The notes under the pieces: model-generated | Seen by the model: only the letters and a program-made list of their open reading frames with translations | Told to the model about the DNA's origin: nothing | Database searches by the model: none | In this document: positions 1 through 64,000 of the stretch, piece after piece | Layout: every line of letters begins with the position of its first letter | Numbering within the stretch: the first letter of the stretch is position 1 | DNA from: Alphaproteobacteria bacterium | GTDB lineage: Bacteria > Pseudomonadota > Alphaproteobacteria > Sphingomonadales > Emcibacteraceae | Assembly (NCBI GenBank): GCA_030428615.1 | Contig: JAUIDN010000003.1 | Coordinates: 1 to 64,000 of the forward strand | DNA: 64,000 bases | Reading direction: 5' to 3' | Program-made: the position numbers and the translations under genes

Positions 1-38
1 TGTTCTGCGCTATAATAAATCCTCGTTCTGTATGCCAT
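1..38 (-). CDS. N-terminus of an IS30-like transposase (partial)
   Basis: Only the first 12 codons are inside the window: MAYRTRIYYSAE. The ATG at 38-36 is preceded by GGGAG (51-47) with an 8-base spacer, an excellent ribosome binding site. The peptide resembles the start of alphaproteobacterial IS30 transposases, which typically open with a basic RTRxYY stretch before the helix-turn-helix. That resemblance is from memory and the fragment is very short, so the family assignment rests mostly on the adjacent terminal-repeat-like sequence. Confidence 0.5.
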   Translation of the reverse strand, partial: MAYRTRIYYSAE

Positions 39-100
39 ATCAATCACTCCCTCTATGCCTATATTAGAGTAAAGTGTTGCGTTGACCACTTGAGATCACC
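1..100 (-). mobile_element. end of an IS30-family-like insertion sequence (partial, runs off the left edge)
   Basis: Reading leftwards on the minus strand, positions 98-76 carry the core TGGTCAACGCAAC. From memory this matches the inner part of the terminal repeat of IS30, which contains GGTCAACGCAAC close to its end. It is followed by about 40 bases of leader and then the start of a transposase-like reading frame at position 38. The order (terminal repeat, short leader, transposase start) is that of an IS30 element. The outer boundary near 98-100 is an estimate, and the other end lies outside the window. Confidence 0.55.
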
Positions 101-144
101 GTCGAAAGCAGTCATTCGCTCAACCCGTTAAACGCCAAAATGCT
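76..144 (-). repeat. direct repeat copy A (LysR 3' tail plus IS-end-like sequence)
   Basis: Read on the minus strand this 69-base segment aligns to 2206-2139 with one 1-base gap. Identical blocks are 17 bases (AGCATTTTGGCGTTTAA), 8 bases (AATGACTG), 8 bases (GATCTCAA) and 5 bases (TGGTC). The 17-base block encodes HFGV and the stop codon of the LysR gene in copy B. Copy A therefore holds a relic of a LysR-type 3' end just downstream of the TPR-flavoprotein gene. Confidence 0.8.
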
Positions 145-183
145 TGTACCCAAAGTGGACTGTATCAGATATTATTCTTGGGA

Positions 184-2025
184 TTATGCCTCATGTGCTG
201 CAACTATTCTTTGGACGAGATCATTTATAAATCCAAAATGTGTCCACAGCCCATTCCCCACTTTTGGATTACCACAAAAATACGAATCGCCTACCGGAAA
301 AATACGCTTGCCCTCAAAATAGCCAAACCCTGCATCCAAATTTATATACGGTGAATAACTAAAGGGCTGACTAATTTTTATCTGTCTGCTGCTATCCAAT
401 TTGACCAGCATCTGTAAAAAGGCTTCTATATTACTATCTAGTGATGACAAAATTTCTTTATTGTTTATTAAAAATAAATTTAAATTCATAAAGCCCTGTA
501 TGCAGGAATTTAGAAGACTATGTTCCTTATTGGTAAGATTAATAAACACTAATCCTTCATTGAAATCAGATCTCAAATCACCCTGCCAGATAAAGAATAA
601 GTTGGAGGTATTGCGTGGCTCAATAAATTCGTGCACTTCTTTTAGTAAATTTTCAGGTATTCCCGTAAGCTTAATTATAGGGGTATAAATTTGGGAATTT
701 CCAATATATGGGAAATGGAACGCATCAGAGGCTTTAAGTGTAATTTCCAAATTATTTTTTATCTCATGCGGTACATTGTTTAATGTATTTATACCAGAAT
801 AATTAAAATCCTTCACTAGATCTTGAAGCTTTAGATCGTTTTGTTGAGTGTTTGATATCGGGTATTCACACTTTACTCTTCTTCCCCCTGTTGCATCAAA
901 AAAGAAATCAATAGATTTACTATCCAGCTTTGAATAATTCAATTTTGGCGAAAAATAAAATTTGACCCCTTGCTCCTTGCAGGACAGCATTAACACTGTT
1001 TCTAACATGTTTATCTGAAGTCCTATGAACCCGTTCTTTCCAAAACATTCGAGCAACCCTCTTATATTGGGTGGAGTATATTTTTGAACAAGCTCTGCAG
1101 GTATGTGGGTTAGCCACTCTCTGCTAAAGGGCTTGCGAGTATTCTGTTTATTTGATCGATTGTCTAAGACAAGTATGTTTACATCGTCGCCTAATGCAAA
1201 TTTGATGATGTTCGCTAAAAACAAACCGGTAACACCCGCGCCAATGAGCACTATATTTAGCCCATGCCCATTAAACGTTCTTTCTTGCGCAGTTACAATA
1301 TCAACATCACCATGATGTGCAAAACTGTCATTAATTAAGTTTAAATCCTCAAACTGTATAAGCGCTTTTAGTTTCTTTAATTTTTCTACTATTTCTTCTT
1401 CTTCGTTTAAGGAAATAATAAGTTCTCCCGCATTAGAGGGGGGAGCGTCATTTTCATTTATACTTGATGTATGGAGAGTTTCTTCTTTTTCTTCAGGCGT
1501 CGTAAGCATGTCTGGAATTAAAGGTTTTTTTTCCATAAATTGTTTATCTATGGTAGCTGTATAAAGCCAGCCCTGAGCCGCGTTGCTAACAATGGTGCTT
1601 TTGCTGTTTCTATAGAATTTCTCGATTGAAGAAATAATGCTTAAGCTCTTTGTCGGGTTCGTTATCCTGTATTCCAATTGGTCAAAAGCCTCCCCCATTG
1701 CTCCCCTTTTTCTGGCCTGGGAAAGCATGTAGCGGGCGTCACCCAATGCTTCAAGTTTGATCAAAGCATCAATATAACTGAACCAGTATTGACCCAAGTT
1801 TGGGTTGGCTTCCAAGGCGGTCCGGAGAAATAAAATGGCTTTTGCCAAATTACCGGCTTCAACCTCCAGCACACCTAAGTTATGATTAACATCTGGATGT
1901 TTCGGCTGTGTTTCAAGAATTAACCTATAGTACTTAGCCGCTTCGTCGTACTGACGAGATTTATGTGCCTTAACACCCTTTTGCAAAGCTTGATCGATTG
2001 TTAGCTCCAAGCGCCATCCTACCAA
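184..2025 (-). CDS. TPR repeats fused to a flavoprotein oxidoreductase-like domain
   Basis: A protein of about 613 residues. Residues 10-120 form tetratricopeptide repeats (for example YDEAAKYYRLILETQPKHPD). An acidic, low-complexity linker spans about 165-230. From about 256 there is a dinucleotide-binding Rossmann motif, IVLIGAGVTGLFLANII, and the C-terminus has FPVGDSYFCGNP followed by a glycine-containing GNGLW, which resembles the second FAD contact (GD...P...G.G) of class A flavin monooxygenases and halogenases. I infer an FAD-dependent enzyme with a protein-binding TPR module; the substrate is unknown. The start is uncertain: ATG at 2025 has a weak GGTAGG upstream, and a TTG five codons in is possible. 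The gene sits alone between two direct repeats next to an IS end, so it may have been acquired. Confidence 0.7.
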   Translation of the reverse strand: MVGWRLELTIDQALQKGVKAHKSRQYDEAAKYYRLILETQPKHPDVNHNLGVLEVEAGNLAKAILFLRTALEANPNLGQYWFSYIDALIKLEALGDARYMLSQARKRGAMGEAFDQLEYRITNPTKSLSIISSIEKFYRNSKSTIVSNAAQGWLYTATIDKQFMEKKPLIPDMLTTPEEKEETLHTSSINENDAPPSNAGELIISLNEEEEIVEKLKKLKALIQFEDLNLINDSFAHHGDVDIVTAQERTFNGHGLNIVLIGAGVTGLFLANIIKFALGDDVNILVLDNRSNKQNTRKPFSREWLTHIPAELVQKYTPPNIRGLLECFGKNGFIGLQINMLETVLMLSCKEQGVKFYFSPKLNYSKLDSKSIDFFFDATGGRRVKCEYPISNTQQNDLKLQDLVKDFNYSGINTLNNVPHEIKNNLEITLKASDAFHFPYIGNSQIYTPIIKLTGIPENLLKEVHEFIEPRNTSNLFFIWQGDLRSDFNEGLVFINLTNKEHSLLNSCIQGFMNLNLFLINNKEILSSLDSNIEAFLQMLVKLDSSRQIKISQPFSYSPYINLDAGFGYFEGKRIFPVGDSYFCGNPKVGNGLWTHFGFINDLVQRIVAAHEA

Positions 2026-2138
2026 TTATTAAACCATGTTTTTGTGTGTTTTTATCCATTAGGAACTTTAAAGGTATTTAAAGGACTTGGATAGTATGTT
2101 TGTTTACGTCTAAGAATAATATCTGCTCCAATTGTATT

Positions 2139-2206
2139 GTTCCATCGACCAGTTGAGATCGTCGTTGATTTCAGTCATTAACCAAACCTTTAAACGCCAA
2201 AATGCT
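2139..2206 (-). repeat. direct repeat copy B (overlaps the LysR 3' end)
   Basis: This is the partner of 76-144, in the same orientation and about 2.06 kb away. It comprises the last codons and stop of the LysR gene plus about 50 bases beyond, ending in TGGTCGATGGAAC, a diverged version of the IS30-like end seen in copy A. No transposase start follows it, so copy B is either a decayed solo IS end or the original locus from which copy A was duplicated. Confidence 0.8.
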
Positions 2207-3071
2207 GATCTGCCATTTCGATGAAAAATTTAAGTGTCGGATACTCGCTACGGTATTTGTTCCAAAGCATAAATGAATGAAACGTTTCGCCAATTTCCCA
2301 ATGAAGCCGGACAAGGCTACCCTCTTCGACTTCCTTTTTTACGGTAATGTCTGTCAACGTTGCGATTCCCAGCCCTGAAAGCACGCATTGCTTTATGGTT
2401 TCCGTATTAATAAATTCCATGTAGCTGAAAGAATGACAACCCGCCTTTTGCATACGCTTTAAGAAAACAGAGCTGTAACAACAATCCAGCGCCCAGAGCA
2501 GATGATGGTATTTCGCGAGTTCCGTTGTTTCGAAATCCCTCCCCGCAAGCGGGTGATCGGGCCGCACGTAAAGCGATACGGGTTCATTACATATTTTCCG
2601 GACAACCGTGTTCGCAACCACTAAATCCTGTTCTACCAGAAACGCAACATCAAGCGTCCCCATCCGGGCACTTTCATAAAGTTCCCGGTCTTTCATGATT
2701 TTAAAGGAAATCTGAATGTCAGGGGCCGATTTCTGCACCTTAAATAATAATTCAGGAAGCCTGTAGGTGCTGATGGTTTCAACCGCCCCTATAGTAAGAC
2801 GCCCGGCAATTTTAGGCGTGTTTTGCACAGCTTCCATTCCATCGCGGCTCAAATCAACAATCTGGCGGGCATATTTATGAAACCGTTTTCCCGCTTCGGT
2901 TAAACTTACCCCCTTGCGGTCACGGATAAACAATTCCGCGCCCACACTATGTTCAAGTGATTTGATCTGCGCCGTGACACTGGAATGGGCATAGTTTAAT
3001 TGATTTGCCGCTTTGCTGAAACTTGCATGGCTGGCGATGGCCAGAAAACTTTTAAGTTCTGTAATTTTCAT
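2190..3071 (-). CDS. LysR-family transcriptional regulator
   Basis: A 293-residue protein of normal LysR length. Residues 1-60 are the winged helix-turn-helix (MKITELKSFLAIASHASFSKAANQL, with AHSSVTAQIKSLE as the recognition region), followed by the linker helix and a periplasmic-binding-protein-like effector domain from about residue 90. It is divergent from the small membrane protein/cyclase pair with 94 bases between the start codons, the usual arrangement when a LysR protein controls its neighbour. The shared region has an AT-rich palindrome (3087-3107). The effector is not predictable. Its 3' end is duplicated at 142-128. Confidence 0.93.
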   Translation of the reverse strand: MKITELKSFLAIASHASFSKAANQLNYAHSSVTAQIKSLEHSVGAELFIRDRKGVSLTEAGKRFHKYARQIVDLSRDGMEAVQNTPKIAGRLTIGAVETISTYRLPELLFKVQKSAPDIQISFKIMKDRELYESARMGTLDVAFLVEQDLVVANTVVRKICNEPVSLYVRPDHPLAGRDFETTELAKYHHLLWALDCCYSSVFLKRMQKAGCHSFSYMEFINTETIKQCVLSGLGIATLTDITVKKEVEEGSLVRLHWEIGETFHSFMLWNKYRSEYPTLKFFIEMADQHFGV

Positions 3072-3086
3072 ATTTCATATTTTTCG

Positions 3087-3107
3087 AATTTAATTTTCTA
3101 TTAAATT
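3087..3107. promoter_or_regulatory. candidate LysR operator (palindrome)
   Basis: The sequence AATTTAAT-TTTCT-ATTAAATT is a perfect 8-base inverted repeat with a 5-base centre, in the 94-base divergent region between lysR and the small membrane protein gene. The span and T-N11-A character fit a LysR-type box, but the region is very AT-rich, so chance is possible. Confidence 0.45.
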
Positions 3108-3165
3108 TAATTTATTTAAAGTAATTTTATTTGTAAACCTGTTTTTGTGACAATGGAGATCAGAA

Positions 3166-3438
3166 ATGGATATGGAATTCTTTATAAACGTTATTGGATG
3201 GATCGGCGCTTTGTCGTTGCTTTCCGCTTATATCCTGATGTCCCGCGGAAAAATACATGGCAGATCATACCTGTATCAGGGGCTTAATGTCATCGGCAGT
3301 TTAGGCTTTATCGTTAATTCCGGTTATTTTGGCGCGATACCGTCTGTAGGACTAAATGTCATATGGCTCGTTATTGGGATGGTTACCATTTTTAAATTAA
3401 CAGCAATATCCGGAGTAGGAAAAGATGAAGAAATTTGA
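3166..3438 (+). CDS. small three-helix membrane protein, CBU_0592-like domain
   Basis: A 90-residue integral membrane protein with hydrophobic helices at roughly 6-25, 38-55 and 60-80 and a short basic loop RGKIHGRS. The pattern IGWIGALSLLSAYILMSRG followed by YQGLNVIGSLGFIVNS is that of the CBU_0592-like domain family, whose function is unknown. The start ATG has GGAG about 8 bases upstream. It overlaps the downstream cyclase gene by 14 bases, so the two are translationally coupled, and it is divergent from the LysR regulator. Confidence 0.82.
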   Translation: MDMEFFINVIGWIGALSLLSAYILMSRGKIHGRSYLYQGLNVIGSLGFIVNSGYFGAIPSVGLNVIWLVIGMVTIFKLTAISGVGKDEEI

Positions 3439-4108
3439 AAAAGACAATGTTACCCTTATTGATGTCAGCCACACGGTCAAAGACGGCATGATCACCTATA
3501 AGGGATTACCTGCACCCATCATTTGTGATTATCTGAGCCGGGAAGCCTCAAAGGATCATTACGCCGAGGGCACATCATTTCAAATTGGCGCGATTACCAT
3601 GGCGTCCAACACCGGCACATATGTGGACGTACCATTCCACCGTTATGCTGATGGCAAGGACCTTTCCGAAATCGCGCTTTCATCACTTGCCGATCTGGAC
3701 GGCATTAAAATTTATGTGGGTGAAAATGTGACTGAAATCGGCGTGGAACATTTCAAAAACAAACAAATCAGCGACAAAGCCGTATTGATCGAAACCAATT
3801 GGTCACGTCACTGGGGCAGTGATCAGTATTTTGAGGGATCACCTTATGTAACGGAAGAAGCTGCCACTTTTCTGCGGGATGAGGGGGTCACCTTTGTTGG
3901 TATTGATTGTTATAATATTGATGATACCAGCGGCGATACCCGCCCATGTCACAGCATATTACTGCATAGTGAAATTCCCATCTGCGAGCATATGACCAAT
4001 TTATCAATGCTGCCTGAAAATAATTTCAGGTTTTTCGCCGTACCCGTTAAAGTAAAGGGTATGGGCACCTTTCCGGTACGAGCCTTCGGCATCGTCAAAA
4101 ACAGTTAG
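3425..4108 (+). CDS. cyclase-family (kynurenine-formamidase-like) metal hydrolase
   Basis: A 227-residue protein of the cyclase family (PF04199). The family's metal signature, usually HTGTHxDxPxH, appears here as NTGTYVDVPFH (around residue 60), so two positions normally occupied by metal-binding histidines or their neighbours are changed while the Asp and last His are kept. The later motif GIDCYNIDDT and the LLHSEIPICEHMTNL region are typical. Relatives hydrolyse N-formylkynurenine, cyclic imides or isatin. The altered first histidines leave the substrate and even activity open. A strong ribosome binding site (GGAGTAGGAAAAG) lies inside the upstream gene, and the pair is probably under LysR control. 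Confidence 0.85.
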   Translation: MKKFEKDNVTLIDVSHTVKDGMITYKGLPAPIICDYLSREASKDHYAEGTSFQIGAITMASNTGTYVDVPFHRYADGKDLSEIALSSLADLDGIKIYVGENVTEIGVEHFKNKQISDKAVLIETNWSRHWGSDQYFEGSPYVTEEAATFLRDEGVTFVGIDCYNIDDTSGDTRPCHSILLHSEIPICEHMTNLSMLPENNFRFFAVPVKVKGMGTFPVRAFGIVKNS

Positions 4109-4119
4109 TAATGATACGT

Positions 4120-5037
4120 TTACTTCTTCACGCTGTGACCGCCGAACTGGTTTCGAAGGGCGGAAACCACCTGTCCGGTATAGCTTGGGTTTCCCTGTGA
4201 ATCGATCCTAAATTGCAGGGACGCCTCAATCACCGGAACCGGAATTTTTTTAAATTCGGTCTCGCTGATCCGGCAATTTCTTGCTTCCTCAACGGTCCAG
4301 AGTCCTTCGCCACTATGGGAAACCTCACCGGAAATAGCGCTTAATTCAACACCTTCTTCAGCATATGCCTTCTGAAGCCAGCCTACAAGGCGGGATTCGA
4401 TCACACTACCATTGTTATAAATACGGGCAACTTCATTCATATCCAGATTAAACCGACTGCTTTTAAGGATTTCGAACCCCTCTCCGATTGCCTGCATCAT
4501 GCCATATTCGATACCATTATGGATCATTTTCACATAATGACCGGCACCGGTTTCCCCCATATAGGCATAACCGTCTTCAACACTTAAATCCCTGAACAAT
4601 GCATCATACTTATCAAATTTATCACGCGCGCCACCGATCATCATGCAGGCACCGTTACGCGCACCACCCGGCCCGCCGCTGACACCAACATCCATAAAAA
4701 CAATGCCTTTTTCTTTTAAAACGGCTCCTCTGCGGACGGTTTCATTATAGTTGGAATTACCCCCGTCCATAATAACGTCCCCTTCATTCAGAATGGGGCT
4801 AAGGTCGGAAAGCACCTTATCAACCGCATGATGGGGCACCATGATCCAGATAAATTTTTCACCGCTGAGCTTATCCTTAAATTCCGATACATTTTCGATG
4901 ATTTCCGCGCCCGCGTCGGATGCTTCCCTGCGGGCCTGTTGATCGGGATCGGTCGCAACCACTTCATGGCCTTTTTCAAGCAAAAGCCTGACCATGCCCA
5001 TGCCCATTTTTCCAAGCCCCACATATCCGATTTTCAT
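4120..5037 (-). CDS. gnd: 6-phosphogluconate dehydrogenase, short decarboxylating type
   Basis: A 305-residue protein, the length of the short Gnd/YqeC form rather than the 470-residue classical enzyme. It has an N-terminal Rossmann motif GYVGLGKMGMGM (GxGxxG-like), DGGNSNYNETVRR, the substrate-binding GVSGGPGGARNG, and the catalytic-helix segment GHYVKMIHNGIEYGMM with the conserved Lys and Asn. The reaction is oxidative decarboxylation of 6-phosphogluconate to ribulose 5-phosphate in the cytoplasm; short forms often prefer NAD+. The start ATG has AAGGG 8 bases upstream. It stands alone, convergent with the cyclase gene 11 bases away. Confidence 0.92.
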   Translation of the reverse strand: MKIGYVGLGKMGMGMVRLLLEKGHEVVATDPDQQARREASDAGAEIIENVSEFKDKLSGEKFIWIMVPHHAVDKVLSDLSPILNEGDVIMDGGNSNYNETVRRGAVLKEKGIVFMDVGVSGGPGGARNGACMMIGGARDKFDKYDALFRDLSVEDGYAYMGETGAGHYVKMIHNGIEYGMMQAIGEGFEILKSSRFNLDMNEVARIYNNGSVIESRLVGWLQKAYAEEGVELSAISGEVSHSGEGLWTVEEARNCRISETEFKKIPVPVIEASLQFRIDSQGNPSYTGQVVSALRNQFGGHSVKK

Positions 5038-5115
5038 CTTTTAATCCCTTTTTAAAAACCGCTTAGATTTAATACATTGGCGGTTCACAAGCAAACGTTT
5101 CCGACGGAAATGTGA

Positions 5116-5889
5116 TTAGTGAATATCCTCGTTCGCGGCTTCCTTTGCGATAAGGTGATATGAAACGCCCGATGCCACGACATAAAAAAACGTCAAAAAT
5201 CCATTGAAAAGAGCGTTCAGGATCAAATAAGTCGGCGAAAATATCCGGTTGATATCCTCAGCCGTTTCTATTCCGGCCAATACCCCGGCAAAATACCCCA
5301 TCGTCAAAAACATAAGAACCAAAACCGGGATAAATGGAATGAGAATAACTCCCCATATACCCAGCCGGTGCCCCTTCGAAAGGTTCCATCCACGCGGAAT
5401 TGCATCAGAAACACTTAAATTTTCAGCGAGCTTTGCCGGAATAACAAGGTAAAGACCTGCTGCTGCAATTAGCCCAGGAATGATGAGCAAGATAAGCCCG
5501 ACACCGACCAGAATGGCAATACTGATATAAAGAAATATGACGGGGATAATTGTTTTTACCGCTCTGGAAATATAGGGATAATCGTGAAATGAGTATCCAT
5601 TCAAACTGGCATTTGTCCGGTCCAGCACCAGTATGTAAACATAAGCATACAGAAAATAAAAAAATACTGTCAAACCCGCCAGATAAGGATGAGACCCCGA
5701 CAGATATTCCAACATTACCTCGGGATTGGTTAAATCAATACCATCGAATAAATAAATATAAGGAACAGTTGAAAAAAGAACATAGGCAATCAGCAACATA
5801 CCGAAAAAACGGTACTCATCCATCATCACCGTCAATGATTTCTTTATCGTCCCCCAAGCCGTAAATTGCGGATAAAACTGATCTGACAT
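5116..5889 (-). CDS. multi-pass membrane protein, YciC/GPDPase-membrane-domain-like
   Basis: A 257-residue protein with about six predicted transmembrane helices. The segment LILLIIPGLIAAAGLYLVIP followed by AKLAENLSVSDAIPRGWNLS is characteristic of a broad family of membrane proteins related to E. coli YciC and the membrane domain of some glycerophosphodiester phosphodiesterases: helix pair, IPG, then a conserved amphipathic AxxxSW-like segment. No catalytic residues are visible and no function is assigned. The start is well supported by AGGGGGAG upstream. It is separated from the sec genes by about 95 bases and is probably transcribed alone. Confidence 0.7.
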   Translation of the reverse strand: MSDQFYPQFTAWGTIKKSLTVMMDEYRFFGMLLIAYVLFSTVPYIYLFDGIDLTNPEVMLEYLSGSHPYLAGLTVFFYFLYAYVYILVLDRTNASLNGYSFHDYPYISRAVKTIIPVIFLYISIAILVGVGLILLIIPGLIAAAGLYLVIPAKLAENLSVSDAIPRGWNLSKGHRLGIWGVILIPFIPVLVLMFLTMGYFAGVLAGIETAEDINRIFSPTYLILNALFNGFLTFFYVVASGVSYHLIAKEAANEDIH

Positions 5890-5983
5890 TTTGCTCCCCC
5901 TATCCCGTTTATTATGATTTTTTCATTTGTTCTCAGATAAACCAATATCCGGCAAATTTAATCATTAGTCAATCATGGCTCAA

Positions 5984-6361
5984 TCATTCAACCGCAATCA
6001 GCGCGGCCGTTACCTTACGACCTTCCTGTAAAAGCACATTATAGGTCCGTGCCGCAGCGCCCGTATCCATTACCTCAACTGCTATTTTCTTATCAGCACA
6101 TTCGGTCATAATATCTTTGGGCAAAAACGCCATGCTTTTCCCCATACCGACAATTAGAATTTCTATAGACTGATAAGCATCAAAAACAGGCTTCAAATTC
6201 TCGATGCTAATGTCATCCTTGTTCATGACATCCCACGGGTAAAACCCACTTGGCGTAACCAGCATTGAACCCTCAAACCGGCTTTCGCCCATACGAAACC
6301 CGCCATCCCCGTATCCGGCGATAAAGGCATCCTCACTTGATGTTATTTCAGTAAATTCCAT
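5984..6361 (-). CDS. Mth938-like/NDUFAF3-family protein
   Basis: A 125-residue protein of the Mth938-like fold (DUF498, PF04430). The core IEILIVGMGKSMAFLPKDI and the C-terminal EVMDTGAAARTYNVLLQEGR are the conserved strand-helix units. Eukaryotic members act in respiratory complex I assembly; the bacterial role is unproven. Its start overlaps the secF stop by one base (TAATG), so it is translationally coupled to secF, an arrangement common in alphaproteobacteria. Confidence 0.87.
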   Translation of the reverse strand: MEFTEITSSEDAFIAGYGDGGFRMGESRFEGSMLVTPSGFYPWDVMNKDDISIENLKPVFDAYQSIEILIVGMGKSMAFLPKDIMTECADKKIAVEVMDTGAAARTYNVLLQEGRKVTAALIAVE

Positions 6362-7308
6362 TAGCGGAACTGTTCCGGAATGGCTTCTTTGCCGTCTTCT
6401 GCTTTTTCTTCCGGCTCGCGTCTAAGCTCAAACCACAAAAGAACCGGGGAAGCGATGAATACGGAAGAATAAGTTCCCACAAAAATCCCCCAAATCATGG
6501 CCGCCGTAAAACCGTGAATCACCTCTCCACCAAAATAGAAAAGCGCCACAAGCGCAAGTAGCGTCGTCAGGGACGTCATAACGGTCCGTGTCAATGTTTC
6601 ATTGAGGCTAAAATCAATCAGTTCCGGCAGTTCCATTTTTCTGAATTTTCTCAAATTCTCGCGGATGCGGTCATAAACTACCACTGTATCATTAAGCGAA
6701 TAACCCACAATGGTCAGGATCGCCGCAATAATTGATAGGTTAAATTCAAGCTGGGTTAAACTGAACATTCCAACAGTCAGAATAACATCATGAAGCAGCG
6801 CAATAACCGCACCAAGGCCAAATTGCCACTCGAAGCGTATCCAGATGTAAAAAAGCACTGCACCAACCGCGAGCAATACCGACATAACACCGGATTCAAT
6901 GAGCTCACCTGACACCTTCGGTCCCACAGCTTCTGTGCGTTGAAAGGTCACCGTGTCGCCATATTCTGCCTCCAGTGTCTGCCGCACAAGGGCGACGACT
7001 TCGTTAAGCGACTTATCTTCCTGATATTCAATGCGAATAAGAACCTGACTATCATCGCCAAAGGTCTGAAGCGCGACATCACCCAATCCAAGATTACCCG
7101 TCAGGGTTCTTAGCTGGCTTAAATCCGCTGTATGATCCGTATGGGCTTCAATAAGAAAGCCCCCTTTGAAATCGATACCGAAATTCAAACCTTTTTCAAA
7201 ATAAAGAAAAATTGACGCGATAATCATAAGCCCGGAAACCACGTATGCAATTTTACGCACGCTTACAAACGCAATCTTCGTATCCTGAGGAACAAGTTTA
7301 AGTAACAT
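6361..7308 (-). CDS. secF: protein translocase subunit SecF
   Basis: A 315-residue inner-membrane protein with six transmembrane helices and a periplasmic P1-like domain after helix 1. Diagnostic segments are GIDFKGGFLIE near residue 50, the helix-4 motif GYSLNDTVVVYDRIREN, and ETLTRTVMTSLTTLL. SecF pairs with SecD, using the proton motive force to pull exported proteins through SecYEG. It lies 15 bases downstream of secD in the yajC-secD-secF-Mth938 operon. Confidence 0.97.
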   Translation of the reverse strand: MLLKLVPQDTKIAFVSVRKIAYVVSGLMIIASIFLYFEKGLNFGIDFKGGFLIEAHTDHTADLSQLRTLTGNLGLGDVALQTFGDDSQVLIRIEYQEDKSLNEVVALVRQTLEAEYGDTVTFQRTEAVGPKVSGELIESGVMSVLLAVGAVLFYIWIRFEWQFGLGAVIALLHDVILTVGMFSLTQLEFNLSIIAAILTIVGYSLNDTVVVYDRIRENLRKFRKMELPELIDFSLNETLTRTVMTSLTTLLALVALFYFGGEVIHGFTAAMIWGIFVGTYSSVFIASPVLLWFELRREPEEKAEDGKEAIPEQFR

Positions 7309-7323
7309 CTGATTATTCCTCCA

Positions 7324-8937
7324 TTAAAGCTTTATGGTTTCGGGGCGTTTTTTTCGCACCCATGTAACAACCATCAATCGTGAAAGGCTTACCGCCGTAA
7401 ATACGGACGTGAAAATACCCGCTGCCAATGTCACCGCAAACCCTTTGACCGGGCCTGATCCGAACTGGAACAGAATAAGCGCCGCAATCAGGGTTGTCAC
7501 ATTGGCATCAACAATTGTCCCGAAGGCACGCCCGTAGCCAATATCAACTGCGGATAGTACATTTTTGCCGCGGGCCAATTCCTCGCGAATTCGCTCAAAA
7601 ATAAGCACATTGGCGTCAACGGCCATCCCGACTGTCAGCACAATCCCGGCAATACCCGGAAGCGTGAGTGTCGCACCAAACATCGAAAGAACACCAAAAA
7701 TCATTAATATATTAACCGCAAGGGCCGCGTCGGCGATGATGCCAAAGAAACCGTAACTCAGAACAATAAAGATCATGACGGCCGCAAGACCGATAACGGC
7801 CGCTATTTCACCCGCAGCAACAGAATCCGCACCCAAATCAGGACCAACTGTCCTCTCTTCGATAAAATCCAGTGGCGCCGGGAGGGCACCGGCACGAAGC
7901 AACAACGCAAGGTCATTTGCTTCCTGTACTGTAAAACTTCCGGTTATGATGGCTGACCCCCCGAGGATGGCCGTATTGATACGCGGAGCGCTGATCACTT
8001 CACCATCAAGTATAATGGCAAAAGGTTTACCAACATTTGCGCGGGTCGCGTCGGCGAATTGCTTGCCGCCCCTCGTATTGAAAGTGATGCTAACGGCGGG
8101 TTGGTTATTTTCATCGGTTGAATAAGTGGCGTTTACCAGATCTTCACCGGAAACCATGACTTCGTCGCGAATGGCGTACTGATAAAGCGGTTGACCATTT
8201 TCATCTTTTTCAAGGGACGGATAAATTGTTGTCCGCGGGGGTGTACGTCCGCGCATAATATCTTCCTGGCTCACAGCAAGATTAGTCAGATGGAAATTCA
8301 TCGCCGCCGTTGTTTCGATAACATTTTTTATTTCTTCCGTATTATCCACACCAGGAAGCTGCAAAAGAATTCTATCCTCGCCATTTTGCTGAATAGTTGG
8401 CTCTTTCGTTCCAGTACCGTCAATCCGGCGTCTTAGCACTTCAATTGACTGCTGCACTGATTGTATTTTCTTTTCTAAAATCGCCGCTTCTGAAAGAGAG
8501 ATGTTTATTACGGCACCATTTCCTTCTTCAATAACGATATCATCTGTACCCACATTGGTCAGGCTTGCCCCCACCTTAACCGCTGCATCCCTTATTATTT
8601 CCAGCGCATCTTCCCGTTGCTCAGGGTTTGTGAGCGTGATGACAAGCCCCTCGCCAACGACACGGTATCGGTGAAGAATATCAGCATCCCTAAGATCGTC
8701 GCGTAAGCTCTGCCCTTTATCCAACAGCAATTTTTTTATTGTTTCCGCTGTATCCACTTCAAGCAGAAAATGTGCGCCGCCCTGAAGGTCAAGACCAAGG
8801 GTTATCTGGCTGCTTGGAAGAAAACCGGGAAGATTCTCAATTTGTTCATTGGTGAGGAAATTTGGCAGCGCAAGCATAATCCCGATAAGGGACGTGAGAA
8901 TAATTGAAATAACCTTCCAGCGCGGGAAATCGAGCAT
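7324..8937 (-). CDS. secD: protein translocase subunit SecD
   Basis: A 537-residue protein. An N-terminal membrane helix (about 10-28) is followed by the GLDLQGGAHFLLEVD signature, large periplasmic domains (about 60-370, including LRRRIDGTGTKEPTIQQ and the QLPGVD segment), then five transmembrane helices with VGMAVDANVLIFERIREEL and the proton-pathway region DANVTTLIAALILF. It partners SecF in late-stage export. It is the second gene of the operon, 22 bases after yajC. Confidence 0.97.
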   Translation of the reverse strand: MLDFPRWKVISIILTSLIGIMLALPNFLTNEQIENLPGFLPSSQITLGLDLQGGAHFLLEVDTAETIKKLLLDKGQSLRDDLRDADILHRYRVVGEGLVITLTNPEQREDALEIIRDAAVKVGASLTNVGTDDIVIEEGNGAVINISLSEAAILEKKIQSVQQSIEVLRRRIDGTGTKEPTIQQNGEDRILLQLPGVDNTEEIKNVIETTAAMNFHLTNLAVSQEDIMRGRTPPRTTIYPSLEKDENGQPLYQYAIRDEVMVSGEDLVNATYSTDENNQPAVSITFNTRGGKQFADATRANVGKPFAIILDGEVISAPRINTAILGGSAIITGSFTVQEANDLALLLRAGALPAPLDFIEERTVGPDLGADSVAAGEIAAVIGLAAVMIFIVLSYGFFGIIADAALAVNILMIFGVLSMFGATLTLPGIAGIVLTVGMAVDANVLIFERIREELARGKNVLSAVDIGYGRAFGTIVDANVTTLIAALILFQFGSGPVKGFAVTLAAGIFTSVFTAVSLSRLMVVTWVRKKRPETIKL

Positions 8938-8959
8938 CTTTTGATCCGTTTATATTTGA

Positions 8960-9292
8960 CTATTTCTTATCGTCGTTCGCCGGTTCCGGTTTTCCCATCA
9001 CCTGACTGATCGTTGAACGAACAACCTTCACTTTAACATCGCGTGCGATTTCCAGTTCTACTTCATTTTCGTCAATCACCTTGGAAACCTTGGCCATGAT
9101 CCCACCTGATGTAATTACTTTATCACCCCGTTTCAAGCCTTCTACCATGGCTTTATGTTCCTTGGCGCGTTTCTGTTGAGGGCGTATCAGGAGAAAATAG
9201 AAAACCACAAAGATCAGGATGAAAGGGATAAAACTTTCAAAACCCCCTATGCCACCACCTGCGGCCTGCGCATATGCTTCGGAAATAAACAT
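8960..9292 (-). CDS. yajC: preprotein translocase subunit YajC
   Basis: A 110-residue protein with one transmembrane helix (about 20-40, IPFILIFVVFYFLLIRPQQ) ending in the hallmark RPQQKR, then the conserved cytoplasmic GDKVITSGGIMAKV. YajC associates with SecDF. The start is backed by AAGGAAAC upstream. It is the first gene of the operon, divergent from the DUF815 ATPase gene. Confidence 0.96.
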   Translation of the reverse strand: MFISEAYAQAAGGGIGGFESFIPFILIFVVFYFLLIRPQQKRAKEHKAMVEGLKRGDKVITSGGIMAKVSKVIDENEVELEIARDVKVKVVRSTISQVMGKPEPANDDKK

Positions 9293-9414
9293 TTTTCGTT
9301 TCCTTGATTTTATTTATTAAATTAATCTATTGGATATAAGCGTATGGCACGTTAAAAACAAGGATAAAGGCGCAAAAACAAAGATAATGTTGCTAAATTG
9401 AAAGAAACGGAAAA

Positions 9415-10257
9415 ATGCCAGATATTGACAACGATACATTAAACCGCATTGCTGATGCATTGGACCGGCTTGCGCCGAAAGCGGATATAGCGCCAACATT
9501 GGAAGGGGCTGATGCCTTTATATGGCATATAGAACCGGATCGGTTGATTCCGATAAAATCAGTTAACCATGTTGACCTTGACCTATTGAAAGGAATTGAT
9601 CACGTACGCGACATACTGATTGAAAATACAAAACAATTCGCAAACGGATATTCGGCAAATAATGCACTTCTCTGGGGGGCGCGGGGAATGGGTAAAAGCT
9701 CGCTTGTAAAAGCTATCCACGCCACAACAAAAAATATCGCTCTTATCGAAATTCACCGTGAGGACATACCAAGCCTGCCACGATTGCTTGATATTATCAG
9801 GAAAAGCAACCGTCGGTGCATTCTGTTTTGCGATGACCTTTCTTTTGATCATGATGATGGCACATATAAATCACTGAAAGCAGTGCTTGAAGGCGGAATA
9901 GAAGGACGTCCGAAGAACGTCGTTTTTTACGCCACCTCAAATCGCCGTCATTTGATGCCTCGTGAGATGATGGAAAATGAAAGGTCAACGGCTATCAATC
10001 CTTCCGAAGCAACAGAAGAAAAGGTATCGCTGTCAGACAGATTTGGATTGTGGCTGGGATTTCATAGTTGCAATCAGGAAGAATATCTTAAAATGATCGA
10101 TGGCTACCTGGACCACTATAACATTCCTGCGGACAGGGAAACCGCCCGTGCGGAAGCCCTGACATGGTCAAGGACGCGCGGCGCGCGTTCAGGCCGGGTG
10201 GCATTTCAGTATATGCAGGATTTAGCAGGCAGAATGGATATCAATCTAAACAAGTAA
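9415..10257 (+). CDS. DUF815-family P-loop ATPase
   Basis: A 280-residue AAA-like ATPase (PF05673). The Walker A is WGARGMGKSSLVKA (about residue 86), the Walker B is RRCILFCDDLSFD, and sensor-1 lies in VVFYATSNRRHLMP, followed by the family's DRFGLWLGFHSCNQEEYL lid region. Members are often found divergent from yajC in alphaproteobacteria, as here (122 bases between starts). The molecular role is not established. The ribosome binding site is weak (ACGGAAAA). Confidence 0.9.
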   Translation: MPDIDNDTLNRIADALDRLAPKADIAPTLEGADAFIWHIEPDRLIPIKSVNHVDLDLLKGIDHVRDILIENTKQFANGYSANNALLWGARGMGKSSLVKAIHATTKNIALIEIHREDIPSLPRLLDIIRKSNRRCILFCDDLSFDHDDGTYKSLKAVLEGGIEGRPKNVVFYATSNRRHLMPREMMENERSTAINPSEATEEKVSLSDRFGLWLGFHSCNQEEYLKMIDGYLDHYNIPADRETARAEALTWSRTRGARSGRVAFQYMQDLAGRMDINLNK

Positions 10258-10270
10258 TGTAAAAAAATAT

Positions 10271-10432
10271 TTATGCATCAATAAGATACAAACTATTCTT
10301 TACATCGTCCTTTACCAGAATTTTGAAATTCTTTTTGACGTTCGAATTCTTCGAAAAGGTTGTTTCCTTCACAGGGGTACTCATCCCTTGAAGATAATAT
10401 TCCACATTAAATATATCGGTACATTTTTTCAT
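10271..10432 (-). CDS. possible small protein of 53 residues
   Basis: An open frame from ATG 10432 to TAA 10271 that starts MKKCTDIFNVEYYLQGMSTP and ends KDDVKNSLYLIDA. It is rich in Lys, Asp and Asn with alternating hydrophobic residues, like a small soluble beta-rich protein rather than random sequence. The binding site is weak (TTGAG, about 11 bases upstream). It lies between the convergent DUF815 gene and the groEL terminator. No family is recognised, and the rest of the 365-base gap shows only the groEL terminator. Confidence 0.35.
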   Translation of the reverse strand: MKKCTDIFNVEYYLQGMSTPVKETTFSKNSNVKKNFKILVKDDVKNSLYLIDA

Positions 10433-10550
10433 TTTACTAACTCAAAGTTGGAAGCGGGTAAAGAGAATCGCTATTAACTTTTTATACCTCATAATGTTTA
10501 CAGTTTAATTAAACCGAAATTAAGGCAACCTTCAGGGTAACACATAAAAA

Positions 10551-10571
10551 GGCCGGAGAATATCTCCGGCC
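10551..10571 (-). terminator. groEL rho-independent terminator
   Basis: The stem GGCCGGAGA/TCTCCGGCC has 9 perfect pairs with a 3-base ATA loop, followed on the minus strand by five T residues. It lies about 52 bases past the groEL stop. Confidence 0.9.
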
Positions 10572-10622
10572 CTCATATAATACATTAAGATGAGTATGTA
10601 AAGCTATGTTTTATATGATGGT

Positions 10623-12275
<1,653 letters not shown>

Positions 12276-12308
12276 TTATATCCTTTTCGTTAATTAACTG
12301 CGGGATCG

Positions 12309-12596
12309 TTATTCAACGATACCCAAAATGTCTGATTCTTTCATAATCAACAGCTCTTCACCGTCGACCTTAATTTCTGTGCCGGACCATTTGCCGAAAA
12401 GTACTTTGTCACCAGCTTTTACGTCAAGCGCTGTTACTTTACCATCGGCACCTTTAACGCCGTTACCTGCGGCAACAACTTCACCTTCGCTTGGTTTTTC
12501 CTGTGCTGTGTCAGGGATGATGATACCACCCGCTGTTTTAACTTCATTTTCTACGCGACGTACAAGTACGCGATCATGTAAAGGACGAAATCCCAT
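12309..12596 (-). CDS. groS: co-chaperonin GroES
   Basis: A 95-residue GroES. It begins [14 protein letters not shown], contains the mobile loop [19 protein letters not shown]-type segment and ends [12 protein letters not shown]. Two ATGs are possible. The one at 12602 is only 2 bases from the GGGG ribosome binding site, while the one at 12596 is at 8 bases and gives the normal family length, so it is preferred. GroES caps the GroEL ring. First gene of the groES-groEL operon. Confidence 0.98.
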
Positions 12597-12648
12597 TTTC
12601 ATTACCCCTTCTTTTGGGTTGTTAACATTAATGTTTAAATCATGTATT

Positions 12649-12675
12649 TTAGCACTCTATGCATTAGAGTGCTAA
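12649..12675. promoter_or_regulatory. CIRCE operator (HrcA binding site)
   Basis: TTAGCACTC-N9-GAGTGCTAA matches the CIRCE consensus at every base (arms 12649-12657 and 12667-12675). It lies about 50 bases upstream of groES, immediately downstream of a candidate promoter, so HrcA would repress the operon. No hrcA gene is in the window. Confidence 0.97.
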
Positions 12676-12688
12676 AAGCTGTATTGAA

Positions 12689-12716
12689 CAGATAGTCCTT
12701 TGCTGGTGAGAGTCAA
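12689..12716 (-). promoter_or_regulatory. candidate groES promoter
   Basis: On the minus strand a -35 box TTGACT (12716-12711) is followed after 16 bases by TATCTG (12694-12689). Shifted by one base it reads CTTGAC...CTATCT, which has a heat-shock-sigma flavour. Transcription would begin near 12682, just before CIRCE. Confidence 0.5.
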
Positions 12717-12748
12717 GACGTGTAAACAAAAAAAATCATATTTTTTTA

Positions 12749-14182
12749 TCAGATCACCAAATATATAAGAATAGTCGTAAAACCAATCAACAGAGCATAC
12801 GGAAGTTGGGTGATCACATGGTCCATGTGATCACTACCCGCACCAATTGATGAAAGAACTGATGTATCAGAAACCGGTGATGAATGATCACCGAAAATTC
12901 CGCCCCCAATTACAGCGGCGATGGCCTTATAAACAATTGGGTCGTTAGCAACACCACCCGAAAATCCGTAAGCAATCGGCAGCACAAACGGGATCATCAA
13001 TGCAAAAGCGCCCCATGATGTACCGGTGGAAAAAGAAATGGCCGCCGTAATAAAAAATGTTGAAGCAACCAGAAGCGACGGGGTCATAAAACCTTCTGAT
13101 ACTGCCATGATGAATTCAGCGGCGCCTAATCCTTTGGTTACCGTGTTAATGCAATAGGCCAAGGCGGTGATAATAAGCGCAGACATCACACTTTTTGATC
13201 CCTTTACCCCAATTTCAGTCAGGTCACTGAAATTTTTAGCATATCCTTTTATATATAATGAAACTCCCAGATAAATCACCGCAGTGATGAAAGCTTCCGA
13301 TATTTTAAGAGTGCCAAAAATAAAATAACTTGTGATCACAGTGCCAAAAACAATAATGATCGGAACCGCAAAATCGAAAAAAAGACTTGGGTTTTCCTGA
13401 GTTTGCTCAAATATATCGTCTTCATCATCCTCACTGACCATTGGAATGGCGCCGTCGCGCAGTACCTTGCCTTCCTCCGCCGCTCGCGTTTCCGCTTTTT
13501 TCATAAATCCGAAATCCGGCAATATCTCAAGACATATCAGAAGCGTGAATAAAATCAGAAGCATAGGATATACATTATAGGGGATAGAACTCGCAAAAAG
13601 CTCTATGGCCTCATCTATATTGGAAACAGGGCCACCCTCAATAGCGATCAACCCCCCTATATAAGCACCCCATGACATAAATGGCACAAGCACACAGACA
13701 CTCGCCGTAGTGGAATCAAGAATGAAGGCAAGTTTCTCACGCGAAATTCTCGCCCTGTCAGATAGCGGACGCATTATCGGCCCGGTCATCAGCGGGCTAA
13801 AATAATCATCAACAATGAAGAAACCGAGCAACCATGTTGTGAATTTGACCTGCTTTGGTGACGTTCCGGTACGCGAGACCTTGTTGGCAAACGCGACCAG
13901 AACACCGGCGCGTTTGAACAATTCAAATAAAATGCCGATAAACATGATAATCACGCAAATACGAATAAATTCACCGTCCAGGCTATTGGCGATCAGTCTG
14001 ACGAAACCACCCGCAGGATCGAACCCCATAAGTGCGGCAGCAGGATCAAAATCCATCATAACCACACCAATTAAGGACCCCGCAAACAAGGAAAAAATAG
14101 CGCTTCTCGTTAGAAAAGCCGTCACAATGGCAAATAAAAGTGGTGCCAGTGACCAGATGCCATAATTAATGATGGATTCCAT
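12749..14182 (-). CDS. NhaC-family Na+/H+ antiporter
   Basis: A 477-residue protein with about 11-12 transmembrane helices of the Na_H_antiporter family (PF03553). Recognisable segments are FIVDDYFSPLMTGPIMRP, TSWGAFALMIPFVLPIAYGF, and near the C-terminus GGGIFGDHSSPVSDTSVLSS, all conserved in NhaC-type transporters. A likely sodium/proton or organic substrate/cation exchanger in the inner membrane; the substrate cannot be told. Transcribed alone, downstream of the decayed psd gene on the same strand. Confidence 0.88.
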   Translation of the reverse strand: MESIINYGIWSLAPLLFAIVTAFLTRSAIFSLFAGSLIGVVMMDFDPAAALMGFDPAGGFVRLIANSLDGEFIRICVIIMFIGILFELFKRAGVLVAFANKVSRTGTSPKQVKFTTWLLGFFIVDDYFSPLMTGPIMRPLSDRARISREKLAFILDSTTASVCVLVPFMSWGAYIGGLIAIEGGPVSNIDEAIELFASSIPYNVYPMLLILFTLLICLEILPDFGFMKKAETRAAEEGKVLRDGAIPMVSEDDEDDIFEQTQENPSLFFDFAVPIIIVFGTVITSYFIFGTLKISEAFITAVIYLGVSLYIKGYAKNFSDLTEIGVKGSKSVMSALIITALAYCINTVTKGLGAAEFIMAVSEGFMTPSLLVASTFFITAAISFSTGTSWGAFALMIPFVLPIAYGFSGGVANDPIVYKAIAAVIGGGIFGDHSSPVSDTSVLSSIGAGSDHMDHVITQLPYALLIGFTTILIYLVI

Positions 14183-14255
14183 ACTACCCTCAAATTTTCT
14201 TTTTGAGGGATATTAGAGGTAGAAAATGAACTTGTACAGCAACAAGCCCAAAAAT

Positions 14256-14572
14256 CTAAATCACACTGAGCAGGAGATCACTGCCATCTTTTACTTCTAT
14301 AAATTTTACACTGCCGTCCGCGGGCGATACCATATTGCTCCCGTCTGGAACAATACGATCTGGATCACGATAAAAAAAGACATAAAGCCTTCATCTATAT
14401 TGCCGGAGGTCACCCATTCAGCTACCTGATCCGTTGGCCAGCGCTTTTTCGGTGTTAATAGCTCTAAAATTACCGGTGCTGGATAGGGAAAACGTACAAC
14501 CCACGAACCTATAATAATTGCTCATATGGTCAGAAGTCCAATTTGCCAAAGGAAAGTTGTTTTTTGTATCAT
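14256..14572 (-). pseudogene. psd: decayed phosphatidylserine decarboxylase gene
   Basis: From ATG 14572, behind AAGGGTGG, the frame hits TGA at 14524-14522 after 16 codons, then continues through a hydrophobic stretch (AIIIGSWVVRFPYPAPVI). A frameshift in a 7-base A run (14372-14378 on plus) separates GFMSFF from YRDPDRIVPD and VSPADGSVKFIE, the signature region of phosphatidylserine decarboxylases. The frame ends at TAG 14258-14256, well before the LGST-type autocleavage site, so the catalytic half is gone. Two lesions plus truncation mark it as a pseudogene. Nothing else is seen in the 14183-14714 gap. Confidence 0.75.
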
Positions 14573-14714
14573 TTCCACCCTTTCATCACCGAGGCGAGCC
14601 ATGTTCCTTTATTTTCTAGCTAGGCAGTATACTTCGGCGCTATAAATTTTTTCTTAAGAAAGTTGGAAATTGAACTTAAAATCTGCTTCAAGCCCCAAGC
14701 GATAAATTCAAGCG

Positions 14715-15770
14715 CTATTTTCCCAGTTTTTTTGGGGCGCGGGCAATGAAATATGCAACGGTTCCCTTTAGGGTTGGCGGGAACGCAATAACATCAACAA
14801 GTTGCTGATATTCTTCGGACCCCCACGCGCTTTTATAACCCGAATTACCCATCCCGTTATTGATATAAGTTACCTTTCCTTCTTGAATGGTATCTTTTAT
14901 CATCCCAAGTTCCAAGTGATGACCGGTTCTGAATTTCGCGAAATCTGCGTCATAACTTGAAGCCAGCATATATCGCTCCTTACCGGTATCAATACCGGAA
15001 ATGTAACTCACCGGTCGCTCATCAACATATAGCATCCAAACATTCATCGCTTTTCGGAACCATTCATCAAGCACAAGCCCGTTCCAGAAATACTGATGGT
15101 CGGGACCGATAAAATGGGCATCACCCTCGTCTGAAACCCATGCCTTACTTTCCACATGTTCAAGTTCCTCGAAGACTGTTTCCCAATCTGCAACAGACAG
15201 ATTTTTATGATGGCGAATTTCGACGTTGCCCAAGTCTTCCAGCCTTCTTCTATAATAAGCCGTTTTCTTTTTTCTGTTTTTGCTTAGGCCCGCATAATAT
15301 TCATCATAATCTTCAGGGACTTCCATCCCGAAATCATGTCCCATGGGTGATACAATAAACCGCCAGCCCCGTTCCTTAAGAACCTTCAATACCTCCTCGA
15401 TAAACGTATCCGATTTGACAATTGGGCCAAGCCGAACGCCGCACACTTTCTTTATTTCACACAGATAATCCGCTGTCTGATTAACTAGTTCTTCGCTGGT
15501 TGAATTATAGGGGATACCACGCCGCGGAAAAAACTCACCGGCCAACGCCGCAAAATAAAATGGTCCTCTTTTTTGAATGGTATAGGGTAAAATGGCTATG
15601 CCGCCATTCTGATCAGAAAAATATTTGTATATCAATCCGCCCAATCGTGTTCTATCACCACTGAAATACATGCTCCATCCGTCAAACCAAGACTTACGCA
15701 TAAAGGCACATTCCTGCGGACATGTTTGATAGATTATCTGCCAGCAGTTATTCGCTTCTTGATCAACCAT
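14715..15770 (-). CDS. GNAT/FemAB-like acyltransferase (BioF2/CelD-type)
   Basis: About 351 residues from ATG 15770, chosen because AGGA lies 8 bases upstream and the gene then starts just after the preceding stop; a longer frame exists to 15866. The C-terminal half has the acetyltransferase_6 pattern: LSKNRKKKTAYYRRRLED, then the WMLYVDERPVSYISGIDTG strand, SSYDADFAKFRTGHHLELGM and YINNGMGNSGYKSAWGS. Relatives transfer acyl or aminoacyl groups in cell-surface and polysaccharide contexts. Its position before an exopolysaccharide cluster is suggestive, but the substrate is unknown. Confidence 0.72.
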   Translation of the reverse strand: MVDQEANNCWQIIYQTCPQECAFMRKSWFDGWSMYFSGDRTRLGGLIYKYFSDQNGGIAILPYTIQKRGPFYFAALAGEFFPRRGIPYNSTSEELVNQTADYLCEIKKVCGVRLGPIVKSDTFIEEVLKVLKERGWRFIVSPMGHDFGMEVPEDYDEYYAGLSKNRKKKTAYYRRRLEDLGNVEIRHHKNLSVADWETVFEELEHVESKAWVSDEGDAHFIGPDHQYFWNGLVLDEWFRKAMNVWMLYVDERPVSYISGIDTGKERYMLASSYDADFAKFRTGHHLELGMIKDTIQEGKVTYINNGMGNSGYKSAWGSEEYQQLVDVIAFPPTLKGTVAYFIARAPKKLGK

Positions 15771-15801
15771 ATTTTCCTGCCCCCTACTCAGGATCATATT
15801 C

Positions 15802-16134
15802 TTAAAATTCAGGTTCATATACATTTTTGGCGTCTTCGACTTCCAGAACCCAGAGATCCTCATCAAATCCCTTTTGTCGCTCTATATATTGATCCGCTTT
15901 CTTTTCCGCTATCCAATCTTCACCGAGTGGTTGAAACCAGATCAGTTTGCCGTTTTCATCGCGGCTCTGCACATATATCCTGGCACCTTTTGATGGCACA
16001 TAGTGCTTGATCAAAATCTGCCCTCTTTCATCGTCCCCGCGGTGTACAACGACGGCGCTGGCAAACATCGCTTCGCAGCGCCTTATTTCCGCAGCAACAA
16101 GAAGTCCTGATTTTAATCTATATTCAAGTACCAT
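15802..16134 (-). CDS. DUF1491-family protein
   Basis: A 110-residue soluble protein. The start LKSGLLVAAEIRRCEAMFASA followed by VVHRGDDERGQILIK and the C-terminal DLWVLEVED match the alphaproteobacterial DUF1491 family (PF07372), function unknown. The ATG follows the stop of the upstream membrane protein directly (TAGATG), so the two are translationally coupled. Confidence 0.82.
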   Translation of the reverse strand: MVLEYRLKSGLLVAAEIRRCEAMFASAVVVHRGDDERGQILIKHYVPSKGARIYVQSRDENGKLIWFQPLGEDWIAEKKADQYIERQKGFDEDLWVLEVEDAKNVYEPEF

Positions 16135-17607
16135 CTATGCTTTCTTACGATCCTTCGCTGAAGAACGACGCCCCATACCAACCGTCTTACTGCTTTCTTT
16201 TTTCAGGTCCTCAAGGCCAACTGAAATTTTTTCTCTTTTTTCGTCACTCATTGGTGCTATTTTTTCCACCTGCTCAATCAGCCTGTCCAGCCCTTCGGCG
16301 ACAGCATCAAATTTGTCGGCCACATTATCCGATGCTTTCGATATCGCACCCAGATCACCAGCTGTTTTGTTAAGGTCATCCAGAATGGTGTCTTTGTGCA
16401 GTGCCGCTAAAGTGGCCTTGTTCACTTCTTCATTAAGTGACGTGATCATTTTTTCCATTTTTTCAGCAAGTGTTTCAAAGCTCTTATCCTGATGCGTGTC
16501 TATCTTTTGCTGAATATCGGAGATCTTCTTCGCATAACCATCAAACCGTTCAGTCAAATCCCTACTAACTTCTGTCGATTGTTTTGCTGTATCACTAACA
16601 ATTCTTTGAAGCGTTTTAGATTGCGCCTCTGTCGCTTCTGCGATCTTTTTAACATAATCATCCATTGTTTTGACAATAAGGCTATTTACCGCGTCTTCTT
16701 GTTTTTCATTGATCGCTTTAGAGACATCTTTAAAGGAAGAAACCGTTTTGTTGAGTGCTGTTTCAATCGATTTGAAATCTTCGTTTTCAATTTCATCCGG
16801 TTTATATTCAAAAAGATTTTCAATCATCTTCACCACTTCCATTGCACGGTGATGAACATGCCCGATGGTTATTCTGAACAATGCCGTGAGAAGAACGCCA
16901 ATACCCATACATAGCGCAAATGAGCAAACCCCCATCAGGAAGACTTCATTGCCAATCAGGCTTTCGGAAGCACCCTGAAGTGAGCCAGCGAATGAAAGAA
17001 TAAAAAGAATAAAGCCGATCCCCATTAAAACGCGCGGCATTGGGCGGAAGAACCATACTGAAAGACGGGAATTAAGTACCCTGTCTATCAAAAATATTTT
17101 TGACGCCGGAATAAGTACGCTGACAACCGGGGGATTAACGGTTTGCGCTTTTCCTTTTTCAATGAAATTAGTTTTCTTCCTGATGTCTTTTTCCTGTTTC
17201 TCGACGATATATGCCGCATAGGGCACAGCGAATTCCGAGTAAACCAATTTGAAGTCGGACATTGCCTTCAAAAATTTTTCTTTTGTCACCGGGTGCGCCT
17301 TATCACTCGCACGGGGTAATTCCGCAATACAGGTTTTAAGCTTAATCAGGCCGAAAATATTAGAAATTGCCGGCAATAAAAATGCTATGAAAAACATCAA
17401 TAATGCAAAAGTTGACCAGTAGCTGGCGACGCCCCACAGAGAACTTCTTGCAAGAATGAGTGTGAAGTTTCCTTGTACCTCAATATCGAAAACCATTCTT
17501 AAAACAGAAAATAATGACGAATTAAAAAAATAAGCCGTTGTCGCTGTCAACATCAACGCAATCATAAAAAGGAGGTTTCTTGGTAAATTATCTGTATTGT
17601 CTTGCAT
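16135..17607 (-). CDS. membrane protein with long coiled-coil tail, unknown function
   Basis: A 490-residue protein I do not recognise. There are two hydrophobic helices at about 10-35 and 60-85, a basic cytoplasmic loop of roughly 100 residues, and two more helices at about 185-210 and 220-245. A long, highly charged helical region (about 260-465) is rich in Lys, Glu, Asp and heptad-like spacing, and the end is basic (GRRSSAKDRKKA). Two-loop-two topology plus a cytoplasmic tail resembles MotA/TolQ/ExbB-type or ZorA-type channel subunits, but no ZorB/TolR/MotB partner is adjacent and no diagnostic motif is certain. Coupled to the DUF1491 gene. Confidence 0.65.
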   Translation of the reverse strand: MQDNTDNLPRNLLFMIALMLTATTAYFFNSSLFSVLRMVFDIEVQGNFTLILARSSLWGVASYWSTFALLMFFIAFLLPAISNIFGLIKLKTCIAELPRASDKAHPVTKEKFLKAMSDFKLVYSEFAVPYAAYIVEKQEKDIRKKTNFIEKGKAQTVNPPVVSVLIPASKIFLIDRVLNSRLSVWFFRPMPRVLMGIGFILFILSFAGSLQGASESLIGNEVFLMGVCSFALCMGIGVLLTALFRITIGHVHHRAMEVVKMIENLFEYKPDEIENEDFKSIETALNKTVSSFKDVSKAINEKQEDAVNSLIVKTMDDYVKKIAEATEAQSKTLQRIVSDTAKQSTEVSRDLTERFDGYAKKISDIQQKIDTHQDKSFETLAEKMEKMITSLNEEVNKATLAALHKDTILDDLNKTAGDLGAISKASDNVADKFDAVAEGLDRLIEQVEKIAPMSDEKREKISVGLEDLKKESSKTVGMGRRSSAKDRKKA

Positions 17608-17724
17608 TCTTCTCGCTCTATCGATTGTTCAATATTCAGGTGTTCAATTTTAACGGCAATTGTTTAATTTAGTTATAACAATCCGGACAAAATCTGGTTT
17701 ATCATAACATTATGATTTATTTGA

Positions 17725-18936
17725 TTAATTTGAAGACTTTGTAATTTTTTCATAGACTGGGGGATAATTGGCAACCGAATTTTTCCAATTCCTGACGTCT
17801 TCGACATAATGACGGCCCGCTGCATGAAACTTTGGCCAGTCGGCAGATGCTTCCACCAGTTCGCCCACTTTTTTTGCAAGTGCAAGCGGATTGTCCGGCT
17901 CAAACAACACGCCCGTTTTCCCGTCTTCTATCAACTCACGGTGACCACCGATATCTGATGCGGCAACAAGTTTATGCTGCGCCATCGCTTCAAGCGGTTT
18001 TAACGGTGTCACAAGATCAGTCAATCTCATTTTCTTTCTGGGATAAATGAATATATCCACCAAATTATAATAATCCTGCACTTTATCATGGGGTACCCGC
18101 CCGGTAAAAATGACGCGGTCTCCGAGATTTAGTTTACTGGCCTGATCCTTAAGAGCTTTTTCCATGGGGCCGCCACCGACCAGCAATAAACAGGCATTCG
18201 GCACTCTTGTAATTACAGACTTCATCGCATCCAGCAAAATATCAAGTCCTTCATAATCATAAAATGACCCAATGAAGCCGAGCACCGTCATATCTTTAAT
18301 ATTCAGCCTTTCCTGAAGATCAGGGTTTGCTTCATGCGGGCCTGAGAATTTCGAAATATCAACGGCATTAGGGATAAGGGTAATCTTATCTTCCGGTATC
18401 CCCCGGCTGATCAAATCCTGCTTGAGACCATCACATATGGTTGTCACCGATGCGACATTTTTCACAACATAGGTTTCCAGCCACTTCGTGATATTGTAGC
18501 GCAGATCGCCTTCTGTCCCGTTGCCATTACCAACTGCAGCATCCTCCCAGAACGCGCGGATTTCATAATGAACGGGAATGTTTAACTTCCGTCCTACATT
18601 AAGGGCCGCAAGTCCATTCAAAACGGGAGAGTGTGCATGGATGATATCAACCTTCTCACGTTTGGCGATTTCCTCAACACGTTTTTCAAGTGTTTTAACA
18701 ACATACCATTGATTTATGATCGGAAGCTTACTTAGGAATTTTGAGCCGACAGGTGTCCGGTAAAATTTGAGGCCACTTACGGTTTCACTGTCCTGAAAAG
18801 GTGCCGTATGTTTGATACCGGTGACATGAAGGGTTTCGTACCCCAGTTTTCTCTGTTCAGATAAAATCTGGAAAGTCCGAAATGTATATCCGCTGTGAAG
18901 CGGGATTGAATGATCCAGAACATGAAGGATACGCAT
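17725..18936 (-). CDS. glycosyltransferase family 4, exosortase/PEP-CTERM-associated type
   Basis: A 403-residue GT-B glycosyltransferase. The N-terminal MRILHVLDHSIPLHSGYTFR and the IIHAHSPVLNGLAAL segment are typical of the PEP-CTERM/exosortase-associated family (TIGR04063-like). The C-terminal half has LGFIGSFYDYEGLDILL and the GT4 nucleotide-sugar motif LKPLEAMAQHKLVAAS. Probably adds a sugar to a lipid-linked exopolysaccharide repeat at the cytoplasmic face. It overlaps the upstream glycosyltransferase stop by one base (TAATG). Confidence 0.86.
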   Translation of the reverse strand: MRILHVLDHSIPLHSGYTFRTFQILSEQRKLGYETLHVTGIKHTAPFQDSETVSGLKFYRTPVGSKFLSKLPIINQWYVVKTLEKRVEEIAKREKVDIIHAHSPVLNGLAALNVGRKLNIPVHYEIRAFWEDAAVGNGNGTEGDLRYNITKWLETYVVKNVASVTTICDGLKQDLISRGIPEDKITLIPNAVDISKFSGPHEANPDLQERLNIKDMTVLGFIGSFYDYEGLDILLDAMKSVITRVPNACLLLVGGGPMEKALKDQASKLNLGDRVIFTGRVPHDKVQDYYNLVDIFIYPRKKMRLTDLVTPLKPLEAMAQHKLVAASDIGGHRELIEDGKTGVLFEPDNPLALAKKVGELVEASADWPKFHAAGRHYVEDVRNWKNSVANYPPVYEKITKSSN

Positions 18937-20165
18937 TATGCCGCCTCCCTCTTTTTACTGAATTCTTGCAATGTCCGCTCAATGCATTTTCCCATTAGCT
19001 CCATACCGCGTTTCCAGTTATGGTGACTAAGAACACGCGCGCGGCCCGCCTCAGAAAATTTTCTTTGCTTATCTTGATCCGCGAAAAGGCTCATAATTTC
19101 ATCCGCATATTCCTTCGGACTTGTCGCAGCGAGGATATGTTCACCGACGATCGCATCAACCCCTCGTGCCGCCAGGTGACTTGATACAACAGGAAGTCCC
19201 ATTGCCATGCCTTCAAGTATCTTGTTCTGGGTTCCCCTTGCAATCACCAACGGGGCGACCATTACCTGACATGATTGAACATGTTGCCTTATGTCGTCCA
19301 CGGTGCCCGTAACCAGTACACCTGGTAGGTCATTTAGTGCCAAAACAGACTTCGGTGGTGCCGCACCAATAACCTTGAACGTCACATCGGGATATTTTTC
19401 ACGAATGACTGGCAAAACGTCCCGGCAGAAATTGATGATGCATACCTCATTTGGGTAATAATCCATGCGCCCGACAAAACAGATGCTATTTTTTTCATAT
19501 TCAACATTAATCGGTTTGAAAAAATCGCTGTCAACGCCATTCGGGAAATAACCACTCGCAACACCCGTGTTGTAACTATCTAAAGTTTCAACCTCAAAAT
19601 CTGTGGCACAGCTACAAAGGTCAAACAGTTTTGCCAGTCTTTTTTCGTCCCTCTCAAGCTTCCTGCCTTCAAGTGCATAACCCCAGCTTACCGGCCATTT
19701 TTTATAATCCACATAAGCAAGCCATTTTTGGCTATCCATATCACAGAAATCAAGCATCTTGGCGGTATCTGTCACATGCTCAACATACTGGGCCGCGGAA
19801 GAACTGAACACGACAATCAAATCATACTTATTTGCATCAAGCAGATGATTAACTTTTTTTTGCAGTTCAGCCGAATAAAAATAACCCATTGACGATGGGT
19901 CCGTTGATAGAAGTCGGGAGACCATCCGCAAATTTTGCAGCATCTCATTGACCTCAACCAAAATGAACTTATGACAATAATCTTTTATGCCCTGACATTC
20001 TTCTGTTTCCTGACTGGATCTGGAAAGGGATGCGACCGTAACCTCATGCCCTTGTTCATACAAATATTTGACCATGTTGAATGATCTTATTTTATCACCA
20101 CGGGTTGGTGGATATGGAAATCGGTGGCTTAAAAAAAGTATTTTCACAAATTTACCTAAATTCAT
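18936..20165 (-). CDS. glycosyltransferase, PEP-CTERM/EpsH1-system sugar transferase type
   Basis: About 409 residues. The opening ILFLSHRFPYPPTRGDKIRS is the hallmark of the PEP-CTERM/EpsH1-associated sugar transferases (TIGR03087-like), with the nucleotide-sugar site near NKILEGMAMGLPVVSS. An alternative GTG start at 20147 has AGGT 8 bases upstream and would begin VKILFLSHRF, matching the family start better than ATG 20165. A cytoplasmic enzyme of exopolysaccharide repeat assembly, coupled to the next glycosyltransferase. Confidence 0.87.
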   Translation of the reverse strand: MNLGKFVKILFLSHRFPYPPTRGDKIRSFNMVKYLYEQGHEVTVASLSRSSQETEECQGIKDYCHKFILVEVNEMLQNLRMVSRLLSTDPSSMGYFYSAELQKKVNHLLDANKYDLIVVFSSSAAQYVEHVTDTAKMLDFCDMDSQKWLAYVDYKKWPVSWGYALEGRKLERDEKRLAKLFDLCSCATDFEVETLDSYNTGVASGYFPNGVDSDFFKPINVEYEKNSICFVGRMDYYPNEVCIINFCRDVLPVIREKYPDVTFKVIGAAPPKSVLALNDLPGVLVTGTVDDIRQHVQSCQVMVAPLVIARGTQNKILEGMAMGLPVVSSHLAARGVDAIVGEHILAATSPKEYADEIMSLFADQDKQRKFSEAGRARVLSHHNWKRGMELMGKCIERTLQEFSKKREAA

Positions 20166-20301
20166 AATTGTCGTTGAAACTACCCTGTATCAATTAACGC
20201 AAATATGTTAACAATTCCCTTGTCTTTTCAATATTTTCGGAAATTTTCTGTTTGGTGAATTCCTCTTGCTGGTTAAATCCAGCAGGAACCAAAATTCAAT
20301 T

Positions 20302-22653
20302 TTACTCGGCCGCATTCTCTGGGGCTTGTTCTGCATTCTGGATTAACTCTTCCGCCTGCGCCAACCCCTCATCCACACTGTCTTCAGGCGCCCCTGCTTT
20401 CAACGCCCTCTGGAATGCGGATTTCGCATCCTCACCCTTGGTCTGCAGTAAAAAAAGCTCCCCCTGATAGATAAATGCATTTGCTTTTGTTCGCTCATCC
20501 AGTTTCAACTGATCAGCAAAAAGGTGACTATTGGGAAAATTACCGTCCTTGCGCGCGAGTTCAATAAGCTCAACTTGCAGCGGCAGTTTATCTTTCACAT
20601 ACAAAAGCCCCTCTCGTAACATGGGCCGAATTTTTTCAATCATATCGTTCAGGGCATAAGCATGCGATAAAAGGATATATACTTCCGCATCCTGATTATA
20701 TAATTGTATTGATTTTTCAAGGTTTTCCTGCGCTGCAGCGGCATTTTCCTCCCGCAGGTATACCTGACCCAATGCTTTATAGCTAGCGTAATGGTCCGGG
20801 AATATCTGCGCCATCCTTAGAGCGGTTGTCTTTGCCTTGGCAATATTATTTTCGTTCAGATAAAAATCCATTAAACGAATCCGCGGTGATATTTTTCCGG
20901 GATTGGCGTTTGATGCTGTAACCAGATATCTTTCCGCAGATATGATGTCGCCATTGGCCACCGCGATATCATGCAATAATTCGTATGCGGGAATGTAGCT
21001 TTCATCCTGCGAAAGGATTTGATTTAAACTCGTAATAGCCCCGTTTTGATCACCATAACTCATTTCCAGTTTTGCGAGATTTAACCGCGCCTGATGAAAA
21101 TTGCGGTCAATCTGAAGAGCACGGCGGAAATTGCTTCTGGCTTCTTCAATTTTCTTTTGTCCAAGATACGTCAGACCAAGTAAATTATACCCAATCGGGT
21201 TGCTTCGATCCTGTCCAATAATTCTCGCCGCTTTTTCGAAGGCATCCTCATATTTTTCTTTTGACAACTCTTCATAAGTTTCAACTATAAGATTTTGATC
21301 TATAGAGCTATTTTTACTAAATATATTCTCTATATCAAGCGATACGCCCGCAGACATTCCGCTACCAAAATCGTTAATCATCCTTCTTTGAATTTCGTTG
21401 ATTTGCCCCAGGTCGAGTTTTGTTGCCCGATAAAGAAATTCTGTTCCCTTATCGTTATCACCCGCCAAAATATATGCATTTCCCAATAGCGGATAATCGG
21501 TGTCTTCAATCAGGTTATGATCAACAAGGTATTCAAGTGCCCGAACCGCTTCCCTATATTTGTTCTGCTGCATGAGCGCCGCTGCAAGCAACCTCCTCGC
21601 ATCTACATGATCTGGTTCCCATCTTGTTAGTCGTTCTAGCGCCTCTTCTGCCTGAGAATAGGATTCTGTAGCGTAAGCGAGTTTCCCTTTAAGAAATAAT
21701 GCGGGGGCGAAATCATCATAAGCTCGTCCAGCCTGATTGAGGTACCGCATTGCGGTTCTTACATTGTTCCCTTTTGCAAAGTTTGCCGCAATCATAAAAT
21801 TAGCCAATGGATGTGCCGGATCCTTTGCCAATACCTTCCTAAGTATCTCTACCATTTCATCAAAATGCCCTAGGTCGTATAGTGCGGCGGCAAGCTGTAT
21901 TTCCGTTTTTATATCGTCTGGCCTATAAAAATTTGCCCGTTCAAAATAGTGATAGGATTGTTCGGCACCAAATTTCCTATGAACCAACCTACCTTTAAGC
22001 ATCAATAAATCGGCGTCCTTGGGTGCGAATTGCAGAGCCTTATCGACATTTAATTCAGCCTTTTCATACTCACCCATTCTGTCAAACAATTCCGCAAGCG
22101 GTGCATTAAGCTCCAGCCGGTCTTCCTGCAGGAATTGGTCCGCCTGATAATAATTAATGAATGCTTCTTTCAGATTAGACGCCTGATAGTAGGCATGGGC
22201 ACGCAACAAATATACCTCGCCGTGATCCCTGAACGGGACTGACGCAAGTGTTACTTCATTTAGAATATCATCATATCTTTGTCTCAAAAAGTAAGCGCGG
22301 CCAATTTCTGCAAGTAAATCTGACCTTGGAATGCCCAGCTCTTCTGCGCGACCAAGTTCATGAAGGGCTATATCCCCGCTTCCCAAAAGATTATAATGTT
22401 TTGCAACGTCAAGATGGCGTTCTGCATTACCGTGATCATCAAATAATGCGCTCCATTTGTCCCTTGCCTCTTCCATTAATTTATAATGACGAAGTTCTTC
22501 TTCGGTTGGTGAACGAGGAACATACACATCATCTTCTGTCACTACTTCATTTAATTGAAAACCTGTTTCCTGAGCATAAGACAGATTAATGAGAGTACAG
22601 GCGGCAGCGCCCAAAAGACATAGATATTTGAAGCCTGAATTCATGACCTTCAT
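20302..22653 (-). CDS. prsT: PEP-CTERM-system TPR-repeat exported protein PrsT
   Basis: About 783 residues made almost entirely of tetratricopeptide repeats after an N-terminal signal sequence (ending near SYAQ). Family members (TIGR02917) are described as putative lipoproteins. Here the nearest cysteine (LLGAAAC) has a poor lipobox, so cleavage by signal peptidase I after SYA is as likely. The start is ambiguous: TTG 22662, ATG 22653 or ATG 22644, with GGAG immediately upstream favouring a downstream ATG. It follows prsR directly and completes the prsK-prsR-prsT set that accompanies exosortase-type exopolysaccharide loci. Confidence 0.87.
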   Translation of the reverse strand: MKVMNSGFKYLCLLGAAACTLINLSYAQETGFQLNEVVTEDDVYVPRSPTEEELRHYKLMEEARDKWSALFDDHGNAERHLDVAKHYNLLGSGDIALHELGRAEELGIPRSDLLAEIGRAYFLRQRYDDILNEVTLASVPFRDHGEVYLLRAHAYYQASNLKEAFINYYQADQFLQEDRLELNAPLAELFDRMGEYEKAELNVDKALQFAPKDADLLMLKGRLVHRKFGAEQSYHYFERANFYRPDDIKTEIQLAAALYDLGHFDEMVEILRKVLAKDPAHPLANFMIAANFAKGNNVRTAMRYLNQAGRAYDDFAPALFLKGKLAYATESYSQAEEALERLTRWEPDHVDARRLLAAALMQQNKYREAVRALEYLVDHNLIEDTDYPLLGNAYILAGDNDKGTEFLYRATKLDLGQINEIQRRMINDFGSGMSAGVSLDIENIFSKNSSIDQNLIVETYEELSKEKYEDAFEKAARIIGQDRSNPIGYNLLGLTYLGQKKIEEARSNFRRALQIDRNFHQARLNLAKLEMSYGDQNGAITSLNQILSQDESYIPAYELLHDIAVANGDIISAERYLVTASNANPGKISPRIRLMDFYLNENNIAKAKTTALRMAQIFPDHYASYKALGQVYLREENAAAAQENLEKSIQLYNQDAEVYILLSHAYALNDMIEKIRPMLREGLLYVKDKLPLQVELIELARKDGNFPNSHLFADQLKLDERTKANAFIYQGELFLLQTKGEDAKSAFQRALKAGAPEDSVDEGLAQAEELIQNAEQAPENAAE

Positions 22654-22666
22654 TTTCTCCAAAAAC

Positions 22667-24028
22667 TTACTTGTCGATACTTAGATTATATTGTTTGACC
22701 AATCCATAAAAAGTCGGCCTGCTGATCCCAAGTAGTCTTGCTGTTTCACTAATGTTTCCGTTTGAAAGTGATAATGCCTTAACTATGGCCTCTTTGTCAT
22801 TCTTTTCTCTGATTTCTTTAAGATTTAGAGTTTCAATATGATCATCGCTATAGTCGATCTCAAGATCATTGAGGGATATTTTATGGCCATCACTCATGAT
22901 TATTGCCCGTTTCACTTTATTTTCAAGTTCGCGGACATTGCCCGGCCAGTCATAAGACGCAATGGCGCGGCTGGCATTCTTATCAAACCCCTTTATTCTT
23001 TTTTCATATTCTTTTGCAAATTTATTCAGGAAGTTATGGGCGAGAAGCAAAGCATCGCCTTCCCGATCCTTAAGGTCCGGAATATTCACAACAATCTCAC
23101 TCAATCGATAAAACAGGTCTTCACGGAATCTGCCATCGGTTATATGACTTTCCAGCTCCTGGTGGGTTGCACTTATGACCCTTACATCAACAGAAATTTC
23201 CTTACGACCACCAATCCGTTCAATTACACGTTCCTGTAAAAATCGAAGCAGCTTAACTTGAAGTGGCAGGGGAAGGTCGCCTATCTCATCGAGGAACAAA
23301 GTTCCCCCTTCTGCGAGTTCAATCTTACCTTTAACCTGCTTCACCGCACCGGTGAACGCCCCTTTTTCAAAACCGAAAAGTTCACTTTCAATCAGGTTCT
23401 CGGGAATAGCACCACAATTGATCGCCACAAAGGGCTGGTCTTTACGGTCGCTTAGTTCGTGCAGTGATCGCGCCAGCAATTCTTTACCCGTTCCACTTGC
23501 GCCCAATAGCAAAACGGAAACAGCAGTAGGAGCGACCCTTTCAATGATGCTGCAAATTTGCTCCATCTTTTGAGAAGCCGTGACAAGTCCTGGTAGCCTT
23601 GTACTCTGCTGTTTTCCCTGCAACAGTTTATTTTCTACTTCAAGATCATATAGTTTAAATGCGCGCTCAACAATGAAACCAATCTCATCGGCGTCAACAG
23701 GCTTCTGATAAAAATCATACGCACCGTTTGAAATTGCCGTTATAGCGCTTTCCCTTGCTTCATGGCCCGATGCGACAATAACTTTTGACATAGGGTTTAT
23801 GGTTAGGACCTCATTCAACATCGCGAACCCCTCGGTAGTGCCGTCGGGGTCGGGTGGCAATCCAAGATCAAGCAGAATTACGGGAAAATCATACCGGTTC
23901 AGCATTTCCATCGCCGATTTCCTTTCCCCTGCAATTGATATATCGTAATTTTCAAAGTTCCACTTATATTGTCGTTGCAGACCTTCGTCATCTTCGATAA
24001 CCAGCAATTTTCTTTTTTGGTCGCTAAT
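22667..24028 (-). CDS. prsR: PEP-CTERM-box response regulator PrsR (sigma-54 activator)
   Basis: About 453 residues: receiver domain with VIEDDEG and phosphoacceptor region LLDLGLPPD, then a sigma-54 AAA+ domain with Walker A GASGTGKELLA, the GAFTGA loop, and a C-terminal Fis-type helix-turn-helix (GNISETARLLGISRPTFYGL). It activates RpoN promoters of the PEP-CTERM/exopolysaccharide regulon after phosphorylation by PrsK. No ATG or GTG precedes the first receiver strand. An ATT at 24028 has AAGGA with an 8-base spacer and sits 5 bases after the prsK stop, giving MSDQKRKLLVIEDDEG. The TTG at 24007 has no good binding site. Confidence 0.9.
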   Translation of the reverse strand: MSDQKRKLLVIEDDEGLQRQYKWNFENYDISIAGERKSAMEMLNRYDFPVILLDLGLPPDPDGTTEGFAMLNEVLTINPMSKVIVASGHEARESAITAISNGAYDFYQKPVDADEIGFIVERAFKLYDLEVENKLLQGKQQSTRLPGLVTASQKMEQICSIIERVAPTAVSVLLLGASGTGKELLARSLHELSDRKDQPFVAINCGAIPENLIESELFGFEKGAFTGAVKQVKGKIELAEGGTLFLDEIGDLPLPLQVKLLRFLQERVIERIGGRKEISVDVRVISATHQELESHITDGRFREDLFYRLSEIVVNIPDLKDREGDALLLAHNFLNKFAKEYEKRIKGFDKNASRAIASYDWPGNVRELENKVKRAIIMSDGHKISLNDLEIDYSDDHIETLNLKEIREKNDKEAIVKALSLSNGNISETARLLGISRPTFYGLVKQYNLSIDK

Positions 24029-24032
24029 TTTA

Positions 24033-26129
24033 CTATTCCTTTTTCAGATAGACCGTCACAGTTGTTCCCTTGCCCGGCTTGCTTTTCACTTCCATTCGAC
24101 CACCCATACTTTGAATCAATTGGCGGCTTTCGTAAGCCCCTATCCCGTAGCCCCCTTCTTTTAATGACCGAAAGGGTCTGAATAGTTCATTTCTTATGAA
24201 ATCATAATCCATACCTTCTCCGCAATCCCTTACCTTTAAAATGGCAAAATTATTATTCTGCGTCAGCGAAATTTCAACCGGCACCTCAGTTTTAGTAGCA
24301 TCTATCGCATTTTGTGTAATATGTACCAATACTGTATCCAGATTTTCTTCATTTAAAAGCGCGTTGACTTCCTCAGAGTTCTTGTAGTTAACATTTTGAC
24401 CGGCCGCTAAAAACTTTTTAACGCGCGCATCAACAATATTATGAACATCCTGAACGGATAATGTTTTGGATTTTGATGGCTCCTGAATGATATTGATGCG
24501 TGACAAAAGATCATTCATTTTTTCAACTGTATTATTCACTGTATGTTTCATATCCTGTTGAAAATCAGGGTTATCAGCATATTTCTCCGCATTTTTGTTT
24601 AACAGCGAAAGCTGGCTGGCCATATTTTTGATATCGTGAATGACAAATGCAAATTTACGGTTAAATGCTTCAAATTCCGCAGCGATTCCAAGTGCATTTG
24701 AAGTTTCCTGTTCAACAAGATAACTGGCTACCTGTAAGCTCACAGTTCTCAGGATATCAATTGTTTCCCAATTAAGCTCTTTTATGGCTCGAGGCTGGTA
24801 TAACACGATGAAACCTTTAAGTTCTTCATGGTGAATAAGCGGAATAACCAACCAGAGCTCAGCTTCCTCTGATAACCAAGTTGGAATATCGCAGTCGGAT
24901 CCGGGAATTTTTCCGTCTTCGACATCGTTGAGATCAACAATCCAATGATATTTTTCCATAAACTCGACAAAATGACTATTAGCATCCAGATCCTCGTCAA
25001 TATCATGTATAAAATTCCAACGCGCTACCCTTGAATATGTATCCGGCTGCTCCTTGTACCAAAGTGCGCCACCACGGCTATCCATAATATTTGCAACGGC
25101 TTTAATCGCACGCTCCTGAAGGTTATAGTGATCCTCCGATGCTGTCATCGTCTGAATAAAACGCAACCATTCTTCACGGTAATCAAATTTATAAGCAAAG
25201 AAATACTTGTTAATCAAAACCAGAACTATTGATCGGATTCTGCCTGAATAGATAATGACCACGAAACCGACAAAAGCAGCAAACAGAAAACTGACTTGAA
25301 GAATTTTTCCCCAATCACCCCCGAAACTCTGAATGTAATACCCAAGTACCGATATCGCTATCAGGTATATTATACCGGCAACCAACGAGACCATATGAAA
25401 AGCAGCACGTCTTGATATACTGATCCCGACAGACCAGTTGGCCCCGCGTGAGACCGCAATTGCCATCAATGGCACGACAACAATATTTAATGCGCCCCTC
25501 GCCTCATAAAATTGTCTGTCAATAAGTGAATACAAGATTGAATCACTGTATAATAAAAATTCAAATGCGTAGATGGACCCTAATCCAAGACAGAAAAAAC
25601 GTACGCCCCACCTGTTTTCGTATGCGATATTGCGGTAAAGGTTTTCGACAAGAAGCAGCACAGCAAATGCCATTATAAATTTATTATAAGTTGGCAGGTT
25701 TCCAATAATACCTTGCTCAAACAAACCCCATGATGCGCAAAAATCAATTGCTTCGATAATAACCCCAATCGACGCGATTATCGTAATAATATTGCCAACA
25801 CTTTGGCTCAGGCGTTTATTATCCTGCGCGTTCCAGATCAGACGCAAATGATTATAAAGGAACATAATCCATAATATTCCTTTCATCCAATCCAAAAACG
25901 GCAATAAATATGAAATGGTGAGTAAAACCAGATTGGTCGTATAAGCCCCTGCGACAGCAGAGATCGAATGCGCGAGTGCCCAAGCCACACTGGCGATAAC
26001 GGCAAAAAACAGCCACTTATTATCACCCCGAAACTGTTTTTTTTCAATGATCAGACCAAGCAGTATTGCATAAGCAATTGTTGCGACACTGTAAGTCAGA
26101 AAACTAAGGTTAAGAGTGAGGCTGCCCAT
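24033..26129 (-). CDS. prsK: PEP-CTERM-system histidine kinase PrsK
   Basis: A 698-residue membrane sensor kinase. About nine transmembrane helices (residues 1-300) are followed by a GAF-like region (about 310-470), a dimerisation/phosphoacceptor helix with FVIHDIKNMASQLSLLNKN (His near residue 492), and a HATPase domain (ITQNAIDAT, VRDCGEGMDYDFI, GGYGIGAYESRQLI). The family (TIGR02916) pairs with PrsR. Five bases separate its stop from the likely PrsR start; six bases separate it from the upstream sugar transferase. Confidence 0.92.
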   Translation of the reverse strand: MGSLTLNLSFLTYSVATIAYAILLGLIIEKKQFRGDNKWLFFAVIASVAWALAHSISAVAGAYTTNLVLLTISYLLPFLDWMKGILWIMFLYNHLRLIWNAQDNKRLSQSVGNIITIIASIGVIIEAIDFCASWGLFEQGIIGNLPTYNKFIMAFAVLLLVENLYRNIAYENRWGVRFFCLGLGSIYAFEFLLYSDSILYSLIDRQFYEARGALNIVVVPLMAIAVSRGANWSVGISISRRAAFHMVSLVAGIIYLIAISVLGYYIQSFGGDWGKILQVSFLFAAFVGFVVIIYSGRIRSIVLVLINKYFFAYKFDYREEWLRFIQTMTASEDHYNLQERAIKAVANIMDSRGGALWYKEQPDTYSRVARWNFIHDIDEDLDANSHFVEFMEKYHWIVDLNDVEDGKIPGSDCDIPTWLSEEAELWLVIPLIHHEELKGFIVLYQPRAIKELNWETIDILRTVSLQVASYLVEQETSNALGIAAEFEAFNRKFAFVIHDIKNMASQLSLLNKNAEKYADNPDFQQDMKHTVNNTVEKMNDLLSRINIIQEPSKSKTLSVQDVHNIVDARVKKFLAAGQNVNYKNSEEVNALLNEENLDTVLVHITQNAIDATKTEVPVEISLTQNNNFAILKVRDCGEGMDYDFIRNELFRPFRSLKEGGYGIGAYESRQLIQSMGGRMEVKSKPGKGTTVTVYLKKE

Positions 26130-26134
26130 GGGCG

Positions 26135-27523
26135 TTACCTAACACCGTCAGGCCATAACACCACGCGTATTGTCTGAACCAGGATAAGTAAATCAAGGAA
26201 AATGGAATAGTTTTTTATGTAATATAAGTCATATTCCAGTTTCCGGCGACTGTCTTCTTCCGACGCACCATAAGGGTAATTAAGCTGAGCCCAACCGGTA
26301 ATCCCTGGCTTAACCGTGTGCCTTTTATCGAACATAGGTATTTTTTCCGTTAACTGCTCAACAAAAAACGGACGCTCCGGGCGCGGCCCCACGAAACTCA
26401 TATCACCACGTAGCACATTGAATATCTGAGGGATTTCATCAATTCGGGTTTTGCGTATAAATTTTCCAACCAAAGTAACGCGTGCATCATTCTTTTGTGC
26501 CCATTGGGGAACACCATCGGCCTCAGCATTAACTGTCATACTACGAAATTTGAGAACATCAAAAGGTTGCCCCATCAAACCCGTTCTTTCCTGCCGGTAG
26601 AAAATTGGCCCGCTACTTGTCAGTTTTACCACCACAGCCGTGACAACCAGTAGCGGCATACTTGCAACAAGCAAAGTTGCGCTGGCAAATATATCAAACA
26701 ACCTCTTTACAAAAAGATCTAATTTTTTTGTATTATCAAAACCGTCCGAAAAAATCATCCAGCTTGGATTAAACATCGCCAAATTAAGTGCGCCAACCTG
26801 CCTTTCAATAAAACTTGCTGCTTCCGAAATGTATGTTCCGTTCATTTTACAGGCAAGTAGATCACTGACCGGCAATGTGCCGCGCCTTTCTTCGATCGCC
26901 ACAACAATTTCCTGACAGGCCTCGTCTTCAACGAATTTTTGAAAATCCTCTATCTCGCTAAAATCTGTCGCATTTTCAATTTCATTTTCGTTTTCACCCA
27001 TTCTAAAAAAAGCGATAAAATTGACGTTTGAAGTAGTTTTATCGTTGCTTTCAAGCACCCGTTTCGCCCTATTTCCCGCCCCCAGGACGATTACGCGTGT
27101 TTCAATGCTTTCATGATCAACAAAATGCAAAAAGAAAAACCGCACGGAAATCAGGAATAAAAAGGTAGAAATGATGGCATAGACCGAAACACTTCGCCAT
27201 ATTTCCACGTTCGGAAACATATATAATCCAACTGACACCGCGAAAAACGAAAGAACCATACTAACAGATAAACGCACAGCCGACATTTTAATGTCGCGAC
27301 AAGTATCCAGACGATACAAGCCCGTTGCAAGCAACACCAAATAAACAATTACCACATAAAATATTTTTTCAACAAAATACTCCCCAAAAGCGGGGGCAGG
27401 TTCGCCAATCTGAATAAACCGGACCGCCATCGCCAACCATATGACAAGGTACAGCACGACACATTCAACCAGTGCAAGAACGAGAATGGATTTAGGGATG
27501 TAATGTTTAAATATTCTGATCAT
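26135..27523 (-). CDS. undecaprenyl-phosphate sugar phosphotransferase, EpsB type
   Basis: About 462 residues from ATG 27523 (a longer TTG frame to 27538 lacks a binding site). Four N-terminal helices and a CoA-binding-like domain with VIVLGAGNRAKRVLE are followed by a helix and the bacterial sugar transferase domain: RLFDIFASATLLVASMPLLV, SGPIFYRQERTG, VLKFRSMT, RKTRIDEIPQIFNVL, MSFVGPRPERP, PGITGWAQ. This is a polyisoprenyl-phosphate hexose-1-phosphate transferase, the initiating step of exopolysaccharide synthesis. The fit is to the PEP-CTERM-associated form (TIGR03013-like). First gene of the minus-strand prs operon; the 300 bases upstream hold no other gene. Confidence 0.9.
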   Translation of the reverse strand: MIRIFKHYIPKSILVLALVECVVLYLVIWLAMAVRFIQIGEPAPAFGEYFVEKIFYVVIVYLVLLATGLYRLDTCRDIKMSAVRLSVSMVLSFFAVSVGLYMFPNVEIWRSVSVYAIISTFLFLISVRFFFLHFVDHESIETRVIVLGAGNRAKRVLESNDKTTSNVNFIAFFRMGENENEIENATDFSEIEDFQKFVEDEACQEIVVAIEERRGTLPVSDLLACKMNGTYISEAASFIERQVGALNLAMFNPSWMIFSDGFDNTKKLDLFVKRLFDIFASATLLVASMPLLVVTAVVVKLTSSGPIFYRQERTGLMGQPFDVLKFRSMTVNAEADGVPQWAQKNDARVTLVGKFIRKTRIDEIPQIFNVLRGDMSFVGPRPERPFFVEQLTEKIPMFDKRHTVKPGITGWAQLNYPYGASEEDSRRKLEYDLYYIKNYSIFLDLLILVQTIRVVLWPDGVR

Positions 27524-27838
27524 TAAAATTATTTTCAAATAATATGTTCATACGATGCCGCAAGGAACCTTATGTTTTAACCACACTATTATTTCACCTT
27601 GTCTGTTAATTTTATGTTACACGTCCAACTATAAATATTGAATCTTTACTATATCTCGATTAACGTATTGTTATTATTAATGTAAATAATTCGTTAACCT
27701 AACATAGCTTCGTGAAAAATCTGTTAAAGCCGAACTTAAAAACATCAAAAAATAGTGAAAAGAAATATTCATTTTTAATAATGAATTAAATGTATCATCA
27801 TATAACCGTTAAAAATCTGAATAAGAGGCAAGATAATC

Positions 27839-29269
27839 ATGAATAGCGTAAAAATAACGCCCGTTATACTTTCTGGAGGATCAGGCACGCGCCTTTGGCC
27901 CATTTCACGGTCATTATACCCGAAACAGTTATTACCCCTGATTTCTGAAAAAACCATGATTCAGGAAACAGTTGAACGGGTTAAAGATCACGAAAAATTT
28001 AACGCTCCTTTATTCATTGCCAACGAAGAGCATCGATTTATCATTGCTGAACAGCTAAGGGCCATCGGCTTTGAGGATTCAAAAATTATTCTGGAGCCTG
28101 AAGGGCGTAACACCGCACCCGCCGCAGCCCTTGCAGCACTTCAAATTCAGAAAACGGACCCAAACGGGTTAATGCTTATAATGCCGTCTGATCATGCCAT
28201 CGCACACTCTGAAGCGTTTTTAACCGCAGTTAATATTGCAAAGGAGGCGGCGGTTAATCATAAATTACTTGCGTCATTTGGCATTGTACCGGACAAGCCG
28301 GAAACGGGGTATGGATATATAAAATGCGGCGAAAACCTTGAAGAAGTATACGGATGCAACATGGTTGATCAGTTCGTTGAAAAACCTGATTTAACGACGG
28401 CGCAGGAATATTTAAGCGAAGGGGGATACTATTGGAACAGTGGTATTTTTCTGTTTCCGGTCGCTCAGTACCTGGATGTTTTGGCAGCAAACGAACCGGA
28501 AATACTCGTAGCGTGCAAAAAAGCAATCGAAAAATCTGAAAGTGACATGGTTTTTATTCGTCCGGATAAAGAATCGTTCCTTGCCTCCCCTTCGGATTCC
28601 ATCGATTACGCCGTCATGGAAAAAACCGATAAGGCAGCCGTTGTTCCGGTTGACATGGGATGGAATGACGTTGGCTCATGGAATGCCCTTTGGGATATTT
28701 CCGATAAAGATAGCAACGGCAATGTCATTAATGGTGACATCATTTCACATGATAGCAAAAACTGCCTGATGAGAACTGAGGGCCCGGCGATCGCGGCCGT
28801 GGGCCTTGAAGATTTAATCGTTGTCGCGACCAAAGATGCCGTACTCGTGTGCGATAAAAACAAAACCCAGGATGTTAAGGAAATCGTCGATCAACTAAAA
28901 GCGTCTGGTCGCGATGAACATATAAGTCATACTGTCGTCTATCGCCCATGGGGATCTTATCAGACATCAGATGCCGATGACCGCTTTCAGGTAAAGCGGC
29001 TTGTTGTTAACCCTGGACAGATACTTTCGCTTCAAATGCATCACCACAGGGCCGAACATTGGGTTGTTGTTCAGGGCACTGCTGAAGTGACCATTGATGA
29101 TGAGGTTAAAACCCTGAGTGAAAATGAAAGCTGCTACATCCCGATCGGATCGACACACAGGCTTCATAACCCGGGCAAAATACCGCTTTACATTATTGAA
29201 GTACAGTCTGGATCCTACCTCGGAGAGGACGATATAGTCCGCTTTGAAGACACTTACGGAAGATCATAA
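27839..29269 (+). CDS. manC: mannose-1-phosphate guanylyltransferase/mannose-6-phosphate isomerase
   Basis: A 476-residue type II bifunctional enzyme. The N-terminal pyrophosphorylase has LSGGSGTRLWPISRS and the FVEKPD motif (residues 1-350). The C-terminal cupin isomerase has QMHHHRAEHWVVVQGTAEV. It converts mannose 6-phosphate toward GDP-mannose, a precursor for exopolysaccharide. Divergent from the sugar transferase gene across 315 bases; AAGAGGCAAGATAATC upstream supplies a modest binding site. Confidence 0.96.
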   Translation: MNSVKITPVILSGGSGTRLWPISRSLYPKQLLPLISEKTMIQETVERVKDHEKFNAPLFIANEEHRFIIAEQLRAIGFEDSKIILEPEGRNTAPAAALAALQIQKTDPNGLMLIMPSDHAIAHSEAFLTAVNIAKEAAVNHKLLASFGIVPDKPETGYGYIKCGENLEEVYGCNMVDQFVEKPDLTTAQEYLSEGGYYWNSGIFLFPVAQYLDVLAANEPEILVACKKAIEKSESDMVFIRPDKESFLASPSDSIDYAVMEKTDKAAVVPVDMGWNDVGSWNALWDISDKDSNGNVINGDIISHDSKNCLMRTEGPAIAAVGLEDLIVVATKDAVLVCDKNKTQDVKEIVDQLKASGRDEHISHTVVYRPWGSYQTSDADDRFQVKRLVVNPGQILSLQMHHHRAEHWVVVQGTAEVTIDDEVKTLSENESCYIPIGSTHRLHNPGKIPLYIIEVQSGSYLGEDDIVRFEDTYGRS

Positions 29270-29349
29270 TAGAAACTCCCTTGTTTTTAACGATTGTTTT
29301 GTCCTATCTTATAGACAAAATAATCCGCAAACTAATTAGGGAACATTCA

Positions 29350-31035
29350 ATGATCAATAAAATCATGCTTGCTATCGGCGCATGCGCGTTAATGACATCT
29401 GCGTCATACGCCCAAAGCTGCAAAGAAGCAGACATCGTACTGAAAAACGGTGTTGTTTATACCGTAAATGATAATCAACCAACCGCAGAAGCTATTGCCA
29501 TCCTTAGCAGCAAATTAATTTACGTCGGTGACAATATTGGGGTGGAACGTTACGCCTGTGGTGATGCCAATGTCATTGATCTTGCGGGGAAAGCGGTTTA
29601 TCCCGGCCTTATAGACGCCCATGGGCATCTATCAGGTGTCGGCTTTCGCGAAGTCAATCTCAACCTTCAGGGCATCAATAGTCTTGCTGAAGCGATCACA
29701 AAAGTGAAAGAATACGCCGACGCAAACCCTGACCTTCCGTGGATAGTCGGTCGCGGATGGATTGAAAAAGTCTGGCCGGAAAATCGTTTTCCAAATCGTC
29801 AAGACCTTGATGCAATCGTGCCGGACCGACCGGTTTATCTTACCCGCGCCGATGGCCATGCGGCAGTGATCAATACTGTTGCCATGAATATGGCGGAAAT
29901 TACCGGCACGACCGAAGCACCAAGCGGCGGCGCGATTAATCTTGATGAAAATGGTGAACCAACCGGTATGCTTATTGACAAGGCGATGAACCTTGTTCGT
30001 CCGCTCATCCCGCCGGTATCACGTGAACAAAACAAAGAAGCGCTACGCGCGGCAACCGAACGCAATGTCAGTCTTGGCTGGACCGGTTTTCACAATGCCG
30101 GCACGACCTATAGCGAACTTGAACAAATGCGTGAACTACGCGCGGAAGGAAAATTAAAACACCGCGTTTATCAGGCGATCCGCCCGATGCTTTATCCGGA
30201 AGATGCGGAAATCATTTATCAGGCCGGCGGCGAAATAGATCCGGAACATTATGTAACCGCGCGCCAGTTTAAAATTACCGTTGATGGCGCGCTCGGCTCC
30301 CGCGGTGCCGGCTTTCTTGAGCCATATGCCGATTATGATACAGTTGGCTTAGTGCGGTATAACGAAGATGATCTTCGCCCCCTCCTTATCCGCGGCCTTG
30401 AAACAGGGGTACAGTTTCAGGTCCATGCCATTGGTGACGCGGCAAACCGCATGGTGCTTAATGCCTATGAACAGGCGTTAAATGCCGTACCAAAATCGAA
30501 ACGTGCCGTCGCCGACCCGAGGTGGCGGATTGAACATGCACAAAATGTCCAGCCGGAAGATGTTGACCGTTTTATTGATCTGGATATTCTGCCGTCCATG
30601 CAGCCATCACACGCGATCGGGGATCTTCATTTTGCGGGCCAGCGCCTCGGCATCGACCGCTTGGCAAACGCTTATCTTTGGCGGACATTTATTGATAAAG
30701 GGGCGATTATCCCCGGCGGCACTGACCAGCCGGTCGAAATCGGTGACCCACGGATTGAGTTTTACGCGGCGATTGCCCGTAAGGATCTTGACGGCTATTC
30801 CGGCGAAGGATGGCACCCGGAACTTAAAGTCACCCGCGAGGAAGCCTTGAAGATGTTCACAATCTGGGCCGCTTACTCAGCATTTCAGGAAAATGTACTT
30901 GGGTCCCTTGAAGTAGGAAAATTGGCAGACATCAGCATTTTTGATAAAGATCTGATGACCATTCCTGAAAGTGAAATTATGTCGTCAAATAACGTCATGA
31001 CCATCGTTCATGGTGAAATTGTTTATCAAAAATAA
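29350..31035 (+). CDS. exported amidohydrolase, Amidohydro_3 family (paralogue 1)
   Basis: 561 residues from ATG 29350 (AGGGA upstream); an in-frame TTG at 29281 is rejected. A signal peptide ends near ASYAQ. The metal-dependent hydrolase core has AHGHLSGVGF (HxH metal site), TVDGALGSRGAG, QVHAIGDAANR, WRIEHAQNV and GGTDQPVE (final Asp). This matches the YtcJ-like family that hydrolyses cyclic or N-acyl amides; the substrate is unknown. Unlike the two paralogues downstream it has no lipobox, so it is predicted to be periplasmic and soluble. A terminator follows. Confidence 0.9.
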   Translation: MINKIMLAIGACALMTSASYAQSCKEADIVLKNGVVYTVNDNQPTAEAIAILSSKLIYVGDNIGVERYACGDANVIDLAGKAVYPGLIDAHGHLSGVGFREVNLNLQGINSLAEAITKVKEYADANPDLPWIVGRGWIEKVWPENRFPNRQDLDAIVPDRPVYLTRADGHAAVINTVAMNMAEITGTTEAPSGGAINLDENGEPTGMLIDKAMNLVRPLIPPVSREQNKEALRAATERNVSLGWTGFHNAGTTYSELEQMRELRAEGKLKHRVYQAIRPMLYPEDAEIIYQAGGEIDPEHYVTARQFKITVDGALGSRGAGFLEPYADYDTVGLVRYNEDDLRPLLIRGLETGVQFQVHAIGDAANRMVLNAYEQALNAVPKSKRAVADPRWRIEHAQNVQPEDVDRFIDLDILPSMQPSHAIGDLHFAGQRLGIDRLANAYLWRTFIDKGAIIPGGTDQPVEIGDPRIEFYAAIARKDLDGYSGEGWHPELKVTREEALKMFTIWAAYSAFQENVLGSLEVGKLADISIFDKDLMTIPESEIMSSNNVMTIVHGEIVYQK

Positions 31036-31057
31036 CCCTGGCAAATAATAACCCTTC

Positions 31058-31088
31058 AGAAGGCCGCTAATAATTTTAGCGGCCTTCT
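31058..31088 (+). terminator. terminator after amidohydrolase 1
   Basis: The arms AGAAGGCCGCTAA (31058-31070) and TTAGCGGCCTTCT (31076-31088) pair over 13 bases around a 5-base loop, followed by TACTTTTGG. The tail is short of T residues but the stem is very stable. Confidence 0.8.
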
Positions 31089-31120
31089 TACTTTTGGCTT
31101 GCAATTTTATTATACCAGTT

Positions 31121-31142
31121 GTACCCTTATATCATATGGTAC
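31121..31142. promoter_or_regulatory. candidate GntR operator
   Basis: GTACC-N12-GGTAC forms an inverted repeat 17 bases upstream of the gntR start, within a probable promoter region (TTGCAA at 31099). Such placement fits autoregulation by a YtrA-type repressor; the half-sites are short, so this is tentative. Confidence 0.45.
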
Positions 31143-31158
31143 ATATTAAAGAGTGAAT

Positions 31159-31545
31159 ATGGAAATAGTAATTGATATCGATGATCAAACACCGCTTTTT
31201 ACCCAACTTATAGAACAGATAAAAAAAGCGGTTCAAAATGAATCGCTTTTAGCGGGAGATCCCCTGCCGTCAATTCGACAGCTTGCCAAGGATCTTGATT
31301 TGAATAATAAAACCGTCGCCAAAGCTTACCAGCTTCTGGAGCGGGATCAGGTAATCGTTACGCGTGGATATAGGGGAAGCTTCATTCACGAGCATGCCAA
31401 AATAAACAGTAGTAGAGATCTAAATGCATGGATCTCAAGTGAAATAACAAAAGCAATAGAAACTCTAAAAGCATCCGGCGCCACTGATAGTGAAATCAGA
31501 ATCGCATTTACTGAAGCCATGAACAATGATTCAAACGAGAATTAA
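31159..31545 (+). CDS. GntR-family regulator, YtrA subfamily
   Basis: About 128 residues from ATG 31159. The winged helix-turn-helix occupies residues 10-75 (DDQTPLFTQLIEQIKKAV, DPLPSIRQLAKDL, NNKTVAKAYQLLERDQVI). The short C-terminal helix without a large effector domain is typical of the YtrA type, which usually represses a linked membrane-protein operon. Three bases separate its stop from the next gene. Confidence 0.9.
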   Translation: MEIVIDIDDQTPLFTQLIEQIKKAVQNESLLAGDPLPSIRQLAKDLDLNNKTVAKAYQLLERDQVIVTRGYRGSFIHEHAKINSSRDLNAWISSEITKAIETLKASGATDSEIRIAFTEAMNNDSNEN

Positions 31546-31548
31546 AAA

Positions 31549-32406
31549 ATGACCGTTACAATAATTTTATACATCGCCATAATATGTCAAATATATTTGC
31601 TGTCCTATTTTTTTCCACAAAAAATAATAGACCGGATAAATTATGTTCTTTCTCATTACCCGGCTTCCACCCATCCGAAGCTTTATCCAAGTGAAAATAG
31701 CGCAGAAAAGGCAACAAGTAGATTAAAGCAATTCAAATTACTGACCAGATCTACAATAATCTTGGGGTTCGCATTATCGCTTCTGGCGGTATTTACAAAG
31801 ACCAAAATCAACGACGTGATGGTTTTTTTCTTTAGTATGCTTCAAGTTCTGCCCTTTATCCTGTTGGAGATATCCGAACTCAAGTATTATAAAATGATGC
31901 GTAAGGAAAACACTTCAAATAAACGGACTGCAGTTCTTAAACCCCGGCGCTATTTCAATTACATATCCCCTCTCAAATTTTCGGTTGCCGTGGCTGCCTT
32001 AGGCATATACATCGTCTTCAATTTTTACAGAAATGACTTTAACATTTCGCTTAGCGGGGATGGTATCATCACTCTGGTGACACTCGCGATCGTGCATGTT
32101 TATTTCGCCATAATAGTATTCTGGTTGATGCGTGGAAAAAAAATAAACCCACTTATGGAACACAAAGACCGGGAACGGCATATCGGCAGCGTGATCAATA
32201 CTACTTATTATACCAGTGTCGCGATGAGTGTTTTTTTGCTGGTTTACGGTCTTATCCAGCATCTTGGACTTGACGAATGGAAACCATTATTAATGAGTAT
32301 ATATTTTCAGATGATCGTGTTTCTTGGGATAGGAACAATGTTAAAAACAAATAGTATCGATAAAATCAATTTCGACGTTTATCGCAAGGATGCGAACGCA
32401 ACCTGA
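31549..32406 (+). CDS. multi-pass membrane protein, unknown function
   Basis: A 285-residue protein with about six to seven hydrophobic helices (for example 2-22, 67-85, 92-108, 148-165, 178-198, 220-240, 252-270) and a basic central loop NKRTAVLKPRRYF. No domain is recognised. It is transcribed with the GntR regulator, which in YtrA-type systems often controls a transporter or membrane stress protein, so it is a probable target. Confidence 0.65.
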   Translation: MTVTIILYIAIICQIYLLSYFFPQKIIDRINYVLSHYPASTHPKLYPSENSAEKATSRLKQFKLLTRSTIILGFALSLLAVFTKTKINDVMVFFFSMLQVLPFILLEISELKYYKMMRKENTSNKRTAVLKPRRYFNYISPLKFSVAVAALGIYIVFNFYRNDFNISLSGDGIITLVTLAIVHVYFAIIVFWLMRGKKINPLMEHKDRERHIGSVINTTYYTSVAMSVFLLVYGLIQHLGLDEWKPLLMSIYFQMIVFLGIGTMLKTNSIDKINFDVYRKDANAT

Positions 32407-32558
32407 TAGATTTTTAACATCTCCGTGTCCACCTCCTAAAATATGCAGAAAATAACATTATTGATCACGATCATTAAAAAAGCCGTTGATATCTGCTACC
32501 GATAGGGCTTATCCTGCTTTTAATAAAAAATCACGAGATATATATAGAGGACATATTA

Positions 32559-34277
32559 ATGATCAAAAAATTACTGCTCGCTACAGCGGCCGTTGGCCTG
32601 ATTGCGGGATGTTCAAAAATTGAAACGGATGAAGAAACAACTGACAATACATCTGATATGGCTGCTGTTTGCACACCCGCCGATATCGTCCTGACAAACG
32701 GTATTGTCTATACGGTAAATGAAAATAACCCATCAGCCGAAGCAATCGCGATAAAAGACCATAAATTCATTTATGTTGGCGACAACGACGGTGCGGCACG
32801 ATACGCATGTGGGGACGCCAACGTCATAGATCTTAGTGGTCAGGCAGTCTATCCCGGACTTATCGAAAGTCACGGTCACATATCAGGTGTCGGATTCCGT
32901 GAGGTAAGCCTGAACCTTCAGGGCATTGAAAGCCTTGCAGAAATGTTGGACGCTGTTAAAACATATGCAGATGCAAACCCCGACCAAACATGGATTAACG
33001 GCCGCGGTTGGATTGAAAAAGTATGGCCGGAAAAAAGATTTCCAAATCGCCAGGACCTTGATGCGATTGTGCCGGATCGCCCGGTGACGCTTCGCCGTGC
33101 TGATGGCCACGCCCTTGTCGCAAATACAAAGGCACTTGAAGCCGCCAACATAACCGGTACGACCGAAAACCCAGTCGGCGGTCATATTAATCTGGATGAA
33201 AACGGCGAGCCGACAGGTATGCTGATTGACACAGCCATGCGTTATATCAGCCCGCTTATTCCGCGCCCTACCCGCGAACAGACAAAAGCCGCCATTCAGG
33301 CTGGTACCGAAAGAAATGTAAGTCTTGGCTGGACCAGTTTTCAGAATGCCGGAAGCTCATATGAAGCTTTTGAGATGATGAAAGAGCTTCATCAGGAAGG
33401 CAAGCTAGCTCACCGCATCTATGATGCTATGGGATATGGTGACAGTTCCGCCCGACTTATCAACGAGGGTGCGCAGATCGATCCGGAAGACTACCTGACC
33501 GTCCGTGATATTAAAGTGGTTATGGACGGCGCACTCGGCTCCCGCGGTGCGGCCTTCATCGAACCCTATGCCGATTATGACACACGCGGTCTAATGCGCT
33601 ACACGGTTGATGAACTTAAACCAATGCTGATTGACGCCCTAAAAGCAGGTATTCAGGTTGAAACCCATGCGATTGGGGACGACGCCAACCGCAAAGTACT
33701 GGACGCATATGAAATCGCATTTAACACTGTTCCGAAATCACAACGTAAGGTAAATGACCCTCGCTGGCGGATCGAACATGCGCAGAATATTCAACCAAAT
33801 GACGTTGACCGTTTCATTGATCTGGACGTTATTCCGTCCATGCAGGCGTCACACGCCATTGGTGATCTTCATTTTGCTGGTGACCGCCTTGGCATTGAAC
33901 GTCTTGCCAATGCCTATCTTTGGAGGACATTGATCGATAAAGGGGCAATTATACCGGGCGGTTCCGACCAACCGGTGGAAATTGGCGATCCGCGCATTGA
34001 ATTTTACGCGGCTGTTGCCCGTAAAGACCTGAATGGCTATTCCGGTGAAGGCTGGCATCCGGAACTTGCGGTCACCCGCGAAGAAGCCCTTAAAATGCTT
34101 ACGATCTGGGGGGCCTATGCCGCATTTCAGGAAGACAAACTTGGGTCAATTGAAATCGGGAAATGGGCAGACGTCGCCGTATTTGATAAAGACTGGATGA
34201 CCATTCCGCTCGATCAGATTATGTCTTCCGAGAACACCCTGACCATTGTTCACGGACAAATCAAACATCAGAAATAA
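32559..34277 (+). CDS. amidohydrolase lipoprotein, Amidohydro_3 family (paralogue 2)
   Basis: 572 residues. Lipoprotein signal MIKKLLLATAAVGLIAGCSK with a good lipobox (IAGC), so membrane-anchored. The core motifs match paralogue 1: SHGHISGVGF, VMDGALGSRGAA, HAIGDDANRKV, WRIEHAQNI, GGSDQPVE. The binding site AGAGGAC lies upstream. It precedes paralogue 3 by 30 bases, probably one operon. About 150 bases upstream hold no gene. Substrate unknown. Confidence 0.9.
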   Translation: MIKKLLLATAAVGLIAGCSKIETDEETTDNTSDMAAVCTPADIVLTNGIVYTVNENNPSAEAIAIKDHKFIYVGDNDGAARYACGDANVIDLSGQAVYPGLIESHGHISGVGFREVSLNLQGIESLAEMLDAVKTYADANPDQTWINGRGWIEKVWPEKRFPNRQDLDAIVPDRPVTLRRADGHALVANTKALEAANITGTTENPVGGHINLDENGEPTGMLIDTAMRYISPLIPRPTREQTKAAIQAGTERNVSLGWTSFQNAGSSYEAFEMMKELHQEGKLAHRIYDAMGYGDSSARLINEGAQIDPEDYLTVRDIKVVMDGALGSRGAAFIEPYADYDTRGLMRYTVDELKPMLIDALKAGIQVETHAIGDDANRKVLDAYEIAFNTVPKSQRKVNDPRWRIEHAQNIQPNDVDRFIDLDVIPSMQASHAIGDLHFAGDRLGIERLANAYLWRTLIDKGAIIPGGSDQPVEIGDPRIEFYAAVARKDLNGYSGEGWHPELAVTREEALKMLTIWGAYAAFQEDKLGSIEIGKWADVAVFDKDWMTIPLDQIMSSENTLTIVHGQIKHQK

Positions 34278-34307
34278 GTTCTGTAAATTATAGTATGAGG
34301 AAAACAA

Positions 34308-36014
34308 ATGTTTAAAAATATATTGCTCACCACCGCCTTGGTAGGTGTGCTTTCTGCTTGCTCATCCGAGCAGCAGACATCAGAAAGTACAGAACAGGCG
34401 CAGAACTGTTTGGCGGCAGACATCGTTCTGACCAACGGGAACGTCTATACCGTAAATGAAAATCAACCCACCGCGCAGGCCGTTGCCACACTTGGCTCTA
34501 AAATCATTTATGTTGGTGATAACGATGGCGCCGCGCAGTATGCCTGTGGCGATGCGAATGTTATTGATCTGGCCGGTAAAGCCGTTTACCCCGGGCTGAT
34601 CGAGTCCCATGGTCACATATCCTATGTCGGCTTTCGCGAAGTGAATTTGAATCTCCAAGGTATTAATAGTCTGGCGGAAATGCTTGCTGCGGTAAAAAAA
34701 TATGCCGATGACAATCCCGATCTCGAATGGATAAACGGCGGCGGCTGGATTGAAAAAACATGGCCGGAAGCGCGCTTCCCGACCCGTCAGGAACTTGATG
34801 CAATTGTTCCAGACCGTCCGGTAACACTAAGCCGCGCTGACGGACATGGTATGGTTGTGAACAGCCTTGCTTTGGAGAAAGCAAATATTACCGGAAGTTC
34901 GGTTGCACCGGTTGGCGGACACATCAATCTTGACGAAAATGGTGAACCGACAGGAATGCTTATTGATACAGCGATTGACGCCGTCAGTGCGTTAATCCCG
35001 CAACCAACCAGAGCACAAACAAAAGATGCCATCGAAGCGGGTACGATCAGAAATGCTCGGCTCGGCTGGACAGGTTTCCAGAATGCCGGAAGCTCATCAG
35101 AAGAATACGAACTCATGAAAGAACTACACGCCGAAGGCAAACTGGCACACCGCATTTATAACGCCATGTGGTATGGTGAAGCCTCACAGCAGCTGCTCGA
35201 CAATGGTGTTGAAATTGATCCTGAGGATTATTTAACCCTGCGTGGCATTAAAATCATTATGGATGGGGCACTCGGCTCCCGCGGGGCGGCGTTCATTGAA
35301 CCCTACGCCGATTATGATACACGAGGACTTCTTCGTTACACGGCAGATGAGATTAAACCTACACTGGTTGATGCATTAAAGAAGGGCATTCAGATCGAAA
35401 TACATGCCATTGGCGACGATGCGAACCGGTTGGTGCTCGATGCTTACGAACAAGCATTTAACGAAGTACCGGAAGCAGAACGCGCCATCGCGAACCCAAG
35501 GTGGCGTATTGAACATGCGCAAAATATTCAACCGGATGATGTTGACCGATTTATAGAATTGGACATTATTCCGTCCATGCAGCCGTCGCACGCGATCGGT
35601 GATTTACATTTTGCCGGTGAACGTCTTGGTATTGAACGTCTTGCCAATGCGTATCTATGGCGCACGCTAATTGACAAGGGTGCCAAAATTGCCGGTGGTT
35701 CCGACCAACCGGTGGAAATTGGTGATCCGCGCATTGAATTTTATGCGGCTGTTGCCCGTAAGGACCTTGACGGTTATTCCGGTGAAGGCTGGCATCCGGA
35801 ACTTGCAGTCACCCGCGAAGAAGCCCTTAAAATGTTTACCATCTGGGCCGCAAATGCTGCTTTTCAGGAAAATGAACTTGGTTCCATTGAAGTCGGTAAA
35901 TTTGCTGACTTCAGTGTATTTGACAAAGACTGGATGACCATTCCACTTGACCAGATCATGTCTTCTGAAAATGTTCTCACCATCGTTCATGGTGATATCA
36001 AGTATCAGCAATAA
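34308..36014 (+). CDS. amidohydrolase lipoprotein, Amidohydro_3 family (paralogue 3)
   Basis: 568 residues. The lipobox is in LVGVLSACSS, followed by the same hydrolase core (ESHGHISYVGF, IMDGALGSRGAA, EIHAIGDDANR, WRIEHAQNI, GGSDQPVEIGDPRIEFYAA). By eye it is closer to paralogue 2 than to paralogue 1. Likely an outer-membrane-anchored cyclic amide or N-acyl hydrolase. The three-gene tandem array implies repeated duplication. A bidirectional terminator follows the stop. Confidence 0.9.
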   Translation: MFKNILLTTALVGVLSACSSEQQTSESTEQAQNCLAADIVLTNGNVYTVNENQPTAQAVATLGSKIIYVGDNDGAAQYACGDANVIDLAGKAVYPGLIESHGHISYVGFREVNLNLQGINSLAEMLAAVKKYADDNPDLEWINGGGWIEKTWPEARFPTRQELDAIVPDRPVTLSRADGHGMVVNSLALEKANITGSSVAPVGGHINLDENGEPTGMLIDTAIDAVSALIPQPTRAQTKDAIEAGTIRNARLGWTGFQNAGSSSEEYELMKELHAEGKLAHRIYNAMWYGEASQQLLDNGVEIDPEDYLTLRGIKIIMDGALGSRGAAFIEPYADYDTRGLLRYTADEIKPTLVDALKKGIQIEIHAIGDDANRLVLDAYEQAFNEVPEAERAIANPRWRIEHAQNIQPDDVDRFIELDIIPSMQPSHAIGDLHFAGERLGIERLANAYLWRTLIDKGAKIAGGSDQPVEIGDPRIEFYAAVARKDLDGYSGEGWHPELAVTREEALKMFTIWAANAAFQENELGSIEVGKFADFSVFDKDWMTIPLDQIMSSENVLTIVHGDIKYQQ

Positions 36015-36034
36015 TTATATACGACTTTAAAATG

Positions 36035-36063
36035 AAAAGGCCGCTTTAGCAGCGGCCTTTTTT
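36035..36063. terminator. bidirectional terminator between amidohydrolase 3 and pepN
   Basis: AAAGGCCGCT-TTAGC-AGCGGCCTTT: 10 pairs with A residues before and TTTTTT after. It serves the plus-strand amidohydrolases and, in reverse, pepN, whose stop codon begins at 36062-36064. Confidence 0.88.
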
Positions 36064-38677
36064 ACATCAGGCTTTTTGAAGCAATTTCATAAACATGTTT
36101 TGACAGACCATCCTGACGTAAAATATCTTCTAACGTTTCAACCATCAGCTTTTGCCGATCCTCGTCAAACGACTTCCAACGAGTTAATTGCTTTGAAAGT
36201 CCGGCTGCAACTTGCGGGTTTATTGGATCAAGCGCCTTTATATTCTGGGCGAGGAATTGATATCCCCTACCCGATTTATCATGAAAAGAAACCTGATTAA
36301 GACCGGAAAACACACTGATCAGAGATCGTACCCTGTTTGGGGTTTTAATATCAAAATCGGGATGATTGCTCAGAGCGATCATCCGATCTATAACATCGCT
36401 CCTTGTCGACATTGCCTGAGCGCTAAACCATTTATCGAGCACCAGTTCATCTTCATGCCATTTGTTATAAAAAGATGATATCACGTCTTCACGGCAAGGC
36501 GCATCACTGTCGACCAGAAACGTAAATGCGGCTATTTCATCTGTCATATTGCTCGCTGTATGAAACTGTTCCTCGCAAAGTTTTGTTATTCCCGGCTCGT
36601 TAAGTTCCATTAAATATCCAAGGATCATATTTTTGAGCCGTCTACGCCCGACCGCCTCGGAAGAGAATTCATACGGCTCATTCGTTTTGCATCTATTATA
36701 TTGGTCGATCAATTCGTCCTTTAACGCAGTCGCCAGTCCTTTTACCATAAGTTTTCTGGCAGCATGAATACCATCAACATCTATCGGAGTTCTTTGTTGG
36801 CCAAGGAAACCTTCACTTGGAAGACTAAGCATTTCTGCAATAAACGCCTTATCGAGGTTTTCACTATTCAAAACGTGCCGCAATGCACCAATAAACTGAT
36901 CGTCCAAATGCAATTCGCGCCCAGCATTAAGATCATCAACAAGGGAGAGTATGATATCGGTCGCAATTTCCTGCGCGGCTTCCCAGCGATTGAAACTATC
37001 ACTATCATGAGCAACCAGAAACAGCTGATCATCACGTGTGAGGTCCGCTTTAAGCTTAACAGGCGCCGAAAAGCCCCGCAAAATAGATGGGACGGGGCGT
37101 TCAGAAATATTGTCAAACCTGAAACTTTGTTTCCATTGCTTCAAATCCAGTAAAGTTGTCCCGCCCGGCAGCATTTCATTGCCTTTACCGTCCAGAAGTC
37201 CAAGCTCAATTGGGATATGCATCGGCTTTTTATCCAGTTGTCCGGGGGTAACTGGGATATTCTGAGTAAAGGTAATTTCAAATGTTTCTGCATTTTTATC
37301 ATAATGACTTTCTGCCGTGACCTCGGGGGTACCCGCCTGACTGTACCATAATCTGAACTGACCCAAATCAACTCCTGAGCCATCCTCCATCGCGCGGACA
37401 AAATCTTCACATGTAACGGCTTGCCCATCATGACGCTCGAAATATAGATCCATCGATTTGCGGTATTTTTCCGGTCCCAATATCCTGTTCATCATCCGAA
37501 TGACTTCCGAACCTTTTTCATATACTGTCATCGTATAAAAGTTATTGATTTCGATATATGATTCCGGACGCACCGGATGTGCCATGGGTCCACTGTCCTC
37601 GGCAAACTGGTGCTGTCTCAACGTCCTTACATCATCAATCCGCGTTACCGCACGACTGCCCATATCCGCCGAAAATTCGTGATCACGAAAAACCGTCAGC
37701 CCTTCTTTGAGGCTTAACTGAAACCAATCGCGGCATGTGACGCGGTTACCGGTCCAGTTATGAAAATATTCATGAGCGACCACCGTTTCGATAAACGAAA
37801 AATCATTGTCCGTCGCAGTCTCAGCCTTGGCTAGAATGCATTTTGTATTAAAAACATTTAAACTCTTATTTTCCATCGCGCCCATATTGAAGTGACTGAC
37901 AGCGACGATATTGAAGATATTAAGGTCATATTCCAGACCGTAAACCTCTTCGTCCCATTTCATGGCCGCTTTTAAGGACTTCATCGCATGAGGACATTTA
38001 TCAAGGTCATGTTTTTCAACAAAAATTCTGAGAGTAACATCCACACCATTTTTGGTGACAAAATGGTCTTCAAGATATTCGAGTTTACCGCCGACAAGCG
38101 CGAACAGATAGCTCGGCTTTGGAAAAGGGTCGTTCCAGATCACAAAATGACGATCATTTTCCAGTTCTCCGCGCTCAATTTCATTTCCGTTAGATAGAAG
38201 CACCGGGTATTTTTCTTTATCGGCTTCAATGCGTACATTGTATTTTGCCATGATATCAGGGCGGTCAATAAAATATGTAATACGCCTGAAACCCTGCGCT
38301 TCACATTGTGTACAGAACATGCCATTGGACATGTAAAGCCCCTCAAGCGCGGTATTTGATGCCGGATCAATATCATTAACGATATTCAAATCAAATTCAT
38401 CCGGCACGTTTTCAATGGTCAATGTTTCCTCATCCGTTGAATGATTTACATCATTACCATTCACAGAAACCGAAATCAGGGTCATGTCCGTTCCATCAAG
38501 GATAAGTGGAGCATTTTTTTTACCCTGCCTTTTAACATGCAGTTTCGATGTCACGCGAGTTACGTCATCATGCAAATCGAAATTCAAATCGGCTGTTTCG
38601 ATGGTAAAATCAGGTATTTTATAGTCAGCCAAATATTTTGTCTTTGGCGTCGCAGTCTGTGCCTCGGCTTGGGCCAT
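36062..38677 (-). CDS. pepN: aminopeptidase N
   Basis: An 871-residue M1 metallopeptidase of bacterial PepN length. Substrate motif GAMEN (in FNMGAMENKSLNVF), zinc motif HEYFHNW with the distal Glu in SLKEGLTVFRDHEFS. Removes N-terminal residues from peptides in the cytoplasm. Single gene; no strong ribosome binding site is visible before ATG 38677. Confidence 0.97.
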   Translation of the reverse strand: MAQAEAQTATPKTKYLADYKIPDFTIETADLNFDLHDDVTRVTSKLHVKRQGKKNAPLILDGTDMTLISVSVNGNDVNHSTDEETLTIENVPDEFDLNIVNDIDPASNTALEGLYMSNGMFCTQCEAQGFRRITYFIDRPDIMAKYNVRIEADKEKYPVLLSNGNEIERGELENDRHFVIWNDPFPKPSYLFALVGGKLEYLEDHFVTKNGVDVTLRIFVEKHDLDKCPHAMKSLKAAMKWDEEVYGLEYDLNIFNIVAVSHFNMGAMENKSLNVFNTKCILAKAETATDNDFSFIETVVAHEYFHNWTGNRVTCRDWFQLSLKEGLTVFRDHEFSADMGSRAVTRIDDVRTLRQHQFAEDSGPMAHPVRPESYIEINNFYTMTVYEKGSEVIRMMNRILGPEKYRKSMDLYFERHDGQAVTCEDFVRAMEDGSGVDLGQFRLWYSQAGTPEVTAESHYDKNAETFEITFTQNIPVTPGQLDKKPMHIPIELGLLDGKGNEMLPGGTTLLDLKQWKQSFRFDNISERPVPSILRGFSAPVKLKADLTRDDQLFLVAHDSDSFNRWEAAQEIATDIILSLVDDLNAGRELHLDDQFIGALRHVLNSENLDKAFIAEMLSLPSEGFLGQQRTPIDVDGIHAARKLMVKGLATALKDELIDQYNRCKTNEPYEFSSEAVGRRRLKNMILGYLMELNEPGITKLCEEQFHTASNMTDEIAAFTFLVDSDAPCREDVISSFYNKWHEDELVLDKWFSAQAMSTRSDVIDRMIALSNHPDFDIKTPNRVRSLISVFSGLNQVSFHDKSGRGYQFLAQNIKALDPINPQVAAGLSKQLTRWKSFDEDRQKLMVETLEDILRQDGLSKHVYEIASKSLM

Positions 38678-38810
38678 ATTCTATTCGTCTTTCTTTTTGT
38701 GGCAAAAATTGCCCAATGGCGCACGAGGATATATGAAATGCCCCCTCAACCACAATCAAAATTTTGTGACCGGGATAAATTTAATATTGTCTTGCATTGT
38801 TTGAAAATAT

Positions 38811-39179
38811 TCAGGCCGCCAGAATGCGTTCAACCTCATCAACCAGATCCTTTAAGTGGAAAGGTTTTTGGAGCAATTTTGAATTTTTCGGACGTTCCTG
38901 GCTGCGGTCCATGGCAACGGCTGCAAAACCGGTAATAAACATGACAGGCATGTCATCATACATCTTTGTCGCGCGGCGGGCGAGTTCGATGCCGTCCATT
39001 CCCGGCATCACAATATCAGTAAGCAGCAAATCAAACCGCGCTGAGTTAAGGTGAGGAAGCGCTTCAATACCATGCGAAACTGTAACCACGTCGTACCCGG
39101 CCTTTTTAAGTGATCGCGCCAGAAAGTTACGCATTGTATCATCGTCTTCTGCTAATAAAATTCGTCGCACTTTAATCAC
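38811..39179 (-). CDS. cpdR: single-domain response regulator CpdR
   Basis: A 122-residue receiver-only protein: RILLAEDDDTMRNFLARSL, phosphoacceptor Asp in LLLTDIVMPGMDG, Thr/Lys switch in MFITGFAAVAM and LLQKPFHLKDL. The sequence and length fit alphaproteobacterial CpdR, the phosphorelay-controlled adaptor that directs ClpXP to cell-cycle substrates. No kinase is next to it, as usual. Confidence 0.87.
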   Translation of the reverse strand: MIKVRRILLAEDDDTMRNFLARSLKKAGYDVVTVSHGIEALPHLNSARFDLLLTDIVMPGMDGIELARRATKMYDDMPVMFITGFAAVAMDRSQERPKNSKLLQKPFHLKDLVDEVERILAA

Positions 39180-39339
39180 CCTTTTTTATATTTTATTTCA
39201 TAGAATACGCTTATATATGAAATCAGTTTAATTATTCGTAAAAGTTTAGCAATAAATTGATTTTTACCTGTTTTTTTTAAATTCAATCCTATAGCCTAGA
39301 GTTGGTATTCCTAAGGATTTTATTGATCAAACCAATTAT

Positions 39340-40191
39340 ATGAATTTATTTACGCTTCTAGAGCCAAAGAAAAAGACCAATAATATCATTTATAACAGCC
39401 CCCATAGCGGTGAAAAATTTCCAAAAGATTTTTTCGATACAATCGCTATTGACAAGGGTATCCTTCTTTCGTCCGGCGACAGTTTTGTAGACCAGTTATT
39501 TGAAGAAGCATGCCAAAACGGATCCGTATTAATGAGCAATGTTTTTTCACGAAGCTATGTCGATACGAACCGTGAAGCATTTGAACTCGACCCAAATATG
39601 TTCAGTGGTGAGATAACAGAAACATTAAACGATAAAAGCGCAAAAGTAAGAATGGGGTTTGGATCAATTGCAAAATATGCCTTTACACGACAAAAAATAT
39701 ATAAGGAAAAAATACCGTTTCCTTTGGCGATTAAAAGGCTCGAGGACTATTATTTCCCGATCCATAACCAGCTGAATAATTTGCTTACAGCGGATTTTGA
39801 TCACTTTGGTTATTCTCTTCTTATTGATTGTCATTCAATGCCATCATATGAATTTCTTGGACAGCTTTCACATACTTCCTTGCAGCCGGATATTATTATT
39901 GGTGATCGTTTCGGCAGAAGCTGCCATCCGGCGGTGACAGATTATCTGATGACCTACTTTCAGGACAATGACTTCAATGTAGCGAATAACCTTCCGTTTG
40001 CCGGGGGATTTAATACAGTCAATTACGGCGAACCGGAAAAAAAACACCACGCCGTTCAGATAGAAATAAAAAAATCTCTTTACATGGATGAAGTCTCAAG
40101 AATGCCAAACGAAAACTTCAATCGGTTGCGGAAGATTATGGGAGTGTTGTCCTGCCAACTGAATAATGACATCATGACACTCGTCTCCTGA
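39340..40191 (+). CDS. N-formylglutamate amidohydrolase-family protein
   Basis: A 283-residue FGase (PF05013): YNSPHSGEKFPKDF, RSYVDTNREAFELDPNMF, LLIDCHSMPS and the C-terminal AVQIEIKKSLYMDE. The family hydrolyses N-formyl-L-glutamate (histidine degradation) or related formylated amides. No hut genes are nearby, so the physiological substrate is uncertain. The binding site before ATG 39340 is weak. Confidence 0.9.
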   Translation: MNLFTLLEPKKKTNNIIYNSPHSGEKFPKDFFDTIAIDKGILLSSGDSFVDQLFEEACQNGSVLMSNVFSRSYVDTNREAFELDPNMFSGEITETLNDKSAKVRMGFGSIAKYAFTRQKIYKEKIPFPLAIKRLEDYYFPIHNQLNNLLTADFDHFGYSLLIDCHSMPSYEFLGQLSHTSLQPDIIIGDRFGRSCHPAVTDYLMTYFQDNDFNVANNLPFAGGFNTVNYGEPEKKHHAVQIEIKKSLYMDEVSRMPNENFNRLRKIMGVLSCQLNNDIMTLVS

Positions 40192-40199
40192 TTGCTTTT

Positions 40200-40298
40200 A
40201 AAAACAAAAGAGCCATCCGGAAAATCCGGATGGCCCAAGTCTAGGGAGGAAATGCTCTTAAGAGCAGTAGCAAAATCCCTACACCAAGGACCTTGCTG
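40200..40298 (-). ncRNA. probable trans-acting small RNA, suhB/MmgR-like
   Basis: The 40192-40632 gap has no gene on the plus strand. On the minus strand a candidate promoter (TTGGAA, 16 bases, TAGTTA) precedes a roughly 100-base transcript. It contains the hairpin TGCTC-TTAA-GAGCA, then the single-stranded anti-Shine-Dalgarno segment TTTCCTCCCTAGACTTGGG, and a terminator stem GCCATCCGGA/TCCGGATGGC with a 3-base loop followed by CTCTTTTGTTTTT. The layout (hairpin, CCUCCC, terminator) is that of the alphaproteobacterial suhB/MmgR small RNA family; the family name is from memory. Confidence 0.65.
40212..40234 (-). terminator. intrinsic terminator of the small RNA
   Basis: Ten perfect pairs, loop of three, then a U-rich tail only in the minus direction; in the plus direction it is followed by CCAAGTCT. 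This asymmetry is what fixes the orientation of the small RNA. Confidence 0.75.
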
Positions 40299-40632
40299 AT
40301 AACTATGATCCAATTTTAAATTTCCAAATGCAAGTGTAATTTTTTGTTTATTTTTCAATCACTTAATCAAAACAAAAATGACACACTGTGACTTATATGC
40401 AACATATTTATAACATAAAAAACAACCTAATTTTCAATGAGTTATTTAAAAAAACAACCAATTAGTACATAAATACAACAACTGGATTATTCCGAAGAAA
40501 CTCACAACATTTTTGACTTTTTCAGCTGGTTTCTCCTTCATTATAAGAAAAACGGTGAACTTCGTTGTTGTTCACTGAGTCTATTTAAGCTAATTTTATC
40601 TCTAAAATTCCACTCATGAAGGAATATGAAGC

Positions 40633-41442
40633 ATGCTGAATTTTGACGAACCGGTCATCATGTTGATGGTCCTTCCTTTTCTAATCACCATCATAGGTCA
40701 TGGATTATTTCGTTATTTTGCCGGCGAAGGTCTTGGACACAGTCTGGCAAATTCATCGCTTACGATCGCTTTTATCATCACTCTTTTGATATTTTACGGC
40801 ATCCCTAACATACCGATCCGCACCAATACCGATCAGTTATTCCTGATTTGTCTGATATCGCTCTGCTTCGGATTTATTCAGGACAGATATCCGAAAATAA
40901 GTTTCCTGTCGCCGCAGATCCATATCGCGCTGATGATATTGGTGGTATTCTGGATTTATGCCAATAACGGCGCCTTCCCTGTGATCAGAGCGGATATATT
41001 CGCGCTTGCATACATCACTATTATTGCCATTATCCTGTTTCTCAAACTCGAAGACATCCAATATAATGACCTTCAGGCGCCGGTTTCACTTTTCTGGGCT
41101 GCTGTGGGGCTTTATGTGGTTTCTAAGGGGTCCGATATTCCCCTTAGCGAAAATTTGATGATGATCCTCATCGCTGCGCTTGGCACTTATCTGATTTTGA
41201 ATTTTCCAAAACCTAAATTCCCCTTTGGTGCGTCTGCGCTGTATCCGGGGTATCTGATCGTTCTGAGTGTGGCGATTCAGATGTTCAATGTTGACCCGTC
41301 ACTCGGCCTTTCATTATTTATTTTGACAGCCATATTTTATAGTGAAAATATCATAAGGCTCTTGCCTGGAGAGTATGCGACACCGCTTATCAGGCTGGTT
41401 ATGCCGGCCGTTCCAATTGCATTCGCCTGGATATTTTCATGA
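40633..41442 (+). CDS. multi-pass membrane protein, unknown function
   Basis: A 269-residue, very hydrophobic protein with about eight helices. The start ATG has AAGGAATATG upstream. A segment CFGFIQDRYPKISFLSPQIHIAL looks like a degraded version of the GFLDDR region of MraY/WecA polyprenyl-phosphate sugar-phosphate transferases, but the first catalytic Asp would be Gln and no second acidic motif is evident. If homologous it is inactive. No other similarity is recognised. Confidence 0.6.
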   Translation: MLNFDEPVIMLMVLPFLITIIGHGLFRYFAGEGLGHSLANSSLTIAFIITLLIFYGIPNIPIRTNTDQLFLICLISLCFGFIQDRYPKISFLSPQIHIALMILVVFWIYANNGAFPVIRADIFALAYITIIAIILFLKLEDIQYNDLQAPVSLFWAAVGLYVVSKGSDIPLSENLMMILIAALGTYLILNFPKPKFPFGASALYPGYLIVLSVAIQMFNVDPSLGLSLFILTAIFYSENIIRLLPGEYATPLIRLVMPAVPIAFAWIFS

Positions 41443-41516
41443 AATCACAGATTTGCATTTAAGAAATCTTGCTGATACGCTTTAACGATATTTCACGAAA
41501 ATATAGGGAAAGACGC

Positions 41517-43511
41517 ATGAAGTTTGTCATAACATTAATCACAATACTGATAATACAAATCAATGTGCATGCAAAAACCATGACGATGGTCGATTTGCTA
41601 AATGTACCATCCGTAAATAACGGGCAGATTGCACCGGATGAAAAATCAATTATATTTGTAAAAAATCAGGCAGACTGGGACAAAAATACGGAAACAAGCA
41701 CCATCTGGTGGGCCGGTGTAAATGGCAGCAGTATTCTGCAACTGACCTCTGATCAGTATGATTCAAAATCACCCCGATGGTCGCCCGACGGACAACAAAT
41801 ACTTTTCTTGAGTAAACGTGCCGACGATACCAACACTCAAATTTATGTCATGCCCATAAACGGTGGAGAAGCATTACGCCTTTCAAATCACGCAACCGAT
41901 ATTTCTTCCGCCGAATGGACCAAAGATGGCAATGATATTTATTTCATCGCCAGTGATGAAAAAAGCGACGAAGAAAAAAAACGTGAAGAAGAAAAAGATG
42001 ATGTCTATAAATTTGAACAAAATTACCAGCAAAAACACCTGTGGAAAATTTCGGCAACGAACGGCACTGAAAAACGAATAACTGAGGGAGACTTCAGTGT
42101 AACCCGTTATAATTTTTCACAAGACGGCAGTAAAATACTCTTTCATCGAGGGCCTAGCCCACTTCTGGATGCAGCGCTTCAAAATGAGATCTGGATTATG
42201 GACATCGACGGAAACGATGCTCGACAGATCACAAAAAATAGCAACCCCGAAAGTGGGGCCGAATTATCCCCGGATAATGAAATGGTTCTTTATTTAGCGT
42301 GGACCGATGAAAACGATGTCGCTTATTTTGAAAATAACCTGTATTTGATTGCAATCAGCGAAGGTAAACCAAAACAATTACTTGGTGATTTCGACCACGA
42401 CATACAGCAGGCCCATTGGTCGGAAGATGGTCGCAGCATTTATTTCAAAGCAAATCTGGGGGTTCATAACGAATTATTCAAATATGAGGTAGCCGCTGGC
42501 ACCATAACCCAGCTTACCGACGGGCAGCATACGGTCGCGGGATGGCAATATGATCCCACTTCTGATCATCACCTAATATCCATTCGCACCGCTCATAATA
42601 ATGGTGATTTCTGGCACCTTGAAACAAATACTCAAGAGCCAATAAGAATAACAAATATCTTTGACCATCTGGAGAAAGATTTTGATCTGCCCGAACAGGA
42701 TGTGGTGCGTTGGGCCGGTGCTGATGGCGTTGAAATCGAAGGGATGATCATTTACCCAAACGGATATCAGGAAGGAAAACGCTATCCATTGGTTGTGCAA
42801 ACCCACGGCGGGCCCCGTTCATCTGACCAGTGGGGAATTTATAGCGCGACAAGCTACGCAACTGTTCTTGCGGCAAACGGCTATGTCATTTTGCGTCCCA
42901 ATTACCGCGGAAGTGTTGGATATGGTGACGATTTCGTGCGTGATATGGTTGGCGGCTATTTCAACCAATCACATCTTGACGTCATGACCGGTGTCGACCA
43001 CCTTATTGATAGTGGCATCGTGGATGAGAACCAACTGGTAAAAATGGGATATAGCGCCGGGGGCCATATGACCAATAAGATCATTACCTACACTGATCGA
43101 TTTAAAGCAGCCTCTTCTGCAGCAGGGACCGTAAACTGGATATCCATGTATAGCCAAAGTGATACACGCATTTACCGCACCCCGTGGTTTGGTGGAACAC
43201 CCTGGCAGGAAAATGCCCCCATAGATGTTTATTGGGACCACTCGCCCTTGAAAGATATATCGAAAGTCACCACGCCGACCATGATTATTGTTGGCGGCGC
43301 AGACGTAAGGGTACCAAAACAACAGTCCATTGAACTTTACCGGGCACTTAAATCGAACGGTGTGGATACTGATCTTTATATCGTCCCCCGTGAACAACAT
43401 GGCTGGAAGGAATTACGGCATAAATTATCTAAGATGAACCTTGAAATGTCATGGTTTGAAAAGTACGTAAAAGGTAAAAATTTTCCATGGGAATCTGTAG
43501 ATGAAAAGTAA
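41517..43511 (+). CDS. exported S9-family prolyl oligopeptidase-like peptidase
   Basis: 664 residues from ATG 41517 (AGGGA upstream; a longer frame from 41469 is rejected because it would precede the signal peptide). The signal peptide MKFVITLITILIIQINVHA is followed by a WD40-like beta-propeller (SPRWSPDGQQILFLSKR, AHWSEDGRSIYFKA) and a C-terminal alpha/beta hydrolase with GYSAGGHMTN (Ser nucleophile), GGADVRVP (Asp) and EQHGW (His). A periplasmic dipeptidyl/acylaminoacyl peptidase. Confidence 0.93.
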   Translation: MKFVITLITILIIQINVHAKTMTMVDLLNVPSVNNGQIAPDEKSIIFVKNQADWDKNTETSTIWWAGVNGSSILQLTSDQYDSKSPRWSPDGQQILFLSKRADDTNTQIYVMPINGGEALRLSNHATDISSAEWTKDGNDIYFIASDEKSDEEKKREEEKDDVYKFEQNYQQKHLWKISATNGTEKRITEGDFSVTRYNFSQDGSKILFHRGPSPLLDAALQNEIWIMDIDGNDARQITKNSNPESGAELSPDNEMVLYLAWTDENDVAYFENNLYLIAISEGKPKQLLGDFDHDIQQAHWSEDGRSIYFKANLGVHNELFKYEVAAGTITQLTDGQHTVAGWQYDPTSDHHLISIRTAHNNGDFWHLETNTQEPIRITNIFDHLEKDFDLPEQDVVRWAGADGVEIEGMIIYPNGYQEGKRYPLVVQTHGGPRSSDQWGIYSATSYATVLAANGYVILRPNYRGSVGYGDDFVRDMVGGYFNQSHLDVMTGVDHLIDSGIVDENQLVKMGYSAGGHMTNKIITYTDRFKAASSAAGTVNWISMYSQSDTRIYRTPWFGGTPWQENAPIDVYWDHSPLKDISKVTTPTMIIVGGADVRVPKQQSIELYRALKSNGVDTDLYIVPREQHGWKELRHKLSKMNLEMSWFEKYVKGKNFPWESVDEK

Positions 43512-43621
43512 ATTTTTGGAAAAAGGTCAATAATTATAGACATTTGAGAAATAATATCATAGGCTCGCCTTTGTTAGAAACTTCTAATATTAGTTTGTAT
43601 AATATAAGTGTAAGGGGCGAC

Positions 43622-44116
43622 ATGGAAAATATTAAAAAACTTATCCTGGAAAAGAAATCCAGGGTAGTTGAAATGCAGGTTTTTGAGGCCCTTTCGAAAG
43701 ACATCCTGCAAGGGCTTAACGTTGACCTGGTCAGCGTCTGGACATTTGATGAAGATAACAGCACACTCACATGCAAATACAGCCTTAATAGGTTTAATAA
43801 AGGTTTCCTGGATGAAGTAGTAATATCGGAAAAAGATTTTCCAAATTATTTCTCCGGCGTTATCCAAGGCGTATCAATCAAAGCGGACGACGTATATTCA
43901 CATCCTGTTACCCGTGACCTCAGTGATACCTATTACAGTAAGTTCGGTATTTTATCTGCACTTGATTATATTATCTATGCTGACGGTGAGGCTATTGGCC
44001 TTGTCTGCTGTGAAATGACTTCAGGCGAAAGAATATGGATGGATGCCGATGTCGACTACGTTCGTGTTCTAACGGTTTTAGCGGGTGCTGAATTAAAAAC
44101 ACCTAAAGAAAACTAA
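43622..44116 (+). CDS. GAF-domain protein
   Basis: About 164 residues from ATG 43622, behind AGGGG; an upstream in-frame extension is rejected. The whole protein is a GAF-like sensor domain: SVWTFDEDNSTLTCKYSL, then SPNYFSG-type region, ALDYIIYADGEAIGLVCCE, and a C-terminal helix with VRVLTVLAGAELK. There is no output domain. Presumed small-molecule or redox sensing, ligand unknown. A TATAAT at 43598 lies just upstream. Confidence 0.8.
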   Translation: MENIKKLILEKKSRVVEMQVFEALSKDILQGLNVDLVSVWTFDEDNSTLTCKYSLNRFNKGFLDEVVISEKDFPNYFSGVIQGVSIKADDVYSHPVTRDLSDTYYSKFGILSALDYIIYADGEAIGLVCCEMTSGERIWMDADVDYVRVLTVLAGAELKTPKEN

Positions 44117-44197
44117 TTTCATCTTTACATAGACATGCCTTAAAGAATAGCTATACTGCGCCAAATTTTAATGCGGCCTTTTAAAAGCGATCAGATT

Positions 44198-46027
44198 ATG
44201 ACCCTACGCAATATTGCAATTATTGCTCACGTTGACCACGGCAAAACTACTCTTGTTGATGGCATGTTCAAACAAAGCGGCATGTACCGTGACAACGAAA
44301 CCGTCGAAGAATGCGCAATGGACAGCAACGACCTTGAAAAAGAGCGTGGCATTACCATTTTCGCGAAATGTACAGCCGTTGATTGGGGCGATCACCGTAT
44401 AAATATTGTTGACACACCGGGACATGCGGATTTCGGCGGTGAAGTTGAACGAATTCTCAATATGGTGGATGGGGTTATCCTTCTTGTTGATAGTGCTGAA
44501 GGGCCTATGCCACAAACCAAATTTGTGACGGGAAAAGCTCTTGCACTTGGTCTTAAGCCGATTGTGGTGATAAACAAAATAGATAAACCGGATCGTAGAC
44601 CGGATGAAGTACACGACGAAATTTTCGATCTTTTTGTCAATCTGGATGCCAATGATGAGCAGCTTGATTTTCCTATGTTATACGCTTCCGGCCGGGACGG
44701 CTGGGCATCTGAAGACCTTGACGGTCCCCGTGACAATCTGGACCCCCTGTTTCAAAAGCTTATTGATCATTTTGACAAACCTGCCATGCGAACCAAGGAA
44801 ATTGTCGACGAACCATTTACAATGCTCGCGACGCTTCTGGACCGCGACAATTTTATGGGCCGCGTCCTTACCGGGCGTATACAAAGCGGTAAAATCAAAA
44901 TAAATGACCCGATTAAGGTTCTAAATCAATCGGGTAAGGTGGTCGAGGCAGGCCGCGCGACAAAGTTAATGTCATTTGAAGGGCTTAATCGCGTTCCCGT
45001 CGATGAAGCAATCGCCGGTGACATCATTGCAATTGCCGGACTTTCCATTGGCACGGTTGCGGATACAATTTGCGCACCGGATGTAGAAACGCCGCTTCAG
45101 GCACAGCCGATTGACCCCCCTACTCTTTCCATGAGGTTTTCGGTAAATGATAGTCCCCTGGCGGGCCGCGAAGGTGATAAGGTGACGTCACGAATGATCC
45201 GTGATCGCCTTGAGCGTGAGTCGGAGGGCAATGTCGCGATCCGTGTCACTGAAAGTGAAAGTAAAGACAGTTTTGATGTCGCCGGTCGCGGCGAACTTCA
45301 ACTTGGCGTTCTCATCGAAACAATGCGGCGCGAAGGGTTTGAGCTTTCAATTTCACGACCAAGAGTACTCTACCAGGCGGACGAAAATGGAAATCGCACC
45401 GAGCCTTACGAAGAAGTAATTATCGATGTCGATGAGGAATATTCAGGTGTGGTCGTGGAAAAAATGGCTGAACGCAAGGCGGAAATGACCGACATGCGCT
45501 CTTCTGGCGCTGGAAAATCACGGATCACATTCCTCGCGCCGTCACGTGGTCTTATCGGGTATCATGGAGAATTCCTCACCGATACGCGCGGAACAGGGAT
45601 TATGAACAGAACATATCACAGCTACGGTCCCTATAAAGGACCAATACGGGGTCGTCGTGTTGGCGTGCTGATCAGTATGGGCATGGGTAAAGCAGTAGCA
45701 TATGCGCTTTTCAATCTGGAAGACCGTGGTGTTATTATGGTTCACCCACAGGAAGAAGTATATGAAGGTATGGTTATCGGCGAACATACGAGAAGCAACG
45801 ATCTGGATGTTAACGTCCTTAAGGGCAAGCAATTAACGAACATCCGCGCCGCCGGAAAAGACGATGCTATCAAATTAACGCCGCCCCGTAAACTCACGCT
45901 TGAGCAGGCCATTGCCTACATACAGGATGATGAATTGGTGGAAGTAACACCCGCAAGTATCCGTCTTCGAAAACGTTTTCTTGTTCCACATGAACGCAAA
46001 AAGGCCGCGAAAGCCGCGGCTCAATAG
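44198..46027 (+). CDS. typA: translational GTPase TypA/BipA
   Basis: 609 residues from ATG 44198, which gives the family start MTLRNIAIIAHVDHGKTTL; a longer frame from 44171 is less likely. GTPase motifs are AHVDHGKT, DTPGHADF and NKIDKPDRRPDEV, followed by the EF-G-like domains and the BipA C-terminal domain (GTGIMNRTYHSYGPYKG). A ribosome-associated stress and assembly GTPase. Confidence 0.97.
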   Translation: MTLRNIAIIAHVDHGKTTLVDGMFKQSGMYRDNETVEECAMDSNDLEKERGITIFAKCTAVDWGDHRINIVDTPGHADFGGEVERILNMVDGVILLVDSAEGPMPQTKFVTGKALALGLKPIVVINKIDKPDRRPDEVHDEIFDLFVNLDANDEQLDFPMLYASGRDGWASEDLDGPRDNLDPLFQKLIDHFDKPAMRTKEIVDEPFTMLATLLDRDNFMGRVLTGRIQSGKIKINDPIKVLNQSGKVVEAGRATKLMSFEGLNRVPVDEAIAGDIIAIAGLSIGTVADTICAPDVETPLQAQPIDPPTLSMRFSVNDSPLAGREGDKVTSRMIRDRLERESEGNVAIRVTESESKDSFDVAGRGELQLGVLIETMRREGFELSISRPRVLYQADENGNRTEPYEEVIIDVDEEYSGVVVEKMAERKAEMTDMRSSGAGKSRITFLAPSRGLIGYHGEFLTDTRGTGIMNRTYHSYGPYKGPIRGRRVGVLISMGMGKAVAYALFNLEDRGVIMVHPQEEVYEGMVIGEHTRSNDLDVNVLKGKQLTNIRAAGKDDAIKLTPPRKLTLEQAIAYIQDDELVEVTPASIRLRKRFLVPHERKKAAKAAAQ

Positions 46028-46178
46028 CAATACCGACACTTGAAACGTTAAAACAACAAAAAATGTGATCGTAAAACCCCATCTTAAACCGACAGGTGAT
46101 AGATCGTTATCTGCTTTACTAAACTTTAATATATTTAATTTAGGATATAGCGATAACTGATTTTACTGAGGGGACATT

Positions 46179-46442
46179 ATGACACATTTTCTATCTTCTG
46201 ATAAAAATCCTAGCGGTTTTAAACTTGAGGATGTTTTAAAAAAAGTGCGTAACGATATTTTATATCGGGCCACTAAAATTATGGATGACGAAAAGCCGGA
46301 GGCGCAACATGTTTTGCGTAACAATATGGAAATCCTTGGATTGCTATCTGAAGCTATCGCCCTTGCTGAAGACAGTACGCAGGTTCTAAACAGGTCATTT
46401 GGTGCCAGTCAGCCGGGCACGCCACGCATTGGCAAGAAATAA
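46179..46442 (+). CDS. small soluble protein, unknown
   Basis: 87 residues behind a strong GAGGGGA binding site. Mostly alpha-helical, charged, with KLEDVLKKVRNDILYRATKI and NNMEILGLLSEAIALAEDS, and a flexible Pro/Gly C-terminal tail. No family recognised. It stands between typA and hisN with its own apparent leader. Confidence 0.65.
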   Translation: MTHFLSSDKNPSGFKLEDVLKKVRNDILYRATKIMDDEKPEAQHVLRNNMEILGLLSEAIALAEDSTQVLNRSFGASQPGTPRIGKK

Positions 46443-46510
46443 TTATCATCCGTTCTTGACATCCCTTTAAAAATCCTTGAAACATTTGACCTAAACTCAA
46501 GGATCTTTCA

Positions 46511-47308
46511 ATGTCTGACGCCGACATTAAACTCTATAGTGATTTTTTAAATGAATTGGCAAATGCGGCTGCAACGGTCAGCCTTGAATATTTTAAAAAG
46601 CCAATCAAAATCACGAGCAAGGGACCAAAACTCAACACTGATTTTGATCCTGTGACCATCGCCGACAGGAATACCGAAAAAAAAATTCGTGAACTGATCC
46701 GCGCCCGTTTCCCCGATCATAACATTCTTGGTGAAGAAGAAGCGGATGAACAAAAAAACAGTAATTTTACATGGATCATCGATCCTATTGACGGCACCCG
46801 CGCATATATCACAGGTGTGCCGACATGGGGAACGTTAATCGCCTTACGCGATAATGATAAATCCATCATCGGCTTACTTGATCAACCCTATCTTCGGGAA
46901 CGATATATCGGCACACCATCTGGTACGCTTCTCAATGGCAAACCTATAAAGACGCGGCCGTGTGACAGTATTTTTAATGCGACAATCTCCACGACGGATC
47001 CATTACAGCTATTTGCCGATGACGATGAAAGGGACAGATTTTTCCGTGTCGCCGCGGGCGCCAAAATGATGAGAAACGGCTATGATTGCTATGCCTATGC
47101 CATGGTTGCAAGCGGTTTTATGGATGTGGTCATTGAAAGCGGACTTAATGCCCACGATATTCAGGCATTGATACCAATTATAGAGGGGGCGGGCGGCCTT
47201 GTTACCAACTGGCAGGGGGAATCGGTCAATGAAGGCGGACAGGTTGTTGCATGTGGTGATAAGCGGCTGCATGAACAGGTCATTGGTCTATTAAATACTT
47301 CGCTATAA
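46511..47308 (+). CDS. hisN: histidinol-phosphatase, inositol-monophosphatase family
   Basis: A 265-residue phosphatase. Metal motifs are GEEEADE, WIIDPIDGTRAYITGVPTWG and the C-terminal GLNAHDIQALIPIIEGAGG. The RAYITGVP stretch is typical of HisN-type histidinol-phosphatases rather than SuhB (which has GTTNF). Acts at the penultimate step of histidine synthesis. The start is supported by AAGGATC upstream. Confidence 0.88.
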   Translation: MSDADIKLYSDFLNELANAAATVSLEYFKKPIKITSKGPKLNTDFDPVTIADRNTEKKIRELIRARFPDHNILGEEEADEQKNSNFTWIIDPIDGTRAYITGVPTWGTLIALRDNDKSIIGLLDQPYLRERYIGTPSGTLLNGKPIKTRPCDSIFNATISTTDPLQLFADDDERDRFFRVAAGAKMMRNGYDCYAYAMVASGFMDVVIESGLNAHDIQALIPIIEGAGGLVTNWQGESVNEGGQVVACGDKRLHEQVIGLLNTSL

Positions 47309-47316
47309 AATAATTT

Positions 47317-48246
47317 TCAGGAAGCAAAAAATTCTTCGATCTTGGCAATTACCTGATCGCGAATTTCATCAATCTCACGGTAAGTTTCGTGGCGGGCACC
47401 TTTAATAATTTCATAGCTCGCATTCGGCATTTTATCCAACAACCGAAGTGTCATATCATTATCAACCACATTTTCCTCTTCAGCTAATAGTGCAAGGATC
47501 GGTGTTTTTATGTCTTCAACATATCCTGCAGATTGAATGATTTTCATGCTTTTCATCACCCCTTTAAGCCATCCGAAGGTAACCCCGCCGATAAACAGAT
47601 GCGGTTTGCTCTCAAGCGCCTTTTGTGACCAGTCATAGCGCGCATGATCATGGGTAAGCGCTTCGAAGGCGTCACGATGGTCAATCATGTTCCTGTCATG
47701 TGCCTGGCCGGGCGCAAAAAATTTTGAAAAGCCGAGAAAATTGGCCAGGAGCGCTGACGCTTTGGTAAGAAAGGTAAATAATTTACCGCCGATATTAAAA
47801 TTACTGAAAGGGGACAACAGAACCGCTTTTTCAAATATACCCGGATGATCATGCAAATAACGAATGGCGAATTGTGTCCCCATAGAGTGTGCAATTAAAT
47901 AAAGCGGATGGTCCGGCCGTGCCGGTTTAATCACCTTTTCGACAATTTGATGCATGTCGACGACGATTCTTCCAAAATCAGGGTTATGGCTTTTTATAGG
48001 ATTTTTCAGCATGCGGTCAGACCCTCCCTGCCCGCGATGGTCGTAGCCGTAAACGTCAAATCCGCGCTTTTGGAAATCTTCAATAAATTCCGTATATTTT
48101 TCCAGGAATTCTCTATGCCCGCTCACCAACAGTATCGTTGCCGTCGCCTTTCCCTTTGCAGGAAAAAAACCTGTTCTAAGCCGAATTCCGTCATCCATCG
48201 CAATATGATCGATCAACCCGTTTTCCGGTAGAAAATCATTTGACAA
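47317..48246 (-). CDS. alpha/beta hydrolase, monoglyceride lipase/lysophospholipase-like
   Basis: 309 residues if started at TTG 48246, which has GAGAGG with an 8-base spacer; the longer GTG frame to 48267 lacks a binding site. Serine_aminopeptidase/Hydrolase_4 fold: YDHRGQGGSDR, nucleophile elbow AHSMG, oxyanion and acid region ALLAEEENVVD, and catalytic His in GARHETYREID. Likely hydrolyses mono-acyl lipids or esters in the cytoplasm. Convergent with hisN. Confidence 0.88.
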   Translation of the reverse strand: MSNDFLPENGLIDHIAMDDGIRLRTGFFPAKGKATATILLVSGHREFLEKYTEFIEDFQKRGFDVYGYDHRGQGGSDRMLKNPIKSHNPDFGRIVVDMHQIVEKVIKPARPDHPLYLIAHSMGTQFAIRYLHDHPGIFEKAVLLSPFSNFNIGGKLFTFLTKASALLANFLGFSKFFAPGQAHDRNMIDHRDAFEALTHDHARYDWSQKALESKPHLFIGGVTFGWLKGVMKSMKIIQSAGYVEDIKTPILALLAEEENVVDNDMTLRLLDKMPNASYEIIKGARHETYREIDEIRDQVIAKIEEFFAS

Positions 48247-48300
48247 AATGGCAACCTCTCTATTCACACGAACACCAATCTACAGGAGCCGGACTGCATA

Positions 48301-48732
48301 TTATTCAAGTGCATCGGCCAGTTTTAACAACAAACGGTTTAATTCCTTAATTTCAGATTTCGTAAGATGTTCCGAAAGGTCGGCCTGGTTCTTTTCCGCA
48401 TTACCCAGCGCCTTGGCAAATAATGCTTCGCCTTCCTTGCTGAGAACCAGTGCGCTCGCCTTGCGGTTGATCGGTTTTCGTAAAATCAGTTTCCTGTTTA
48501 CCAGCTTTTCGATAAGATCACTGGCCGTAGACCTTGTCACATAAAGATTGTCCGTCAATTGCGACTGTGTGATCCCCGGATTCAAATGCACCATTGCCAG
48601 AATGGAAAATTGAGGTACTTTAAGATCCAGCTCGGCCAGTTTTTTTTCCGCAAGATCTATCATGGCATGATAAGCATGCTTGATGCAATAACTTGTCATA
48701 TCCTCAAGAAAACCTTTTGTGACTTCGCTCAT
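48301..48732 (-). CDS. MarR-family transcriptional regulator
   Basis: A 143-residue winged helix protein: VPQFSILAMVHLNPGITQSQL, recognition helix VTRSTASDLIEKLVNR, and the beta-wing RKPINRKASALVLSKEG. Probably represses the divergent small gene starting at 48876 through the palindrome between them; typical MarR ligands are phenolics or oxidants. Confidence 0.93.
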   Translation of the reverse strand: MSEVTKGFLEDMTSYCIKHAYHAMIDLAEKKLAELDLKVPQFSILAMVHLNPGITQSQLTDNLYVTRSTASDLIEKLVNRKLILRKPINRKASALVLSKEGEALFAKALGNAEKNQADLSEHLTKSEIKELNRLLLKLADALE

Positions 48733-48811
48733 AACCGCTCAACTTTTTAATATTTGCCAAAATTTACCATTCAATTTATCAAAAACCAAGGCGAATTAAT
48801 TTTTCACTTGA

Positions 48812-48850
48812 TTATATTCCGATTTCGGATATTCTTATATCGGAATATAA
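48812..48850. promoter_or_regulatory. candidate MarR operator
   Basis: A perfect 12-base inverted repeat TTATATTCCGAT (48812-48823) / ATCGGAATATAA (48839-48850) with a 15-base spacer that itself contains a second TCCGA-TT-TCGGA palindrome overlapping the first arm. It lies in the divergent marR/48876 intergenic region just before the latter's start. Confidence 0.72.
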
Positions 48851-48875
48851 ATATGACTTTGTAAGGACACGTAAA

Positions 48876-49190
48876 ATGACAACAGTTATCGTAAAATACC
48901 ACGATCCTGAAAAACTGACCCGCGCGCAGGCAATGGAAAAATTCAAACAGGCCGCCGACATGTTCGTTGGCATGGACGGCCTTAACAGCAAACAATTCAC
49001 ATTTAATGAAGAAAAGCAAACCTGCCAGACCGTCTATAACTGGGAAAGCAGGGAAAAAGCAGAAGCATTATTCAACGATGACTTCATACCCTATTTCGAA
49101 AAAAGAGTAGGCACCAAACCAACATTTGAAATGTTTGATTGTCTGCTCATGGTTGATAACAGGGCGGGCGACGTGGTTTTATGGGAGTAA
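48876..49190 (+). CDS. small dimeric alpha-beta-barrel (ABM/YdhR-like) protein
   Basis: 104 residues, ATG with AAGGAC upstream. The pattern TVIVKYHDPEKLTRAQAMEKF, GMDGLNSKQFTFN, QTVYNWESREKAEALF and PYFEKRVGTKPTFEMFDC fits the antibiotic-biosynthesis monooxygenase/YdhR-type ferredoxin-like fold. Function unassigned; divergence from the MarR gene suggests an inducible detoxification role. Confidence 0.7.
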   Translation: MTTVIVKYHDPEKLTRAQAMEKFKQAADMFVGMDGLNSKQFTFNEEKQTCQTVYNWESREKAEALFNDDFIPYFEKRVGTKPTFEMFDCLLMVDNRAGDVVLWE

Positions 49191-49311
49191 TATTTCATTG
49201 TCACGAAATATTGACGACAATGTCCTTGACTAGTGTATGACTAAATCTCTATTTTACAATCATTCTAATTAAAAGCATCACTTATAAACACAATAAAAAT
49301 GGAGAAAGTAA

Positions 49312-49911
49312 ATGTCACTTATTGGCCAAAAAGCCCCTGATTTCACCGCCCAGACCGTTATGGAAGATGGCACAATAACCGAATTGAACCTGCATGATTA
49401 CCTCGGTGGTGATTATGGTCTCGTGTTCTTCTATCCGCTTGATTTCACCTTCGTCTGCCCTTCGGAAATCATCGCTTTCTCTAACCGGATGAATAAATTT
49501 AAGGAACTTGGTTGTAAAGTTGTCGGCGTCAGTGTCGATAGCCAATTTTCGCACCATGCATGGCGTAATACGGCACCGGAAAAAGGCGGCATTGGGCCAA
49601 TTAATTTCCCACTTGTTGCCGACCTTACAAAATCAATAGCACGTGATTATGACGTTCTTATTGAAGGTGCGGGCGTCGCGCTGCGTGGTTCGTTCCTGAT
49701 CGATAAAGCGGGCAACATACGCCATTATGTGATCAATGACCTGCCACTTGGCCGAAATGTTGATGAAAGCGTTCGCATGGTTGAAGCGCTGCAATTCCAT
49801 GAAGAGCACGGCGAAGTTTGCCCGGCAGGATGGAACAAGGGTGACGACGGCATGACCGCAAGCGCCGAAGGCGTCGCAAGCTACCTTGAAGGTCATGCAG
49901 ACGATCTTTAA
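49312..49911 (+). CDS. typical 2-Cys peroxiredoxin
   Basis: A 199-residue AhpC/Prx1-type enzyme. Peroxidatic Cys49 in PLDFTFVCPSE, resolving Cys170 in GEVCPAGW. Reduces hydrogen peroxide and organic peroxides. GGAG before the ATG; followed by a strong bidirectional terminator. No reductase (AhpF) gene is adjacent. Confidence 0.95.
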   Translation: MSLIGQKAPDFTAQTVMEDGTITELNLHDYLGGDYGLVFFYPLDFTFVCPSEIIAFSNRMNKFKELGCKVVGVSVDSQFSHHAWRNTAPEKGGIGPINFPLVADLTKSIARDYDVLIEGAGVALRGSFLIDKAGNIRHYVINDLPLGRNVDESVRMVEALQFHEEHGEVCPAGWNKGDDGMTASAEGVASYLEGHADDL

Positions 49912-49940
49912 TAATTTTTCGTATAGACCGCAAATAAAAA

Positions 49941-49971
49941 CCCCGGCCAGCAAGCCGGGGTTTTCTTTTTT
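49941..49971. terminator. bidirectional terminator
   Basis: CCCCGGC-CAGCAA-GCCGGGG, preceded by AAAAA and followed by TTTTCTTTTTTT. It serves the peroxiredoxin gene and, in reverse, the symporter gene ending at 49991. Confidence 0.9.
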
Positions 49972-49990
49972 TAAACATGCATACCGATGA

Positions 49991-51235
49991 TCAGATATTC
50001 GGATCTCTTCTGAATTCGTCAAGATCAATTTCATCTTCCCATTTGGCAACGGCGGTACTCACAGCAAGGTCACCCGTCACATTAACGGTAGTTCTTATCA
50101 TATCCAGTGGACGATCAAATGGCAGAAGAAAACCGACGACAATCGCTGTCTGGTCTGCTGAAATACCCATGACACCCAGAACGCCCGCAAGCAAAAACAG
50201 ACTTGCCGATGGCACGGCTGCCGTCCCTATCGATGCAATCGTCGTTGTCAGAGCAATCAATGCATAATCAGCAAACGTCAGATCAATACCGAACGATTGC
50301 GCGGTAAAAACAGCAACCGAACCCACATAAATCGCGGTACCGTCCATATTGATCGTTGCACCAAGTGGAATAACCGACGACGCCACTGCGGGTTTAATAC
50401 CAAGATTATCTTCAGCAACAGCCATGGTAACAGGCATCGTTGCGCTGCTCGAAGATGTAGAGAACGCCACAAGCTGTGCATCAATAATATCTTTGAAAAA
50501 CCGCACTGCAGGAAGCCGGAGAACAACCTGAATAAGACTACCGTGGGTAACAAGCACATGCAGAATACAGCCTGCAATGATCGTTCCGGCAAGCGGCAGA
50601 ACATCAAGAAGCGCTGCCGCCCCTCTTGTTCCCGCGACTGCGGCAATCAACGCAAAAACGCCAAATGGGGCAACTTCCATGATGATATGTGTGATCTTCA
50701 GCACCACTTCGGACGCACTATTCATTAAGTCGCCTACCGGTTTCGCTTTATCACCAGCGAGCATGATCCCGATACCAAACATTAAAGCAAAGAAAATAAC
50801 CGCGAGGATATCCCCTTCGGCAAGTGCCATTACCGGGTTTGATGGAATAATATTCATGAGCCGCTCACCAAGCGGCATAGGCTGAGACAACATCTGTGCT
50901 TCGCCGCCGGTGATCGATACCCCTACACCCGGCTGAACAATCGCCGCAAGTGTCAAACCAATCACAATGGCAATAGCGGTGGTGCCAAGATAAAGCGCCA
51001 TCGTCTTTATCCCTATGGAACCAAGTTTCTTCGGACTTCCCATTGCGACCACACCGGAAACGAGCGTGACAAAGATCAGTGGTACAACGATCATGCGGAT
51101 AAGCTTGATAAACACATCGCCGATCCATTTGATGTTAGCAGCTGTCTCCCCTAAGATTGAGCCCACAATTACCCCCAGAACAAGCGCAATTACAATCCGC
51201 TTCCAGAGCTTCATTTCAAACCAGAATTTTACCAT
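49991..51235 (-). CDS. dicarboxylate/amino acid:cation symporter (DAACS family)
   Basis: A 414-residue transporter (PF00375) with about eight helices and two hairpins. Signatures: the serine-rich STSSSSATMPVT hairpin, the NMDGTAIYV helix-7 motif, and VASVIPLGATINMDG-type region. Cotransports glutamate/aspartate or C4-dicarboxylates with H+ or Na+. Which substrate is not determinable here. Confidence 0.92.
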   Translation of the reverse strand: MVKFWFEMKLWKRIVIALVLGVIVGSILGETAANIKWIGDVFIKLIRMIVVPLIFVTLVSGVVAMGSPKKLGSIGIKTMALYLGTTAIAIVIGLTLAAIVQPGVGVSITGGEAQMLSQPMPLGERLMNIIPSNPVMALAEGDILAVIFFALMFGIGIMLAGDKAKPVGDLMNSASEVVLKITHIIMEVAPFGVFALIAAVAGTRGAAALLDVLPLAGTIIAGCILHVLVTHGSLIQVVLRLPAVRFFKDIIDAQLVAFSTSSSSATMPVTMAVAEDNLGIKPAVASSVIPLGATINMDGTAIYVGSVAVFTAQSFGIDLTFADYALIALTTTIASIGTAAVPSASLFLLAGVLGVMGISADQTAIVVGFLLPFDRPLDMIRTTVNVTGDLAVSTAVAKWEDEIDLDEFRRDPNI

Positions 51236-51363
51236 TTAACCTACCTCCCCTTTTTATTATTACTTAGGACATTAGACCAATATATCGAACATTACCAGAA
51301 AGTGAAAAGATATTTGCTAAATTGCCGCTCGGATGAAAATTTCAGGATTAAAGTTTTTAAGAT

Positions 51364-51392
51364 TTGTTGATTGCCTTTGTCCACAATATTAA
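51364..51392 (+). promoter_or_regulatory. promoter of the tRNA-Arg gene
   Basis: TTGTTG (51364-51369), a 17-base spacer, and TATTAA (51387-51392) place transcription near 51399, about 20 bases before the tRNA. Confidence 0.6.
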
Positions 51393-51419
51393 GTAGTCTG
51401 CGCCTTCATTTGCCGATCA

Positions 51420-51496
<77 letters not shown>

Positions 51497-51606
51497 ATTT
51501 TAACCTTTAAAATCAGCACCTTATAATTCTGCCTTTTGCACGAGGAACCAGAAATCAACGTTCTGGCACAATTCTGGCACAGTTGAAAATTTCAAAGGTG
51601 CTAACT

Positions 51607-52647
51607 ATGGCAACTATAAGAGAAAAATCACCCTCCCATTGGCATGTGCAAATTCGCCGACAAGGCTGGCCGTTTCAATCCGCAACGTTTAAAACCAAAG
51701 CCAAAGCGCAAATCTGGGCGCGTAAAATAGAAGCGGATATGGATCAAGGCAGGTTCATTGACACCAGCGGCGCAAGGAATACAACGCTTGCCAACCTTAT
51801 TACTCTGTACATCAGCAACGTAACTGAAAAGCGCCCGAGTAAAACCTCTCGCGTTTCTGAAAGGCTGCGGTTACAAAAATTCTTGCGCGACGAGCATAAA
51901 CTATGCTCATACGCTGTCTTTAATTTATCACCTGATCACTTTGAAGCTTATCGCGACAAGCGATTAAAACACAAAAATAAATCTGGGAAACTAATTGCCC
52001 CAGGTACGGTTAAAAGAGAACTCAATTTATTAAAACGTGTAATTGATTATCGTATGCGTTGGCTGGGCTTGCTGCTTAATCCTGTAAACGCAACAGATGT
52101 TAAAAGGCCAGCAGTAAATGATGAAAGAAACATAAGGCTTTCAAGACAAGAAATTGAAAGGCTTCTATTTTATTGCCGTAATTCACAAAACAAATTACTA
52201 GCACCCATTGTTGAACTTGGCTTTGAGACCGGTGCGCGGCGAGGAAGTCTGTTAAAGCTTGAGTGGGCCGATTTAGATCTCAATAAACGGACCGCCCTTC
52301 TCCGCAGGATTAAAAATAGTCGATCACCAGATAAAATCATAAATCATGTAATGGGCTTAACCCCAAGAGCAGTTGATATTTTAAAATCAATTCCAAAGAT
52401 TGATAAACGGATATTTCCTATGACAGGCAATGCATTACGCAAAGGATTTAATAGAGCGCGGGAAAATGCAGGGCTAACTCATTTTCGCTTTCATGATACA
52501 CGCCATGAATTTATTTCACGGTTATTTGAAGCAGGTTGGGATATGGCTCTTGTGATGAAACAAACAGGCCATAGAGATATAAAATCCGTATTGCGATACA
52601 CAAATGTTTCAACTGACCATTTAACGGATGCACTTGCAAAATTATAG
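51607..52647 (+). CDS. tyrosine-type site-specific integrase
   Basis: 346 residues from ATG 51607 (AAAGGTG upstream; a TTG-initiated extension to 51583 is rejected). N-terminal arm/SAM-like DNA-binding region, then the catalytic domain: Arg in FETGARRGSLLKLEW, HDTRHEF (HxxR), GHRDIKSVLRYTNVS with the His and nucleophilic Tyr. The position just past tRNA-Arg is that of an island integrase. Confidence 0.95.
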   Translation: MATIREKSPSHWHVQIRRQGWPFQSATFKTKAKAQIWARKIEADMDQGRFIDTSGARNTTLANLITLYISNVTEKRPSKTSRVSERLRLQKFLRDEHKLCSYAVFNLSPDHFEAYRDKRLKHKNKSGKLIAPGTVKRELNLLKRVIDYRMRWLGLLLNPVNATDVKRPAVNDERNIRLSRQEIERLLFYCRNSQNKLLAPIVELGFETGARRGSLLKLEWADLDLNKRTALLRRIKNSRSPDKIINHVMGLTPRAVDILKSIPKIDKRIFPMTGNALRKGFNRARENAGLTHFRFHDTRHEFISRLFEAGWDMALVMKQTGHRDIKSVLRYTNVSTDHLTDALAKL

Positions 52648-52830
52648 ATGAGAAATAACTCTGTTTTTCTCTATCCACGTTTTTATATCAGCGCGGCTGA
52701 AGAAAACGCGCCTGCCAATTTTAGTAATAGTTGGTGCGTTTCCTTTGTGGACGAGGTTTCTAAGTGCAACTGGTGTTATTGATAAAACATAGGCAGCGTC
52801 TTGGTAATCGAGTAATTCTTTTTCTAACAT
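52642..52830 (-). CDS. excisionase-like helix-turn-helix protein
   Basis: 62 residues with AAGGAG before the ATG. The sequence YQDAAYVLSITPVALRNLVH, then GRRVFFSRADIKTWIEKN is a MerR-like/HTH_17 fold as in AlpA and phage excisionases. Its 3' end overlaps the convergent integrase 3' end by 6 bases. Likely the recombination directionality factor. Confidence 0.82.
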   Translation of the reverse strand: MLEKELLDYQDAAYVLSITPVALRNLVHKGNAPTITKIGRRVFFSRADIKTWIEKNRVISHL

Positions 52831-52940
52831 AGCAATCTCCTTTAATCCAACCTAGATCAGGAGCAACTATTAATTCCTCGCAGAAAGGGCAAAATTAGAG
52901 CTGCGCAATTTCTATTATTTTACACCCCTCTCATGAATAT

Positions 52941-53726
52941 TTATTTTGTAAATTTCTTTAAAGCATTGGTTTGTTGTTCAGGTCCAAGAGCTGAAGAGCC
53001 GCCATTAACTGCGATCTCGGAGCCAGTAATAAAACTAGCATGATCAGAACACAGGAAAAGTACGGCATCTGCAACCTCTTCAGGGTCTCCAACACGGCCA
53101 AGCATGTGAAAAGGTTCCGCGACCTGATCTGTTTTGACGCGGTCCCCTCCTGATACTTCATCCATAATTTTGCACCAAATCCATCCGGGTGAGACAGTAT
53201 TTACCCTAATTCCGTCTTTAGAAAGGGCAAGTGCTTCACTGCGTGTAAGTTGGAGGATCGCAGCTTTGGACATAGAATAAAGGCAATTTCCCTGAGTGGC
53301 TACTTTAGCGGCTCCACTTCCAAAATTGACTATAGCTCCTTTGTTTTTCTTAAGATGAGGTCTCGCGAATTGAGATAACATAAAGCCACCTGCTGCATTG
53401 ACGTTCACGGCTTGGAGAAATTCTTCCCTCGTACTATCCATACCGTTGTCCAGATAGGTGCAAGCAATGTTTACGATGAAATCTAATCGTCCGAAATTTT
53501 CAACCGCGAAATCGACCGTGTTCTTTAGATCATCATCTGAGGTTACATCTGTTTTTTGAAAAAGTGCATCTGGTCCTATTTTTTGTGCCAGTGCCACTCC
53601 TTCTTTAGCAGCAATATCAGCGATGATTACTTTTACACCTGCCTCAACAAATTTTTCTGCTACAACGGCTCCAATACTTGTTGCGCTGCCCGTAATGATG
53701 GCAACTTTGTTCTTTAATCCCTTCAA
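52941..53726 (-). CDS. SDR-family oxidoreductase
   Basis: 261 residues, TTG start at 53726 supported by AGGA 7 bases upstream. Glycine-rich TGSATSIGAVVA (last Gly pattern slightly altered from TGxxxGIG), NIACTYLDN in place of NNAG, catalytic YSMSK with the preceding Ser in NFGSGAAKV. NAD(P)-dependent dehydrogenase/reductase of the FabG-like class; substrate unknown. First cargo gene of the island on the left. Confidence 0.9.
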   Translation of the reverse strand: MKGLKNKVAIITGSATSIGAVVAEKFVEAGVKVIIADIAAKEGVALAQKIGPDALFQKTDVTSDDDLKNTVDFAVENFGRLDFIVNIACTYLDNGMDSTREEFLQAVNVNAAGGFMLSQFARPHLKKNKGAIVNFGSGAAKVATQGNCLYSMSKAAILQLTRSEALALSKDGIRVNTVSPGWIWCKIMDEVSGGDRVKTDQVAEPFHMLGRVGDPEEVADAVLFLCSDHASFITGSEIAVNGGSSALGPEQQTNALKKFTK

Positions 53727-53854
53727 TTGTTATTCCTCGGTTAATTTGTTGTCTGTTTATAAAGTAAAATTCAATAAAGCCGTTAATTGCGAATATTCGC
53801 GCTGGGTCAAAAATAATCACAGTGTTTTGACCACACATAAATAATCTAAGTGAA

Positions 53855-55177
53855 TTATTTCTCCTTTTCAGCCCATTTTAAATACAGTTTTTCCGCACCA
53901 AAAATGGTGATCATTGCAAGAATTGAGACATAAACCACTAAGATATCTGTTTGAATTTTTATCACTAAGAAAGCTCCAAGTATAATAATGTCAAACGCAA
54001 TTGCGAAAAGGAGAATGAATATGTTTGCATGAATTTCCTTGCGTAAATAACGAAGCACTCCCCAGTGAATGGCAATATCCATAGTAAGGTAAAAGATTGC
54101 CCCAAGTGACGCTATTCGGCTCAAGTCAAAAAACACCGCCAAAAACATTGCCAGCGCAATAGTGTAAACCAAGACATGTTGATGAACTGTGCCAGGCATA
54201 CCAAAATGTCTGTGCGGCACAAGCTTCATATCTGTTAGCATTGCTAACATTCTTGAGACTGCGAATGCGCTGGCGATTACTCCAGACACTGTAGCAACGA
54301 TTGCCAATATAACGGTGAACCATAAGCCAAAATCACCAAAAGCTGGCCGCGCTGCCTCCGCCAATGCGAAATTTTTTGAACTAATAATTTCAGGTAATGT
54401 CAAATTGGCGGCTACAGCTACTGCAACAAGAAAATAAACCACAACGCATATGAGAATAGAAATAATGATAGCCCGACCCACATTGCGGTGTGGATCGACA
54501 ATTTCTGAACCACTATTAGTGATGGTCGTGTAACCTTTATATGCAAGAATAGCCAACGCAACTGCCGCTAAAAACCCCCCTAGTCCATTTGAATCAACAG
54601 GACTAACATTATAACTTTCAAATGATATTCCGGAAAACCAAAGGCCTAGAATACCAAATGTAGTTATCCCACCAATTTTAAGCACAGACATAACGATTGA
54701 AAAATTGCCAATCAATCGATTTCCAGAAATATTGATCAGGAAGGCAAACAACAATAGTCCAACACTTAAACTTTGTAGTAGCCACCCTTCGCTCACAATA
54801 TCAAATAACTGTAGCGTATAGGTACTGAAAGTTCGCGAAACCAAGCTTTGATTAATGACCATGGAAAAATACATTAATAATGCACTTCCCGCAGCGAAGG
54901 CTCCTTTACCGTATGCTTTTTGTAGAAACATTGCTATGCCGCCAGAGGAAGGGAGCGCATTAGACAATTTAATATAAGAATATGCACTAAATCCCGACAC
55001 AACAGCAGCAACAAGAAAAGCCAGAGGGAAAAGAGGACCGGCAAGTTCGGCAATTTGGCCCGTTAGCGCAAATATGCCAGCACCTATTATGACTGCCGTT
55101 CCCATCGACACTGCGCCAGCAAGGCTAAGGCTATTCTTTTTATAACCTCCCTGCATCCCATGCCCTGAATGATCCAT
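53855..55177 (-). CDS. APC-superfamily permease with His/Met-rich N-terminus
   Basis: 440 residues, about 12 helices. AGAAAC preceded by AAGGAG gives a strong start. Helix-1 signature GTAVIIGAGIFALTGQIAE is typical of the amino acid-polyamine-organocation superfamily, with KGYTTITNSGSEIVDP after helix 6. The first residues are MDHSGHGMQGG, a copper-protein-like His/Met motif not expected in amino acid permeases. The gene starts 24 bases after cusA, in the same operon, so a role in the copper response is inferred. Confidence 0.85.
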   Translation of the reverse strand: MDHSGHGMQGGYKKNSLSLAGAVSMGTAVIIGAGIFALTGQIAELAGPLFPLAFLVAAVVSGFSAYSYIKLSNALPSSGGIAMFLQKAYGKGAFAAGSALLMYFSMVINQSLVSRTFSTYTLQLFDIVSEGWLLQSLSVGLLLFAFLINISGNRLIGNFSIVMSVLKIGGITTFGILGLWFSGISFESYNVSPVDSNGLGGFLAAVALAILAYKGYTTITNSGSEIVDPHRNVGRAIIISILICVVVYFLVAVAVAANLTLPEIISSKNFALAEAARPAFGDFGLWFTVILAIVATVSGVIASAFAVSRMLAMLTDMKLVPHRHFGMPGTVHQHVLVYTIALAMFLAVFFDLSRIASLGAIFYLTMDIAIHWGVLRYLRKEIHANIFILLFAIAFDIIILGAFLVIKIQTDILVVYVSILAMITIFGAEKLYLKWAEKEK

Positions 55178-55201
55178 GTTTCTCTCCTTGCTGTTTTCTT
55201 A

Positions 55202-58200
55202 TTATTCTTCTTTCAATTTCAAACTTGATTTTCTCCACAAGAAATAAACCGCTGGAACGACCAATAATGTCAGCAATACAGCGCTTACCATTCCGCCAAC
55301 CATTGGCGCGGCAATGCGGCTCATAACTTCAGAGCCTGTTCCTGATCCATATAGAATAGGTAAAAGTCCAACGATGATTGCTGCAGCCGTCATCATTACG
55401 GGGCGAACCCTCAAGCCCGCGCCGTGAAGAACTGCTTCAAACAGCATCTCCTCGTTCGGTGATGATCCATCTTTCGTGCAGTCATCGATTAATTTGTGAT
55501 ATCCTTGATTTAAATACACCAACATAATGACGCCAATTTCAACAGCGACACCGGCCAGAGCAATAAATCCTACCCCTACTGCGACAGAAAAATTATAGCC
55601 TTCCAAATACATCAACCAAATGCTTCCAATCATCGCGAGAGGCAAGGTCCCCATTATGATTGCCACTTCTATGAAATTTCGGAAATTCATGTAAAGCAAA
55701 ATAACAATGATCGCTAGTGTCAGCGGCACGACATAGGTGAGCTTCTCCTTTGCTCGAAGCATGTATTCATACTGTCCAGACCAGCTTATGGAATAACCAG
55801 CAGGTAGGTCTATTCTTTCAGCAACAATGCGCTGTGCTTCAACGACATAACTACCAACGTCAACACCTTCTATATCGATGAAGGACCAACCATTCAGCCG
55901 CGCGTTCTCACTCTTAATGCCGGGTGGGCCGTCTTCGACTCTGATATCTGCTACGTCAGCCAGAGATATCCGTTGACCCATGGAGGTAACAATGGGCAAT
56001 AGCGAAAGTTGCTCTGGGGAGCTTCTGTAATCTTGAGGGTATCTCAAATTGACAGGATATCTCTCTAGACCTTCGACAGTTTGGGTAACGTTCATTCCCC
56101 CAATCGCTGTTGCAACGACTTGCTGAACATCTGCGATGTTTAAACCATACCGAGCAGCTTGTTCACGCCTTATGTCAACCTTAATATACCGGCCTCCTGC
56201 AACGCGTTCAGAATAGACCGAAGCTGTTCCTGACACATCTTTTACAATTTCCTCCAATTGCTGGCCAATTTGCTGAATTTGCGACAACTCGGGGCCAGAA
56301 ATTTTAATCCCCACGGGAGTTTTAATTCCAGTTGCTAACATATCAATACGCGTTTTAATCGGCATCACCCATGCGTTCGTCAAGCCGGGAAATTTCACTA
56401 AACTATCAAACTCTTTTTTAAGGCTTTCTGTTGTAACGCCTTCCCGCCATTCACTTTGAGGTTTTAACTGGATAAAAGTTTCAATCATTGTCAGAGGCGC
56501 TGGATCTGTGGCGGTTTCCGCCCGACCTACTTTACCAAATACTGTTTGAACTTCAGGAACGGTATAAATAAGTTTATCCGTTTGCTGCAGGAGTTCCCTT
56601 GCTTTACCGATTGAAATGCCGGGGTACGTCGTTGGCATATACATCAGATCTCCTTCATCCAGCGGCGGGATAAATTCACTACCAATCTTATCAAGTGGCC
56701 ACAAACCAATGCCTAATGCCACCACAGCTCCCAAAAGAGTTAACTTGGGGAAATGCAATACAGCTTTAAGCGCTGGCATATAAATCGCGGTCAATATGCG
56801 GTTCACAGGATTTTTATGCTCTGGGAGTATTTTCCCTCTAACAAAATAACCCATTAAAACTGGTACCAATGTAATTGCAAGTGCTGCAGATGCTGCCATG
56901 GCGTAAGTTTTGGTAAAGGCTAGTGGCGAAAACATTCTTCCTTCTTGTGCTTCCAAAGTAAATACAGGCACAAAGCTAACTGTTATTATAAGCAGACTAA
57001 AGAATAATGCTGGCCCGACTTCGCCAGCAGATTCAGCTACAATTTTCCACCTATTTTCATTTGTGATGGGCGTTCGTTCCATATGCTTGTGCATATTTTC
57101 AATCATAACAATAGCACCGTCAATCATTGCACCGATGGCTATCGCTATCCCACCAAGTGACATGATATTGGCGTTTAACCCTTGAAAATACATGACGATA
57201 AAAGCTGTTAGAATGCCAACTGGTAGACTGATAATAGCGACGAGTGAAGATCGCACATGGAATAAAAACACCATACAAACTAGTGCGACTACACCAAACT
57301 CCTCTAAAAGTTTAATCCAAAGGTTATCTACCGCGCGTTCGATCAAGGCACTACGGTCATAAACAGGAACAACCTCAACGCCTTCCGGCAACCCCAACTT
57401 TAGTTGCTCTAATTTATCTTTGACACCATCAATAACGTTTTGTGCGTTTTCACCGAAACGCATAACGATTATTCCGCCGACTGTCTCGCCTTCACCATTT
57501 AATTCGGCGACACCACGGCGCATTTGTGGGCCAATATTAATGTCCGCAACATCCTTGAGTAAAAGAGGCGTTCCATTATCATTGACCCCTAAAGGAATAT
57601 TGGACAAGTCCTGTTCGTTTTGAATATAACCCGTGGCACGAACCATATATTCCGCTTCAGCCATTTCTACGACGGAAGCACCAATCTCCTGATTCCCACG
57701 CTGGATTGCCATCTGGATATGTGAAAGTGGAATACCAAACGCCCGCAGTTTATCAGGGTCTACTTGAACTTGATATTGCTTCACCATACCACCAATTGCT
57801 GTAACTTCAGAAACTCCGGGTACTGTTTGAAGTTCAAATTTTAGAAACCAATCTTGAAGAGAGCGAAGTTCACTTAAATCATGCTGACCGGTCCTATCGA
57901 CAAGGGAGTAGATATAAACCCACCCAACGCCGGTTGCATCAGGCCCCAGTTGCGTTCTCGCGGCGGGTGGAAGTGTTGATGCGACCTGACTTAGATATTC
58001 AAGTACTCGGCTTCGGGCCCAATAAAGATCCGTATCCTCATCAAAAATTATGTAAACATAACTGTCGCCAAAAAACGAATATCCTCGAACTGTGACCGCT
58101 CCGGGAACTGACAACATTGCTGTGGTCAGTGGGTATGTCACCTGATCTTCAACCACTTGCGGCGCTTGTCCTGGGTATGAAGTTTTGATAATCACTTGGA

Positions 58201-58333
58201 CATCAGAGAGGTCTGGCAATGCATCGACCGGTGTATTCTTTACAGAAAACAGACCAATCCCAACTAACATTAAGGTGGCGAGGATAACAAAAAACCTATT
58301 ACCGACCGACCAAAGAATAATGGATTTAATCAT
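55202..58333 (-). CDS. cusA: CusA-type heavy-metal RND efflux pump
   Basis: A 1043-residue HME-RND transporter. DALPDLSDVQVI, GWVYIYSLVD, NIMSLGGIAIAIGAMIDGAIV with the intramembrane acidic residue, and the Met sites around DEGDLMYMPTTYPG, TMIETFIQLKP and RIDMLATGIKTPVGIKI corresponding to the CusA Met triad, favour Cu(I)/Ag(I) over divalent metals. Forms the tripartite CusCBA pump across both membranes. Starts 9 bases after cusB. Confidence 0.95.
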   Translation of the reverse strand: MIKSIILWSVGNRFFVILATLMLVGIGLFSVKNTPVDALPDLSDVQVIIKTSYPGQAPQVVEDQVTYPLTTAMLSVPGAVTVRGYSFFGDSYVYIIFDEDTDLYWARSRVLEYLSQVASTLPPAARTQLGPDATGVGWVYIYSLVDRTGQHDLSELRSLQDWFLKFELQTVPGVSEVTAIGGMVKQYQVQVDPDKLRAFGIPLSHIQMAIQRGNQEIGASVVEMAEAEYMVRATGYIQNEQDLSNIPLGVNDNGTPLLLKDVADINIGPQMRRGVAELNGEGETVGGIIVMRFGENAQNVIDGVKDKLEQLKLGLPEGVEVVPVYDRSALIERAVDNLWIKLLEEFGVVALVCMVFLFHVRSSLVAIISLPVGILTAFIVMYFQGLNANIMSLGGIAIAIGAMIDGAIVMIENMHKHMERTPITNENRWKIVAESAGEVGPALFFSLLIITVSFVPVFTLEAQEGRMFSPLAFTKTYAMAASAALAITLVPVLMGYFVRGKILPEHKNPVNRILTAIYMPALKAVLHFPKLTLLGAVVALGIGLWPLDKIGSEFIPPLDEGDLMYMPTTYPGISIGKARELLQQTDKLIYTVPEVQTVFGKVGRAETATDPAPLTMIETFIQLKPQSEWREGVTTESLKKEFDSLVKFPGLTNAWVMPIKTRIDMLATGIKTPVGIKISGPELSQIQQIGQQLEEIVKDVSGTASVYSERVAGGRYIKVDIRREQAARYGLNIADVQQVVATAIGGMNVTQTVEGLERYPVNLRYPQDYRSSPEQLSLLPIVTSMGQRISLADVADIRVEDGPPGIKSENARLNGWSFIDIEGVDVGSYVVEAQRIVAERIDLPAGYSISWSGQYEYMLRAKEKLTYVVPLTLAIIVILLYMNFRNFIEVAIIMGTLPLAMIGSIWLMYLEGYNFSVAVGVGFIALAGVAVEIGVIMLVYLNQGYHKLIDDCTKDGSSPNEEMLFEAVLHGAGLRVRPVMMTAAAIIVGLLPILYGSGTGSEVMSRIAAPMVGGMVSAVLLTLLVVPAVYFLWRKSSLKLKEE

Positions 58334-58342
58334 AATATATCC

Positions 58343-60352
58343 CTATTCTTTATCTGCTAGTTTGACATGGGTTACTTCAAAAACCCCATCGCGTGGCATT
58401 TCAACGATAAACTGAACAGTGCTGCCCGCTTCCAAAGTTGAAACATCAACAGATGGAGCAAGATTAAAGTCCATTGTCATGCCCATCATGCCAATATTTT
58501 CGATAGTTTTGTGAGTAAAGTTTGCGGTTCGATTTTCAACATTTACACTATTGATCGTCGCATCCGTCCATTTGGCAGGATCTATGACCGCAATGTCAGT
58601 AACTAAAAACTTATTATCTTCTGTAAGAGTTATTTCCATCGGTAATTCCATCCCTTCTAGAAGCGATGCAATATCAACATCTTCAGCTACACCGAAGTCC
58701 ATCGTCATTGCCATCATTGGGATTTCCTTTATTTCGCCATGAGAAACATTCACTTTGCGAAGATCACCATCAATGCTATTGATCTTCCCCGTGGTCCAGC
58801 CGCCTTTCTTTTCTGGCATTTCATCCATATCATGGCCCATTGCCGCATGATCCATTTGACTATGGTCCATTTCTTGCCCGGCGATTCTGGTATCTGTAAT
58901 TTCGTACATCGGGCCTTCGCCTTTGCTCACCTCAAGTTCTAAGGTCATACCTTCGCTTAACGCATTGATGTCGACCGTATCCGCCACCATGAAATTCATG
59001 GTCATTCCCATCATGTCAAAAGCTTCAATTCTTTCATGAGAAAGGTTAATTGTACGTTCTACGATATTAACCTCATTGATAGTGCCTGAAGTCCAGCCGG
59101 AAGTTGGGCCATCATTCATCTGAACGCCATGGTTCATTCGTTTAAAATCTGATGACTTGCTGCTTTCTGAATCCAATAAAAATTGAGCAGAAACGACTAC
59201 CCGTTCACCTGCATTAATACCTGATAGAATTTCGGAGTATTGATCATCGACGCGTCCAACATCAACCTCAACCGATTTAAAACTGCCTTCATCAAGAGCA
59301 AGAACAACCCGGTCATTGTCACCTGTCCTTATTACTGCGTCCTTTGGCACAATTAAACTTTCTTGGTTTTGCTGAGTATCTAGCTCAACTTGGGCAAACA
59401 TATTAGGTTTTAAAACACCACTTTCGTTATCAAAACGCAGTCTAACCTTCATAGTTCGAGTCATAGCGTCCAATGTTGGCTGGACATAATCAACCTCGCC
59501 CATCCATTTTTCACCAGGTAGATAATCAACCGTCATTGAGACGGGAATTCCCTCAGATACATACGCAGCTTGTCTTTCAAAAACTTCCGCTTCAACCCAC
59601 ACTTGGTCGAGATTACCGATAGACATCATGCTATTTCCAGGTTTCACAAAGAAACCCTGCCGTATCATTAAATTGTCGACCACACCTGATTGAGGTGCAT
59701 AGAATGTTACCGTTTGTTGAACCTGCTTTGTTTCTTTTAAAACGGCAATTGCTCTGTTCGGTAATTGCAATGCTCTCAAACGATCTTCTGAAGCTTTGAT
59801 AAGCTGAGCGTTGTTGCGCCCTAGTGCCACTACCAATTCTTCCTGTGCATTTACCAGGGTAGGAGAATATATTTCATAGAGTGGTGCACCTTCTTCTACA
59901 GGGTCACCAGTGGCTTTAACATAGAGACGTTCTATCCAACCCTCAACACGTGGATGAATATGGACTAGCTCATCTTCATCATAATTTACGTAACCAACCG
60001 TCCTTATCACAGAACTCAACGTTTTTCTTTGGGCTGTTGCTGTTCTCACGCCCAAATTATTAACCACATCTGGTGAAATTCGGATGGTACCTGGACCCTC
60101 ATCAGGACCGCCACCAACGCCTTCATCATATACAGGCACAAGCTCCATACCCATCGGCGATAATCCCGGCTCATCACGGCGATAGTTAGCATCCATTGGC
60201 GCAACCCAATAGAGTGGCTTTTTCTCTCCATCATCTGAGTTACCTGCGTCTGAATTAGGATCGAGTATGAAAGTATAAATAAATATGGTTAAGGCGGACC
60301 CTACTACTGCGCCGAGGATAGGTTTAATAAATTTATTGTTGTTAATAGTCAT
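58343..60352 (-). CDS. cusB: CusB-type adaptor with three C-terminal CusF domains
   Basis: 669 residues. A membrane anchor (about 10-30) is followed by a heavy-metal-binding-like segment without cysteines (YWVAPMDANYRRDEPGLSPM). The membrane fusion core lies at about 90-390. Then come three CusF-like modules at about 419-490, 518-588 and 595-665, with a His/Met linker MDHSQMDHAAMGHDMDEM between the first two. Metal ligands by position are His439/Met450/Met452, His538/Met549/Met551 and His614/Met625/Met627. The residue matching CusF Trp44 is Met447, Met546 and Met622. Start overlaps the cusC stop (ATGA). Confidence 0.94.
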   Translation of the reverse strand: MTINNNKFIKPILGAVVGSALTIFIYTFILDPNSDAGNSDDGEKKPLYWVAPMDANYRRDEPGLSPMGMELVPVYDEGVGGGPDEGPGTIRISPDVVNNLGVRTATAQRKTLSSVIRTVGYVNYDEDELVHIHPRVEGWIERLYVKATGDPVEEGAPLYEIYSPTLVNAQEELVVALGRNNAQLIKASEDRLRALQLPNRAIAVLKETKQVQQTVTFYAPQSGVVDNLMIRQGFFVKPGNSMMSIGNLDQVWVEAEVFERQAAYVSEGIPVSMTVDYLPGEKWMGEVDYVQPTLDAMTRTMKVRLRFDNESGVLKPNMFAQVELDTQQNQESLIVPKDAVIRTGDNDRVVLALDEGSFKSVEVDVGRVDDQYSEILSGINAGERVVVSAQFLLDSESSKSSDFKRMNHGVQMNDGPTSGWTSGTINEVNIVERTINLSHERIEAFDMMGMTMNFMVADTVDINALSEGMTLELEVSKGEGPMYEITDTRIAGQEMDHSQMDHAAMGHDMDEMPEKKGGWTTGKINSIDGDLRKVNVSHGEIKEIPMMAMTMDFGVAEDVDIASLLEGMELPMEITLTEDNKFLVTDIAVIDPAKWTDATINSVNVENRTANFTHKTIENIGMMGMTMDFNLAPSVDVSTLEAGSTVQFIVEMPRDGVFEVTHVKLADKE

Positions 60353-61704
60353 TGTATTTCTCCTGCATATTCATCGTCTTCGATCAATGCACCATCGGTA
60401 AAATAGTAATTAAGTTGCGTTATTGTTTTTTGACGCTCTACATCAATATTGAGCGCGTCTATTTGTGCGTTTAGCTCCGCAATCCTCGCTCGAACCACTT
60501 CTGCGAAATCGCCATCGTCATTGGTATATGCAGTAAGCGATGCTTCTGCTTGTTCACTCATCTGCGGAAGGAGTTCATTTTCAAAAAGTGACTTTCTTTC
60601 ATCCAGACGTAAAAGCTGCGACTTTGCTGTATCAAACTCGGCAACTAACTTTCGAAGGAGTTGCCATTTTTCGGTTCTAATTGCTTCACGTCTTGAAATG
60701 GCGGCGCTGTATTCTCTGTCCTGTCTGTTAGCGGTAAATAACGGTACACTTAAAGAAACGCCGACCGTAAGGACATCTGAACGACCATTTCCAAATGGAT
60801 CAGCGCCTCTTCTTCCATAGGCAGCATTTAAACCCCAGGCAGGTTTATATTTTTGCTTTGCAAGGTCAACACCGGCAGCCGTTGCTTCAATATTTTGTTC
60901 TAGTGCTTTCATCATGGGATGATTGCCAATTAAATCGTACAAATCCTCCTCACGAACGATCATTTCATCGTTCACAAGTTCTGGATGGCTGATTAATTGG
61001 TCTGGAAGGTGGTCCGCGATTTCAAAATAACTATCGCCTGTATTCTCTATATTTAGCCATTCAGATAATTTTTCAACAAAACCATCTTTGGTTTGTTCAA
61101 GCATTGTCACGCGGTCATTGAGACGTGTGAGTTCAAGTTGAGCTCTAATAATATCTTGTTGTCTTGTTCTACCCATGGCGGTCGAATAACTAGACGTTGC
61201 GATTTCTGTCAGTTGCTCAAAAAGTGATCTATTTTCTTCGATTAACGCAATACTTTTCTGAGCTTTATATGCATCTAACCAGAGATGACTAACCGTTACC
61301 GCGACCTTTGCATTCCTATCGACCCTTTGATATGGAAAAGCTTCAGCCTGAAGCTCTAGCTGTCGTCTTTTTATGCTAAGGCTTTTGCCTTGCGGAAACA
61401 TTTGAGTTACTCCTAGCCGCACTTGAGTCATCCCTTCTCTACTGAAAGAAAAACTATCGGTTGGCAAATTTGCAAGTGACAGTGACACTTGTGGATCTGG
61501 CAATGAGCCAGCTGCGACGCTCATCGATTTTGTTGCATCTTGCATGTGCTGATTGCCCGCTATCCAGGGGTCATTATCTTGTGCTGTTTTTACCGCTTCT
61601 TCTATAAAAAGCTGACGATTTACTTCTTGTGCGTGAAGCGATTGCTGTGTCGCTGATACTATAAATACTAAAGCGACAGCCCTAAATTTGGTTGCTTTTA
61701 TCAT
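60349..61704 (-). CDS. cusC: CusC/TolC-family outer membrane factor
   Basis: 451 residues from ATG 61704, which has AGGA 9 bases upstream; the frame extends to a TTG at 61710. Signal peptide ends near LHAQE. Two OEP repeats follow: NDPWIAGNQHMQDATKS and SLPDPQVSLSLANLP, then LTVGVSLSVPLFTANRQDREY, typical of metal-efflux TolC homologues. Outer membrane channel of the Cus pump. First gene of the cusCBA-permease operon. Confidence 0.92.
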   Translation of the reverse strand: MIKATKFRAVALVFIVSATQQSLHAQEVNRQLFIEEAVKTAQDNDPWIAGNQHMQDATKSMSVAAGSLPDPQVSLSLANLPTDSFSFSREGMTQVRLGVTQMFPQGKSLSIKRRQLELQAEAFPYQRVDRNAKVAVTVSHLWLDAYKAQKSIALIEENRSLFEQLTEIATSSYSTAMGRTRQQDIIRAQLELTRLNDRVTMLEQTKDGFVEKLSEWLNIENTGDSYFEIADHLPDQLISHPELVNDEMIVREEDLYDLIGNHPMMKALEQNIEATAAGVDLAKQKYKPAWGLNAAYGRRGADPFGNGRSDVLTVGVSLSVPLFTANRQDREYSAAISRREAIRTEKWQLLRKLVAEFDTAKSQLLRLDERKSLFENELLPQMSEQAEASLTAYTNDDGDFAEVVRARIAELNAQIDALNIDVERQKTITQLNYYFTDGALIEDDEYAGEIQ

Positions 61705-61825
61705 GTCCAATGATCCTCATGGTCAAAGCCAAAATGATTGTAAAATAGAAAAATAGTGGGCTAAATACCCGGATATGCGTCGTCAAATAACGGAATTAGT
61801 CGAATTTGGACGGATTCATCCTGTC

Positions 61826-62146
61826 TTATGAATAAATCGGAGGGCGAAAAAGGGAGGTAAGCGACCTAATAACGGTCGTATTTTGAGGTGAAATAATTTT
61901 CTCTGATGAAACATTCTCTGCTTCAAACAGAAAGGATGGACTTACCATAGATGCCATTGAAATACTGCAATCCAATGCGCAATTCAAGTCATCGTTACAG
62001 CAATCCATTTCGCTTTGATCCATGCTACTATGTGCGGTGACCTGCATGTCCATATTGCAAAGATTAATATTGTCCGCAGCAAAAGACTGGCTTGTAAATA
62101 CAAGCAGCATTAGAAGAATCGAAACTATCTTTTGACAATTTAACAT
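61826..62146 (-). CDS. small exported Cys/Met-rich protein in copper operon
   Basis: 106 residues: signal peptide ending FTSQSFA, then a short mature part with CNMDMQ, SSMDQSEMDCCNDD and NCALDCS (five cysteines, many Met and one His) and an RPPIYS C-terminus. Such proteins are commonly found beside copper-efflux genes, and the potential thiol/thioether ligands suggest periplasmic Cu(I) binding. The 256 bases upstream (62147-62402) contain no gene. Confidence 0.75.
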   Translation of the reverse strand: MLNCQKIVSILLMLLVFTSQSFAADNINLCNMDMQVTAHSSMDQSEMDCCNDDLNCALDCSISMASMVSPSFLFEAENVSSEKIISPQNTTVIRSLTSLFRPPIYS

Positions 62147-62402
62147 CTTTTTAAAATTCGATACCTTTTGGCATTAGAAATTATTATTCAATTTCATTTA
62201 TATCATACACTCTGATAAATAGAAATATCCTCTTTTGAAACTTTCTCTATTTCAATCCTTGTTCTGCACTGTTTTATAATACGTACAATTTGGTAAAATC
62301 CCTCAAAAAAACCATGTCGGCACCAAATTTCTTATATTTTAATAAAATTCCAAAAACTTATAAGTTCAAATTGCCGCTCGCATAATAGTTTCCCGCATAA
62401 TT

Positions 62403-63269
62403 TTAAGAAATCGTAGGGGAATAAAACCCCGTTAATACTGTTGTTCCTGCTACGACAATTGATATTAGAATAATTTCGAGAGTTATGGCTGTTGTAATAT
62501 AGCGAGCGGCATTGGGCTTCCCTTGTTCTAAATCTGGACCAAGCCGAAGTTTATTTAATGCAGCGATGAGCATTAATAGGGAAAATATTGCTATTTTGAT
62601 CAACAAAATCTGGCCGTAGGAATCACGAAGAAAATTCACACCATTCATTAGTACAACACTCATAACTATTCCCGCTACAAATATAAGCGGTACCAACAAT
62701 GTCGCCTTCTTAGAAAAATCATTAATGATTTTTCCAGATCTCTTGCTGACTTCCATTTTGACAACAAAGTAAAGTGGTATTAGCGCTCCAAACCAAAACA
62801 AGACGACAAATAGATGCAACATGAGAAGAGGTGCAAGAATTAATCTATACGGGTTTTCCAATGTGTGCCCCGTTAAGGTAAAGGAAAATGCGACTAAAGA
62901 AACGCCAATAGTCGCCAATATTATGCTGCTTTTTAACGTAATCCTATAAGATGATATTATTGCCGCTAATCCTAAGATCAACATCAGTTTTGCCACACCT
63001 AAATGCGACAATAAAAGCATCTTTTGCAATTCGAAATCTACGATTCCGGCAATAGAACCCGAAAAACGGGCAGCATCTAGAAATAGGTACAGCATGGCAA
63101 GAATTAGGGCGCAAATTGAAGTTATGAATAGCGCCCTTTTTATAAGCTGTTGGGATTTAACCAATTCAAAATAATAAATATTATAGAAAACTGCACCACC
63201 TGCCGACAGCAATACCATCGACAAGGTGATAAATTTTATAATAATCAATGTTGCATCTAAAGTGTTCAT
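62403..63269 (-). CDS. copD: copper resistance membrane protein CopD
   Basis: 288 residues, eight transmembrane helices (PF05425). FELQKMLLLSHLGVAKLMLILG, FTLTGHTLENPYRLILAPLLMLHLFVVLFWFGALIP with conserved intramembrane His residues. Partners CopC in copper uptake or handling at the inner membrane. Twelve bases after copC. Confidence 0.88.
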   Translation of the reverse strand: MNTLDATLIIIKFITLSMVLLSAGGAVFYNIYYFELVKSQQLIKRALFITSICALILAMLYLFLDAARFSGSIAGIVDFELQKMLLLSHLGVAKLMLILGLAAIISSYRITLKSSIILATIGVSLVAFSFTLTGHTLENPYRLILAPLLMLHLFVVLFWFGALIPLYFVVKMEVSKRSGKIINDFSKKATLLVPLIFVAGIVMSVVLMNGVNFLRDSYGQILLIKIAIFSLLMLIAALNKLRLGPDLEQGKPNAARYITTAITLEIILISIVVAGTTVLTGFYSPTIS

Positions 63270-63281
63270 AATATGAGTTTA

Positions 63282-63623
63282 TTATTTTACTGCGAATGAA
63301 ATAGTCCCTGACATTGCGTGCATATCTTTTGAAGCAGCGCGCCATGTAATTGTATATTTTCCAGAAGCTAATTTTGGTAGTGAAATATGAGCCATAGGAG
63401 TCATTTCATTAGGCAGTTCGCCGACTGTAATTTCCTCTCCGCTATCCTTTACTAGTTCAAATCCAGTAATTTTGGCAGGTTCAGATAATGTAAGCATAAC
63501 CATTTTAGGCGCATCAGCCAATACCGCCCCGTCTGCTGGCATAGAGCTCACTAATGAGACGTGAGCAAAACCAGTAGCAGCAGTGAAGCTTAATATAATA
63601 AGTGACAAAAATATCGATTTCAT
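63282..63623 (-). CDS. copC: periplasmic copper-binding protein CopC
   Basis: 113 residues with signal peptide ending TGFA; the mature chain starts HVSLVSSMPADG, so the N-terminal His is a Cu(II) ligand. The C-terminal ASKDMHAMSGTISF holds the second His site (DxHxMSG). PF04234 beta-sandwich. AAGGATCACAC before the ATG. Transcribed with copD. Confidence 0.95.
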   Translation of the reverse strand: MKSIFLSLIILSFTAATGFAHVSLVSSMPADGAVLADAPKMVMLTLSEPAKITGFELVKDSGEEITVGELPNEMTPMAHISLPKLASGKYTITWRAASKDMHAMSGTISFAVK

Positions 63624-63859
63624 GTGTGATCCTTAATTTTAAAAAAATGAATACTCAACGTAGTATTATTTTCTAGTACGAGCGAAAAATGACCACCCCT
63701 CAAATTAATTCTGCTGTATTGATATAGTCAAACCCTGTACTTGTATGTGATATTTTGAGGGCTAAGGCCTTTTTATTCGTAGAAGTAAGTAGAGAAAACA
63801 TTTAAGATGACTATTCGCAAAGTCACTGCGTACAATTTTTAAAGTATAGAAAACAGGCC

Positions 63860-64000
63860 ATGGGTATGAATGAAAATATTGACAAACAATTGGATCAATA
63901 CTCAAAACTAAAATTTGAGAAGAACCTCGATCATCTTGGGAACGACATTAAATCTAAATTGGTCGCAAACAAAACCAAAAGTTATGGGCTTGTTGGTTTT
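63860..64000 (+). CDS. N-terminus of an unknown protein (partial)
   Basis: Opens at ATG 63860 (CAGG upstream; alternative ATG 63866) and is still open at the window edge after 47 residues. MNENIDKQLDQYSKLKFEKN then LDHLGNDIKSKL is a charged helical segment, followed by a stretch turning hydrophobic (SYGLVGF), as in the cytoplasmic head of an anti-sigma factor or metal-sensor membrane protein. Divergent from copC across 236 bases that show nothing else. The identification is a guess. Confidence 0.45.
   Translation, partial: MGMNENIDKQLDQYSKLKFEKNLDHLGNDIKSKLVANKTKSYGLVGF

Follow-up and report, generated by a model that had tools for sequence, protein, structure and literature searches.

Fusion of a CusF domain to the periplasmic adaptor CusB is known: a 2012 survey, in its accessible text, reports CusB and CusF encoded in one gene in 22 gammaproteobacteria, and holds such a fusion to be at odds with CusF acting as a soluble carrier (PMC3548706). 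The tryptophan that caps the metal site of CusF is termed strictly conserved in the accessible part of a 2023 paper on SilF (PMC10656224). Our literature search, which left most subscription papers beyond its reach, turned up neither a description of CusF modules in tandem nor a report of a CusF W44M variant. A 2009 study of what the CusF tryptophan does reportedly tested W44M.

We analyzed a stretch of 64,000 nucleotides from an alphaproteobacterium of the Emcibacteraceae (hereafter, the window), in which a CusB gene carries three C-terminal CusF modules with Met in place of the capping tryptophan. We consider it likely, with a probability of roughly 0.7, that these modules act as an array of tethered chaperones for Cu(I)/Ag(I), replacing free CusF and feeding CusB and CusA. 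The original prediction, made from the sequence without database searches, had proposed a multi-site metal relay attached to the pump. We infer from the domains, residues and neighboring genes described below that a Cu(I)/Ag(I) chaperone with several sites, tied to the pump, is the likeliest reading of this locus; a relay from module to module is hypothetical.

Domain architecture and metal-site residues of the CusB protein

The core of the CusB open reading frame (Table 1) is recognized by Pfam as HlyD_D23 (PF16576, E = 2.5e-83), together with an HMBD domain (PF19335), and residues 10–407 align to the CusB structure 3h94. M53, M67 and M69 align with Met residues of the N-terminus of E. coli CusB, and the core domains combined with this N-terminal Met site identify the protein as a CusB; the NCBIfam model NF007303 scores 237.9 bits, under its cut-off of 390. 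Three further stretches match PF11604 (CusF_Ec), with E = 1.7e-50 for the whole protein and 1.6e-17, 2.5e-17 and 8.7e-17 for the individual modules, all three of which exceed the curated cut-off of 27 bits (65.0, 64.4 and 62.7 bits). The protein is thus a CusB-CusF fusion of the SilB type, with C-terminal CusF domains within the CusB frame, and Pfam bears out the claim that three such modules are fused to CusB in a single open reading frame. No further PF11604 match (E ≤ 0.001) was found elsewhere in the genome, which comprises 3.39 Mb in 41 contigs and is 98.77% complete; a free CusF may lie in the part of the genome missing from the assembly. The His/Met-rich linker that had been noted is real as well, with His or Met at 8 of the 28 residues (29%) at aa 491–518 between modules 1 and 2; modules 2 and 3 are separated by a very short linker.

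Table 1. Features of the window, with coordinates counted from its first nucleotide.
Feature	Coordinates	Strand	Details
tRNA-Arg(ccg)	51420..51496	+	likely insertion site
Tyrosine-type integrase beside tRNA-Arg	51583..52647	+	PF00589, E 2.8e-25; likely the integrase of an island with the copper genes
CusA RND pump	55202..58333	-	1043 aa; TIGR00914 1255.9 bits, above cut-off
CusB adaptor (periplasmic), three CusF modules at its C-terminus	58343..60352	-	669 aa, ATG start
CusF module 3	58349..58573	-	aa 594-668; H614, M622, M623, M625, M627
CusF module 2	58577..58801	-	aa 518-592; H538, M546, M547, M549, M551
His/Met-rich linker, modules 1-2	58802..58876	-	aa ~493-517; low-confidence stretch of the model at 491-514
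CusF module 1	58877..59101	-	aa 418-492; H439, M447, M448, M450, M452
N-terminal HMBD / CusB metal site	60131..60211	-	aa 48-74; PF19335, alignment to CusB 3h94/3ne5, codons
TolC/CusC-type outer-membrane channel	60349..61710	-	453 aa; PF02321; TIGR01844 below cut-off
CopL-like Met/Cys-rich protein	61826..62146	-	106 aa; NF033807 34.1 bits, below cut-off 40; no Pfam match
CopD copper membrane protein	62403..63269	-	288 aa; PF05425; NF033808 below cut-off
CopC periplasmic copper protein	63282..63623	-	113 aa; PF04234

Each module carries the motif H-x7-M-M-[GA]-M-T-M-[ND]-F, whose site residues we checked codon by codon, and the spacing H-x7-M-M-x-M-T-M equals that of E. coli CusF, H-x7-W-P-x-M-T-M. 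A profile of 54 modules aligned to CusF chains without a gap from His36 through Trp44 to Met49, so that M447, M546 and M622 occupy the place of Trp44. The canonical ligands His36, Met47 and Met49 are present in every module, and the canonical Trp44 cap is replaced by Met in all three; codons and alignment thus agree with both residue assignments of the original prediction. An aromatic residue at the cap column, which would have spoken against that prediction, was looked for in the gap-free alignment, which rules it out, as none stands at this column. Absent from the prediction was a second substitution, in that the place of Pro45 is also taken by Met in all three modules (M448, M547 and M623). 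Across 10 modules of the window's genus, in which 12 of 71 columns are invariant, the five putative site residues never vary, an outcome with a chance of 6e-5 if the invariant columns were placed at random.

A model of module 1, built with the 54 aligned modules, reached a pLDDT of 91.5 and contains five strands. In a fold search covering module 1 alone, the best PDB match was the CusF-Cu(I) structure 2vb2 (TM 0.83/0.85, rmsd 1.8 Å), and the 14 matches with E ≤ 0.001 consisted of CusF, SilF, a related silver chaperone and SilB, so that module 1 is predicted to adopt the CusF barrel fold. In the full-length CusB model, the strands of three barrels are predicted with fair to high confidence, and aa 390–415 and 491–514 with low confidence; the pTM is 0.36, at which the arrangement of the modules is not fixed. 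The cap geometry considered here is, for all modules, a prediction from alignment and fold.

Genes around the pump and the putative island

The minus-strand genes run in the order CopC, CopD, CopL-like, TolC, CusB, CusA, amino-acid permease and short-chain dehydrogenase, and probably form one operon; the TolC/CusC-type gene and cusB share four bases, and the order TolC-CusB-CusA was found in 12 of the 12 related loci chosen for comparison. Among PDB chains, CusA matches its E. coli counterpart best (3t51_A, 1377.7 bits), and the stretches LMYMP, APLTM and RIDML are kept, the Met residues of which we take to be the metal-path residues of the E. coli pump. These stretches and the preserved N-terminal Met residues of CusB form the basis for the assignment of Cu(I)/Ag(I), the export of which by this CusA pump is predicted.

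Divergent from copC, at contig positions 63860–65194, lie three genes, which encode a protein of 110 aa that matches no Pfam family, a CnrX-like protein (Metal_resist) and a sigma factor of the ECF type, presumably a CnrYXH-like arrangement. Relatives of all three adjoin pump genes at another locus (L181), and the Metal_resist/ECF sigma set is a likely regulator of the pump genes. Farther on in the same contig (67683–70001) is the gene of a P-ATPase of the copper type, which has YHS and HMBD domains.

The last 24 bases of the tRNA-Arg gene recur downstream as exact copies at contig positions 129243 and 144806, on the same strand and with no tRNA predicted at either. The copper genes are probably part of an integrated island, about 78 kb long, behind which a second one of about 15.6 kb would follow. 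Phage records contained no match to the CusF array.

The genome also contains a match of 469 bits to NF003767, which we take to be the MsrP model. In E. coli, oxidation of the Met ligands of CusF harms the protein, according to the accessible text of one study (PMC9302797), and MsrPQ is said in the accessible part of another to guard CusF from Met oxidation (PMC10656224). A site that has extra Met would be more affected by such oxidation.

Cap residues across the PF11604 family

The cap residue was surveyed in genomes of the window's own family, order, class and phylum, in plasmids and in related genome loci, for a total of 389 distinct CusF domains. Domains with the His and a cap Trp were classed as Trp even if a Met ligand is lost, and those fitting no class were entered as other (n = 13); fused domains were separated from stand-alone ones by an open frame of at least 450 aa or, for short regions, from the search tables. 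Trp stands at the cap in 224 domains and Met in 90 (76 with a non-Met residue at the second place, 14 Met-Met), alongside 62 domains of an Arg type. The 244 fused domains comprise 152 Trp, 15 Met, 12 Met-Met, 62 Arg-type and 3 other; complete fused modules that keep the His have Trp or Met as the cap, with the exception of one Leu (L233).

The shares of Trp and Met vary between samples. In the class sample, 46 of 385 genomes gave a match, and every listed match is included, taken as 30 loci and then more; one locus gave no domain by profile, and some of the 63 distinct sequences, which divide into 31 Met, 25 Trp and 7 other, are short or odd. Stand-alone domains account for 45 of these (27 Met, 11 Trp, 7 other) and fused ones for 18 (14 Trp, 4 Met). 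In the phylum sample, where 119 of 398 genomes gave a match, part of the matches listed (to near 1e-18) was read, as 26 new loci and 73 regions, and weak Met-Met domains may be under-counted among the resulting 75 stand-alone domains (41 Trp, 33 Met, 1 Met-Met) and 40 fused domains (29 Trp, 4 Met, 5 Arg-type, 2 other). The order sample, also read in part, covers the best 30 loci and all 22 listed matches of two families, along with a minority of the matches of a third; here Trp prevails, both in fused domains (21 Trp, 2 Met-Met, 1 Met and 1 other; n = 25) and in stand-alone ones (16 Trp and 1 Met; n = 17).

The original prediction had named Met as the common state of the subfamily as an outcome that would undermine it. 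Such an outcome is found in the class sample, where Met exceeds Trp, but not among the stand-alone proteins of the phylum, where Met is somewhat rarer, nor among those of the order, and on CusB-fused modules, which prefer Trp, Met is a minority state (27 of 244). The survey rules out the Met cap as something exceptional, given 90 Met domains of 389 and the excess of Met in the class sample, and the novelty claimed for it mostly falls away: as judged from alignment, the putative Met cap is one of two usual family states and no invention of this protein. Conversely, the Trp cap is not a general PF11604 rule, which corrects the usual picture of CusF.

The Met-Met domains have a narrower distribution: 11 belong to the window's genus, where all 11 distinct modules read are of this kind, two are fused domains from another family of the order (L230 and L236), and one is a stand-alone domain (L257). 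Other genera of the window's family have Trp (5 domains). A Met-Met profile search of the 398 phylum genomes scored the window's own modules at 117–128 bits and, next, a Trp module at 81.7 bits; among the matches listed, 27 loci besides the window were read, and Met-Met was not found in them.

With both states common among the 389 domains, Met could be a neutral alternative to Trp in modules that handle metal as an ordinary CusF does, a possibility of some weight, if not the one we expect, and one compatible with a chaperone array. SilF is a case in point, as it binds Cu(I) with water instead of a Trp contact, according to the accessible text (PMC10656224), so that the cap is not in contact in every case. 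A neutral cap sits less easily with the higher share of Trp in fused than in stand-alone domains, seen in the class sample (14 Trp and 4 Met versus 11 and 27; Fisher p = 0.0012, with no correction for descent) and again in the phylum sample (29 and 4 versus 41 and 34; p = 0.0009, likewise uncorrected). Moreover, a change from TGG to ATG takes two base substitutions and one from Pro to Met takes three, and both Met residues are invariant in the 10 aligned modules; the structure of W44A CusF (3e6z) bears Cu(II) by its title, a hint that the cap affects the oxidation state.

Tandem modules, their history and the proposed function

A genome scan for related loci, of which 80 were kept, showed that tandem CusF modules on CusB are widespread. 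The module sets, with W for Trp and R for Arg-type, were W-R (42 loci), W (13), R (11), W-W (6), none (4), W-W-R (3) and a Met-Met pair (1), and in 13 plasmid loci they were W (4), W-R (3), W-W-M-M (3), W-W-R (2) and W-W-W (1). At least two modules are present in 52 of the 80 loci, which rules out several modules per CusB as an exceptional state; arrays with at least three intact sites are a minority. The triplication is therefore not special, with three modules also on an Alteromonas plasmid and four in CusBs of the Roseobacter type. Particular to the window is the all-Met-Met array, found in these samples in its genus only.

In the four-module CusBs, modules 1 and 2 are of the Trp type and modules 3 and 4 are Met-Pro, and in those read, module 1 is without the second Met ligand (e.g. 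MTS, MTT, MET or MDT); beyond the plasmid loci, four additional W-W-M-M proteins were recovered, two of them (L207 and L210) in the class sample and two (L337 and L343) among the loci read from the Met-Met profile search.

Many marine gammaproteobacterial CusBs end in an Arg-type module, which is the sole CusF-like module at 11 of the 80 loci. The motif R-x-x-I-x-K-W-x-R-P-A-A-T-[ML]-D-F replaces the metal site, and in 62 distinct sequences His36 is changed to Arg in 98%, Trp44 to Arg in 98% and Met47 to Ala in 87%. Conservation of this motif suggests a new, non-metal role, and since Arg-type modules are common, not every CusF-like module on a CusB is a metal site. The Arg-type module is perhaps of more interest than the all-Met array.

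Four of the 80 loci are without modules (L129, L167, L179 and L174, the last of which reaches the end of its contig). L129, from a Kordiimonadaceae MAG, has the same pump genes and a CusB 71% identical over aa 3–411, the open reading frame of which stops after the core. Pumps of this kind imply that a pump like this one can do without the array.

Within the window's genus, PF11604 matches were found in 5 of the 13 genomes searched, with three modules in the window and in G021, two in G027, one in G026 and a broken gene in G022. In a FastTree phylogeny of the CusB core (127 rows), the genus forms one group (98 SH-like) beside the module-less L129 (99). In the module tree (70 columns), modules pair by position across species (100/98 for module 1, 100/89 for module 2, and 96/97 for the module 3 group, to which the sole module of G026 belongs); modules 1 and 2 come together (97/89). 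Orthologous modules of the window and G021 are 67–75% identical, compared with 36–41% among the window's own modules, so that the triplication is older than the split between the two.

The first module of G027 has a mixed affinity: over its first 45 residues, 36 match module 1 of G021 versus 23 for module 2, and over its last 24 residues, 20 match module 2 versus 11 for module 1, although its second half is less clear against the window's modules (12 for module 2, 10 for module 1). This pattern points to the two-module form being a chimaera of modules 1 and 2, produced by recombination between modules.

In the module tree, the Met-Met modules of the genus group neither with Trp fused modules nor with free Met-type proteins, and 16 of the 17 sampled stand-alone Met-type sequences lie in a branch apart (100/98). 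Outside the genus, the best scores come mostly from Trp fused modules, plus the Met-Met domain of L236. The Met-Met state could derive either from a Trp fused module changed in place or from a free Met-type CusF. With CusB cores that are similar and bear one, two or three Met-Met modules, the genus is a natural system for questions of both cap and copy number.

An array that varies from one to three modules within a genus, next to pumps that have none, might instead be a periplasmic metal sponge, buffering metal near the pump and delivering it by release and capture, and the His/Met content of the linker (29%, compared with a median of 16% for linkers and tails of 73 relatives) would suit this role. 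We consider a sponge unlikely, because the CusF ligand order is kept and a full CusF fold is predicted for module 1, beyond what a sponge needs, and the His/Met-rich linker is missing from the alignment of a two-module congener (L009). That a single module works while the others drift or act as spacers is very improbable, for although an Arg-type module comes after one or two Trp modules at 45 of the 80 loci, and modules evolve faster than the CusB core (dN to G021 of 0.17–0.28 versus 0.10, with synonymous sites mostly saturated), the window and G021 keep every putative ligand in all three modules.

In the tethered chaperone array that we favor, the three CusF modules, held C-terminally on flexible linkers, would replace free CusF, each binding one Cu(I) or Ag(I) via its His and the residues at the Met47 and Met49 places, and a thioether (M447, M546 or M622, possibly along with the Met at the Pro45 place) would take the role of the tryptophan cap. 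The metal would then pass from the modules to the N-terminal Met site of CusB (M53/M67/M69), on to the Met sites of CusA and out of the cell. CusB of E. coli is hexameric per CusA trimer; if the same stoichiometry holds here, each pump would bear 18 modules. A distinctly tentative extension is that the modules hold a four-coordinate His-Met3 (or His-Met4) site without a cation-pi cap, and that capacity is tuned by module gain and loss via recombination, on a mobile copper island.

With E. coli CusF (2vb2, 2qcp, 1zeq), the modules share the predicted barrel fold and the His36/Met47/Met49 spacing, but they are fused to CusB, occur in three copies and have Met at both the Trp44 and the Pro45 places. 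SilB of Cupriavidus metallidurans (2l55) is also an adaptor with a C-terminal CusF-like domain, of which the accessible text describes one (PMC4446572), whereas the window's CusB has three. Closer in number is the CusB of an Alteromonas macleodii plasmid (L050, NZ_OX359238.1), 47.9% identical to that of the window over 98% of the query, which also has three intact modules and TolC-CusB-CusA neighbors; its modules, however, are all Trp-Pro, and those of the window all Met-Met. The four-module CusBs of Roseobacter-type bacteria and Roseibium (L054, L055, L056, L207 and L210) likewise carry tandem modules, two of them with Met caps, but these proteins have the order W-W-M-M, keep Pro45, and have a core distant in the tree. 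Stand-alone Met-type CusF-like proteins (L060, L061, L062 and L092, for example) share the Met at the Trp44 place, but are unfused and mostly have MP, MG or MD, not MM. The variant is known in kind, and its particular points are the all-Met-Met array and the copy-number series within the genus.
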